A stretch of 30,459 nucleotides of DNA from a virus, in the IMG/VR virus record IMGVR_UViG_3300013307_000041, positions 1 through 30,459 of that record; one strand, written 5' to 3'. The notes under the pieces were generated by a model that saw only the letters and a program-made list of their open reading frames with translations, had not been told where the DNA came from and did not search any database. The translations under genes and the position numbers were made by a program. Numbering within the stretch: the stretch's first letter is position 1; the number at the start of each line of letters is the position of its first letter. Positions 1-30,459 of the stretch are shown piece after piece.

Positions 1-1265
1 CCAGCGGGCGCTAACGCGATGTTGGTCAGGGTGTCCTCCGGGTCGCCACGGCCAGCGGCAATGGAGCCAGGAACGGCACGAGCCGCCGGGGCTGCGATCC
101 ACTTCTGGATCCCGTCGGCGACGCGGGTCAATACGCTGGCGGCCTCCGGGCTGGCACGTTCAGCCAGGCCCATAAGCTCGGTCGCTGCTTTCGCCTTACC
201 TGCGGACGGCAACGGCGCGAGAAGGTCCCCGATAAGGGTCCCGACCTGCGCGTATTTGTCGGTAGGAGGTTCGAAGCCGGGGATCGTACCCGGCGGGATG
301 TTCGGCGCGCGGGTGTTCTGATCGACGAGGCCGATCGACTTGCCCGCGTCCGTGGCCGCGTTGGAGACCATATTGACCAGCGAGATCGGCGTGTTGAGGA
401 GGTCGACCCCAGTCTGGACAATACCGCGCCCGGCCTGCTCAAACGAGCGGCCTACGCCTCGCCAGTTTTCGGCGGTTTGTTCTTCTGGGCTGAGTGCTCC
501 AGAGGTTTGTCCGGCTTGATCAACTCCGCCCGGCTCTCCGTTACCGTTCGGCGCTGCCGCCCCTCGTGCGCCATCAGGTCCCGCTTGATTAGGTGCATTG
601 CCAGCGGCGAGGGCTGCGACTTGCTGATCTGCCCCTCCGGCTCCGGCGGCTCCTGCATCTGCTCCAGCTCCGGGGGCAAATTCCCCGAACTGGTCGAATA
701 CATTACCAGACTGAGACGCGCCGCCAGCTCTGGCACTGGTTGCACGTTGCACAGGTTCATCGCTACCGCCAGCCCCTCGGCCAGTCCACTCATTAAACCG
801 TTGATCCACATATTGACGCCCCTCCGGGCCGGGTTGTGCCTGGCCCGCTAGTTGTTTGTCTACGTTGCCGGGGCCGTCGTGGTAAGCCTGGAGCGCGAGG
901 CCCCAGTCTCCGTAACGCTGGTACATCTGGGAAAGGTACTGCGCCCCTGCGTCAGCCTGGAGCGAAGGGTCGCGCTGTAGCGCGTCCCAGTCGTAACCCA
1001 TATCCTGAGCCGTACCTTTCATGACCTGCGTGATCCCATGAGCGCCTTTACTGGAAACGGCAGAAGCCGGATCAGAATGGCCGCCCGTCTCCTTACTCGC
1101 CAGCGCCGTCATGATGCCAGCGGGCAGTCCCCAACGCTCCCCAGCACTCTCCAGGAGATCAGCATATCCGCCGCCCGTGGATCCTGCTTGAGTAGGAATC
1201 TGATTCGGGAGCGCCTGCGCACTTTTCGGCATATTCTGCTCAAACTGATCGAATACGTTCGCCAC
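1..1265 (-). CDS. Virion transglycosylase / DNA ejection protein (P22 gp16 analogue), partial
   Basis: The C-terminal part lies beyond the left edge; about 421 residues are visible. Residues about 35-165 form a soluble lytic transglycosylase (SLT) domain. The likely catalytic Glu59 sits in ALASKETGG, followed by the SSKGAHGITQVM core and a downstream AYHDGPGNV segment. Such domains cut peptidoglycan locally so that ejected proteins can cross the cell wall. A Gly/Ala-rich linker (about 165-255) follows, then a region that may insert in membranes. The six-residue motif NVFDQF occurs twice, at residues 3-8 and 188-193. The start is GTG at 1265, directly after the stop of the upstream gene and 8 bases past a GGAGG site; no ATG alternative has a comparable site. 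It is last in the ejection order gp7-gp20-gp16, as in P22. The enzymatic domain is well supported; the gp16 role is inferred from gene order. Confidence 0.85.
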   Translation of the reverse strand, partial: MANVFDQFEQNMPKSAQALPNQIPTQAGSTGGGYADLLESAGERWGLPAGIMTALASKETGGHSDPASAVSSKGAHGITQVMKGTAQDMGYDWDALQRDPSLQADAGAQYLSQMYQRYGDWGLALQAYHDGPGNVDKQLAGQAQPGPEGRQYVDQRFNEWTGRGAGGSDEPVQRATSARAGGASQSGNVFDQFGEFAPGAGADAGAAGAGGADQQVAALAAGNAPNQAGPDGARGAAAPNGNGEPGGVDQAGQTSGALSPEEQTAENWRGVGRSFEQAGRGIVQTGVDLLNTPISLVNMVSNAATDAGKSIGLVDQNTRAPNIPPGTIPGFEPPTDKYAQVGTLIGDLLAPLPSAGKAKAATELMGLAERASPEAASVLTRVADGIQKWIAAPAARAVPGSIAAGRGDPEDTLTNIALAPA

Positions 1266-2582
1266 TTATAGCCCCTCCGGTAAAAACCCGTATTTTTCCT
1301 GAAACTGTTGTTTAACGCTAGGGGTCGGGTTCGAAAACAGGTAATTAATCGCGGCGCTCGCATTCTGCGGAGGCATCCCCCCAGACGTGAGCTGGCTTAC
1401 TGCGCCCTGTTTGGCGTCGTCGATCTCTACGTCCCGGCGGTAGGCGTCAGCTCGCCCGCCTTGCGACTTGGTTACAGCTTCCTTGGCTCGCGTCAGGGCG
1501 TTCTCGTAGCGCGTCAGGACGTCCTTGAGCTGCTGGGGGTTCATGGTACGGGGATCGGCGTTAATCAGCGCCTGAGCCGCTGCACGGCCCTCTGCCTCGG
1601 TAACGGGACCAGTACCTCGCAGCGACTGGATCCCGGCGACGCGCGCCTGGTCCTTGAGCTGCTGGAATTGGTTCATGATCTCCGCCGTGGCATCACCGCC
1701 GCCCGTGGCCGAACTCCAGCCGCGGTTAATCGCGCCGAGGTTGCCCGTCACCATGCCGAGGTCCTTACGCGCGAGGAGGCGCTGGGCCTGCTCGATCGCC
1801 GTATTCATCGGCGTCAGCGTCGACTCGTAGGTCTGGAGAAAATCGCGCTTCGTGTTTAGCTGATCCTGCTGCATCTTGCCCTGTTGCTGGAGCAACTTGT
1901 CGCGCCCAATGTCGTTTTTCTCCGACGCGATCCGGGTGTTGAGGCGCTGGGTCTGTAGCCCGATATATTTCAGGTTACGCTCCGCCGCGCTGCTTGCCGC
2001 CGTAATGTCCTGCCCCCTGATCGCGGTGCTGTTTTTCATGACCTCTTTCGCGTAGTCCAGCTGATCCTTACTCGTGTTGCTGGCGAGGTGGAGCGCTTGC
2101 ACCGAACGGCGGAAGCCCTCCGGGTCAGAGGCTGCGGCCTGATATGCCCGCTGCGGGTCGATGCCGAGCGCCTGGAGTGCCGGGGCGTTCTGCTGGACAA
2201 ACTGCTGGACGGCCTGCGGACCCTGCGAGAGAGCGACGTCCGCACCGCTGGCGAGCTGCGCGCCCTGCTGCTGGCGTAAGCCGTCCATCATGCCGAGGCG
2301 TGTCTGGAGCGTCTCGATCTGGTTCGGGTACTTGTACGCCAGATCCTGCAACTTGGACGGGTCGCCCTGCGCTGCCTGCCAGTCCTTGTTAAACTCGGCC
2401 ATCTGCGCCTGCTGGGCCTGCGCCTGCTTCATCGCCAGCCCCTGGATCTGGTTCTGCTGATACTGCGCCGTGTTCTGCTGGATCTGGCCGTAGTTGTTCA
2501 GGGTGTCGCGCGCACCCTGCTGGATAATACCCATATTCTGCGCGAAGGATCCCACGTCGGGATCAGTGCCGAAGATAGCCAT
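1266..2582 (-). CDS. Ejection (pilot) protein, P22 gp20-like
   Basis: 438 residues (P22 gp20 has 471). The protein is rich in Gln and Ala and mostly predicted helical, with a Gln-heavy stretch at about residues 30-65 and long heptad-like segments at about 165-260. This is typical of podovirus internal virion proteins that leave the head with the genome and line a periplasmic channel. I see no catalytic motif. The ATG at 2582 shares one base with the stop of the gp7-like gene (TAATG), with GGGAGC upstream, so the two are probably translationally coupled. The gp20 assignment rests on position between the gp7-like and transglycosylase genes and on composition rather than on strong sequence identity. 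Confidence 0.72.
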   Translation of the reverse strand: MAIFGTDPDVGSFAQNMGIIQQGARDTLNNYGQIQQNTAQYQQNQIQGLAMKQAQAQQAQMAEFNKDWQAAQGDPSKLQDLAYKYPNQIETLQTRLGMMDGLRQQQGAQLASGADVALSQGPQAVQQFVQQNAPALQALGIDPQRAYQAAASDPEGFRRSVQALHLASNTSKDQLDYAKEVMKNSTAIRGQDITAASSAAERNLKYIGLQTQRLNTRIASEKNDIGRDKLLQQQGKMQQDQLNTKRDFLQTYESTLTPMNTAIEQAQRLLARKDLGMVTGNLGAINRGWSSATGGGDATAEIMNQFQQLKDQARVAGIQSLRGTGPVTEAEGRAAAQALINADPRTMNPQQLKDVLTRYENALTRAKEAVTKSQGGRADAYRRDVEIDDAKQGAVSQLTSGGMPPQNASAAINYLFSNPTPSVKQQFQEKYGFLPEGL

Positions 2583-3244
2583 TAGATAAAGCTCCCGAAT
2601 AAGTTAGACGCCCAGCTCGCGCCGTTGTTCATGTCCTGCGCCGCGCCCTGGTTAAGCGAGTTTTGCGCGTACCCGGCAACCTGCCACGGCAAGGCCGCTT
2701 TCTGCGCGTTGATGTTGCCTTTCTGGCCCTGTAGCGCGTTCAGTGCGTTAGTACCCTGCGCCGCTGCTGCGGACTGCGCGCCAGCGCCGGAGAGGCCCAC
2801 GTTAGCCAGGCCCATAAGCTGGTTATACATGTCTTGCTGCTGCGCCGTCATTTGCGCGAGGTAGTTCTGGCCCAGCGTCGGCGCGATCGTGGTCAGGGAG
2901 TTAGCCGTGGCCGCTCCGCCGAGGTTCCCGGTCGCCTCTGCGCTGGCAAGGAGCGAGTTACGGGCCGCGCCCTCTGCCATCTTGTACTCGTTGCCTCCGT
3001 AATACTGCTGGAGCGTTTTCTCTCGATCGATCGGCTGGCCCGCAAGCGCGATCAGGTCAGGGAGTGCGACAGTCCCCGCCTCACGGAAAGGAGAAAGCCA
3101 CTCATCCTGGCGATTCATCAAATCGCGCTGCCAGTCCATCTGTTTGTCGAGGCTCTTTTGCTGCTGCTTCGCGGCCTTATTCGCCCCGATGCCGCCTAAG
3201 ATACCGCCGACGGCGCTACCAATTCCGCTAACAATGCCGCCCAT
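2582..3244 (-). CDS. Ejection protein, P22 gp7-like
   Basis: 220 residues (P22 gp7 has 229). The N-terminus is a Gly/Ile/Val-rich segment (GGIVSGIGSAVGGILGG, residues 2-18) that could insert in a membrane. A basic Gln-rich helix (KAAKQQQKSLDKQMDW) and an Ala/Gln/Asn-rich body follow. This N-terminal pattern is common in phage DNA transfer proteins that are packaged in the head and ejected with the genome. The start at 3244 has a strong GAGGAGG site 7 bases upstream and overlaps the end of the gp14-like gene by 17 bases. Its place just before the gp20-like gene matches P22. Confidence 0.75.
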   Translation of the reverse strand: MGGIVSGIGSAVGGILGGIGANKAAKQQQKSLDKQMDWQRDLMNRQDEWLSPFREAGTVALPDLIALAGQPIDREKTLQQYYGGNEYKMAEGAARNSLLASAEATGNLGGAATANSLTTIAPTLGQNYLAQMTAQQQDMYNQLMGLANVGLSGAGAQSAAAAQGTNALNALQGQKGNINAQKAALPWQVAGYAQNSLNQGAAQDMNNGASWASNLFGSFI

Positions 3245-3623
3245 CTGGTGGCCTCCTCATTAAAATCATGTCTACTCGTTGCCCGGTAATCAATTCTACT
3301 TGCTGCGGGTCGCTTTCAACAAATCCAAAGCGGCGGAGACAATTACGGACGCCCTCGTGACCTGGGAGGATCGGGGCGCGGATCGCCACGCTGCCGAATT
3401 TGTCCATAAAGTCCGCCAGCGCCTTGCGGACGTAATGCCGGAAGCCCGGACGCATCGCCATATGACCGTCCAGCCCGCCCTCCTCGTTGGCGTTGATGGC
3501 GAATATGCCACACTCTCCCCACAGCCAGTACGTGCATACGTCGTTATCCGGCCATTCAGGGACGCCCCAGTGGCGCATAAGGGCCGCGCCGTAGTCCTCC
3601 GGGACCTGCCTTAAGCCGATCAT
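3228..3623 (-). CDS. P22 gp14-like head/tail assembly protein with acetyltransferase-like fold
   Basis: 131 residues. The body has the strand-helix pattern of GNAT-type N-acetyltransferases: CGIFAINANEEGG, then HMAMRPGFRHYVRKALADFM, then SVAIRAPILPGHEGVRNCLRRFGFVE. The last part resembles the acetyl-CoA-binding end of GNAT folds, but no clear catalytic residue can be named. The gene lies between the needle gene and the gp7-like gene, the exact position of gene 14 in P22, whose product has little known function. The ATG at 3623 overlaps the needle stop as ATGA, implying coupling. Longer in-frame readings to 3800 run into the needle gene without a ribosome site. An acetylating role is inference only. 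Confidence 0.68.
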   Translation of the reverse strand: MIGLRQVPEDYGAALMRHWGVPEWPDNDVCTYWLWGECGIFAINANEEGGLDGHMAMRPGFRHYVRKALADFMDKFGSVAIRAPILPGHEGVRNCLRRFGFVESDPQQVELITGQRVDMILMRRPPDGRHC

Positions 3624-4198
3624 GTTCCGGCCATCCCGTGCGACATAACGAGCGCTACCAGGGCGGCGATAGTCTGCCGCGCCTCCACCAGCCCCTCGGC
3701 TAAAGCCTGGATCTCGGCCTGCGAGTAGGTCGCCCCGGCGGAGTAGCTGGCGCTGCCGTTGATGCCGCCCTTCTTGAGCGTCCCGGTCGCTGCCGTCCAT
3801 CCGGTCTGGCGTCCACCCATTACTTTGATGTTGTTAACACGGATCTCGGTAGCGGTCGATAGAGGCCCGTCCATGACCTGGAGCGAGTTTCTATTTAGTT
3901 TCACGGCGTTATTACCCAGATCGATGATCGAGCCGCCGATGTTATCAATGTCGGTGTTGAGCTGGGAGATCTGCCCCTGCTGGTCAGAGAGCGCCGCGTC
4001 CTGCTGGTCGTTTCGGATGCGCTGCTGCTCTGCCACCTGAAACGCGTCGTTAGCGTCTCCTCCAGCCTGCTCCGCCGTCTTGCCGACTTCCCCAGTAATT
4101 CCCCCCAGGCGGGTAAGCCAGTCCTTGAAAGCCGGAGAGGTCCCCGGCGGTAGGCTGCTTAGGTTGAGCTGCTGAATAAATAACTTACTGGTAGCCAT
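3620..4198 (-). CDS. Tail needle protein, P22 gp26-like
   Basis: 192 residues (P22 gp26 has 233). The needle is a trimeric coiled coil that plugs the portal vertex below the gp10 hub and is thought to pierce the outer membrane. Residues about 55-95 carry hydrophobic heptads (RNDQQDAALSDQQGQI and beyond), resembling the NDEQDVILADHEARI part of gp26. The C-terminal half differs from gp26: GGRQTGWTAATGT and a terminal helix ending LVMSHGMAGT match a tip module seen in many phage fibres and needles. The ATG at 4198 follows AAGGGGG. It sits directly after the gp10-like gene as in P22. A short fibre is the alternative reading. Confidence 0.7.
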   Translation of the reverse strand: MATSKLFIQQLNLSSLPPGTSPAFKDWLTRLGGITGEVGKTAEQAGGDANDAFQVAEQQRIRNDQQDAALSDQQGQISQLNTDIDNIGGSIIDLGNNAVKLNRNSLQVMDGPLSTATEIRVNNIKVMGGRQTGWTAATGTLKKGGINGSASYSAGATYSQAEIQALAEGLVEARQTIAALVALVMSHGMAGT

Positions 4199-4207
4199 GA
4201 TGCCCCC

Positions 4208-5665
4208 TTAACTGAGTCGAATACGTGCGCGCGAGAGCGTGGCCGGGGTTGCGCCAACGGTGCGGATTTTGAACGCAACGGCAGTACGGCAGCGGCCCAT
4301 CTTTTTCAGGACGACGCGCTTAAGCCACTGCTGCGGCGTGTTGTAGTCGATCAGGATCTCCTGGCCGAATACGCTCCCGTCCTCCGTGCCGCTGATCCAC
4401 ATCCGGCTCGTTACGCTGTCGCCGCCTACGCTGGCGTCGATCTCGAAATCGCTCATCATCATTCCGGCGAACGGCATCAACGGCGTATAGAGGACAATCT
4501 CCTGATCCTCGCCATACTGCGCACAGGAGGCCATATCGAACTCGCCAAGCACGGCCAGACGCTTGTCGCCTACCGTGACGCGGTTCCCCTCGTTGCAGTA
4601 GTCGATCGCGCGGTGCTGGCCGCTCGCGTTCTGTACGCCCGTTTTAATAATCGACCATACCGGGAGGCCCTGCGCCTGGCTAACGGGATGATCGTAGACG
4701 AGCGTCTGGTCCGGTAGGTGGACAATAAGCAATTTATGGCTTTCAAAGCTCACGGACTCCAGTCGGGTGTTTTGCAGTTGCGCCACGGTGTACCCGGCGA
4801 GGATCTTCTTAATCTGGACCGATGCCAGATCAGACCAGGAGCCGCCGCCGGGGTTCATCATGGCGATCGTAAATTCGCCCACAAACGGCGACGTAAGGAA
4901 TGCGAAGCTGTCGAGGTACTGGCACACCGTTTCACGGCCCAGCGTCCCGGCTTCGACCGTATAGGACGGCTGGCTGGCGTAAACGTTCTCCGCGTCCCCG
5001 GTCAGGCCGAAGAACTCGATCGAGGCGGTCCCGAAGCACAGCACGTAATCACGCCACGAGCGGATCGCCACGATGCCGTCCGGCATGGACTCCGCCCGAT
5101 AGAACGGAGCGATCTTGTCCGGGTGGCTCTCGTCCTCCAGAGATGAGATCCAGAAGGTGTCCGAGTTTTTCACGCTGAAAATGTAGCGCTGGCGCAGGTG
5201 GCAGACGTCGTTAATGTCGCCCCAGGTGAATTGAGGGTTGTCGACGTTCGTCCCGCTGTCGCGCGGCCAGTTGCTAAACGTCTTGCGGGTCCCGTCGTAG
5301 CGGTAGAGTAAGAGCTGGTTTTGCGAGACGACGCCCTGAGAGTCGCGGCTATGCGCCATCGGGGTGCGGTCCTCGCCGGACACGTCGCCGATAGGGTTGC
5401 CGTTGGTGTACAGCTTGCCACCCATCACGCGATAAGCCGAGCTGGAGACCGTATTCCACTCCACGCCGCGCGAGAGGCCCGCCACGTCCGCGACCTTCTT
5501 AAGGCCGGGCATCATGCGCATGTAGCCGTTGCCGCCCTTAATGGCGCGGGCAATCGCCAGCATGTTCTCCGGTAAGCGGGTGATCCAGTCGAAGTTATTA
5601 CGGCTGCGACCGTCACCAAAAACAAGGGGCAGATTCACGACCTGCCCGCGTTGTGCGTAAGCCAT
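4208..5665 (-). CDS. Packaged DNA stabilization / tail hub protein, P22 gp10-like
   Basis: 485 residues (P22 gp10 has 472). gp10 forms a hexameric hub below gp4 and closes the portal channel. Many segments match gp10 as I recall it: SRGVEWNT (gp10 SRGVEYNT), YRVMGGKLY, RYDGTRKTFSNWPRDSG (gp10 RYDGTVKTVSNWPADSG), LEDESHPD, YRAESMPDGI, SWRDYVLCFG, and a C-terminal LKKMGRCR and TLSRARIRLS. This is the clearest P22 homologue in the window. The ATG at 5665 follows AAGGGGG. It lies between the gp4-like and needle genes, in P22 order. Confidence 0.93.
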   Translation of the reverse strand: MAYAQRGQVVNLPLVFGDGRSRNNFDWITRLPENMLAIARAIKGGNGYMRMMPGLKKVADVAGLSRGVEWNTVSSSAYRVMGGKLYTNGNPIGDVSGEDRTPMAHSRDSQGVVSQNQLLLYRYDGTRKTFSNWPRDSGTNVDNPQFTWGDINDVCHLRQRYIFSVKNSDTFWISSLEDESHPDKIAPFYRAESMPDGIVAIRSWRDYVLCFGTASIEFFGLTGDAENVYASQPSYTVEAGTLGRETVCQYLDSFAFLTSPFVGEFTIAMMNPGGGSWSDLASVQIKKILAGYTVAQLQNTRLESVSFESHKLLIVHLPDQTLVYDHPVSQAQGLPVWSIIKTGVQNASGQHRAIDYCNEGNRVTVGDKRLAVLGEFDMASCAQYGEDQEIVLYTPLMPFAGMMMSDFEIDASVGGDSVTSRMWISGTEDGSVFGQEILIDYNTPQQWLKRVVLKKMGRCRTAVAFKIRTVGATPATLSRARIRLS

Positions 5666-5674
5666 CTATCCCCC

Positions 5675-6130
5675 TTAGTTGGCCGTGCCGTCGTCGTAAA
5701 AGCGGCTATGCGCCCACGTAGACTGGTTGCCCGCCCCGGTCGGCATATCGTTCCGGCGCTTGAGCGTCGGGACCTCATAAAACGCGATCTTAATGTCGTC
5801 CCATTTCTCCTTAAGGAGCGCGCGCTGATCGGGGTGGAGGTCCATCTGGTTATCGATCAGCATGCGCTGGGCCAGCTTGAGCGCGAGCGCCTCCAGCGTC
5901 CACAACTCCAGGCCGGAGTCCTCATTCCCGGAGGGCTGGCCGTCGCTGTTAGTGGTGAACTTATACGGGAAATTCAGGTTATCCTTGATGCACTCGGCCA
6001 TGATGGCCTCCAGATCAAACAGCCCGTCGACGACGGACTGCTGATCGGCGATCATGAGCGTTGCAGTCGAGGACAGACCAGCCCGGCGGAGTGCCAGGTT
6101 AACGATCTGGATCTTCTGCAAAGTAGCCAT
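5675..6130 (-). CDS. Tail accessory factor, P22 gp4-like head completion protein
   Basis: 151 residues (P22 gp4 has 166). gp4 binds the portal after packaging and extends the channel; P22 gp4 is also reported to have muramidase activity. The N-terminus has the family pattern (QIVNLALRRAGLSSTATL, then DLEAIMAEC, compare gp4 RAALRKLGVASDATL and DLEAMMAEW). The C-terminal MPTGAGNQ matches gp4 MPTGSGN. The ATG at 6130 overlaps the stop of the upstream gene (TAATG), so translation is probably coupled; the ribosome site is weak. Confidence 0.85.
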   Translation of the reverse strand: MATLQKIQIVNLALRRAGLSSTATLMIADQQSVVDGLFDLEAIMAECIKDNLNFPYKFTTNSDGQPSGNEDSGLELWTLEALALKLAQRMLIDNQMDLHPDQRALLKEKWDDIKIAFYEVPTLKRRNDMPTGAGNQSTWAHSRFYDDGTAN

Positions 6131-6675
6131 TATTTTTTCGCCTTGCTGCCTTTGGTGGTGTCAACCTTCTGGCCGTCTACTTTCTGGCCGTCTTTTTTGC
6201 CGTCGTCCGCTTTCGGCTCGTCGGCTTTCGGCTCATCAGCTTTCGGCCCGACGCTCACGCCGTCCGGTTGCTCGGAGGCAATGATGGTCTGGCCCTCTGT
6301 GTGCTGCTGCTCCCCGACCAGTTTCTGGTCCTCCGGGGTCGGCGCTGCGGCTGCGGGGATGGTCTGAGCCTGGCCCTCGGCCACCTGCACCGCATCCAGT
6401 TTAAGGCGCTGAGTCTCAATCTCCTGTTGCGCCTGGGTGGATGCTTGTTCGCGGCTGGCGCTCTCTGCTTCCTTGCGCTTGGCTTCCTCGATCGCCTCGT
6501 CCAGCTTATAAATTTTCTTCGGATGATCCACCCAGAGGCCGGAGTCGAGGCGTTTCGCTGCGTCTTCCTCCGAGAAGATCGCATAGTGGACCAGGTGCGG
6601 GCCGCAACGGACAGCGGTCAGGCGAATGGCTTCGGTGATGATGTTCGGGCGGGTATAGATCATTTGTCGGGACAT
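6130..6675 (-). CDS. Unknown protein with repeat-rich charged tail
   Basis: 181 residues, inserted between the coat and gp4-like genes, where P22 has none. The first 70 residues (MSRQMIYTRPNIITEAIRL...) look globular. Residues about 70-130 are a Glu/Gln/Ala-rich helix. The last 40 residues are short Lys/Asp repeats (KADEP three times, GQKVD twice), encoded by 15-base tandem repeats. The start at 6675 has GGAGCG upstream; longer readings to 6852 would run through a terminator. The gene has its own terminator/promoter interval behind the coat gene, so its expression may be set separately. It may be a minor head protein or a head-tail joining helper, but the sequence does not decide this. Confidence 0.7.
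   Translation of the reverse strand: MSRQMIYTRPNIITEAIRLTAVRCGPHLVHYAIFSEEDAAKRLDSGLWVDHPKKIYKLDEAIEEAKRKEAESASREQASTQAQQEIETQRLKLDAVQVAEGQAQTIPAAAAPTPEDQKLVGEQQHTEGQTIIASEQPDGVSVGPKADEPKADEPKADDGKKDGQKVDGQKVDTTKGSKAKK
6165..6255 (-). repeat. 15-base tandem repeats coding a Lys/Asp-rich tail
   Basis: Two sets of 15-base units lie in the end of the 181-residue gene. Two copies of TTCTGGCCGTCTACT and a variant start near 6167. Three copies of TTTCGGCTCGTCGGC and variants occupy 6211-6255. Being multiples of three, they keep frame and encode GQKVD and KADEP repeats. Confidence 0.85.
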
Positions 6676-6706
6676 TTTAGACGCTCCATTGTGAGTTAAC
6701 GGGATT

Positions 6707-6729
6707 AGTATAAGCGAAAAAAAAGGGGC
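6707..6729 (-). promoter_or_regulatory. Possible sigma-70-like promoter before the 181-residue gene
   Basis: On the minus strand a good -10 (TATACT, 6712-6707) lies 16 bases after a weak -35 (TTGTGG). It overlaps the U-tract of the coat terminator. The bases after it (AATCCC) resemble those of the site near 9087. The weak -35 keeps confidence low. Confidence 0.35.
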
Positions 6730-6741
6730 CACAAAGGCCCC
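6717..6741 (-). terminator. Rho-independent terminator after the coat gene
   Basis: Minus-strand stem GGGGCC / GGCCCC with a five-base loop, followed by eight T (plus-strand A tract 6717-6724). It lies 24 bases after the coat stop. It would reduce transcription into the tail genes, consistent with coat being needed in large excess. Confidence 0.85.
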
Positions 6742-6764
6742 CTTTCTCATAGTGCGCTGCTCGC

Positions 6765-8027
6765 TTACGCGGGCTGCTTCGGCAGTAACAGGCCCACATA
6801 CTCCGGGACCAGTACAGACACGCCGTAAAGCGTGGTGAAACGCGCGGTGCACAGACCTTTGATGTGGTCGAAGTCCCAGGACATAATCAGCGTCGCGCCG
6901 TTTTTGGTGCGGCTGCGCATGACTTTCGGACCCATATCGGACGGGAACGCCAGATTACCGAACATCAATTCCACGGAGCCGTCGGCCCACGCTAAGTTAC
7001 CATTCGCCGCCACTTTGTTGATCACGGTCAGAGCTGCACCGCTGGCCGCGTTGGCGTCAACGTTGGCATACGGACGCGATGCCGTGTCAGCGTTGTTGAC
7101 CGGGAGGATCTGCGGGGTGATCGTGATGTTGTTGCCGGACACATCCAGGACGCGGAACGTCTGGAGCTGGTCGGTCGTGTCCTTGCTGATCATGTGGACG
7201 GAGTGAACGCCCGCGATCGTGAACGCGTCGCCCGCTTCCAGGCCGTGGTTAGCGGAGACGGTGATCACGCCCTGGCGGTTATCGATCGGTACGTCGTTCG
7301 CGTTCTTCGACTGCACTTTGTGCGCCGGGGCAGCGGTCAGGGTGATCGCGCCAGTCGGGCCAGCGCCGACACGCGGAGCCAGGTCGACCTTGTAGGCGTC
7401 AAAGCTCGCAATGTCCGGGATTTTCGCCTTTTCAAATGCGCTCTGGTTGATGCCTGCGGAGTACGAACGGCCCGCCAGCTCGCCCGCAATGTCTTTGTAG
7501 GAGAACGGTTCTACAAAGGCGCGGCGCGGTACGCCCATCGGGATCCCGATAGAGGTCATTTTCGCGTCCAGCTCGGCGAAGCCGTTCCACAGGTCCTTAC
7601 CTAACGTACCAGTGGAGTTATCGCCAACGGTAGCGACCTGAGTCGCGTAACGTCCGGCGGTGTTAGCCACGTCGGAGTCGATCTGGGCTGCCAGACGCAG
7701 CGCTGCCGCACGGCCCATTTCTTTCATGTACTCCGGGCGACGCATTTCGCGGGCGTTCAGGTTCCAGAGAACGTTCTGAGGTTCTTTGAACGCAGACGGG
7801 ACCAGACGCTCTACGATGTCGGTCGGCTGTTTGTTGGAGAGGTCGAGACCTTCCACAATATCAGCGTGGTAACGCTGCGGGCGATAGATTACGTCGCCTG
7901 CCTGCTGCATGGTTTCGTCGTCCGGTCGAAACTTAGACGCATTTTGCGACATTACGCAGGCAGCATCGAAGCTCTCGACGTACTCCTCCCACATAATCTC
8001 GACTTGTTTTGCTACCTGGTTGCTCAT
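6765..8027 (-). CDS. Major capsid (coat) protein, P22 gp5-like
   Basis: 420 residues (P22 coat has 430). The start resembles P22 coat in pattern: a helix, then KFRPDDETMQQAGDVIYRPQ (P22 [20 protein letters not shown]), then GLDLSNKQPTDIVERLVP. Residues about 215-340 form an inserted beta domain (GVITVSANHGLEAGDAFTIAGV, then ITITPQILP, then RPYANVDANAASG). This corresponds to the I-domain of P22 coat (compare [22 protein letters not shown] and RAYANVNTSLAD). The C-terminus LYGVSVLVPEYVGLLLPKQ closes the HK97-type fold. The ATG at 8027 has GGAGAG upstream. The gene lies just downstream of the scaffold, as in P22, and has its own terminator. Confidence 0.93.
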   Translation of the reverse strand: MSNQVAKQVEIMWEEYVESFDAACVMSQNASKFRPDDETMQQAGDVIYRPQRYHADIVEGLDLSNKQPTDIVERLVPSAFKEPQNVLWNLNAREMRRPEYMKEMGRAAALRLAAQIDSDVANTAGRYATQVATVGDNSTGTLGKDLWNGFAELDAKMTSIGIPMGVPRRAFVEPFSYKDIAGELAGRSYSAGINQSAFEKAKIPDIASFDAYKVDLAPRVGAGPTGAITLTAAPAHKVQSKNANDVPIDNRQGVITVSANHGLEAGDAFTIAGVHSVHMISKDTTDQLQTFRVLDVSGNNITITPQILPVNNADTASRPYANVDANAASGAALTVINKVAANGNLAWADGSVELMFGNLAFPSDMGPKVMRSRTKNGATLIMSWDFDHIKGLCTARFTTLYGVSVLVPEYVGLLLPKQPA

Positions 8028-8057
8028 TATTTACTCTCCAACCGATGGGCGATAGGG

Positions 8058-9029
8058 TTAACTTTTCTTCTCTAACTTGGCTTTCAGGTCAAAATATGCG
8101 TCCCAGTTGCCGGAGCTGCGCGCTTTTTCCTTCGCTGCTTCGAGCTGGCCGATATTTTTAGCCCCGCCGTTACCTTTGACCTGCGGCGCGCCGTTAACAT
8201 CTTTCTTCGCTTTCGGCGCAGTACCTGCGCGACGGTCAATGTCAGCAATCAGATAGCCGAGGCGAATATGGTCAGTATTATAGGCTTCCTCGATCTCTTG
8301 TCGCAATTTTTCATTACGACCCAGCGCCATAACGGTAAGGGTAGGTTTTTGACTGTTTAGAAGCAAGGCGGCTTGTAAAGGCTCCGGCAGACCCATAACA
8401 AGCTCCTCGGCCTGCTCATAGCCTGCGATGCGCTTAACTGCGGTTGCTCGCTCCTGCTTATAGACTTCGCCACGCTCCTGGAGCTTGGTCTGGAATTGCT
8501 CGGCGCGCGCCTGCTGGGCTTTCTGGTGATTCTCGGCCTCGGCCTTTTTCTCGTACCATTGACCCATTGCCTCGGCCAGTTTCTCCTCGTCATAGTCGAT
8601 CCCGTCATCGCTAAGGGTCGGCTTAGGCGGAAGGTTGTCGAGGGTGGTCGCGGGCTTCTGCTGCGTCTGGGTGGATTGCTGCTTGAGCTGGCGGGACTGC
8701 TCGCGGAGCTGCGCGCGGAGCTGCTTAACCAGCTTGCTATCGCTCTCGCCATCTTCGCCAGCGTCGGGATCGGCTAACGGTTGGCCGTCGAAGGTGAACT
8801 CCTCGCCCTCGTCGTCGTCCTGAACGCCGTTGTTGTCGTTCTGGCGCTCCGGGTCGTTGCCGTCGGTGTCATTAGGATCGCCTTTGCCGTCCGTGTCAGC
8901 GTTGTCGCCCGGATCGGTATCGGTGTCGGTATCGGTGGTGGTTTCCTGCTCTGCACCGCCAGCGCCGCCGCCCTGGTTGGCGTCGTCAAAGGCAGCGTAA
9001 TATTTTAACCATGCGTTACGAAATTTCAT
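8058..9029 (-). CDS. Head scaffolding protein
   Basis: 323 residues (P22 gp8 has 303). After a short start (MKFRNAWLKYYAAFDDANQ) comes a strongly acidic, low-complexity stretch (residues about 20-85) of Asp, Thr, Asn and Gly with repeated DT. Long Gln/Lys/Glu-rich helices fill the middle and end. The basic C-terminal helix (WDAYFDLKAKLEKKS) fits the coat-binding tail of scaffolds. The start at 9029 has GGGGAT upstream; the in-frame ATG at 9053 lacks a site. Position between portal and coat supports the call. Scaffolds diverge quickly, so the evidence is composition and context. Confidence 0.82.
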   Translation of the reverse strand: MKFRNAWLKYYAAFDDANQGGGAGGAEQETTTDTDTDTDPGDNADTDGKGDPNDTDGNDPERQNDNNGVQDDDEGEEFTFDGQPLADPDAGEDGESDSKLVKQLRAQLREQSRQLKQQSTQTQQKPATTLDNLPPKPTLSDDGIDYDEEKLAEAMGQWYEKKAEAENHQKAQQARAEQFQTKLQERGEVYKQERATAVKRIAGYEQAEELVMGLPEPLQAALLLNSQKPTLTVMALGRNEKLRQEIEEAYNTDHIRLGYLIADIDRRAGTAPKAKKDVNGAPQVKGNGGAKNIGQLEAAKEKARSSGNWDAYFDLKAKLEKKS

Positions 9030-9086
9030 TGTAGATCCCCGTTTTTGTTGCATACGCGATGTATTCGCCCATCGGTGGCGGGGATA

Positions 9087-9116
9087 AGTGTAAGAGAAGT
9101 TTTACATGGTTAGCAA
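9087..9116 (-). promoter_or_regulatory. Possible promoter before the scaffold gene
   Basis: In the 128-base gap upstream of the scaffold start, the minus strand has TTGCTA (9116-9111), 18 bases, then TACACT (9092-9087). The bases from the -10 onward (TACACTTATCCC) match 10 of 12 with the site at 6707 (TATACTAATCCC). It could add extra scaffold and coat transcript. Confidence 0.4.
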
Positions 9117-9157
9117 GGGGGAAAGGTTTTAGACCGATCCCCCCAGAGGTGGCGGGC

Positions 9158-9517
9158 TTAACTGGAGGCTTTCGCGTCGTTCACTTTGTCGATGTGAAAC
9201 TTAGCGAGACGGCACAGGAAAAGGATATCCTGATCGGGCGCGAGAGTGGCCGGGACCATGTAATAATCGGCGACCGTTTCGAGGCCGACCTGGCGGCACT
9301 CCGTGGCGCTGATCCGGTACTCCACGCGCGGCGGCATCGCTGGCGGCTCCTGCCCCGGCTCGGTCGCTGCGGCTGCGTCACGGTACTTGGCCCACGATTC
9401 CGGGGTCGGAGGAAAGTCGACGATCCCGTGTTCGTCGTGGATCTCTTTCGCAAGAGTGCGAAAGGTGCGGCCATTCATCGGGCCGCCTAAAAAGTGATAA
9501 CGGCGATCGCTAATCAT
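9158..9517 (-). CDS. Unknown small protein with N-terminal GGPMNG motif
   Basis: 119 residues. It begins with a strand and a GGPMNG turn (YHFLGGPMNGRTFRTL). The same type of start, LIGGPHDGQRH, occurs in the protein at 17720-18079. Small phage proteins with an N-terminal GGP-x-G turn are common and have no firm function. The middle is Pro/Ala-rich (ATEPGQEPPAMPP). The ATG at 9517 overlaps the stop of the upstream gene as ATGA, with AGGAAAC upstream. Its place between portal and scaffold suggests co-expression with head genes. Confidence 0.72.
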   Translation of the reverse strand: MISDRRYHFLGGPMNGRTFRTLAKEIHDEHGIVDFPPTPESWAKYRDAAAATEPGQEPPAMPPRVEYRISATECRQVGLETVADYYMVPATLAPDQDILFLCRLAKFHIDKVNDAKASS

Positions 9518-9930
9518 TGGTCACGTTTCCTTATCATGCCCTGCCACATAAACACGATGGTATCAGATAACAGCTCTTTTACCTCTTCCTCGCCCATCTG
9601 GTCGTAAAGCGTATCAAGCGCGCCGGGGAGCTGCTCCCATAGCGTCCGCTCTCCCTCCTCCACCTGCGCGTCCGTCGGCTGGAGCTGGACCTCGCTCGGG
9701 GCGGGTTCCACTTCGCCAGATTTTACTCGCGGGTGAGCGTTAGCCATGAGGGCCTCGGCCTGCATACCCACCAGCGCGAACGCCGTCGCCAGTGCCGCCA
9801 GATCCTCCTCGGTCGGCTGCTGGATGAACATCTGAGCCAGACGGGCCTCCATCGTGCGCACCGTGTCGCCGATGCCGTTCTCGTCGCACTCGGCAAGAAT
9901 GACCGCGCGCGCTGCTTTTACTTGATCCAT
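9514..9930 (-). CDS. Unknown acidic helical protein
   Basis: 138 residues, acidic, mostly helical, not recognised. Residues about 25-65 form Ala/Leu-rich helices. A Glu/Gln/Pro linker (about 75-100) leads to a C-terminal helix (EEEVKELLSDTIVFMWQGM). The start at 9930 is preceded by GAGAGAGAT. Longer readings reach back through the hairpin and the upstream gene and are rejected. The stop overlaps the next gene as ATGA, so the pair is probably coupled. Confidence 0.7.
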   Translation of the reverse strand: MDQVKAARAVILAECDENGIGDTVRTMEARLAQMFIQQPTEEDLAALATAFALVGMQAEALMANAHPRVKSGEVEPAPSEVQLQPTDAQVEEGERTLWEQLPGALDTLYDQMGEEEVKELLSDTIVFMWQGMIRKRDQ

Positions 9931-9957
9931 GATTATCTCTCTCTTTCGTCGGTGAAT

Positions 9958-9975
9958 GCCCCGGACCTCCGGGGC
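9958..9975 (-). other. Intercistronic hairpin
   Basis: Perfect seven-base GC stem (GCCCCGG / CCGGGGC) with a four-base loop, between the stop at 9983 and the start at 9930. There is no U-tract, so it may mark RNA processing or partial termination rather than a strong terminator. Confidence 0.6.
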
Positions 9976-9982
9976 GGTGTTG

Positions 9983-10420
9983 TTATGCGTTGCCCTGGGC
10001 CTGAGTGCGCAGGAGCTGGAGCATCGGCTCCACGTCGGCCTCTGCGGCGATAGGCGGCAGGTCTGCGAGGTGGTCGCTCTGGCGGCCTTTCTGGTGGTAG
10101 TCCCACAGCGCCATAACGTCGGCTTTTGCATAGCCCGCCAGGATAGCCTGGTGGATCTTGTCCGCTCCGTCCTCTTCGTTAAACTCCAGCACCTGCTCAA
10201 CGGTCGGCATCTGGCCGCCAAAGTGCGCCATCGTGCGGGCCATGACGACCGGGCCAACGCCACGGGACAGGAAGGTGTTACCCAGATCCTCGGAGGAGAT
10301 CATAACGGCGATCTCCGGCTCCTCGGTCGACGGGTGAAATGCCAGCGCCAGGGTAACGAGGCCGCCGCGCGGGGTGATTTCAAAAACGCGGGTGTTTGGG
10401 GTGGTGATAATCTCTTGCAT
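9983..10420 (-). CDS. Unknown protein between portal and scaffold
   Basis: 145 residues, not recognised. The first 60 residues are strand-rich (TRVFEITPRGGLVTLALAFHP, then EIAVMISSEDLG). The rest is helical and acidic, ending with a Gln/Ala tail. The ATG at 10420 has AGAGGAAC upstream and lies about 47 bases after the -10 of a well-formed promoter at 10467-10495. That promoter would drive this gene and the two small genes plus scaffold after it. Confidence 0.7.
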   Translation of the reverse strand: MQEIITTPNTRVFEITPRGGLVTLALAFHPSTEEPEIAVMISSEDLGNTFLSRGVGPVVMARTMAHFGGQMPTVEQVLEFNEEDGADKIHQAILAGYAKADVMALWDYHQKGRQSDHLADLPPIAAEADVEPMLQLLRTQAQGNA

Positions 10421-10466
10421 GATGTTCCTCTCTGGTTAATCACTGTTTCATGATGTTGTGAGAGAA

Positions 10467-10495
10467 AGAATAGCCCGGACTTGCCGGGCTGTAAA
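10467..10495 (-). promoter_or_regulatory. Sigma-70-like promoter behind the portal gene
   Basis: Minus strand TTTACA (10495-10490), 17 bases, TATTCT (10472-10467). The spacer holds the hairpin AGCCCGG / CCGGGCT that follows the portal gene. The -10 extends into TATTCTTTCTCTCAC, like the sites at 18582, 19082 and 28450. Confidence 0.65.
10472..10490 (-). terminator. Possible terminator hairpin after the portal gene
   Basis: Stem AGCCCGG / CCGGGCT with a five-base loop, 32 bases after the portal stop on the minus strand. The following bases are ATTCTTTCTCTC, only partly U-rich, so termination may be incomplete. It coincides with the spacer of the promoter at 10467-10495. Confidence 0.55.
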
Positions 10496-10521
10496 GTGGT
10501 TTTTTAATGGAATCGTTAAAT

Positions 10522-12756
10522 TTATTGCGCGGCACGTTCCAGCGTCGTGTCGGCCTGCTGCTGCGCCTGGCGCTGGGCCAGCTCCTGCGCTGCGCGGTCG
10601 CTCTGCATCTGGTGTCCCTGCCCGATGGCTTTCAGGAAACGATCGGCCTCCTTGTGCGCGTCCTGGCTCTGAGCCGTCACGTACTTCTGGAGGATAGCGA
10701 CGGCGGCCATAAGCTGATCCTGCGGGATAGCTGCGGCCTCGGCCATCGTCTTGACGGTCTGCGCCTGCTTGAGCTGGCCATCTGCCTGCGTACCCTGCGC
10801 CTTGAGCTGCAATTCGATCCGCTTGTTCTCCTGCTCCATCACGGCGGCCTGGCCCTGCTGCGCGACGCCCTGCGCTGCGACCATCTGCGCGTCCGGCTGC
10901 TCCTGCTGGTTCTGCTGGGACTGCTGCACCATCTCTTTCTCCTCGTCCGTCTGCGGCTTCACAATGCCGGACAGGAGGAGCTGCTGGCGGGTGTACTCTT
11001 TGAAGTCCTGGAGGCCCTCGCCGTCCATGTTGGAGATGATCAGGCTCATGACGATCGTCGCGTTCGGGTCGCCCGGCTGCATGGTCGCTAACAGGTTGGT
11101 CAGGCTGCGGACAGTCTGCTGGCGTCGCGTCTGGGAGGACTCGCCGACGTCGGCCACGATCTCGTATTTGCCGCGCTTGAGGTCGTTAATCGCGATCACT
11201 TCTTTGGTCTCGCGGTCGACAACCTTCCCGCTCATCAACACGAGATCGTCGCTCCCGTCCTCCTGCTGGATCCTCACGTAAGACTCGGAGCCGTACACCT
11301 TGCGCGCGGCGGACAGGTAGACGCGGCCACAATGGCGCAACGTCTTGGCGAGGTTGTCCATGTAGAGCGCGCCCTGGCCGTCCATGCGCGAGAAGATGGC
11401 CTCCACGGTCTCGGTCGCCAGGGTGGCCGGCAGCGCTTCGAGTTGGGAGGATCCGACAATCTGCTGGATCGTGCTGCCCGTGTACTGGAGGACGGCAGCG
11501 AGCGCAGGAGAGAGCGGAGTCGCCGGGGTGTACCCCAGAGGCCCGGCAGTCTGTACGACCTCACCAGCGCTGTTACGCAGCGATTTAGCGGGCAGGTACG
11601 CCGGGCGTTTGGTGTTACGATCCCCCCAGGCCTGCGCCAGATTTCCCGGAATCATGTCGATATCCATAATCGGGATGTTGTCGCCGCCGCTCTGCGCTGC
11701 CTGGTCGGCCATCATGGACACGATCAGGTTTTCCAGACGCTGGGCGTCCAGAGCGAGAGTGGCGTGACCCATCACGCGCTCCTGGTTGTCGATGAACGAG
11801 CGGCGCGCGTTGAAGATGAAAATGGGGATCCATTCGAACGGGATCAGCTTCGGCTCCTCGATCCACTCACCGCCGGAGAACAAGCCGCAATAGACCTTGC
11901 GACGCTTAACGGTGCGGTCCTTCTTGCGCTTCCAGCCTGCGGCCTTAAGCTCGTCGAAAACCTGCTCCATGTCGTCCTCGTCGTACACCTCGGTTTCCCC
12001 GGTCAGCGGGTTCTCAAAGGAGACTACGGTCGTGCTCTCGATCTTCACCTCGTAGTAACGGGCGATATAGATCGCGTCTTTGTTGGCCCAGTCGAACCAC
12101 TTACCCGTATTCAGCTCCATCAGGTCCTGCGCGGCCATCGCGTCGGGATAGCGCTCCTCGTACTTCTCCGGGGTCATGCTGAATAGCTCGGCCATCCACA
12201 TAGCATCACTGCGATCGTACATTTTGGAGTCGGGATCCACAAACAGGCACGAGGCCGGATCGTAGATCGGGTAAAACACGATGTGCCGCTCCTCGTTGTC
12301 GGGATCAAACTCGTCCTCCAGCTCGGTGTCCATGCGGAAAGCGCCCATCCCGCCGTCGATGCCGTCGCCGTAGGTGTTATCGACGGACTCCGGCCCGTTG
12401 CTCTCGTTGTAGTCGGCGCGGAATTTGCCGTTCAGCTTATCGGCCAGCTCCTCGGATGCCTTGTCGTCCCTCGGGCGGAAAACCACGGAGACGCGGTTAA
12501 GGCGGTAGTCCGTGATCAGGCGGTCACACTCGCGGGCGACTTTGTTAAGCTCGAATCGAGGGTATTTTTCAAAGCGTTCATCGTCCATCGCAAAGCCGGA
12601 GTTGGTCGACCCTTCCCACTGAGCGCCAGGGATGCGCACAAAGCGCTGCGTTTCGATAATCTTCTTGCGGCTCTGCTCCTCGCTGCTGATCGACTGGCTG
12701 AGGCGCTTACGCGCCGTCTCATGCCAGTTCTGGGCCGACTTGGTGACTCGTGCCAT
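10522..12756 (-). CDS. Portal protein, P22 gp1-like
   Basis: 744 residues (P22 portal has 725). The portal is the 12-subunit ring through which DNA enters and leaves the head and on which gp4 assembles. The first 500 residues carry the P22-type portal core (VARECDRLITDYRLNRVSVVFRP, then YGDGIDGGMGAFRMDTE, then YDPASCLFVDPDSKMYDRSDAMW). The last 170 residues are Gln/Ala-rich helix (QQSQQNQQEQPDAQ and onward), matching the long C-terminal barrel of P22 portal. The ATG at 12756 has GGAG upstream and lies 17 bases after the TerL stop. Confidence 0.92.
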   Translation of the reverse strand: MARVTKSAQNWHETARKRLSQSISSEEQSRKKIIETQRFVRIPGAQWEGSTNSGFAMDDERFEKYPRFELNKVARECDRLITDYRLNRVSVVFRPRDDKASEELADKLNGKFRADYNESNGPESVDNTYGDGIDGGMGAFRMDTELEDEFDPDNEERHIVFYPIYDPASCLFVDPDSKMYDRSDAMWMAELFSMTPEKYEERYPDAMAAQDLMELNTGKWFDWANKDAIYIARYYEVKIESTTVVSFENPLTGETEVYDEDDMEQVFDELKAAGWKRKKDRTVKRRKVYCGLFSGGEWIEEPKLIPFEWIPIFIFNARRSFIDNQERVMGHATLALDAQRLENLIVSMMADQAAQSGGDNIPIMDIDMIPGNLAQAWGDRNTKRPAYLPAKSLRNSAGEVVQTAGPLGYTPATPLSPALAAVLQYTGSTIQQIVGSSQLEALPATLATETVEAIFSRMDGQGALYMDNLAKTLRHCGRVYLSAARKVYGSESYVRIQQEDGSDDLVLMSGKVVDRETKEVIAINDLKRGKYEIVADVGESSQTRRQQTVRSLTNLLATMQPGDPNATIVMSLIISNMDGEGLQDFKEYTRQQLLLSGIVKPQTDEEKEMVQQSQQNQQEQPDAQMVAAQGVAQQGQAAVMEQENKRIELQLKAQGTQADGQLKQAQTVKTMAEAAAIPQDQLMAAVAILQKYVTAQSQDAHKEADRFLKAIGQGHQMQSDRAAQELAQRQAQQQADTTLERAAQ

Positions 12757-12773
12757 TGTGTTCTCCGTGGGTG

Positions 12774-14396
12774 TCAGTAGTTGCTCGGCACATTATAGCC
12801 GTGATAGTCGTCGGTTTTCACGCGCTCCGGCGGCTGCATCATCATGCAAAGCACGTCGGCCATGCCTGGCGACTTCATTTTGAGCTTGGTGCGCATCTGC
12901 GGCTTAGGCATACGCGCAAACTTGCCGTTGGTGTTGTAAACACGCGGAATACGGCACACCTCGGCGCGGAGCTTCTGCATATGCTCCCCGATCCCCTCTC
13001 TGTCGAGGCTGATCAGCTCGTCCGGGTTGTGGTAAATCTTCTTAACGACGGCCTCATAGGTCTTTTCGAAGCGACGGCGCAAGAGATACATATCCTGGCT
13101 TCCCCGGTTCGCAAAAGCATCAATATTTTTCTGGAGGTTGTCGCCCTCGGTCTTGTTGTTGAGCCAGTGATCCAGTTCCACCAGCTCGTCCGGGCCTTTG
13201 ACGCCCTCCCCGGCGTTGTAGCCGTCCACAATGACGTTAGTCCCGGCGTAAGCCTCCGTAACCTGGCGACGCAGGCCAGCACCCAGCCCGGCACGGTCCC
13301 ATACGAACGCCTCTACGCCGTGGCTCTTGGCCTCACTGATAGCCCGATCTACCGCATCGTTAGCGTCGCCCTCATACCACTCGGACATAAGCGTAACGAC
13401 GGACCCCTGGCGCTCGCCATACGCCTTGTTATCGGTCCCGACGTCCGCCGGGTCGAGTGCGCCGATGCGCATCCCGGAGGCAGCAAATCCGAGGACCTTG
13501 TGAGCATCGATCGCGGCGTCGAACCACTCCGCCGGAATGATGGCATCCGGCACGGTGTCGTTGAAATGACCTTCCCAGACGTGATCAAACAGCGCGCGGG
13601 AGAGGGTTTTCCGGTCAAACTCCATTTCGGCGCGCAGTTCAGGCGGAAACCACGGATTATCCGACCAGTTGACGCGGATCACGAGGTGGAGATCGTCCTC
13701 GTAGATGCCGTCACGGAGGAGATCCTCCCAGAACGGATTGATAAATCGCTTCGAAAACGGGTCCTCACTCGATCCGGGGTTGGCGGTGAACAACATGATC
13801 CCGCCCTGCTCGCGCATGGTAGGCGTCAGCTTGCGGATTGACTCCTCGGAGAAGGTCTGCGCCTCCTCACCCCAGAAGCGTTTGAAGCCGAACGCGGATT
13901 TCACGCCGTCCGGGTCGCGGGCCATCCCCTTAAACCGGATGTTCGCGCCGTTCTCGTGGCGGATCTCCTTCTCCAGAATCTCGAAGCCGTCCAGACCGTA
14001 CTCCTCGATCCGGTTGGCGAGGAGCGGGTGGACAGAATCCTTGATCGATGCCTGAAACTCACGCAGGCACATAGCGCTCGCGGCCTCGTCGTGTGCGTCT
14101 GCGCCCACCAGCCCGCCGACGGTGAGCGACTTACCGGAGCCACGGCCCCCGACCAGGATAACGAAGCGCTTCGGACGCAGGAGGATCGGGGTCAGACACT
14201 CGGCGATCGTAATGTCGTGCGGGTCGCTGGTGTACTCCCACACGCCGTTAACCTTGCGCATGTTGTAGCAGTGCTGGGCCAGCTCGCCGTCCGGGCGATA
14301 GACGCCGTAAACGAGGCCGCCAGTGCGCGCCTTGTAGCGGAGCTGGGCCTCCAGCCGGGCGATGCGCTCCATCGCTTCCTTACGATTTTTTGCCAT
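12774..14396 (-). CDS. Terminase large subunit (Sf6 gp2-like)
   Basis: 540 residues. The packaging ATPase and nuclease: it pumps DNA through the portal and cuts the concatemer. Walker A is GGRGSGKS (83-90), Walker B is RFWGEE (173-178), and the coupling motif is TAN in FTANPGSS (about 203-209). The RNase-H-like nuclease starts at ALDPADVG (Asp315). Segments resemble Sf6 gp2 (ARELQNSISDSV against LREFQASIKDSV; GAGLRRQVTEAYAG against GAGLRRQTTEAFSG). The start at 14396 has AGGGGGCC upstream and overlaps the HExxH gene by 17 bases. Longer readings to 14726 lie entirely over that gene and are rejected. Sf6-type terminases package by a headful mechanism; no pac site was identified here. Confidence 0.94.
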   Translation of the reverse strand: MAKNRKEAMERIARLEAQLRYKARTGGLVYGVYRPDGELAQHCYNMRKVNGVWEYTSDPHDITIAECLTPILLRPKRFVILVGGRGSGKSLTVGGLVGADAHDEAASAMCLREFQASIKDSVHPLLANRIEEYGLDGFEILEKEIRHENGANIRFKGMARDPDGVKSAFGFKRFWGEEAQTFSEESIRKLTPTMREQGGIMLFTANPGSSEDPFSKRFINPFWEDLLRDGIYEDDLHLVIRVNWSDNPWFPPELRAEMEFDRKTLSRALFDHVWEGHFNDTVPDAIIPAEWFDAAIDAHKVLGFAASGMRIGALDPADVGTDNKAYGERQGSVVTLMSEWYEGDANDAVDRAISEAKSHGVEAFVWDRAGLGAGLRRQVTEAYAGTNVIVDGYNAGEGVKGPDELVELDHWLNNKTEGDNLQKNIDAFANRGSQDMYLLRRRFEKTYEAVVKKIYHNPDELISLDREGIGEHMQKLRAEVCRIPRVYNTNGKFARMPKPQMRTKLKMKSPGMADVLCMMMQPPERVKTDDYHGYNVPSNY

Positions 14397-14820
14397 CGTC
14401 GGCCCCCTTGTGAGCGAACAACGTCGAGGCGGCCATAAAGCCGTGATAGGCGAGGTCCTCGGCAAAGTAGGCCTGGTGCTCGTCGTTATCCAGGTCTGGC
14501 CGGACGCCCGCATGACGCCAGATGTTATTGATCGCGTGGACGTTCTCGTGGACCACGCGGCCCAGGAGCTGGTTAGGGTTCGGCACGTAACGCAGGCCGA
14601 TAAACTGATACCGGAAGCCGTCGATCGTGACGTCGTGGCAGAGCGCCCCGGCTCCCTGGGAATATTCTTTGACCTTATGGAGATTAACGCCCGCCTTGCG
14701 CACTCTGTCCAGGTCGTCGAGGTCATACCAGACGACTAACGTCCGGTACATATCGATCAGGTGCTGCGGCAGGCCGGACGCCTCGATCCTCTCTCGGATG
14801 GGCTTATTTTTTCTGGTCAT
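14380..14820 (-). CDS. HExxH zinc-metallopeptidase-like protein between the terminase genes
   Basis: 146 residues. It has a VVHENVHAI segment (HExxH, His91-His95) and a following acidic helix NDEHQAYFAEDLA, in which Glu114 could be the third zinc ligand. This is the layout of short gluzincin-like domains seen in uncharacterised phage proteins. The N-terminus is basic, then has WYDLDDLDRVRKAG. No signal peptide or membrane segment is seen, so it would act in the cytoplasm. It overlaps the TerS candidate by 17 bases and TerL by 17 bases, so all three are probably made together. A role in head maturation or in cutting a host protein is possible, but neither is shown. The motif is clear; the activity is inferred. 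Confidence 0.75.
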   Translation of the reverse strand: MTRKNKPIRERIEASGLPQHLIDMYRTLVVWYDLDDLDRVRKAGVNLHKVKEYSQGAGALCHDVTIDGFRYQFIGLRYVPNPNQLLGRVVHENVHAINNIWRHAGVRPDLDNDEHQAYFAEDLAYHGFMAASTLFAHKGADDGKKS

Positions 14821-15325
14821 TGAGCATCGTCTCCAGCTTCTCCAGTCGCTCGATCAGGTCGGACAGTTCTTCGACCTCGGCACCGTGGCGGATCATCTTA
14901 ACGACGACCTCGGCAGCGTCGAACGGCAGGAGGCCATCCGCGACGGCCTGCGTCACCTCCAGGATCTTGTCGCTGGCTTTCGTGCTTTTCAGTTCGAAGT
15001 TGTAGAGCGGTGCGGTCGGCTTAACGTAGGGGATCAGGCGACTGAGAATGTCGCGCATCATGGCCGGGTCGTGGAGCGACATCTGGATCGCGCGCTGCAC
15101 GAACATATCTTCGGTCAGCGTCACCTCCACCAGCTCGTCCTCCTGCCGGACCTTGCCCGTGTCCGGGTCCTCCACGTCGACCTTGCGCCCGGTCTTTTCC
15201 TTCACCTTCACTTTGCGCAAGGCGTCGAGTAGCAGGGTGCGGAATTGCTTCTCCCGCCCGCGTCGCTGCGGCTGGTTGTCACTGCTGAATCGGTTGCCTT
15301 TCTTGAGGTTCTGCTCGTTCGCCAT
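14804..15325 (-). CDS. Putative terminase small subunit
   Basis: 173 residues. The N-terminus is basic and Asn/Gln/Arg-rich (KKGNRFSSDNQPQRRGREKQF), a start seen in phage DNA-packaging proteins. A middle segment EDMFVQRAIQMSLHDPAMMRDILSRL suggests a helical core. The C-terminus is a Glu/Leu coiled coil (EELSDLIERLEKLETMLN) suited to ring assembly. Small terminase subunits choose the packaging start and stimulate TerL. It does not look like P22 gp3 or Sf6 gp1, so the call rests on position upstream of TerL and on the basic, helical build. The ATG at 15325 has GGAGGA 11 bases upstream, and that site lies inside a hairpin arm. Confidence 0.6.
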   Translation of the reverse strand: MANEQNLKKGNRFSSDNQPQRRGREKQFRTLLLDALRKVKVKEKTGRKVDVEDPDTGKVRQEDELVEVTLTEDMFVQRAIQMSLHDPAMMRDILSRLIPYVKPTAPLYNFELKSTKASDKILEVTQAVADGLLPFDAAEVVVKMIRHGAEVEELSDLIERLEKLETMLNDQKK

Positions 15326-15328
15326 GAT

Positions 15329-15379
15329 AAAAAAAATCCTCCGGTTGCTCCTGGATGTTTACAGGGTTCGCGGAGGATT
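15329..15379 (-). promoter_or_regulatory. Hairpin with U-tract covering the TerS ribosome binding site
   Basis: A perfect nine-base inverted repeat (CGGAGGATT at 15371-15379, AATCCTCCG at 15335-15343) encloses a second small stem CCTG / CAGG. On the minus strand the downstream arm contains GGAGGA, the ribosome site of the TerS candidate, and is followed directly by a run of eight T. It has the form of a terminator, yet the start codon lies about 9 bases beyond the arm. It can be read as an attenuator or a translational switch. Confidence 0.7.
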
Positions 15380-15401
15380 GTCGACTATCACGGGACTGTT
15401 A

Positions 15402-15707
15402 TCAAGTATGCCGACCCGTGGAGAGGTCCGGGCACAGGTGCATATTCGACGCGGTGATGGGCCAGGGGCTAACCGGGTGACGGAACGCCAGGGCATCGGC
15501 GCGCTTGGCGATATATCCTTTCACCCTGCCGCTACGCTTCTGCCGACTGCCGGACTCGCACAGGGTGCAATATCCGGTCTCGGTGTAGCGGATGAAGTGG
15601 AGGCGGTGCGCCGGACACTCCGAACCGTGGTAATACTTCACCTTGTGGATCAGCGCCTCGGACCGCGAGGTGGGGAGGACGGTCTCCCCGGTGTCGAGGG
15701 TCGCCAT
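15402..15707 (-). CDS. Small zinc-binding protein
   Basis: 101 residues. A metal-binding module lies at about residues 25-51: YYHGSECPAH, then RYTETGYCTLC, that is C-x2-H and C-x2-C. The same layout (Y-x-G-x-x-C-x-x-H, R-Y, C-x2-C) is found as the N-terminal zinc knuckle of phage HNH-type nucleases, but no HNH core follows, so nuclease activity is not supported. The C-terminus has no recognisable fold. The ATG at 15707 overlaps the stop of the upstream gene (TGATG) with GGGAG upstream. Confidence 0.65.
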   Translation of the reverse strand: MATLDTGETVLPTSRSEALIHKVKYYHGSECPAHRLHFIRYTETGYCTLCESGSRQKRSGRVKGYIAKRADALAFRHPVSPWPITASNMHLCPDLSTGRHT

Positions 15708-16087
15708 CAGTCGTTACTCCCGCCGCTGCTGCCGCTGTCACTGCTGCCGGAGTCATAGCTCCCGCCGTCGTCGTGGCTGGGGTGGTGCGAGCTGCTGGAG
15801 TGGGTGCGGTGGCCGCTGTCGTCCCAGTTGTGGCTATGGGCCGGATTGAGCGGCGAGGTCAGCGATAGCGGATTGGTCGGGTCGAGGTCGTCGCCCTGGT
15901 TGCGCAGGCTGCGGCGGGTCGGGTCACTGCGGAGCGCGGTCTGGGTACGGTAGCCCCGGCGCTCTGCGTCGAGCTGGGAGGCGATGCGCTGTACGCACGA
16001 GATGCAAGCGTAATCATCGCTCTCTGTCCAGCCTCTCGGCGTCTGCTTGCCACAGTGGCGGCAGGTCTTGAATCGTTTAAGGGTCAT
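15707..16087 (-). CDS. Zinc-ribbon protein with Ser/His/Asp-rich tail
   Basis: 126 residues. Two CxxC pairs near the N-terminus (CRHCGK and CISCVQR, about residues 9-34) form a zinc ribbon. Residues about 95-126 are low complexity (SSSSHHPSHDDGGSYDSG and onward). There is no membrane segment. The function is unknown; a nucleic-acid or protein-binding adaptor is one guess. The start at 16087 has GAGAG upstream. It lies behind the promoter and hairpin at 16115-16148 and is coupled to the next gene. Confidence 0.68.
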   Translation of the reverse strand: MTLKRFKTCRHCGKQTPRGWTESDDYACISCVQRIASQLDAERRGYRTQTALRSDPTRRSLRNQGDDLDPTNPLSLTSPLNPAHSHNWDDSGHRTHSSSSHHPSHDDGGSYDSGSSDSGSSGGSND

Positions 16088-16114
16088 GGTGATCTCTCGT
16101 CTGGGTGGAAAACA

Positions 16115-16135
16115 GCCCCAGCATAGCGCCGGGGC
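16115..16135 (-). terminator. Possible terminator hairpin after the 321-residue gene
   Basis: Minus-strand stem of eight pairs with one G-U (GCCCCGGC / GCTGGGGC), loop of five, followed by TGTTTTCC. It overlaps the promoter-like site at 16120-16148, as also seen behind the portal gene. Confidence 0.55.
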
Positions 16136-16148
16136 GAATATCATGCAA
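16120..16148 (-). promoter_or_regulatory. Possible promoter before the zinc-ribbon gene
   Basis: Minus strand TTGCAT (16148-16143), 17 bases, TATGCT (16125-16120). The context CGCTTGCAT is shared with the site at 17408-17436. The -10 lies in the loop and arm of the hairpin at 16115-16135. Confidence 0.45.
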
Positions 16149-16156
16149 GCGGTATA

Positions 16157-17122
16157 TTATCCACCCACGGCAAGGCGGTAGCGCTTCACCTGCTCCCATG
16201 CGACCACTCCGACCTCAAGCGTGTTACTACCCCCGCCGACCGTCTCGATCTCCACCATGTCCTTGTCGTTCAGGCGGGAGGGACGATGGCCCTTTTCGAA
16301 GGTCTGCCAACCGATCCAGCCGTCGGATTCGGGAATGTCCTCGGATCCTGCCAGCGTCTCGATCAGGTGGGAAATGATGCCCGTGTTTATTCTGCCGTTG
16401 GCATAACTTGCGATCGCCGCTCTGGTGGCATCGATGCGAGCCATCGCCTTGCGGAGGTTCTGCTCCGTCTCCTGGTGGGTGCGCGTCTCAAACCATGCCA
16501 CGCGCTCCGGGTTGCAGTCGCAGCGGGTCAGGCGCTCCATGTGTTCGAACGTCTGGACGTGGCGGCGCAGGCATGCGGTCGACATTTTGAAAATGTTCCA
16601 GTTGTACGGGATGCGATTCTTGTCGCAGGCGTAGACGTAGCGCTCGATCAGTGCGTTGCGCTCCTCTGCCGTCTTGGCGTCGGACGCGTACCCGGACGCG
16701 CGGCCAGCCTCGCGGACCATCTGCTTAGCCTTGTGCTCGGTCCAGGAGACGTGGCGGGCCTTGCCGTCGTTGCCGTCGCCTACCGGGTCGTAATCGTCCG
16801 GCACGTTGGTAGAGCCGAGGATAGTGCGAAGGTCGTCATAGCAACGCTCGGACAAGGAGAGCCGTTGCAGGGCGGCGTTAAGACGGTTCTCCAGCTCGCG
16901 CTCGCGGGCCTGGTCGCGCCACTTCTCGCTCTCGGTGTGGATGCGGGCCAGTGCCTCGTCGGACAGGAGCGGCAGGTGGCAGGCAGCCAGCTCCGGCTCG
17001 GCCTTGAATCCTGCCAGCATTGCGTCGGCAATGTCGGCAATGTGGATCTGGCGGGTGCTCATCGCCTGGCGCTGCTCTTTGGATGCGAGGGCATAGCCCA
17101 CGCCTTTGTCGTGACTATTCAT
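16157..17122 (-). CDS. Unknown 321-residue protein
   Basis: The largest gene of the accessory block. Residues about 30-100 are helical and charged (ESEKWRDQARERELENRLNAALQRL resembles a coiled coil). The middle has several Cys/Trp/Tyr (RYVYACDKNRIPYNWN, then RCDCNPERVAWFE) with no clear metal site. The last 80 residues look like a separate domain (DGWIGWQTFEKGHRPS, then NTLEVGVVAWEQVKRYRL). That pattern is common in small phage proteins of unknown role and may be an independent module fused to the helical part. The ATG at 17122 has GGAG 10 bases upstream. Confidence 0.72.
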   Translation of the reverse strand: MNSHDKGVGYALASKEQRQAMSTRQIHIADIADAMLAGFKAEPELAACHLPLLSDEALARIHTESEKWRDQARERELENRLNAALQRLSLSERCYDDLRTILGSTNVPDDYDPVGDGNDGKARHVSWTEHKAKQMVREAGRASGYASDAKTAEERNALIERYVYACDKNRIPYNWNIFKMSTACLRRHVQTFEHMERLTRCDCNPERVAWFETRTHQETEQNLRKAMARIDATRAAIASYANGRINTGIISHLIETLAGSEDIPESDGWIGWQTFEKGHRPSRLNDKDMVEIETVGGGSNTLEVGVVAWEQVKRYRLAVGG

Positions 17123-17146
17123 CGTGCTGTTTCTCCGTTGGTGGTA

Positions 17147-17359
17147 TCAGGCGCGCAACCACGCGCCGTATGTGCCAGCCTGATTCATGGCTGAAATGAT
17201 GCCGGACTCCTGCATGTTGCAGGCCCGATAGATTTCGATCTCGGTGGTGGAGTCGTTCCCGTCACGCAGATAGACGGAGCCGCGAAAGCTGCGGAGCTTG
17301 GGGTTAGCCAGCTTGGCGGCAGTTGCCAGAAATTCAGCTTTGTTCATGCGGTGGGCCAT
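17147..17359 (-). CDS. Small unknown protein
   Basis: 70 residues (MAHRMNKAEFLATAAKL...), not recognised. A helix is followed by strands (SFRGSVYLRDGN, then TEIEIYRACN). The start at 17359 has GAGGAAACC upstream and is preferred over a GTG at 17404, which lies inside a hairpin. A promoter-like site lies about 50 bases upstream. Confidence 0.6.
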   Translation of the reverse strand: MAHRMNKAEFLATAAKLANPKLRSFRGSVYLRDGNDSTTEIEIYRACNMQESGIISAMNQAGTYGAWLRA

Positions 17360-17381
17360 CGTGGTTTCCTCTAACTGGTGG

Positions 17382-17400
17382 CGGGACCATTTCCCGCCGA
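17382..17400 (-). other. Leader hairpin before the 70-residue gene
   Basis: Stem GGCGGGA / TCCCGCC with a loop of AATGG on the minus strand, between the promoter-like site and the ribosome site of the gene at 17147-17359. The same loop, AATGG, caps the hairpin at 23501-23519. Confidence 0.5.
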
Positions 17401-17407
17401 CCACTTA

Positions 17408-17436
17408 AAGATAACGGAAGCGTGATGTTAATGCAA
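17408..17436 (-). promoter_or_regulatory. Possible promoter before the 70-residue gene
   Basis: Minus strand TTGCAT (17436-17431), 17 bases, TATCTT (17413-17408), in the same CGCTTGCAT context as the site at 16120-16148. Confidence 0.45.
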
Positions 17437-17444
17437 GCGTTATT

Positions 17445-17720
17445 TTATTCTTTCTCATCATCCCATCGGCCAGGCTTGAGGAATTCGCCACGCCGCCAGT
17501 CGTCCCACATACAGTACGGCCAGAAGATGAGCATCATCCCCAACACAAAGACGCACATCACCGCGAGGATGAGGCAGAACAACGGCACGAAGCCACGAGG
17601 GACCGCCCTTGCTTCCTCTGCACATCGGCGGCCAAGGTGAGCGCCTGCGCCGTTCCAGACCTCCACAGCCAGCCAGGCAGCGCCGATCGCCAGGTAGGAG
17701 AAGATCAGCTCGTACAGCAT
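17445..17720 (-). CDS. Small membrane protein, two transmembrane segments
   Basis: 91 residues. Two hydrophobic segments are seen: LIFSYLAIGAAWLAVEVW (about 4-22) and PLFCLILAVMCVFVLGMMLI (about 46-66). A basic loop lies between (HLGRRCAEEARAVPRG) and a charged end (DDWRRGEF...DDEKE) follows. It would sit in the inner membrane. The role is unknown; membrane proteins in phage accessory blocks can act in superinfection exclusion, but nothing here shows that. The start at 17720 overlaps the upstream stop (TGATG) with GGGAGG. Confidence 0.68.
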   Translation of the reverse strand: MLYELIFSYLAIGAAWLAVEVWNGAGAHLGRRCAEEARAVPRGFVPLFCLILAVMCVFVLGMMLIFWPYCMWDDWRRGEFLKPGRWDDEKE

Positions 17721-18079
17721 CAGGAGTGCCTCCCGTTGCGCGTGAGCTGCCCCAGGTCGTGCTCCCATTGCGGGCGGGCCGCTGGCTTGCGGTAGCCATC
17801 GTAAAGCATCTGGACCGCCGCGATCGGGTTGGATGGGAGGGAGTGGTGGACGTACAGATAGAACATGCCGCGCTGGCCGTCGTGCTGGATGCCGAAGCCG
17901 CTCCGGGTGTAGGTGTGGAGTGCTCCCTCCGGTGGCTGCTGGGTGGCGTCCCCGATGAGCGACACGGGGCGCATCTCGGCAAGCCTGAGCTGGGGTATGC
18001 CCTCGGCGATGCGGTGGCGCTGGCCGTCGTGTGGGCCGCCAATCAGGAGCGCCTCGACGTAGTTGAGTGGTGATTGCAT
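17720..18079 (-). CDS. Unknown small protein with GGPHDG motif
   Basis: 119 residues. The N-terminal LIGGPHDGQRHRI echoes FLGGPMNGRTF in the protein at 9158-9517. Later strands (HTYTRSGFGIQHDGQRGMFYLYVHH) suggest a small beta-rich protein. Small GGP-x-G proteins are common in phages and uncharacterised. The ATG at 18079 has a strong GGGAGGA site. It overlaps the start of the membrane protein gene, so the two are probably coupled. Confidence 0.68.
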   Translation of the reverse strand: MQSPLNYVEALLIGGPHDGQRHRIAEGIPQLRLAEMRPVSLIGDATQQPPEGALHTYTRSGFGIQHDGQRGMFYLYVHHSLPSNPIAAVQMLYDGYRKPAARPQWEHDLGQLTRNGRHS

Positions 18080-18112
18080 GTTGGATCCTCCCAGGTGCGG
18101 GGGTGAATGATT

Positions 18113-18156
18113 CAGCGCCTACTAGCGGCCCTCTGGGCTGTCGACGTTCGGCGCTG
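18113..18156 (-). other. Long inverted repeat in an intergenic gap
   Basis: CAGCGCC (18113-18119) and GGCGCTG (18150-18156) form a perfect seven-base stem around 30 bases that hold a smaller stem (GCCC / GGGC). It lies in the 86-base gap between the genes at 18166 and 18079. No U-tract follows. Confidence 0.4.
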
Positions 18157-18165
18157 CGGTATCGG

Positions 18166-18531
18166 TCAGAAGGTCACGCCGTCGAGCGGGCTTGGAACCA
18201 GGAGGACAGGACGAGGCACTGGCAGGGGCTGGCCGATGGGTCCGACCGGGCGCGATGCCTTGAGCTGGTTCCAGTATGTGAACGGGTTGACCTTGCGGGC
18301 GCTGCCCAGGTGCTCGGAGAAGTAGAGCGACTCCAGCGCCGGGCCAGTGTAGCCGATGCGAACCAGCTCGGAGAGTGGGACGTGATAGGCACCTTCCAGT
18401 ACGTACTCGTCGTTATCGCCGTAGGTGCACGGCTTGGCCTGGACCAGGGCGGGGAACTGGACGGCCTCGAATCCAGATTTGAAGGAGGTCGAACGGTAAT
18501 ACTCATCGTGGAGGATTTCGATCGTTGTCAT
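18166..18531 (-). CDS. Unknown 121-residue protein
   Basis: Not recognised. It starts MTTIEILHDEYYRSTSFKSG, has several aromatic residues, and ends in a Pro-rich segment (PVGPIGQPLPVPRPVLLVP). No membrane segment or metal site is seen. The ATG at 18531 has GAGAG upstream and lies 51 bases after the -10 of the promoter at 18582-18610, whose leader is nearly the same as that of the gene at 18747-19031. Confidence 0.65.
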   Translation of the reverse strand: MTTIEILHDEYYRSTSFKSGFEAVQFPALVQAKPCTYGDNDEYVLEGAYHVPLSELVRIGYTGPALESLYFSEHLGSARKVNPFTYWNQLKASRPVGPIGQPLPVPRPVLLVPSPLDGVTF

Positions 18532-18581
18532 GGTGTCGTCTCTCGCTGGTGGGCTGGCCCGTTGCCTGCCCTATGTGATAA

Positions 18582-18610
18582 AGAATAGCGCATCTCTTAT
18601 CACGAGTCCA
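18582..18610 (-). promoter_or_regulatory. Sigma-70-like promoter, copy 1 of a repeated promoter-leader
   Basis: Minus strand TGGACT (18610-18605), 17 bases, TATTCT (18587-18582). Twenty bases from the -10 onward (18587-18568) are identical to those at 19087-19068, and further leader segments are shared. Confidence 0.65.
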
Positions 18611-18701
18611 GTATATTTTAACGCTTTCGGTAAATATATTGCAGCCGGGCAACGATGGCGCTACTCTGTCCGTGCTGGCAGACACATACGGCAGACACGA
18701 C

Positions 18702-18737
18702 AAGGCCCCGGACTCATCACCCAGGGCCTTTCTTTTT
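18702..18737 (+). terminator. Terminator-like hairpin facing the plus strand
   Basis: AAGGCCC / GGGCCTT with a 15-base loop, then TCTTTTT on the plus strand. On the minus strand, where the neighbouring genes lie, no T-run follows. It could stop antisense transcription or act weakly in both directions after the gene at 18747-19031. The 215-base gap 18532-18746 otherwise holds a promoter and no gene that I can support. Confidence 0.55.
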
Positions 18738-18746
18738 GCCTGCCGA

Positions 18747-19031
18747 TCAGGCTGCGGCTTTCAGCTCCTTGCCGAGGAAGTCCAGCATCTCGCGGAGGTG
18801 CTTCTCGTCGCGGATGGTGGCTGGCAATTCTTCTGTGATGGACTTCGCCAGGTAAACGTTGCCGTTCCATGTCAGGGAGCCGTCGTCGTTGATGATGTAG
18901 GTGAACATCCATTCGCAATCGTTCTCGGCTTCCCACACTGCGAGGAGCGGCTGGTCTGCCACGTCGTCCAGGATTGTAACGTCGAGGCCGCGTTTTGCTG
19001 CGTAGGTTTTGGTGGTTTTGCTGATGTTCAT
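18747..19031 (-). CDS. Unknown 94-residue protein
   Basis: Not recognised. It starts MNISKTTKTYAAKRGLD, followed by strands (DVTILDDV, then EWMFTYIINDDGSLTWNGNVY) and a C-terminal helix (EKHLREMLDFLGKELKAAA). It looks like a compact alpha/beta protein. The ATG at 19031 has AAAGGGCAGAG upstream, 51 bases after the -10 of the promoter at 19082-19110. Confidence 0.66.
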   Translation of the reverse strand: MNISKTTKTYAAKRGLDVTILDDVADQPLLAVWEAENDCEWMFTYIINDDGSLTWNGNVYLAKSITEELPATIRDEKHLREMLDFLGKELKAAA

Positions 19032-19081
19032 GTCTCTGCCCTTTCGCTGGTGGGCTGCGATGTTGCCGCCCTATGTGATAA

Positions 19082-19110
19082 AGAATAAGCCATATCGGGC
19101 GGCATGTCCA
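19082..19110 (-). promoter_or_regulatory. Sigma-70-like promoter, copy 2 of a repeated promoter-leader
   Basis: Minus strand TGGACA (19110-19105), 17 bases, TATTCT (19087-19082). It is the best promoter match of the accessory block and lies exactly 500 bases from copy 1. Confidence 0.7.
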
Positions 19111-19134
19111 GCGAATTATCACGAAATAGTTAAA

Positions 19135-19308
19135 TTATTTTCTGCGCGCCATCCTTACCAGGTCGGCCACGAGGAACCACAGCGGCGTCGCAATCATGGG
19201 CCACATCAACACGGACAGGCCAAGCCAGCCCAGAGGCTGGTCGAAGCCGTAGCGCTCGACGACCCACGGGATCACCATGAGGTAGTAAGCCAGGGCGAGC
19301 CACATCAT
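19135..19308 (-). CDS. Small membrane protein
   Basis: 57 residues with two to three hydrophobic segments (WLALAYYLMVIPWVV, then LGWLGLSVLMWPMIATPLWFLVADL) and a basic end (RMARRK). It would be an inner-membrane protein. The function is unknown. The start at 19308 is the first of two adjacent ATG codons, overlaps the upstream stop (ATGA), and has AAGGTGGG upstream. An in-frame GTG at 19323 has no better site. Confidence 0.6.
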   Translation of the reverse strand: MMWLALAYYLMVIPWVVERYGFDQPLGWLGLSVLMWPMIATPLWFLVADLVRMARRK

Positions 19309-19586
19309 AGGCCCACCTTCCACGCGGCGATCTTGTTGGTGTGCTCGGCGCTGTCGTCGTTAAACTCGCTGTACGCCACGCCGTCGGCGTCCTCTGCTGC
19401 GGCCTGCGCAATGACCAGGAGCGAGCGGAGACGCGCCGCCATGTGCATCACAATCTCCTCGGTGTCGCACATCGCCATCGTGACAAGGTAGCGAGGAGGA
19501 GCGCCAGCGGCCAGAGCCTCCAGCTCTGCGTCGTCCAGCGGGTCCTTGCTGAGGTCGCGCACTGGTCCGACCTGTTTACTTTCCAT
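19305..19586 (-). CDS. Unknown 93-residue protein
   Basis: Not recognised. An acidic N-terminus (DLSKDPLDDAELEALAAG) leads to a strand and a long helix (EEIVMHMAARLRSLLVIAQAAAEDADG), giving an alpha-rich protein. The start at 19586 has GGAGGCGG upstream and overlaps the end of the upstream gene by 11 bases. Longer readings to 19664 run into that gene and are rejected. Confidence 0.62.
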   Translation of the reverse strand: MESKQVGPVRDLSKDPLDDAELEALAAGAPPRYLVTMAMCDTEEIVMHMAARLRSLLVIAQAAAEDADGVAYSEFNDDSAEHTNKIAAWKVGL

Positions 19587-19845
19587 TGCCGCCTCCGTCT
19601 TTGAATGCCTTAGCCAGTGCCTGCCGGGGCGCGTTAGCCAGCGCCTCGCGCCGCTGCGTCTCAATCTGGCGCATAAACTCCGCCACGCCGTGCTCTGCCA
19701 TCCCCATCGCCTGGTTGTGGCTCTTGCCCGCCTTGCGCGCCCGGTCGTAAAGGTCGGCCTTCATCGCCGCTCGTTGCTGCGGGCCTACATACATGTCCGA
19801 GAGCGTGTCGTCGCTCGCCAGCAAGTCATTTCGTCTCTTTTCCAT
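19576..19845 (-). CDS. Unknown charged helical protein
   Basis: 89 residues, highly charged, mostly helical (RRNDLLASDDTLSDMYVG, then AAMKADLYDRARKAG, then MRQIETQRREALANAP) with a Gly/Lys tail. There is no recognisable domain; a small nucleic-acid or protein-binding factor would fit the composition. The ATG at 19845 has GAGGTAACG directly upstream. Confidence 0.62.
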   Translation of the reverse strand: MEKRRNDLLASDDTLSDMYVGPQQRAAMKADLYDRARKAGKSHNQAMGMAEHGVAEFMRQIETQRREALANAPRQALAKAFKDGGGNGK

Positions 19846-19880
19846 CGTTACCTCGATTTGTCGGAGCCGTAACGAAACCG

Positions 19881-20048
19881 TTACAGCTTGAGAATGTTAC
19901 ACACGATCGCGATTAACAGCGTCAACCCTGCGCCGTAGACTGCGAAGCATATCCAGAGCCATGTCCACGATCCGACGGCTTCCCGGAGTGGTGATTCCTG
20001 CTCCGGCGACGTTCTCCCTCTGGCCTTTCGGCTGGGGAATTGTATCAC
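19881..20048 (-). CDS. Small single-pass membrane protein
   Basis: About 55 residues. A Pro/Arg/Ser-rich start (IQFPSRKARGRTSP) is followed by one transmembrane segment (WLWICFAVYGAGLTLLIAIVCNIL). The start is uncertain. GTG at 20048 lies 12 bases after GGAG, whereas the ATT at 20054 is 6 bases after it and would give the more usual MNVIQFPS start. The GTG at 20150 has no ribosome site. The end overlaps a GTAACG/CGTTAC inverted pair (19869-19884) similar to the repeats flanking the ATPase gene. Confidence 0.5.
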   Translation of the reverse strand: MIQFPSRKARGRTSPEQESPLREAVGSWTWLWICFAVYGAGLTLLIAIVCNILKL

Positions 20049-20101
20049 GTTAATAGTATGCTCCTTTGCATCATGAATCAATGATAAATGTGCGTAAAAT
20101 A

Positions 20102-20330
20102 CTGCGGAAAATCTGCGGTAACTTGCCGCACAAAATGCCGCAGGTTTCACGCGTAACCGACGTGTAACCGATTCCCTTTGTAAGTACCTGATAATAAACG
20201 GTTACACTGCGGCGTTTTTTGGGTTTCATCATGTAACTTTCGGTAGATTCGGTTACGGTTACATATATATATCCCCCCTTTAGGGGGGATATGTAATGAA
20301 ACCTGAAACCGTCAGCGGGTAACTGTAACC
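20102..20330. repeat. Repeat-rich AT-rich region behind the ATPase gene (possible origin or operators)
   Basis: This 282-base gene gap (20049-20330) holds several kinds of repeat. There is an imperfect inverted repeat of CTGCGG/CCGCAG units (20102-20143). GTAACCGA occurs twice, 11 bases apart (20153, 20164). A perfect nine-base inverted repeat GTGTAACCG / CGGTTACAC lies at 20162-20170 and 20199-20207. GGTTAC occurs twice in tandem (20251-20262). Further copies are GTTTCATCATGTAAC (20223-20237), ATGTAATGAAACC (20291-20303) and GTAACTGTAACCC (20319-20331). The same motif recurs at 22005-22102 beyond the ATPase gene. Iteron-like clusters beside replication genes are known in replicons; origin function here is inferred. 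Confidence 0.6.
20269..20292. other. Perfect 10-base hairpin in the repeat region
   Basis: ATATCCCCCC, loop TTTA, GGGGGGATAT. It is symmetrical and has no U-tract on either strand, so it is not a normal terminator. It lies among the GTTAC repeats, 39 bases beyond the stop of the ATPase gene. Confidence 0.75.
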
Positions 20331-21989
20331 CTAAAAATCCTTAAGATCGTCGTCGTCCTGTTGCGGCTGTTTTGCCTGCCAGTCAGTCGGACGGGGTTCG
20401 TTGTCACGCACTCCACCCAGAAGCGGGATCGCCTCGTTCATGGCGGTAAGCGTTTCGTCGCCAGCCATCTTGATCAGGATCTGCTTTGTGGTGGCATGTT
20501 CAAAGGCGCGGTGAAACTCGACTTTGGTCAGCGGCGGCTCGGCCATGTTGCGCGCCCAGTCCGATAGCGCACCCTTGCTTAACTTCGGTCCGCGCTTCGA
20601 CGTGCGGCGTCGCTCGTTGTACTCGTGGACGAATTGCGTCAGGCGTAAGGCGTTCTCCTCGGTCTTGCTGGTGCGCTTCTCTGCGGGCTTCTCATCGTCG
20701 TCTGCGCCTGCGTCCTGTTTGACCAGCTCCGGCTCGTTGATGACGATAAGCGTCGAGTCGTTATTGCCGATGTGCCACGCTGCCGGGCTGTCCTTCCCAG
20801 GTGCGGACATTCGGGCCATTGCCTCGCGCTTGGCTTTGACCAGCTCGGGCGGGAGTTTGACGGACTTCGTGCGGAATGCGCGCCGCTCCAGCATGGCGGA
20901 GCCTTTGGCTTTGGTGTGATCACACACAAACAGGTCACGATCCTTGTGCTTCGAGAGCGTGATCTCGAATGCGGAGTTAGCCTTGAGGGCAGAGGCCCCA
21001 CGTCCGCCGCGCGTCGCGTCCTTCCCGGAGTGGTGGAGGATCACCACGGCGCAGTCGAGCGCCTCGGCCAGCTTCTGCGCATTGGACAGGAGGACGGCGG
21101 CCTGGTCGTTGTTGTTCTCGGTGAACGGCTCGCCACCCACCCAGCGGCCCGGCTCGTTGTCCTTCGGTTCGCGCCACTGCTCCCCGACCTTCTGGCCTGC
21201 GCTGTTGGCGCTGTACGTATCGATAACGACCAGGGCCGGACGATTGCCCTCCAGCTCGAAGAACGGCGAGGCGTTGAATTTGGCGGCAAACTTCATCAGC
21301 TCGCGCTCGCGGTGCAACGGCACGGGCTGAGAAATGATAAACATATTGTCCAGCGGCTTGTTTTTGTTCTGGCTGTAGCACCAGCCCGCGTAACGCTCTT
21401 TCACGCCGTCGGCGTCCTCTGGCGCGAAGTACAGCACGGAGCCTTTGCGGACGGGCAGACCTGCGAAGTGGTGTCCCTTCGCCACGCAGATAGCCATCTG
21501 GAGCGCACAAAACGTTTTCTTTGCGCCGGACTCGCCGACCAGGAAGCCCACGGACCGCTCCGGGATCAGGTTCTGGATCACGAAGTTGATAACGCGCGGG
21601 GCGCTGGCCTCCCGGAGCTTGTCCAGGAATTCGTCCGGCTGCTCCGCCAGCATGGCCTTAATCTTTGCCATGTCGCGCTCGCGGCGCTCCTCGGTGGTCA
21701 GGCTGCGCGGCATCAAGGCGGGCTGGTTGTCCTCGTCCAGCACCATGTCCCACTCGTGATCGTCCTCGTTGCTGCCGAACTGGTAGAGCTGCACATCATC
21801 CAGGCTGAGTCCCTGCGCTGCTGCGTTGTCCTCGTCGATCGCCATCTGCTGGGCCATCTCGGCCTCGGTAAACTCCGGCGTTTCCGGTAGCCACTCGGGC
21901 GGCTGGTCGAGAGGTGCGTCGCCTGGGAGGAGCTGCTCCAGGATCTCCTCGCGGCTCGGCTCCTGCTGCTCGTCTCTTTCGTCGATCAT
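20331..21989 (-). CDS. RepA/RecA-like ATPase, probable replicative helicase
   Basis: 552 residues. An acidic N-terminal region (1-125) leads to a RecA-type ATPase core. Walker A is GESGAKKT (152-159, an unusual Lys-Lys variant), followed by CALQMAICVAKG. FAPEDADG (188-195) and Walker B LVVID (253-257) come next. A sensor-like VILHHSGKDATRGGRGAS (316-333) is typical of the plasmid RepA / AAA_25 family. The C-terminus has helical segments and ends in an acidic tip (QQDDDDLKDF) that recalls the partner-binding tails of single-strand-binding proteins. Such ATPases unwind DNA at origins as hexamers. The ATG at 21989 has AAGGAAAG upstream, a TTGACG/TACATT promoter lies behind it, and repeats flank the gene on both sides. 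The stop is TAG. Helicase activity is inferred. Confidence 0.82.
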   Translation of the reverse strand: MIDERDEQQEPSREEILEQLLPGDAPLDQPPEWLPETPEFTEAEMAQQMAIDEDNAAAQGLSLDDVQLYQFGSNEDDHEWDMVLDEDNQPALMPRSLTTEERRERDMAKIKAMLAEQPDEFLDKLREASAPRVINFVIQNLIPERSVGFLVGESGAKKTFCALQMAICVAKGHHFAGLPVRKGSVLYFAPEDADGVKERYAGWCYSQNKNKPLDNMFIISQPVPLHRERELMKFAAKFNASPFFELEGNRPALVVIDTYSANSAGQKVGEQWREPKDNEPGRWVGGEPFTENNNDQAAVLLSNAQKLAEALDCAVVILHHSGKDATRGGRGASALKANSAFEITLSKHKDRDLFVCDHTKAKGSAMLERRAFRTKSVKLPPELVKAKREAMARMSAPGKDSPAAWHIGNNDSTLIVINEPELVKQDAGADDDEKPAEKRTSKTEENALRLTQFVHEYNERRRTSKRGPKLSKGALSDWARNMAEPPLTKVEFHRAFEHATTKQILIKMAGDETLTAMNEAIPLLGGVRDNEPRPTDWQAKQPQQDDDDLKDF

Positions 21990-22004
21990 ACTGCTTTCCT
22001 TAAA

Positions 22005-22102
22005 TCACGGTTACATTGTCGGGTTTCAATGTAACCCGAACGTGAAACCACGTCAACGCCGCGCCAGCAAAGAAAATACTTTACATCACGGTTTCATTGT
22101 AT
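22005..22102. repeat. GGTTACA/GGTTTCA operator-like repeats between divergent genes
   Basis: TCACGGTTACATTGT (22005-22019) and TCACGGTTTCATTGT (22086-22100) are direct copies differing in one base. Between them are the near-palindrome GGGTTTCAATGTAACCC (22021-22037) and CGTGAAACCACG (22041-22052, reverse orientation). They sit in the 144-base gap between the ATPase gene and the plus-strand genes and overlap the ATPase promoter. They fit binding sites for a regulator or initiator. Confidence 0.7.
22028..22056 (-). promoter_or_regulatory. Promoter of the ATPase gene
   Basis: Minus strand TTGACG (22056-22051), 17 bases, TACATT (22033-22028), about 40 bases before the start codon. The -10 lies within the GGGTTTCAATGTAACCC element and the spacer contains the reversed GTTTCACG element, so a protein bound there would block transcription. 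Confidence 0.65.
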
Positions 22103-22133
22103 TAGTGTTATTTGCGAACAAACGGAGGTATTT

Positions 22134-22589
22134 ATGGACCTGTTTAAAGACGAGCCGCGCGCCCCACTTCGGGCTACCGTGGCGAACCGCAAGACGGCAG
22201 CGGAGAGAATGCTGGAGATACTGGAAAAGGTTAAGCCGTCCGATCTCTCCATCCAGGACGCTATCGATCGCGGCGTCCTCGATCCGTTCGGTGTGACGCA
22301 GGAAGTCCGGGACGCTTTCGCCCGGCTCCGGCCTGCGGAGCAAATCTTCGCGGCGTTCTATGGCGTCGCAGGCGTGGACAGCAAGGCACACCTGGCGCTC
22401 TGCCGTCACGCTGCACAGATGGACCGCGACGGGCTGCTGCGCGGCCTGAAAGTGGATAAGGATATGCTGGTGGTCGAAGTTACCGCCCATGACATTCTCG
22501 ACGACGTTATCCCCCCAGGGACCGAAGTCGGGCCGGAGTTAGCCGCCGCTGCTTTGCGGTGCAAACAAGCCTTAAGGGGGCAAGAGTGA
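22134..22589 (+). CDS. Unknown 151-residue protein, first gene of the plus-strand block
   Basis: Not recognised. It is mostly helical: AAERMLEILEKVKPSDLSIQDAI, then QEVRDAFARLRPAEQIFAAFYG, then SKAHLALCRHAAQMD, ending AAAALRCKQALRGQE. No helix-turn-helix can be named with confidence. The ATG at 22134 has a strong GGAGGT site. Being the first gene opposite the ATPase, with operator-like repeats between, it could be a regulator or a replication helper; that is inference from position. Confidence 0.7.
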   Translation: MDLFKDEPRAPLRATVANRKTAAERMLEILEKVKPSDLSIQDAIDRGVLDPFGVTQEVRDAFARLRPAEQIFAAFYGVAGVDSKAHLALCRHAAQMDRDGLLRGLKVDKDMLVVEVTAHDILDDVIPPGTEVGPELAAAALRCKQALRGQE

Positions 22590-22789
22590 AACGATTGTTA
22601 AAGTCGATCTACATCAACATTTCGATCATGGTTGCGGTCTACGCCGTGGTGTGGTTCTTCGCGCCAGGCTCAATCCATAACGATGCGCTGGAGGCGTGGT
22701 CGTTTGCTGCAACGCTGGCCGTGCTGGTGGCGCTGGACTACGCCGTGGCATGGCTCGACAAAATTCTGGACAAGAGAGGGGACGCCTAA
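22586..22789 (+). CDS. Small membrane protein, two transmembrane segments
   Basis: 67 residues with two hydrophobic segments (IYINISIMVAVYAVVWFFAP, then WSFAATLAVLVALDYAVAWL) and charged ends (KRLLK and DKILDKRGDA). It would be an inner-membrane protein of unknown role. The start is GTG at 22586, overlapping the upstream stop (GTGA), with AAGGGGG upstream. The earlier GTG at 22559 lacks a site. Confidence 0.66.
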   Translation: MKRLLKSIYINISIMVAVYAVVWFFAPGSIHNDALEAWSFAATLAVLVALDYAVAWLDKILDKRGDA

Positions 22790-23478
22790 TGTTTATTCTA
22801 TGTCACGACCAGCAACGCAACTCGCCGCGACTGGTCAACGTTAATCACATCATTTCGCTGGGTCCGATGAAGCACAACGACCAGGACCGCGTGACGCTGG
22901 AGACGGCCAACGGGTTCTTTGTGTGGAATATGCCGTTTGACCGGGCGCAGGATGTGCTTATCGATAATGCCTCGCAGGTCACGGCCCCGATAGCCGCCCG
23001 GATCAAGTCGTTCGAGGATTGCGTCGCCCCCCTGGCGCAGACGATCGAGAAGTGGGCGCAGCAAGCCAACACGCCGATCCTGAATCTGGACGGCATGACG
23101 CCGGAGGAGGAGGCGCGTTTTAAGGCCAGCATGAGCGAGACGCGCGCCACGCTGCACACTATCCAGGGTCGTCTCCAGTCTGTCCCGGAGAAAATGCTGG
23201 AGACGGACGTCGAGGCGGTCTGTCAGCTACTGGAGGATCACGAGTGGGCTGAGCACTGCGCGAGCACCAAACTCGGCCAGCGTCTGGAGTCTGCGGTGAC
23301 GGAACTGCACAATCAGCACGGCGAGATGCGAGAGCGGCTGGAAAGGGCGGAGGAGCTTCTGGCCGGGGTGTTTCACGAGTACCAAAACGACCCGATGGTT
23401 AACGGATGCCTGGAGAGCGCAGAGGCGATCGGGAATTTTTTGTACCCGATGCAAAAAAGTGCTTGCGAGAAAGAATAA
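22789..23478 (+). CDS. Unknown 229-residue protein with coiled-coil end
   Basis: Not recognised. The first 65 residues look like a small beta domain (MFILCHDQQRN, VNVNHIISLG, RVTLETANGFFVWNMPF). The rest is helical, with a probable coiled coil at about residues 165-205 (ESAVTELHNQHGEMRERLER). The ATG at 22789 overlaps the upstream stop (TAATG) with GAGAGGGG before it. Longer readings into the membrane gene are rejected. It is cytoplasmic by composition. Confidence 0.68.
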   Translation: MFILCHDQQRNSPRLVNVNHIISLGPMKHNDQDRVTLETANGFFVWNMPFDRAQDVLIDNASQVTAPIAARIKSFEDCVAPLAQTIEKWAQQANTPILNLDGMTPEEEARFKASMSETRATLHTIQGRLQSVPEKMLETDVEAVCQLLEDHEWAEHCASTKLGQRLESAVTELHNQHGEMRERLERAEELLAGVFHEYQNDPMVNGCLESAEAIGNFLYPMQKSACEKE

Positions 23479-23491
23479 ACAACGATAGTAT
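23463..23491 (+). promoter_or_regulatory. Weak promoter-like site before the 78-residue gene
   Basis: TTGCGA (23463-23468), 17 bases, TAGTAT (23486-23491), overlapping the end of the 229-residue gene. Both hexamers match 4 of 6, so this is tentative. Confidence 0.3.
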
Positions 23492-23500
23492 TAAGTTGTC

Positions 23501-23519
23501 GCCGGGGAATGGCCCCGGC
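23501..23519 (+). other. Intercistronic hairpin 1
   Basis: GCCGGGG, loop AATGG, CCCCGGC, 20 bases before the start at 23539. No U-tract. It is one of a series of GC hairpins in front of the small plus-strand genes. Confidence 0.65.
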
Positions 23520-23538
23520 AGTAACGGAGATTAAGACG

Positions 23539-23775
23539 ATGGCAAAATTAACAGTACGTATCAACAACGGTCAGGAACGCGGTCGCCAGTGGAATCACCA
23601 CTTTAAAGCAACAGCCGACCACGCCACTGTTAAGCGTTACCTCGGCTGGAAATCTCCGGTGCTGGTTGAGTCCGACGACGCCGAGGAGTACGTGGACGAG
23701 TTCACCACTCGCGGCGAGCTGGAAGCCTCTCGCATCATTCACCGCAACAAAATGCGCGCTGCTGAATACTACTAA
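23539..23775 (+). CDS. Small unknown protein
   Basis: 78 residues (MAKLTVRINNGQERGRQW...), not recognised. Strands and a basic loop come first (NNGQERGRQWNHHFK), then an acidic middle (ESDDAEEYVDEF) and a basic helix at the end (HRNKMRAAEYY). The start at 23539 has GGAGATTAAG upstream and is preferred over the ATG at 23509, which lies in the hairpin loop. Confidence 0.64.
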   Translation: MAKLTVRINNGQERGRQWNHHFKATADHATVKRYLGWKSPVLVESDDAEEYVDEFTTRGELEASRIIHRNKMRAAEYY

Positions 23776-23781
23776 TCGCCC

Positions 23782-23797
23782 GGCCCCTGCGGGGGCC
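23782..23797 (+). other. Intercistronic hairpin 2
   Basis: GGCCCC, loop TGCG, GGGGCC, 19 bases before the start at 23817. The sequence CGGCCCCTGCGGGGGCCAT is repeated exactly at hairpin 3. Confidence 0.7.
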
Positions 23798-23816
23798 ATA
23801 AACCGGAGTAAAAATC

Positions 23817-24164
23817 ATGACAAAAGCTACACGAGTTAAAACACTTCGCCAGGCAGTGCAAGAGCTTCGCGGCGATCTGAAAGATGGACGCGGCCTATCG
23901 TCTGCTCTTGAGTCCTGCGCTACGGGCCTTAGCCTGCAAGATCAGTCCTTCCTCGACGGCATGGTTAAACGTGAAAGCAATCCCCACTGGCTGGTTAAGT
24001 CTCTGACTTCCTACCTTGAGGAAACTACAGACTGGATCGTGGTCGTGCTGTCCGATAGCGGTGAGGAGATTCGCCACCACTACCCGACTGATATTGATGC
24101 TGCGGCTAAGCGCCTGCAAGAGTACGTGATGCGCGGAAAGACCGCGAGACTGATCGCCGCTTAA
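23817..24164 (+). CDS. Unknown 115-residue protein
   Basis: Not recognised. It is largely helical (KTLRQAVQELRGDLKDG, then LQDQSFLDGMVKRES) with a strand pair in the middle (WIVVVLSDSGEEIRHHY) and a basic C-terminal helix (AAKRLQEYVMRGKTARL). The ATG at 23817 has GGAGTAAAAATC upstream. It lies between hairpins 2 and 3. Confidence 0.66.
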   Translation: MTKATRVKTLRQAVQELRGDLKDGRGLSSALESCATGLSLQDQSFLDGMVKRESNPHWLVKSLTSYLEETTDWIVVVLSDSGEEIRHHYPTDIDAAAKRLQEYVMRGKTARLIAA

Positions 24165-24171
24165 CCATCGC

Positions 24172-24187
24172 GGCCCCTGCGGGGGCC
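24172..24187 (+). other. Intercistronic hairpin 3
   Basis: GGCCCC, loop TGCG, GGGGCC, 19 bases before the start at 24207. Nineteen bases are identical to hairpin 2. Confidence 0.7.
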
Positions 24188-24206
24188 ATCCTCCCAGGAG
24201 CAAGCC

Positions 24207-24572
24207 ATGACAGTAAAAATTAACTTTCGTTTCCCGACATACCTCGACGCGATGCACGACTCCGACCGCGTTATGGGCCTCATCCGCCATTCAGTCGTCG
24301 GCAAGTCATGCGATCCATCCGTCACGGTGTACGAGCGCGACGACAAAGAGGGCGGCTTCGGCTGGTTCCTTAAGTGTGGCCCGGTGTCAGTGTCCTGCCG
24401 TTCCATCACGCGCTATACGGTCGCCTATCACACTCCAACGGCCAGCGGCCAGCACTCGGTCGAGTTCGATACAACAACGGCGGAGGAGGGTCTGGAGGAG
24501 CTGAGGGCGCACCTGGAGACGCTGCTGGAGCGCGCCCGGCTGGCGCTGGCTATCATCGCGGGGCCGCAATGA
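24207..24572 (+). CDS. Unknown 121-residue protein
   Basis: Not recognised. The first 85 residues are strand-rich (TVKINFRFPTYL, then GGFGWFLKCGPVSVSCRSITRYTVAYH) and the end is a long helix (EEGLEELRAHLETLLERARLALAII). The ATG at 24207 has CCAGGAGC upstream. The stop overlaps the next start as ATGA. Confidence 0.66.
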   Translation: MTVKINFRFPTYLDAMHDSDRVMGLIRHSVVGKSCDPSVTVYERDDKEGGFGWFLKCGPVSVSCRSITRYTVAYHTPTASGQHSVEFDTTTAEEGLEELRAHLETLLERARLALAIIAGPQ

Positions 24573-24790
24573 TCCCGGCAGACATTCAGCGCAAGGCTAA
24601 GAAGGTCCTCGCCCGCCTCCTCGCCGGGGAGATTAAACCCCGGAAACTGGTCGGCGGTCTGGGCCTCGCGCTGGAGGTTGGTTATCGCTGGCGACTGCTG
24701 TCACGCGACAAGGGCCGGACGTGGGATCTTATGTCCCACGAGAAGTACAACAAACTTACACGGGGCAAAAAGCCCCATAACATGAGGTGA
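24569..24790 (+). CDS. Small basic protein with WRLLSRD...WDLMSHEKY motif
   Basis: 73 residues, basic. The core YRWRLLSRDKG followed by WDLMSHEKYN is a pattern I associate with small uncharacterised phage proteins. The basic N-terminal half (RKAKKVLARLLAGEIKPRKL) could bind nucleic acid. The start at 24569 overlaps the upstream stop (ATGA). The end contains hairpin 4 in its coding sequence. Confidence 0.64.
   Translation: MIPADIQRKAKKVLARLLAGEIKPRKLVGGLGLALEVGYRWRLLSRDKGRTWDLMSHEKYNKLTRGKKPHNMR
24762..24776 (+). other. Intercistronic hairpin 4
   Basis: GGGGC, loop AAAAA, GCCCC, inside the last codons of the 73-residue gene and 19 bases before the next start at 24796. Confidence 0.55.
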
Positions 24791-24795
24791 TCACA

Positions 24796-25062
24796 ATGGA
24801 TAAATACTGGTATCTTTTCGAGGCGCACGGTCGCCAGATCCTGGTCCGCAAGGACGATAACGACGAGGGTGATCCGTCGATCGATCTCGTCGCCAAGATT
24901 GAGGGCGCTGAAATGTCTTTCGCGCTGGTTTTCAAGGACGAGGGCGAGCGCGATCTGGCCTTCGGTAAAGCCAAGGAGCTGGAGGGCGCAGCGGTTGCTT
25001 TTGCGGAGAAACTCGTGGGATGCAATACCCCGCTGGAGGCGTTAACCGCTTTACAAGGTTAA
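24796..25062 (+). CDS. Unknown 88-residue acidic protein
   Basis: Not recognised. It starts MDKYWYLFEAHGRQILVRKDD, has strands (IDLVAKIEG, SFALVFKDEGE) and ends in a helix. The start at 24796 has GAGGTGATC upstream; the GTG at 24787 lies within that site and is rejected. It is the last gene before a terminator. Confidence 0.64.
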   Translation: MDKYWYLFEAHGRQILVRKDDNDEGDPSIDLVAKIEGAEMSFALVFKDEGERDLAFGKAKELEGAAVAFAEKLVGCNTPLEALTALQG

Positions 25063-25088
25063 TCAGTGCCTTAAGCCTGGATCGATAT

Positions 25089-25114
25089 GGAGCCTTTGCG
25101 GCTCCATTTTTTTT
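25089..25114 (+). terminator. Rho-independent terminator before the lysis cassette
   Basis: GGAGCC, loop TTTGC, GGCTCC, then A and eight T. It is a canonical terminator closing the small-gene block. Confidence 0.88.
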
Positions 25115-25121
25115 CGTGCTA

Positions 25122-25153
25122 CCCTTTTAGCGGTTATTCAAATGTTAAAAGGG
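25122..25153 (+). promoter_or_regulatory. Hairpin around the upstream holin start
   Basis: CCCTTTTA (25122-25129) and TAAAAGGG (25146-25153) form a perfect eight-base stem. The ATG at 25142 lies in its loop, and the right arm contains the AAGGG that would serve the second ATG at 25163. Lambda S has a comparable structure that sets the ratio of its two products. Function here is inferred. Confidence 0.55.
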
Positions 25154-25162
25154 ATCAGGATA

Positions 25163-25513
25163 ATGTCCGAACACACCACGCTCTGGCAGTTGTTCCAATT
25201 GTACCGGGTGGAGCTGGGTTATTCTTTTGTGTCTGCGGCGGTAGCGGTATTCAGGCACTGGCAGCTAAAACACCCATTCCGTGATATAGTGACTGGTGGC
25301 GCTTTGTGCGCCTTTGTCGCTTTTGGGATGAATAATATCCTTTCGTTTTTTAGTATTGACCACGGGACCTGGGGCTATCTGGCCTCTGTATTCCTGGGCT
25401 ATGTTGGCGTAGAGACTGCGCTCGACTGGGCCAGCGAAAAGATCCCGTTCCTGAAAAAAATCCGCGCCACTCCGGCGCACAACACTACCCCGGAGGATCG
25501 AACCAATGGCTAA
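25163..25513 (+). CDS. Holin, lambda S-like
   Basis: 116 residues from this start. Holins assemble in the inner membrane and open it at a set time, releasing the endolysin. Three hydrophobic segments are visible: LGYSFVSAAVAVF (about 16-28), IVTGGALCAFVAFGMNNILSFF (about 36-60), and WGYLASVFLGYVGVETAL (about 64-82). The last resembles lambda S (SVFIGYIGTDSIG). The C-terminus is charged. An in-frame ATG at 25142 would add seven residues (MLKGIRI) with two positive charges, as in a lambda-type antiholin. The second start has AAGGG 9 bases upstream and was chosen as the main one. The stop overlaps the endolysin start. Confidence 0.8.
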   Translation: MSEHTTLWQLFQLYRVELGYSFVSAAVAVFRHWQLKHPFRDIVTGGALCAFVAFGMNNILSFFSIDHGTWGYLASVFLGYVGVETALDWASEKIPFLKKIRATPAHNTTPEDRTNG

Positions 25514-25979
25514 ATTCGAAGTGACTCCCCAGCGTAAGGCATTTCTGGACGCGCTGGCCGTCGGCGACGGTACGGACAACGGTCGCCAGCAAACGCGCAA
25601 CCGCGGCTATGATGTGATCGTAGGCGGTTCCCTGTTTACGGACTACAGCAAGCACCCTAACCAGCTCGTGCGCCTGCGACCCGGCCTCTCCTCCACCGCT
25701 GCTGGCCGCTATCAGCTCCTGAGCAAGTATTACGGCCACTATAAGGACCTGCTGGGCCTGCCGGACTTCTCCCCGGAGTCGCAGGACCAGATCGCCCTCC
25801 AGCAAATCAGCGAGCGCCGAGCACTGGCAGACATTGACGCAGGCCGGATCGCCGACGCGGTGAAAAAATGTAACACCATCTGGGCCTCCCTGCCCGGCTC
25901 CCCGTATGGCCAGCGGACCGAATCGCTCGACGACTTCCTGGGCTATTTCCGCAAGGCTGGCGGTAAGGTCGCCGAATGA
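25506..25979 (+). CDS. Endolysin, lambda R-like transglycosylase
   Basis: 157 residues (lambda R has 158). It cleaves the glycan of peptidoglycan after the holin opens the membrane. It matches lambda R along its length as I recall it: QRKAFLDALA, GTDNGRQ, TRN-x-GYDVIVGG-x-LFTDYS, STAAGRYQLLS, LGLPDFSPESQDQIALQQI, IWASLPGSPYGQ. There is no signal peptide, so it depends on the holin. The lambda catalytic residue Glu19 aligns with Asp21 here (AVGDGTDNG against AWSEGTDNG). The ATG at 25506 lies within the end of the holin gene. Confidence 0.93.
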   Translation: MAKFEVTPQRKAFLDALAVGDGTDNGRQQTRNRGYDVIVGGSLFTDYSKHPNQLVRLRPGLSSTAAGRYQLLSKYYGHYKDLLGLPDFSPESQDQIALQQISERRALADIDAGRIADAVKKCNTIWASLPGSPYGQRTESLDDFLGYFRKAGGKVAE

Positions 25980-26497
25980 TGGCCGCCCTCCGGTTGTTCC
26001 TGCGCGCCTACTGGAAGCCCCTCGCCGGGCTGGTTGTCGTGCTGCTGGCTCTGGGGGGATCTTGCTGGGCTGGTCATGTCTGGACCGATCGCGGCTGGCA
26101 GGTGAAAGAGTCGGCCCGCAAGGCCGCCGAATCCTCCCAGGTGGCGACGGCTGAACATGCCGCCCGCATCATCGAACAAGGGCGGGACATTGCCCGCGAG
26201 GAGGCTGTAAAACATGCGAACGAACAAGCCGCACAAGCGCGCGCTGATTCCGCTGCTGCTGGGGCTGCTGTTGATAGGCTGCTCGCACGAGCAAAAGCCG
26301 CCGAACGGCGTAACGCCGCCGCAAGTGCGACCGCTGCCCTCGGAAGCGCGTCAGGGGACCAGACCGCCAGAATGTATTCCGACCTGCTCAAAGGGACTGG
26401 AGCGCTCGCTCGACGGTATGCTGATATAGCCGAGGGTGCGATCACAAAGGGGAAAACCTGCGAAAGGATTTACGACTCGGTAGCGAGTCAGCAATAA
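25976..26497 (+). CDS. Rz: i-spanin, Rz-like
   Basis: 173 residues. It has an N-terminal inner-membrane anchor (PLAGLVVVLLALGGSCWAG, about 15-33) and a long Ala/Glu/Arg-rich periplasmic helix (about 40-125), the usual build of Rz. With the outer-membrane lipoprotein Rz1 it spans the periplasm and fuses the two membranes in the last lysis step. The ATG at 25976 overlaps the endolysin stop (ATGA). Sequence identity among Rz proteins is low; the call rests on build, position and the embedded Rz1. Confidence 0.9.
   Translation: MMAALRLFLRAYWKPLAGLVVVLLALGGSCWAGHVWTDRGWQVKESARKAAESSQVATAEHAARIIEQGRDIAREEAVKHANEQAAQARADSAAAGAAVDRLLARAKAAERRNAAASATAALGSASGDQTARMYSDLLKGTGALARRYADIAEGAITKGKTCERIYDSVASQQ
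26214..26429 (+). CDS. Rz1: o-spanin lipoprotein, Rz1-like, embedded in Rz
   Basis: 71 residues, wholly inside Rz in the +1 frame, as in lambda. It has a basic start, a hydrophobic signal and a lipobox LLIGC with the lipidated Cys at residue 23. The mature part is short and Pro-rich (KPPNGVTPPQVRPLPSE), typical of Rz1. The ATG at 26214 has GAGGAGG upstream. It would sit in the outer membrane facing the periplasm and bind Rz. Confidence 0.92.
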   Translation: MRTNKPHKRALIPLLLGLLLIGCSHEQKPPNGVTPPQVRPLPSEARQGTRPPECIPTCSKGLERSLDGMLI

Positions 26498-26499
26498 GT

Positions 26500-26525
26500 A
26501 AGGGGCCATAGCGGCCCCTTTTTTT
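26500..26525. terminator. Terminator between the convergent lysis and Ig-protein genes
   Basis: AAGGGGCC, loop ATAGC, GGCCCCTT and a T-run to 26525 on the plus strand. The stem is symmetrical and the left arm AAGG gives only a short U-run on the minus strand, so it mainly ends the lysis transcript. Confidence 0.88.
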
Positions 26526-27294
26526 ATGCTGCCGGGTTGACGGTAACAGTACAGTGGATGGATTCGACGGTTTTTGGTCCCGTCGTGTTGCTGCTGGTGG
26601 CGATGCAGTAATATTCCCCGGCGTCCGCGCTGGTCGGGCTGGCGATCGTGAGGCTGGCCGCCGTCTTGCCTGCCAGCGCCTGGCCGTTTTTGTACCACTG
26701 ATAAGAGTACGGCGCGAATCCGGTTGCGGCGTTGACAGCAACGGTGAGCGTTGCGGAAGTGCCAGCCGTCCAGGTTGCGGTCGACGCGAGGTTGGTCGAG
26801 AACGCGATCGCGGGCTTGGTGCGGACGCGCTGCGAGTCTGCCGTCTGGCCGATACTGTCCGTAACGGTCACAAAGTAATCCGCGTTATGGTTCGCCGCGA
26901 TGTAATTCGAGATCGTCATGGTCGGAGTCGTTACGCCGCTGTAGCCGTTGGCGTTGGTCAAGTTGGTCGTGTTACCGCCGGAGACCTTCTTCCACTGGTA
27001 GGTAAGCGGAGGCACACCATCAGCCACGACAACGTTAAACGACTGGTTGCCGTTGGTCGGGACGTAAGTCGCGGCAGCATCACCACCAGCCACGCCGGGG
27101 AGGTCAGTCGTAAAGCGCGGCTTTTTCGCCAGGTTCGGGTCGTACTCCATGTAAAACATTTTGGTAGGATCAAGCCCCGTCGGCTCGGTGTCGAGCCAGA
27201 TAATGTCCTGATTGGGAACGTCAGAAGGATTGGAAACCCTCGTGACCTTCCAGCCCAGCAAATCCGGGCGGTAGTAGCGATGCCAGTAACCCAT
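26524..27294 (-). CDS. Ig-like domain protein, possible capsid decoration or adhesion protein
   Basis: 256 residues. After a unique N-terminal 65 residues (MGYWHRYYRPDLLGWKVTRV...) come two Ig-like domains. The first (about 70-155) has PPLTYQWKKVSG and NADYFVTVTDS; the second (about 165-253) has APYSYQWYKNGQALAG and SADAGEYYCIAT, the classical Trp and Tyr-x-Cys core. There is no signal peptide or anchor. Ig domains on phage virions (Hoc and others) decorate heads or tails and bind surface glycans. The start at 27294 has GAGGAC upstream; the ATG at 27336 adds 14 residues with a weaker site. It lies away from the other structural genes, between lysis and DNA genes. Confidence 0.75.
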   Translation of the reverse strand: MGYWHRYYRPDLLGWKVTRVSNPSDVPNQDIIWLDTEPTGLDPTKMFYMEYDPNLAKKPRFTTDLPGVAGGDAAATYVPTNGNQSFNVVVADGVPPLTYQWKKVSGGNTTNLTNANGYSGVTTPTMTISNYIAANHNADYFVTVTDSIGQTADSQRVRTKPAIAFSTNLASTATWTAGTSATLTVAVNAATGFAPYSYQWYKNGQALAGKTAASLTIASPTSADAGEYYCIATSSNTTGPKTVESIHCTVTVNPAA

Positions 27295-27368
27295 TATTTT
27301 GTCCTCATGGTTGGCCGTGGTATAGTTCCCCGGCATTGTAGATCATCTCTGGTTATTAAACGAAAGGA

Positions 27369-27395
27369 GCCGCTTTTTAAGCGGCCCTTTTTTTT
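27369..27395 (+). terminator. Terminator-like hairpin facing the plus strand
   Basis: GCCGCTT, loop TTT, AAGCGGC, CC and eight T on the plus strand, overlapping the stop of the 33-residue gene. No plus-strand gene precedes it. On the minus strand the hairpin is followed by CTCCTTTCGTTT, so it may also work weakly for the leftward operon. Confidence 0.65.
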
Positions 27396-27495
27396 ACAGT
27401 GCTAACGATACGGTGTAGCCAATTGCGGCCCATGCTGCCGCGCTGGCGGCGATTACGGCCCAGATTACATAGCGGTGTCCGCGTAAGTCTTTCAT
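27394..27495 (-). CDS. Very small membrane protein (33 residues)
   Basis: MKDLRGHRYV followed by one transmembrane segment (IWAVIAASAAAWAAIGYTVSLAL). The ATG at 27495 overlaps the stop of the upstream gene (TGATG), indicating coupled translation and supporting that it is real. The function is unknown. Confidence 0.6.
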   Translation of the reverse strand: MKDLRGHRYVIWAVIAASAAAWAAIGYTVSLAL

Positions 27496-27881
27496 CAGAT
27501 TTTCCCCTCTTTCTTGAATTTAGCGATCCGCCCACGCAGCGCGGGAACGGTTTTACCCAACCACTCGGCGACGTGCTTAAGCCCCAGCTCGTCCGGCACA
27601 ACTACACCATGCCCGGTTACTGCCACCAGCTCGTCCAGCTCGGCCTCGTTAAGATCACCCTCCACCCAGCGGACCAGCTTCTCGTCCTGCTGCTTCGTCC
27701 AGCCGTAAGGACGTTCGAAAGCCAGGGAGACGCCCAGCTCGTGCGCGTGGACCTGCATCTGGCGGAAGTTGCGACCGATTTTTTCGGCCAGCTCTTTGCG
27801 CGGCATGGTCCCGGCCAGGCGGATCAGCTCGTCGTCCTGCTCATCGGTCCATCCGATAATTTCCGCTGTTACTTTACCCAT
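27495..27881 (-). CDS. Myb/SANT-like two-repeat DNA-binding protein
   Basis: 128 residues with two helix-turn-helix-like repeats. Repeat 1 (about 10-50): GWTDEQDDELIRLAG, then RKELAEKIGRNFRQMQVHAHELG. Repeat 2 (about 57-125): GWTKQQDEKLVRWVEG, then LKHVAEWLGKTVPALRGRI. The start W-T-x2-Q/E-D and the third helix are the Myb/SANT pattern found in phage and recombinase-type DNA-binding proteins. It ends in a basic tail (KFKKEGKI). It could be a regulator or a DNA-recognition factor. The second of two ATGs, at 27881, is used because of its spacing to AAGGGG; it overlaps the upstream stop. Confidence 0.72.
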   Translation of the reverse strand: MGKVTAEIIGWTDEQDDELIRLAGTMPRKELAEKIGRNFRQMQVHAHELGVSLAFERPYGWTKQQDEKLVRWVEGDLNEAELDELVAVTGHGVVVPDELGLKHVAEWLGKTVPALRGRIAKFKKEGKI

Positions 27882-28141
27882 CATCCCCCCTTGAGGCGCT
27901 TTCTGTTTTTGGTGGCCGCTATGGCCTCTTTGAGCGTCGTCTCTTTGCCGCCGCCCGGTTGTACCCGGACCATTTTCGGGTCCGGCTGGTGGAGGAGTAT
28001 TTCGCCCTCCGGCGTCTCGATCGATATGTCGGCGATCGACTCCTTGCCAAACACTGCCGACACTTTGCTGATCATGTCGTCCAGTCCGGCGGCCTGCGCC
28101 GCCTCCCACACCTCGCGGCGGGTCCCCTGCTTACGCGCCAT
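27881..28141 (-). CDS. Unknown 86-residue protein
   Basis: Not recognised. It starts MARKQGTRREVWEAAQAAGL and ends in a basic segment (KEAIAATKNRKRLKGG), with strands between (IADISIETPEGEILLHQ). It may bind nucleic acid by composition. The ATG at 28141 has GGAAAG upstream and overlaps the preceding gene by 11 bases. Confidence 0.62.
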   Translation of the reverse strand: MARKQGTRREVWEAAQAAGLDDMISKVSAVFGKESIADISIETPEGEILLHQPDPKMVRVQPGGGKETTLKEAIAATKNRKRLKGG

Positions 28142-28418
28142 AGGCTTTCCGCAATGCGTCGTTAGCGTTAGCCATCAGCTCGGCGATCTCGCGCTTGGTC
28201 GCCTTAACTGCCTCCGGGCCAGCGGCCCACATACGGAGGCGATTGGTCAGGCACTGAGCGTTAAAGGCCAGTGTCTGAGCCTGGACCAGCATCAGGCGGC
28301 TAACTACGCGCGCTTTGTTCTGGCGGGCAAAGATTGTGCCCGGTTGGTTGCCCCAGTATTTGGCGCGGAGGTCTGCCAGGGTATGGCCGTTTTTGTTGGT
28401 TGCGGTTGCTGTAGTCAT
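28131..28418 (-). CDS. Unknown helical protein
   Basis: 95 residues, basic and helical (TIFARQNKARVVSRLMLVQAQTLAFNAQCL, then VKATKREIAELMANANDAL). Not recognised. The start at 28418 has GAGAGGAAAA upstream and lies 32 bases after the -10 of the promoter at 28450-28478. An ATG at 28478 lies within that promoter and is rejected. It is the first gene of a short leftward operon with the 86-residue, SANT-like and 33-residue genes. Confidence 0.64.
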   Translation of the reverse strand: MTTATATNKNGHTLADLRAKYWGNQPGTIFARQNKARVVSRLMLVQAQTLAFNAQCLTNRLRMWAAGPEAVKATKREIAELMANANDALRKAYGA

Positions 28419-28449
28419 TTCGTTTTCCTCTCTGGTTGGTGTGAGAAAG

Positions 28450-28478
28450 AATATAACAAAGGATAAATGGACACGCAA
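28450..28478 (-). promoter_or_regulatory. Sigma-70-like promoter
   Basis: Minus strand TTGCGT (28478-28473), 17 bases, TATATT (28455-28450), followed by CTTTCTCAC, the same downstream element as at 10467, 18582 and 19082. Confidence 0.65.
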
Positions 28479-28499
28479 GAGGTTTTTTAATTATTTCGT

Positions 28500-28530
28500 G
28501 ATAAAAGAGAAAGGCCCCGGAGTGGGGCCT
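28500..28530 (-). terminator. Terminator after the methyltransferase-like gene
   Basis: Minus strand AGGCCCC, loop ACTCC, GGGGCCT, then TTCTCTTTTAT, 5 bases after the stop at 28535. It separates the DNA-modification genes from the next promoter. Confidence 0.82.
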
Positions 28531-28534
28531 GAGA

Positions 28535-29272
28535 CTAGCGGAAATTTTCGGCGAATACTGCGAGGGCGAAGCCCTCCGGGGTGGCGCTGCGGATGTTCTT
28601 CGTTCGGGTCGACTTCCCCCCAGCCTTGGCCCAGCCGGGATTATCCTTCACCGCCGGGACGGGCTTCGTCTGCGGCATGATGAAACCGCCACCGCACCAG
28701 ATCCCGGTCCCTTTCGGATAGGCATCGCGCGCCGGGTATATCTGCGGATAGAGGCGGTGCTGGTGATCCTCCGGCAGATAGCCGCCGTAATAGTACGGGT
28801 GAAACCATTCATCACAGGGACGCCACAGCCTGGAGAGCGCGGAGTGCTTTGGGTTCTCCAGCATCCACGGGATCGTCGATACTGGCTCAAAGTTCCCATT
28901 CTCCACGCTGCAAAAGCCGGAGACGTGCTTAACCATTTTTGCCAGCGCCACGGCCTTTTCCTGAAAGCGCGGGTCCTTCTCGGCTTTCGCTTTCCACCAG
29001 CGAGCGCCAGCGCAAGTAAGCTCGGTACACTCGGCAAAGGATGCGATAAAGATAACGCCTGGCCCGACCTCCTCGGCGATGCGCGACGCCTCCCTGATCG
29101 TGTCGTCAGCGTCAAACATCCGGCCAACGCGTACCAGGTTCGGCTCCTCCGGGTCACGATGGATCCCCGGCTCGTGCTGACCGTCGTACATCCAGCACTC
29201 GACGCCAGCCTTAAGCCACGGATCAACCATGATCCGCGTAAGGTTGAATAAGAAAATCGCCTTACGCTTCAT
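28535..29272 (-). CDS. C5-cytosine methyltransferase-like phage protein
   Basis: 245 residues. The pattern matches phage proteins of the DNA cytosine methyltransferase type. An N-terminal motif-I-like segment (FLFNLTRIMVDPWLKAG) leads to a cysteine loop AECTELTCAGARWW, in the place of the usual PPCT...SGARWF. VENGNFEPVSTIPWMLENPKHS follows (ENP), and the end is GTGIWCGGGFIMP and NIRSATPEGFALAVF. The usual Pro before the catalytic Cys is replaced by Glu, and motif I lacks its glycines, so activity is uncertain. It may methylate or otherwise modify phage DNA, or be a degenerate copy. The ATG at 29272 has GAGG upstream and follows the clamp-like gene directly. Confidence 0.62.
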   Translation of the reverse strand: MKRKAIFLFNLTRIMVDPWLKAGVECWMYDGQHEPGIHRDPEEPNLVRVGRMFDADDTIREASRIAEEVGPGVIFIASFAECTELTCAGARWWKAKAEKDPRFQEKAVALAKMVKHVSGFCSVENGNFEPVSTIPWMLENPKHSALSRLWRPCDEWFHPYYYGGYLPEDHQHRLYPQIYPARDAYPKGTGIWCGGGFIMPQTKPVPAVKDNPGWAKAGGKSTRTKNIRSATPEGFALAVFAENFR

Positions 29273-29273
29273 G

Positions 29274-29867
29274 TTACGGCCTCGCAGGCATGATGATCAT
29301 GGTTGCCGGGCCGCACGGGGTTTCAAACTCAACCCGGATCGGCTGGTCTTTTCCTGCGAGGTGGAGATCGATAAACGGCAGTTTCGCGCCGAACTTTTTC
29401 CCCAGTTTCTCGATCAGGCCCAGATATTGAGAGGCCACCTTGACCTCCGTCGTTGCCTTGGCGTTAGCCTTAGCGCCATCGATCACGCGCTTAAGGTCGG
29501 GATATCGGGAGTCCACGACGTCCACAGTACCCACAGCCAGGCGACACTTGCGAAACCAGCCGTCCGGCAGTTGATCCAGGTCCTTCACCTTGTCGGCGAG
29601 CTGGGGAGTCCAGTACACGATCCCGGCTTTCGTATCAATGACCGCCGTCGAGTAAGCGCGACCGCTGGGGGGAGTGGAGATTTTCAGGATCACGCCATCC
29701 TCCGGCGCGTTAACGATGGCGTGGACGCTGGAGAGGCCGACGTGGCCGTTAGTGGTCTGGATCTCGCTGCCTTTAAAGTGGTAGGCATTCAGGTAGTAAC
29801 GAACATCATTAACGGCCTGGGTCAGCGCATGGGCGCGCAGTGCTTCTACGGGTGCATAAATAATCAT
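29274..29867 (-). CDS. DNA sliding-clamp-like protein (DnaN C-terminal type)
   Basis: 197 residues. The C-terminal half resembles the last domain of bacterial DNA polymerase III beta. SRYPDLKRVIDG fits the F/Y-P-D-Y-x-R-V pattern, VASQYLGLIEKL fits the clamp helix, and PIRVEFETPCGPATMIIMPARP ends like beta (E. coli ends YVVMPMRL). The length is about half of a full clamp (366), so it could be a shorter clamp with more subunits or a clamp mimic. Clamps tether polymerases and repair proteins to DNA. The ATG at 29867 has GGAGAG upstream. It sits between two methyltransferase genes. This is a recognition from short motifs and should be treated as moderate. Confidence 0.5.
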   Translation of the reverse strand: MIIYAPVEALRAHALTQAVNDVRYYLNAYHFKGSEIQTTNGHVGLSSVHAIVNAPEDGVILKISTPPSGRAYSTAVIDTKAGIVYWTPQLADKVKDLDQLPDGWFRKCRLAVGTVDVVDSRYPDLKRVIDGAKANAKATTEVKVASQYLGLIEKLGKKFGAKLPFIDLHLAGKDQPIRVEFETPCGPATMIIMPARP

Positions 29868-29880
29868 CTCTGGTCTCTCC

Positions 29881-30459
29881 TTAAATCAGGCTCTTGCCTG
29901 CGTACATCATTTCGGTAAGCGTGATGTATTCCGTTTTCACATCGCCACGCTTGCGCGGCTTGATCAGGAACAACACGGACGACTTAGGATTTTTGTTGCC
30001 TGCCTTTTTGGTAATCGGATCTACGTAAGCAACGCGCCCGGACGTTTCGCCGTCACTGGTCATAATCACCAGATCGGAAGAGTGATCGAGAGCCAGCTTA
30101 AACCAGGCCGTAGACGGATCGCAGTTGACGAGGAGCACGGTAGATACGCCGCGCTTCTTGGCCTGCTCGATGGCCTTGCGCACAAACGGCATCGGTTCAG
30201 AGTATGGCGGGTTACACCACGCCATACCGTTCTCCGCGCCCCAGTCGACGCCATCACGGAGCGCATCGGTCTCCTCGTCCAGGTAGCAGGCACAGAGGGC
30301 GTTAACCTTCTCGGCGGCCACGTCGATCCCAAACTAGCCGAAGCGTTTGCGCGCCCAGTCAAAAAGCCACTTTGGCGTCTGCCATTTCTGGCGCACATTG
30401 TCCGGCGTCTTGCTGCCTTTGAAACGGCGACCGCTCACGCGATCCTCATTTAGCGCGTC
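29881..30459 (-). pseudogene. Dam-type DNA N6-adenine methyltransferase, interrupted by an in-frame TAG and cut by the right edge
   Basis: Reading right to left, the frame is open from the window edge: FKGSKTPDNVRQKWQTPKWL, then FDWARKRFG, then TAG (30336-30334), then FGIDVAAEKVNALCACYL, WCNPPYSEP (catalytic NPPY), TVLLVNCDPSTAWF and GRVAYVDP. Both sides match the phage Dam family (W-x-TP-x-W-L-F at the N-terminus, D-A/V-A-A-x2-x-N-A then NPPY), in the same frame. The protein is therefore whole except for one stop codon. The only start after the stop is a GTG at 30321 with no ribosome site and without the N-terminal part. It may be an inactivated gene, an amber read-through gene, or a single-base sequence error. 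Confidence 0.75.

Follow-up and report, generated by a model that had tools for sequence, protein, structure and literature searches.

Short GGTTWCA repeats flank the gene of a RepA-like ATPase on both sides in the 30.5-kb fragment of a virus record studied here (hereafter the window, meaning this whole stretch of DNA), and related phages keep the same layout with repeated words of their own. The C-terminal domain of the ATPase covaries with the word, and we consider it probable that this protein is a self-loading initiator helicase, which would bind its own origin downstream of the gene and repress its own promoter upstream of it. Judged from its sequence, the window comes from a Sortsnevirus-like lytic podophage. 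At the nucleotide level, the region of the ATPase is 84% identical to that of Kosakonia phage Kc237, approximately 80% to those of the Sortsnevirus members IME279 and sortkaff, 74% to that of Sortsne and 66–69% to those of members of Murrayvirus. We used ten complete relatives from these two genera for comparison; a search for relatives among GTDB genomes returned none, and the genus-level papers that we consulted on Sortsnevirus and Murrayvirus describe no replication origin.

The window contains 18 copies of GGTTWCA (4.5 expected), and 0 of 100 shuffles attained this number. Thirteen of the 18 copies fall within 434 bp, i.e., in the intergenic regions before and after the ATPase gene (20143–20330 and 22009–22096), which bears out the clusters of GGTTACA/GGTTTCA, in both orientations, that a first-pass annotation had placed on either side of the gene. 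When each region was itself shuffled, the eight downstream copies compared with a mean of 0.13 and a maximum of 3, and the five upstream copies with a mean of 0.08 and a maximum of 2. The density is 30 per kb in the flanking regions versus 0.17 per kb in the rest of the window (about 180-fold), the remaining five copies lying outside both regions at background level. The same annotation had named an equal frequency across the genome as evidence against a shared binding site; within the available 30.5 kb, in which motif frequency was assessed, the distribution is far from equal. Short repeats clustered above chance at a single locus beside the gene of a candidate initiator, in a layout kept by relatives, correspond to an arrangement of the iteron type.

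The downstream cluster has a GC content of 44%, compared with 60% for the window, and combines tandem copies (20251–20263 and 20297–20310; tandem copies had been noticed earlier) with single sites in both orientations, these lying downstream of the ATPase stop codon (20331). Between the tandem copies lies a hairpin with the core CCCCCC-TTTA-GGGGGG, which is absent from the first-pass annotation (Table 1). Folded as a DNA strand, positions 20251–20310 gave −20.9 kcal/mol with a z-score of −5.1, and a scan for perfect stems of at least 9 bp with loops of 3–8 nt recovered only two in the window, at 22009–22036 and 20269–20292. Equivalent hairpins in relatives are located 39–208 nt past the stop codon. 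We rejected a terminator reading of the downstream hairpin, as no T tract follows it and it is absent from the list of terminator-like elements.

The upstream cluster occupies the region between the divergent ATPase and 151-residue genes. An inverted repeat was indeed found there, although its length is not the nine bases originally given: two sites form a perfect 10-bp stem around an 8-nt loop. The element reported over the ATPase promoter was likewise recovered, and an equivalent of this candidate promoter exists in 8/8 genomes compared. In the candidate rightward promoter, TTTACA and the spacer site are conserved in the alignment of relatives, and all eight genomes have a divergent pair of candidate promoters with motif-bearing spacers.

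Table 1. Features of the ATPase locus, in positions of the window
Feature	Position	Strand	Description or basis
Downstream repeat cluster, likely origin	20117..20330		8 exact GGTTWCA plus GGTTACG/GGTAACT variants, both orientations
Imperfect palindrome GGTTACGGTTACA - AT tract - hairpin - TGAAACCTGAAACC	20251..20310		DNA fold; same plan in relatives
Perfect 10-bp hairpin ATATCCCCCC-TTTA-GGGGGGATAT	20269..20292		39 nt past the ATPase stop codon
RepA-like hexameric-helicase-type ATPase, 552 aa, phrog_2850, AAA_25	20331..21989	-	Pfam, profile, fold
ATPase C-terminal domain, residues 443-516	20442..20663	-	Proposed repeat reader; covariation with the motif
Upstream repeat cluster	22009..22096		5 exact GGTTWCA: 22009+, 22022+, 22030-, 22043-, 22090+
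Inverted repeat GGTTACATTG-8-CAATGTAACC, 10-bp stem from two sites	22009..22036		Perfect-stem scan
Candidate ATPase promoter TTGACG-17-TACATT	22028..22056	-	Site in the spacer, another over the -10
Candidate rightward promoter TTTACA-17-TAGTGT	22080..22108	+	Site 22090 in the spacer; weak -10
151-aa protein, phrog_30497, no assigned function	22134..22589	+	First gene of the rightward operon

The intergenic regions of the relatives align site by site, and the word that is repeated differs by phage. All ten complete relatives have the same layout with phage-specific words, among them GGTTACA in KMB41, GGTAAC in Kc237, sortkaff, IME279 and Lumpael, ATAACAT in ST231, GTTAAC-like words in sortsyn and IME_EC2, and mixed words in Sortsne. 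Within any one genome, the five upstream sites are more alike than after reshuffling of sites among genomes (4.90 versus 4.37, sd 0.09); this signal rests largely on ST231 and sortsyn, since the same test gave p = 0.10 without these two. In the alignment, divergence was not higher in the upstream site columns than in their flanks. The plan recurs, with words that are unrelated, in more distant relatives of the ATPase (31–35% identity): the homologue of Serratia phage Smarc2 is flanked by AGGGATG on either side, that of Pantoea phage MED16 is followed, 41 nt from its stop codon, by a hairpin with GGATTATT around it, and the Kc166B-like and Dibbivirus-like loci have hairpins 55–208 nt past the stop codon. 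As a separate observation, the records of Kc237 (MW258710; 39809–40894, 1–69) and Kc166B (MW258711), both from one paper, match at 100% over 1,086 bp at their ends and share approximately 70 bp more across the record start; next to the proposed origin, the shared sequence contains another hairpin, CCCCCCCTCTTTAGAGGGGGGG. The matching ends would be explained either by recombination at the origin or by a cross-over during assembly.

A single protein that reads the sites would be expected to alter its reading surface along with the word and to keep it when the word stays. Between the window and Kc237, which differ in their words, the ATPase core (residues 100–425) is 97% identical whereas residues 443–516 are 74% identical; for ST231 and sortsyn, a second word-switch pair, the values are 96% and 49%. 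The same-word pair Kc237 and IME279 gave 95% for both the core and the C-terminal domain and just 77% for the N-terminus. At the DNA level, ST231 and sortsyn have low identity in the upstream region (52%), the part coding for the C-terminal domain (64%) and the downstream region (54%), in contrast to 94% in the core, 96% in the N-terminus and 84–85% in neighbouring genes, and thus three separated pieces changed together. In a scan of the proteome with 45-residue windows (40 proteins, 924 windows), the ATPase C-terminal domain ranked 1st to 5th, followed by a protein annotated as a tail or decoration protein in relatives. Across all genome pairs, rank correlation was weak (0.35 for the C-terminal domain, 0.56 for the N-terminus), perhaps as a result of saturation among distant pairs. 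The argument for the reader rests on the close pairs and the proteome scan, with roughly two independent switches of the word in the close relatives. This comparison supports the earlier suggestion that the repeats are a shared binding site for one protein. Its two proposed roles, replication initiator or regulator of the divergent genes, need not be alternatives, as sites in the promoter spacers together with sites flanking the hairpin suggest that one protein may serve both.

The ATPase core belongs to the RecA-like RSF1010 RepA/DnaB class, which is also characterised by hexameric 5'-3' helicase activity, and the phage protein may share this activity. AAA_25 was the sole Pfam domain found (E 2e-24), a profile comparison with the PDB gave RSF1010 RepA (E 0.001), and the best fold match of the predicted model was RSF1010 RepA (1olo_A, Z 21.4 over 223 residues), followed by DnaB-type helicases. 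In the full-length model, the C-terminal domain consists of helices at 442–463, 472–481 and 489–501 and short strands at 505–507 and 514–516. Modelled alone, it retains the three helices, and the wing is replaced by helices. Searches with this domain alone gave no significant match, either by fold against the PDB or by sequence, and an NCBIfam search gave nothing useful. The domain is predicted to be helix-turn-helix-like, with a winged helix as a candidate assignment only.

Several annotations of ATPase homologues deserve comment. In IME_EC2 (NC_047742, 38709–40396) the annotation divides the ATPase into two pieces (58 and 59) and leaves its C-terminal domain cut off; in its near relative sortsyn the protein is intact, and the split probably reflects a frameshift or a sequencing error. 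The homologue in KMB41 (OR539216, 38983–40638) carries the name of a cobalt-zinc-cadmium resistance protein (CusA/CzcA), which looks wrong. In MED16 (1501–4212), a single 903-aa protein, listed as DNA primase/replicative helicase, has the RepA-like module as its C-terminal half, so that both fused and separate versions of the replication gene occur among related phages.

According to the mechanism we propose, the C-terminal domain of the ATPase would bind GGTTWCA. Downstream of the gene, where sites in both orientations surround the AT tract and the C/G hairpin, the ATPase would assemble as hexamers and extrude or melt the hairpin, opening the duplex. It could then load itself, and replication would start with the separate phage primase and, presumably, a host polymerase. 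Upstream, it would sit in both spacers of the divergent promoter pair, so that accumulating ATPase would shut down its own gene as well as the rightward early operon; the upstream cluster could double as a second replication element.

It seems rather unlikely that the repeats are operators only, i.e., that the C-terminal domain binds them solely for transcription control on both sides (of its own gene, by autorepression, and of the early operons to the left and right) and that the origin lies elsewhere. The sites within both divergent promoter spacers of 8/8 genomes are in accordance with such a role, and GC skew is not decisive: it did not place the origin at the ATPase locus in Sortsnevirus genomes or ST231, and in four Murrayvirus records the detrended minimum falls at most 265 nt from the ATPase start, with skew being confounded with gene direction. 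What this explanation leaves unaccounted for, however, is the hairpin with inverted tandem copies on either side that is conserved past the stop codon in relatives with different words, and also why the reader would then be part of an ATPase of the replicative-helicase type. Regulation of the divergent genes by another phage protein, with the ATPase domain varying for other reasons, we regard as unlikely. The 151-residue protein had been put forward together with the ATPase as a binder, and the comparison favours the ATPase, through its C-terminal domain, and speaks against the 151-residue protein, which is 97% identical between the window and Kc237 despite their different words. The XRE repressor does have an HTH_3 domain, but it is 100% identical between ST231 and KMB41 and 99% identical in Lumpael, all of which have different words. 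Among the small or variable early proteins some remain candidates, for example that encoded at 22789–23478, but in the proteome scan no other protein fits the covariation pattern as well as the ATPase domain.

That the repeats serve packaging (pac/cos), mark a genome end or bind a host factor seems very improbable. Several deposited records of these phages start near the ATPase locus; nevertheless, the terminase large subunit and an adjacent candidate small subunit do not follow the word and are 95–97% identical across word changes. A host factor as the reader is difficult to reconcile with sortkaff, Sortsne and sortsyn, which have different words although E. coli K-12 was the plating host for all three. 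Separately, we note that the early protein at 22789–23478 is highly variable, with 57% identity to Kc237 versus 97% for its neighbour, and gave weak coiled-coil-like matches only.

Replicative RecA-fold helicases normally require a separate initiator or loader. It is tempting to speculate, although we do so tentatively, that lytic podophages carry an exchangeable replication-specificity module, in which three separate pieces (the helicase C-terminal domain, the origin repeats and the promoter operators) change together around a conserved RepA/DnaB-type helicase, making this a self-loading RecA-fold helicase, and that parasites or defences targeting phage origins may be what drives the switching. 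If our reading is correct, both genera, Sortsnevirus and Murrayvirus, would gain an origin and an initiator together, and the RepA/DnaB-type class would join the helicases that seem to find their own origin. ST231 and sortsyn, and likewise the window and Kc237, would then be natural pairs with near-identical cores and different specificity, suited to studying how a small DNA-reading domain changes its target.

The proposed arrangement combines features of several known replication systems. The plasmid RSF1010 has iterons and hairpins at its origin, oriV, and the iterons are handled by a separate protein, RepC. The phage ATPase shares the helicase fold of RSF1010 RepA, as shown by the fold and profile matches above, and differs in having an extra C-terminal domain, which we propose does the job of RepC. 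The alpha protein of P4 binds repeats in two separated cis elements (ori and crr), similar to the two separated clusters described here. In the archaeal plasmid pRN1, a stem-loop directly downstream of the replication gene is required as the origin (PMC4234260), a position that recalls the hairpin of the phage locus. Both P4 alpha and the pRN1 protein are fused primase-helicases of the SF3 type, whereas the phage helicase is of the RepA type and its primase is separate, with the zinc-ribbon primase encoded by a gene of its own in the complete relatives.

In the Rep helicases of SaPIs, the C-terminal domain recognizes iterons that directly follow the gene of the helicase, and SCCmec Cch2 likewise binds repeats downstream of its own gene (PMC7581432). 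These are initiator helicases as well, in some cases with a separate primase gene. The phage repeats also lie directly downstream of the ATPase gene, and their reading by the C-terminal domain is suggested by covariation. The SaPI and SCCmec proteins are, however, DUF927 or D5-type helicases, unlike the RSF1010 RepA/DnaB-type core of the phage protein, and the phage adds sites over the upstream divergent promoters and a C/G hairpin amid the downstream sites. Since Pfam gave AAA_25 only, and neither DUF927 or D5/Primase_Cterm nor the primase-helicase domain defining the P4 type was found, we do not assign the ATPase to either family. In the PLE satellites of Vibrio cholerae, the origin and the DNA-binding domain of RepA covary and have been exchanged around an otherwise conserved protein; the proposed driver of switching is a phage nuclease directed at the origin (PMC8263062). 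Origin-type switching among close lytic phages would parallel that between PLE and ICP1, where the origin-directed nuclease is thought to be the driver. In both cases, origin and initiator DNA-binding domain covary around a conserved remainder; PLE RepA, however, belongs to the RepA_N initiators, has its DNA-binding domain at the N-terminus and is believed to recruit a replisome, whereas the proposed phage reader is C-terminal, fused to a helicase core and found in a lytic phage.

Follow-up and report, generated by a model that had tools for sequence, protein, structure and literature searches.

The window that we analysed, a virus record of 30,459 bases, encodes on its minus strand a 197-residue protein that, judged from sequence profiles and a predicted structure, is a diverged homologue of the beta sliding clamp of bacteria (DnaN). 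In this protein and its relatives, here called mini-clamps, the peptide-binding pocket of the clamp is conserved and the canonical ring interface is absent. We favor the possibility, to which we give a probability of about one in two, that the mini-clamp is a ringless phage derivative of DnaN that binds the clamp-binding motifs of host replication proteins and competes with the host clamp or redirects its traffic.

The mini-clamp gene and its surroundings

The gene occupies 29274..29867 on the minus strand (ATG start, residue 1 at 29867, stop codon included), and immediately upstream of the ATG is a purine-rich stretch, AAGGAGAG, that resembles a ribosome-binding site. As the initial annotation had it, this 197-residue frame lies between two methyltransferase genes, both flanks being methyltransferases by PHROG or Pfam. 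Directly upstream, across 13 bp, is an ORF for a Dam-type adenine methyltransferase (29881..30321, minus strand; Pfam PF05869, E=1.2e-31); directly downstream, after 1 bp, comes the second methyltransferase ORF (28535..29272, minus strand), which is called Dcm in relatives, matches PHROG_757 with E=4.1e-63 and gave zero families at E<=5 in a Pfam search. The Dam-type frame is broken by a TAG at 30334-30336, where relatives have A, Q or P; the possible causes are a nonsense mutation, an error in assembly and recoding of the stop.

Genes for portal, coat, scaffold and ejection proteins and for head closure were recognised in the window, and this structural set fits a podovirus of the Sortsne kind. 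Among the matches listed, the closest annotated relative of the window protein is that of Escherichia phage Sortsne (77.6% identity), a phage whose isolation host was E. coli K-12 MG1655 and in which the gene order is primase, dUTPase, Dam, mini-clamp and then a gene called Dcm. The window's counterparts of the Sortsne replication genes would lie past its end. Elsewhere in the window, a 552-aa ORF at 20331-21989 matches PHROG_2850 (unknown function) and, more weakly, primase-helicase families.

Relationship to DnaN and spread of the family

The resemblance to a clamp that had been noticed in the sequence is backed by profile searches, by the predicted fold and by alignment at the level of single residues. 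When the window protein was used alone in a single-sequence search, matches to beta clamps were weak (E about 1.2), and its sole Pfam match, DUF2969 (E=0.22), misses the cut-off and was taken as chance. A profile built from 17 relatives matched E. coli beta (1jqj) with E=1.3e-19, in two pieces: the first runs from beta 137 across domain II and the second covers 315-365. With a profile of 37 mini-clamps, hhalign returned E. coli beta at a probability of 98.9% (E 1.6e-17). Individually, 31 of the 37 members of the family alignment matched the NCBIfam dnaN model (TIGR00663) at E<=0.1, the best at 6.1e-10; the window protein is outside those 31.

It had also been supposed that phages rarely carry DnaN-like clamps, which the spread of this family does not bear out: with a threshold of E<=0.01, tblastn matched the window protein to at least 213 of the 50,697 phage records. 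Among plasmids, 9 of 72,556 records matched at E<=0.1, and a prophage relative used as a DNA query was found in 59 of 5,426 complete E. coli genomes. Relatives in IMG/VR were gathered with the pattern D[VIA]RYYL[NM][GA], which fixes part of the pocket; 80 loci were found in this way, 50 of which entered the polymerase and DnaN domain searches and 36 the main fold alignment.

Purifying selection indicates that the protein is functional. For the window gene compared with two close relatives dN/dS was 0.20-0.22, and the range over 13 chosen pairs of mini-clamps, some with near-saturated dS, was 0.06-0.28; on these values we ruled out a pseudogene.

Parts of the clamp that are kept and parts that are missing

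Mini-clamps are 170-224 aa long, compared with about 366 for the three-domain DnaN. In an alignment of 30 non-redundant mini-clamps (those remaining of 49 once sequences at least 80% identical had been removed) with 8 hand-chosen full-length clamps, the former fill only beta ~134-254 and ~314-366, and neither domain I nor the first half of domain III (beta ~255-313) is present. What the two families have in common, in sequence and in predicted fold, is domain II and the second half of domain III. In the window protein the counterpart of domain II comprises residues ~1-129 (29481..29867, minus strand), which contain NDVRYYLN, TTNGH and SRYPDLKRV, align with beta ~134-254 and are modelled as strands and a helix. 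Residues ~140-197 (29277..29450, minus strand), which end in IIMPARP and align with beta ~314-366, correspond to the second half of domain III. The initial description of a half-length clamp was thus right as to size, but the kept parts are domain II and half of domain III rather than the last domain alone, and the ring-forming parts are gone. Similarly, of the two motifs that had been assigned to the last domain, the C-terminal part ending in IIMPAR does belong there, but SRYPDLKRV is the equivalent of DGRFPDYRRV (238-247), with which beta domain II ends.

Seven dimer-interface residues and 18 pocket residues of beta are catalogued in a review (PMC11139829). Going by that list, none of the seven interface positions (I78, R103, F106, I272, L273, E298 and E304) is occupied in any of the 30 mini-clamps, and we consider that the missing interface argues against an ordinary DNA-encircling clamp. 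The DnaN model matched 37 of 50 mini-bearing virus records, always under the cut-off, within model positions 115-328 and in open frames of 179-208 codons, and a full DnaN over the cut-off was found in 0 of the 50. Because the matches are confined to this part of the model and to mini-sized frames, no separate domain-I gene was detected in the 50 records.

Predicted structure

AlphaFold2 monomer models were made for the window protein (pLDDT 87.5, pTM 0.79) and for a 178-aa relative from locus L046 (pLDDT 92.7, pTM 0.88), and both were predicted to adopt the clamp fold. In VIA-align comparisons all 50 matches listed for each model were bacterial-type clamps or complexes thereof; both models matched 7evp_A, a chain of 377 residues that we take, from its DnaN-like length, to be the clamp chain of that entry. 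For the window model Z reached 9.6 (166 residues, 3.0 Å). In a fold search PCNA chains appeared weakly (E about 0.07 or more). The L046 model had Z of 12.7-14.2 among the matches listed, and 14.0 against E. coli beta (8vam_G; 165 residues, 3.0 Å, 31% identity, beta 126..366). Since these 165 residues are spread over 126..366, a large part of beta must be skipped in the structural alignment, just as in that of the sequences; in our interpretation, the C-terminal half of the L046 model packs on domain II much as in a real clamp. Matches of the window model to E. coli beta stop at 309-312, not 366, so that the C-terminal half (helix 146-158; strands 167-169, 177-183 and 186-192) falls on the first half of domain III instead. 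Pocket geometry, which we judged from the alignment ranges of the models, is consequently better supported in L046 than in the window protein.

Two full clamp domains have four core helices. Each mini-clamp model has two of clamp type (7-14 and 146-158 in the window protein; 7-16 and 126-139 in L046), and neither is predicted to have a core helix in the second half of domain II, where DnaN keeps one. The relative in Burkholderia phage BcepC6B (L107, about 4990-5594), when read by eye, seemingly has kept the domain II helix; it has neither the half-domain that the others are missing nor the terminal MPMR, and its open frame extends upstream of the annotated start.

The peptide-binding pocket

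All 18 pocket positions listed in PMC11139829 are aligned in the mini-clamps, and over the 30 sequences their mean identity to E. coli beta is 0.74, compared with 0.22 at the other aligned positions. When the comparison was limited to positions conserved among the full-length clamps, the values were 0.85 for pocket (n=14) and 0.45 for non-pocket positions (n=18), with p=5e-4 on the assumption, common to our pocket p-values, that positions are independent. As the pattern by which relatives were gathered fixes part of the pocket, we repeated the comparison with 15 mini-clamps that had not been found through it and obtained 0.82 against 0.40, or 0.79 against 0.35 when residues 150-157 were also dropped. 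In a 17-member alignment nine columns are invariant (the counterparts of R152, Y154, L155, G174, H175, P242, Y323, M362 and P363), eight of which are pocket positions, and the window protein has 12 of the 18 pocket residues exactly (R152, L155, T172, G174, H175, P242, R246, V247, Y323, M362, P363 and R365). The other six are changed (R176V, L177G, N320A, V344D, V360I and M364A), and the specificity of the window protein may differ for this reason.

A proposed docking pocket without a ring

The explanation that we favor is that DnaN has been cut down to a pocket-bearing module made of domain II and the second half of domain III. The pocket would bind clamp-binding motifs (consensus QLxLF and variants) without encircling DNA, the likeliest partners being the host Pol III alpha subunit, the clamp-loader delta subunit, Hda and repair polymerases, and during infection the mini-clamp would compete with the host clamp or steer traffic off it. 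There is a published precedent for strong binding to a pocket that is not part of a ring: delta binds a monomeric variant of beta about 50 times more strongly than the dimer (PMC11139829). Against this reading, an indiscriminate decoy would harm a phage that relies on host Pol III.

In support of this reading, domain searches for PolA, PolB and Pol III alpha found none in the 50 mini-bearing virus records, several of which are short records or prophages; a primase zinc ribbon was found in 21 of them. On the other side, polymerase-bearing relatives exist: in BcepC6B a DNA polymerase gene is beside the mini-clamp gene, and phage AH2 has a polymerase together with gp20 (209 aa; PMC3483164), which we count among the relatives solely from its label and length. 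In a broader version of the model, the clamp has become, in a phage family of wide distribution, a soluble pocket without a ring, which captures the clamp-binding motifs of host proteins and through which phages lacking a polymerase control which host replication or repair enzyme reaches the fork. We put this forward tentatively, as somewhat less probable than not.

The mini-clamp is a real, coherent variant of a known fold. A beta-subunit label is already present on scattered records, and in what we searched of the openly accessible literature we found no description of a truncated, pocket-only clamp. Sliding clamps are known as rings and, if our reading is true, a protein that has kept the pocket and discarded the ring would separate docking from encircling; it would also be a natural inhibitor of, or adaptor scaffold for, a recognised antibacterial target. 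There is some likeness to the staphylococcal phage protein Gp168, an inhibitor whose complex with the clamp is PDB 7EVP and which like the proposed mini-clamp is a phage protein that acts on clamp traffic but differs in that it binds the host clamp itself, whereas the mini-clamp resembles the clamp. Other phage-borne clamp homologues, for example gp28 of Burkholderia phage KL1 (386 aa) and gp63 of phiAxp-1 (346 aa), differ from the mini-clamps in being near full length and in having genes that adjoin a phage DNA polymerase gene (PMC3483164, PMC4764938). Two proteins searched with PADLOC gave zero matches to an anti-phage defence family.

Alternative explanations

It is possible, although in our estimation unlikely, that the mini-clamp is a ringless processivity or recruitment factor which contacts DNA itself, via loop II and a mildly basic body, and keeps host Pol III or the phage primase/helicase tethered to the phage DNA, in the way that herpesvirus UL42 serves its polymerase. 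Loop II residues are indeed invariant, with D150, R152 and Y154 found in 30/30 mini-clamps and Y153 in 29/30 (15/15 and 14/15 in those not found through the pattern), which makes a DNA-touching role possible. Loop II (148-154) and the cleft of the E. coli clamp contact DNA, and D150 and R152 are the residues of this loop that are required for viability (PMC5042465). However, R152 and L155 also belong to the pocket, so that the invariance of loop II also fits a peptide-only role, and of the other DNA-contacting residues, R197/K198 of the central pore are mostly lost and R24 of loop I is absent. Mini-clamps are often mildly basic, unlike DnaN (pI>7 in 19 of 30; median net charge +2, n=30, compared with -11 for E. 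coli beta), from which direct DNA binding can be argued, and in podoviruses the gene adjoins the replication module. Nevertheless, net charge varies between -5 and +11; basicity is therefore not shared across the family, and a strongly basic UL42-like body is unsupported as a family trait. Precedent for viral clamps that are not rings, UL42 among them, is reviewed in PMC9690074; UL42 is likewise clamp-like and works without a ring, but it has its own viral polymerase as partner and binds DNA via a positively charged helix.

We consider it improbable that the mini-clamp is a genuine sliding clamp whose ring is closed through some unrecognised interface, for example as a tetramer with three half-domains in each subunit. 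The predicted clamp fold of both models is in keeping with this idea, and four copies would, by our inference, supply twelve half-domains, the number in known rings. On the other hand, domain I and the half of domain III that carries the dimer interface are absent and, reasoning from clamp topology, we assume that no complementary edge strand is left in the mini-clamp. In subunit size it is like PCNA and T4 gp45, whose subunits each contain two whole domains and assemble as trimeric rings, whereas the mini-clamp consists of one degenerate domain and half of another and is nearer to DnaN in both sequence and fold.

There is still less in favor of the suggestion, made in the initial annotation, that the protein recruits the neighbouring DNA methyltransferases to new DNA, and as a general role we rejected it. 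Our reasoning was based on gene order and on motifs. A tight order of Dam, clamp and Dcm is characteristic of the podovirus group (with one small gene between in two loci), and of the 23 loci examined 14 have a Dam-type gene immediately upstream; however, all 14 belong to that group, and in the other lineages this was so in 0/9 loci, L014 having such a gene about 3 kb away. The methyltransferase neighbours are a local feature of one phage group. As to motifs, the Dam proteins of Sortsne, IME_EC2, KMB41 and the L022 phage have QAEM[MI]F in their tails, which is like a hexameric clamp-binding motif (genes at L003 19336-19986 and L004 19343-19984, and in L006 and L022), but the glutamine is missing from the Dam tails of the window (LTEMMY) and of L005, L007-L009, L019, L020, L023 and L024. 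More generally, when hand-listed ORF sets that included the clamp (34 from Sortsne, 32 from IME_EC2, 11 from C130_2 and 17 from the window) were searched for clamp-binding motifs, pentamer, hexamer and loose counts were no higher than in 200 shuffles in every set. This is a point against methyltransferase recruitment.

Outside the podoviruses the neighbours are varied, which argues for an autonomous function. In phage Eta they are a ParB-like gene and a helicase gene, and in a Salmonella plasmid the mini-clamp gene is in an integrase region. In Shigella phage EP23 (L012 4977-5489) and Escherichia phage 26 (L015 4956-5477) it lies among late structural genes on the opposite strand, suggesting that it is transcribed on its own.

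Finally, we give virtually no credence to a RusA-like Holliday junction resolvase, the name borne by PHROG_3007 (E=2.7e-38 over residues 1-197 of the window protein) and by many RefSeq records, and rejected it since the 37-member profile gave a probability of only 0.1% (E 0.45) with E. coli RusA in hhalign, against the 98.9% for E. coli beta, and 0/37 members matched the Pfam RusA family at E<=0.1. Apart from this label, neither the fold nor the profiles pointed to another family.

Labels in public records

Among the matches listed were 60 phage records. RusA-like Holliday junction resolvase is the label on 18 of them and beta clamp or Pol III beta subunit that on 14; the rest are called hypothetical, DNA polymerase (III) or Holliday junction resolvase, or have no annotation. 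The RusA-like label on PHROG_3007 and on RefSeq records such as NC_048178 and NC_016566 seems to be an annotation error that has been passed from record to record in a family derived from the clamp, and our reading would correct the two conflicting labels, Pol III beta subunit and RusA-like resolvase, that are found on many public phage records. A different kind of error probably affects the Campylobacter phage record MG065686, where the dnaN gene at 113831-114928 is 100% identical to that of E. coli K-12, most likely through contamination or misassembly.
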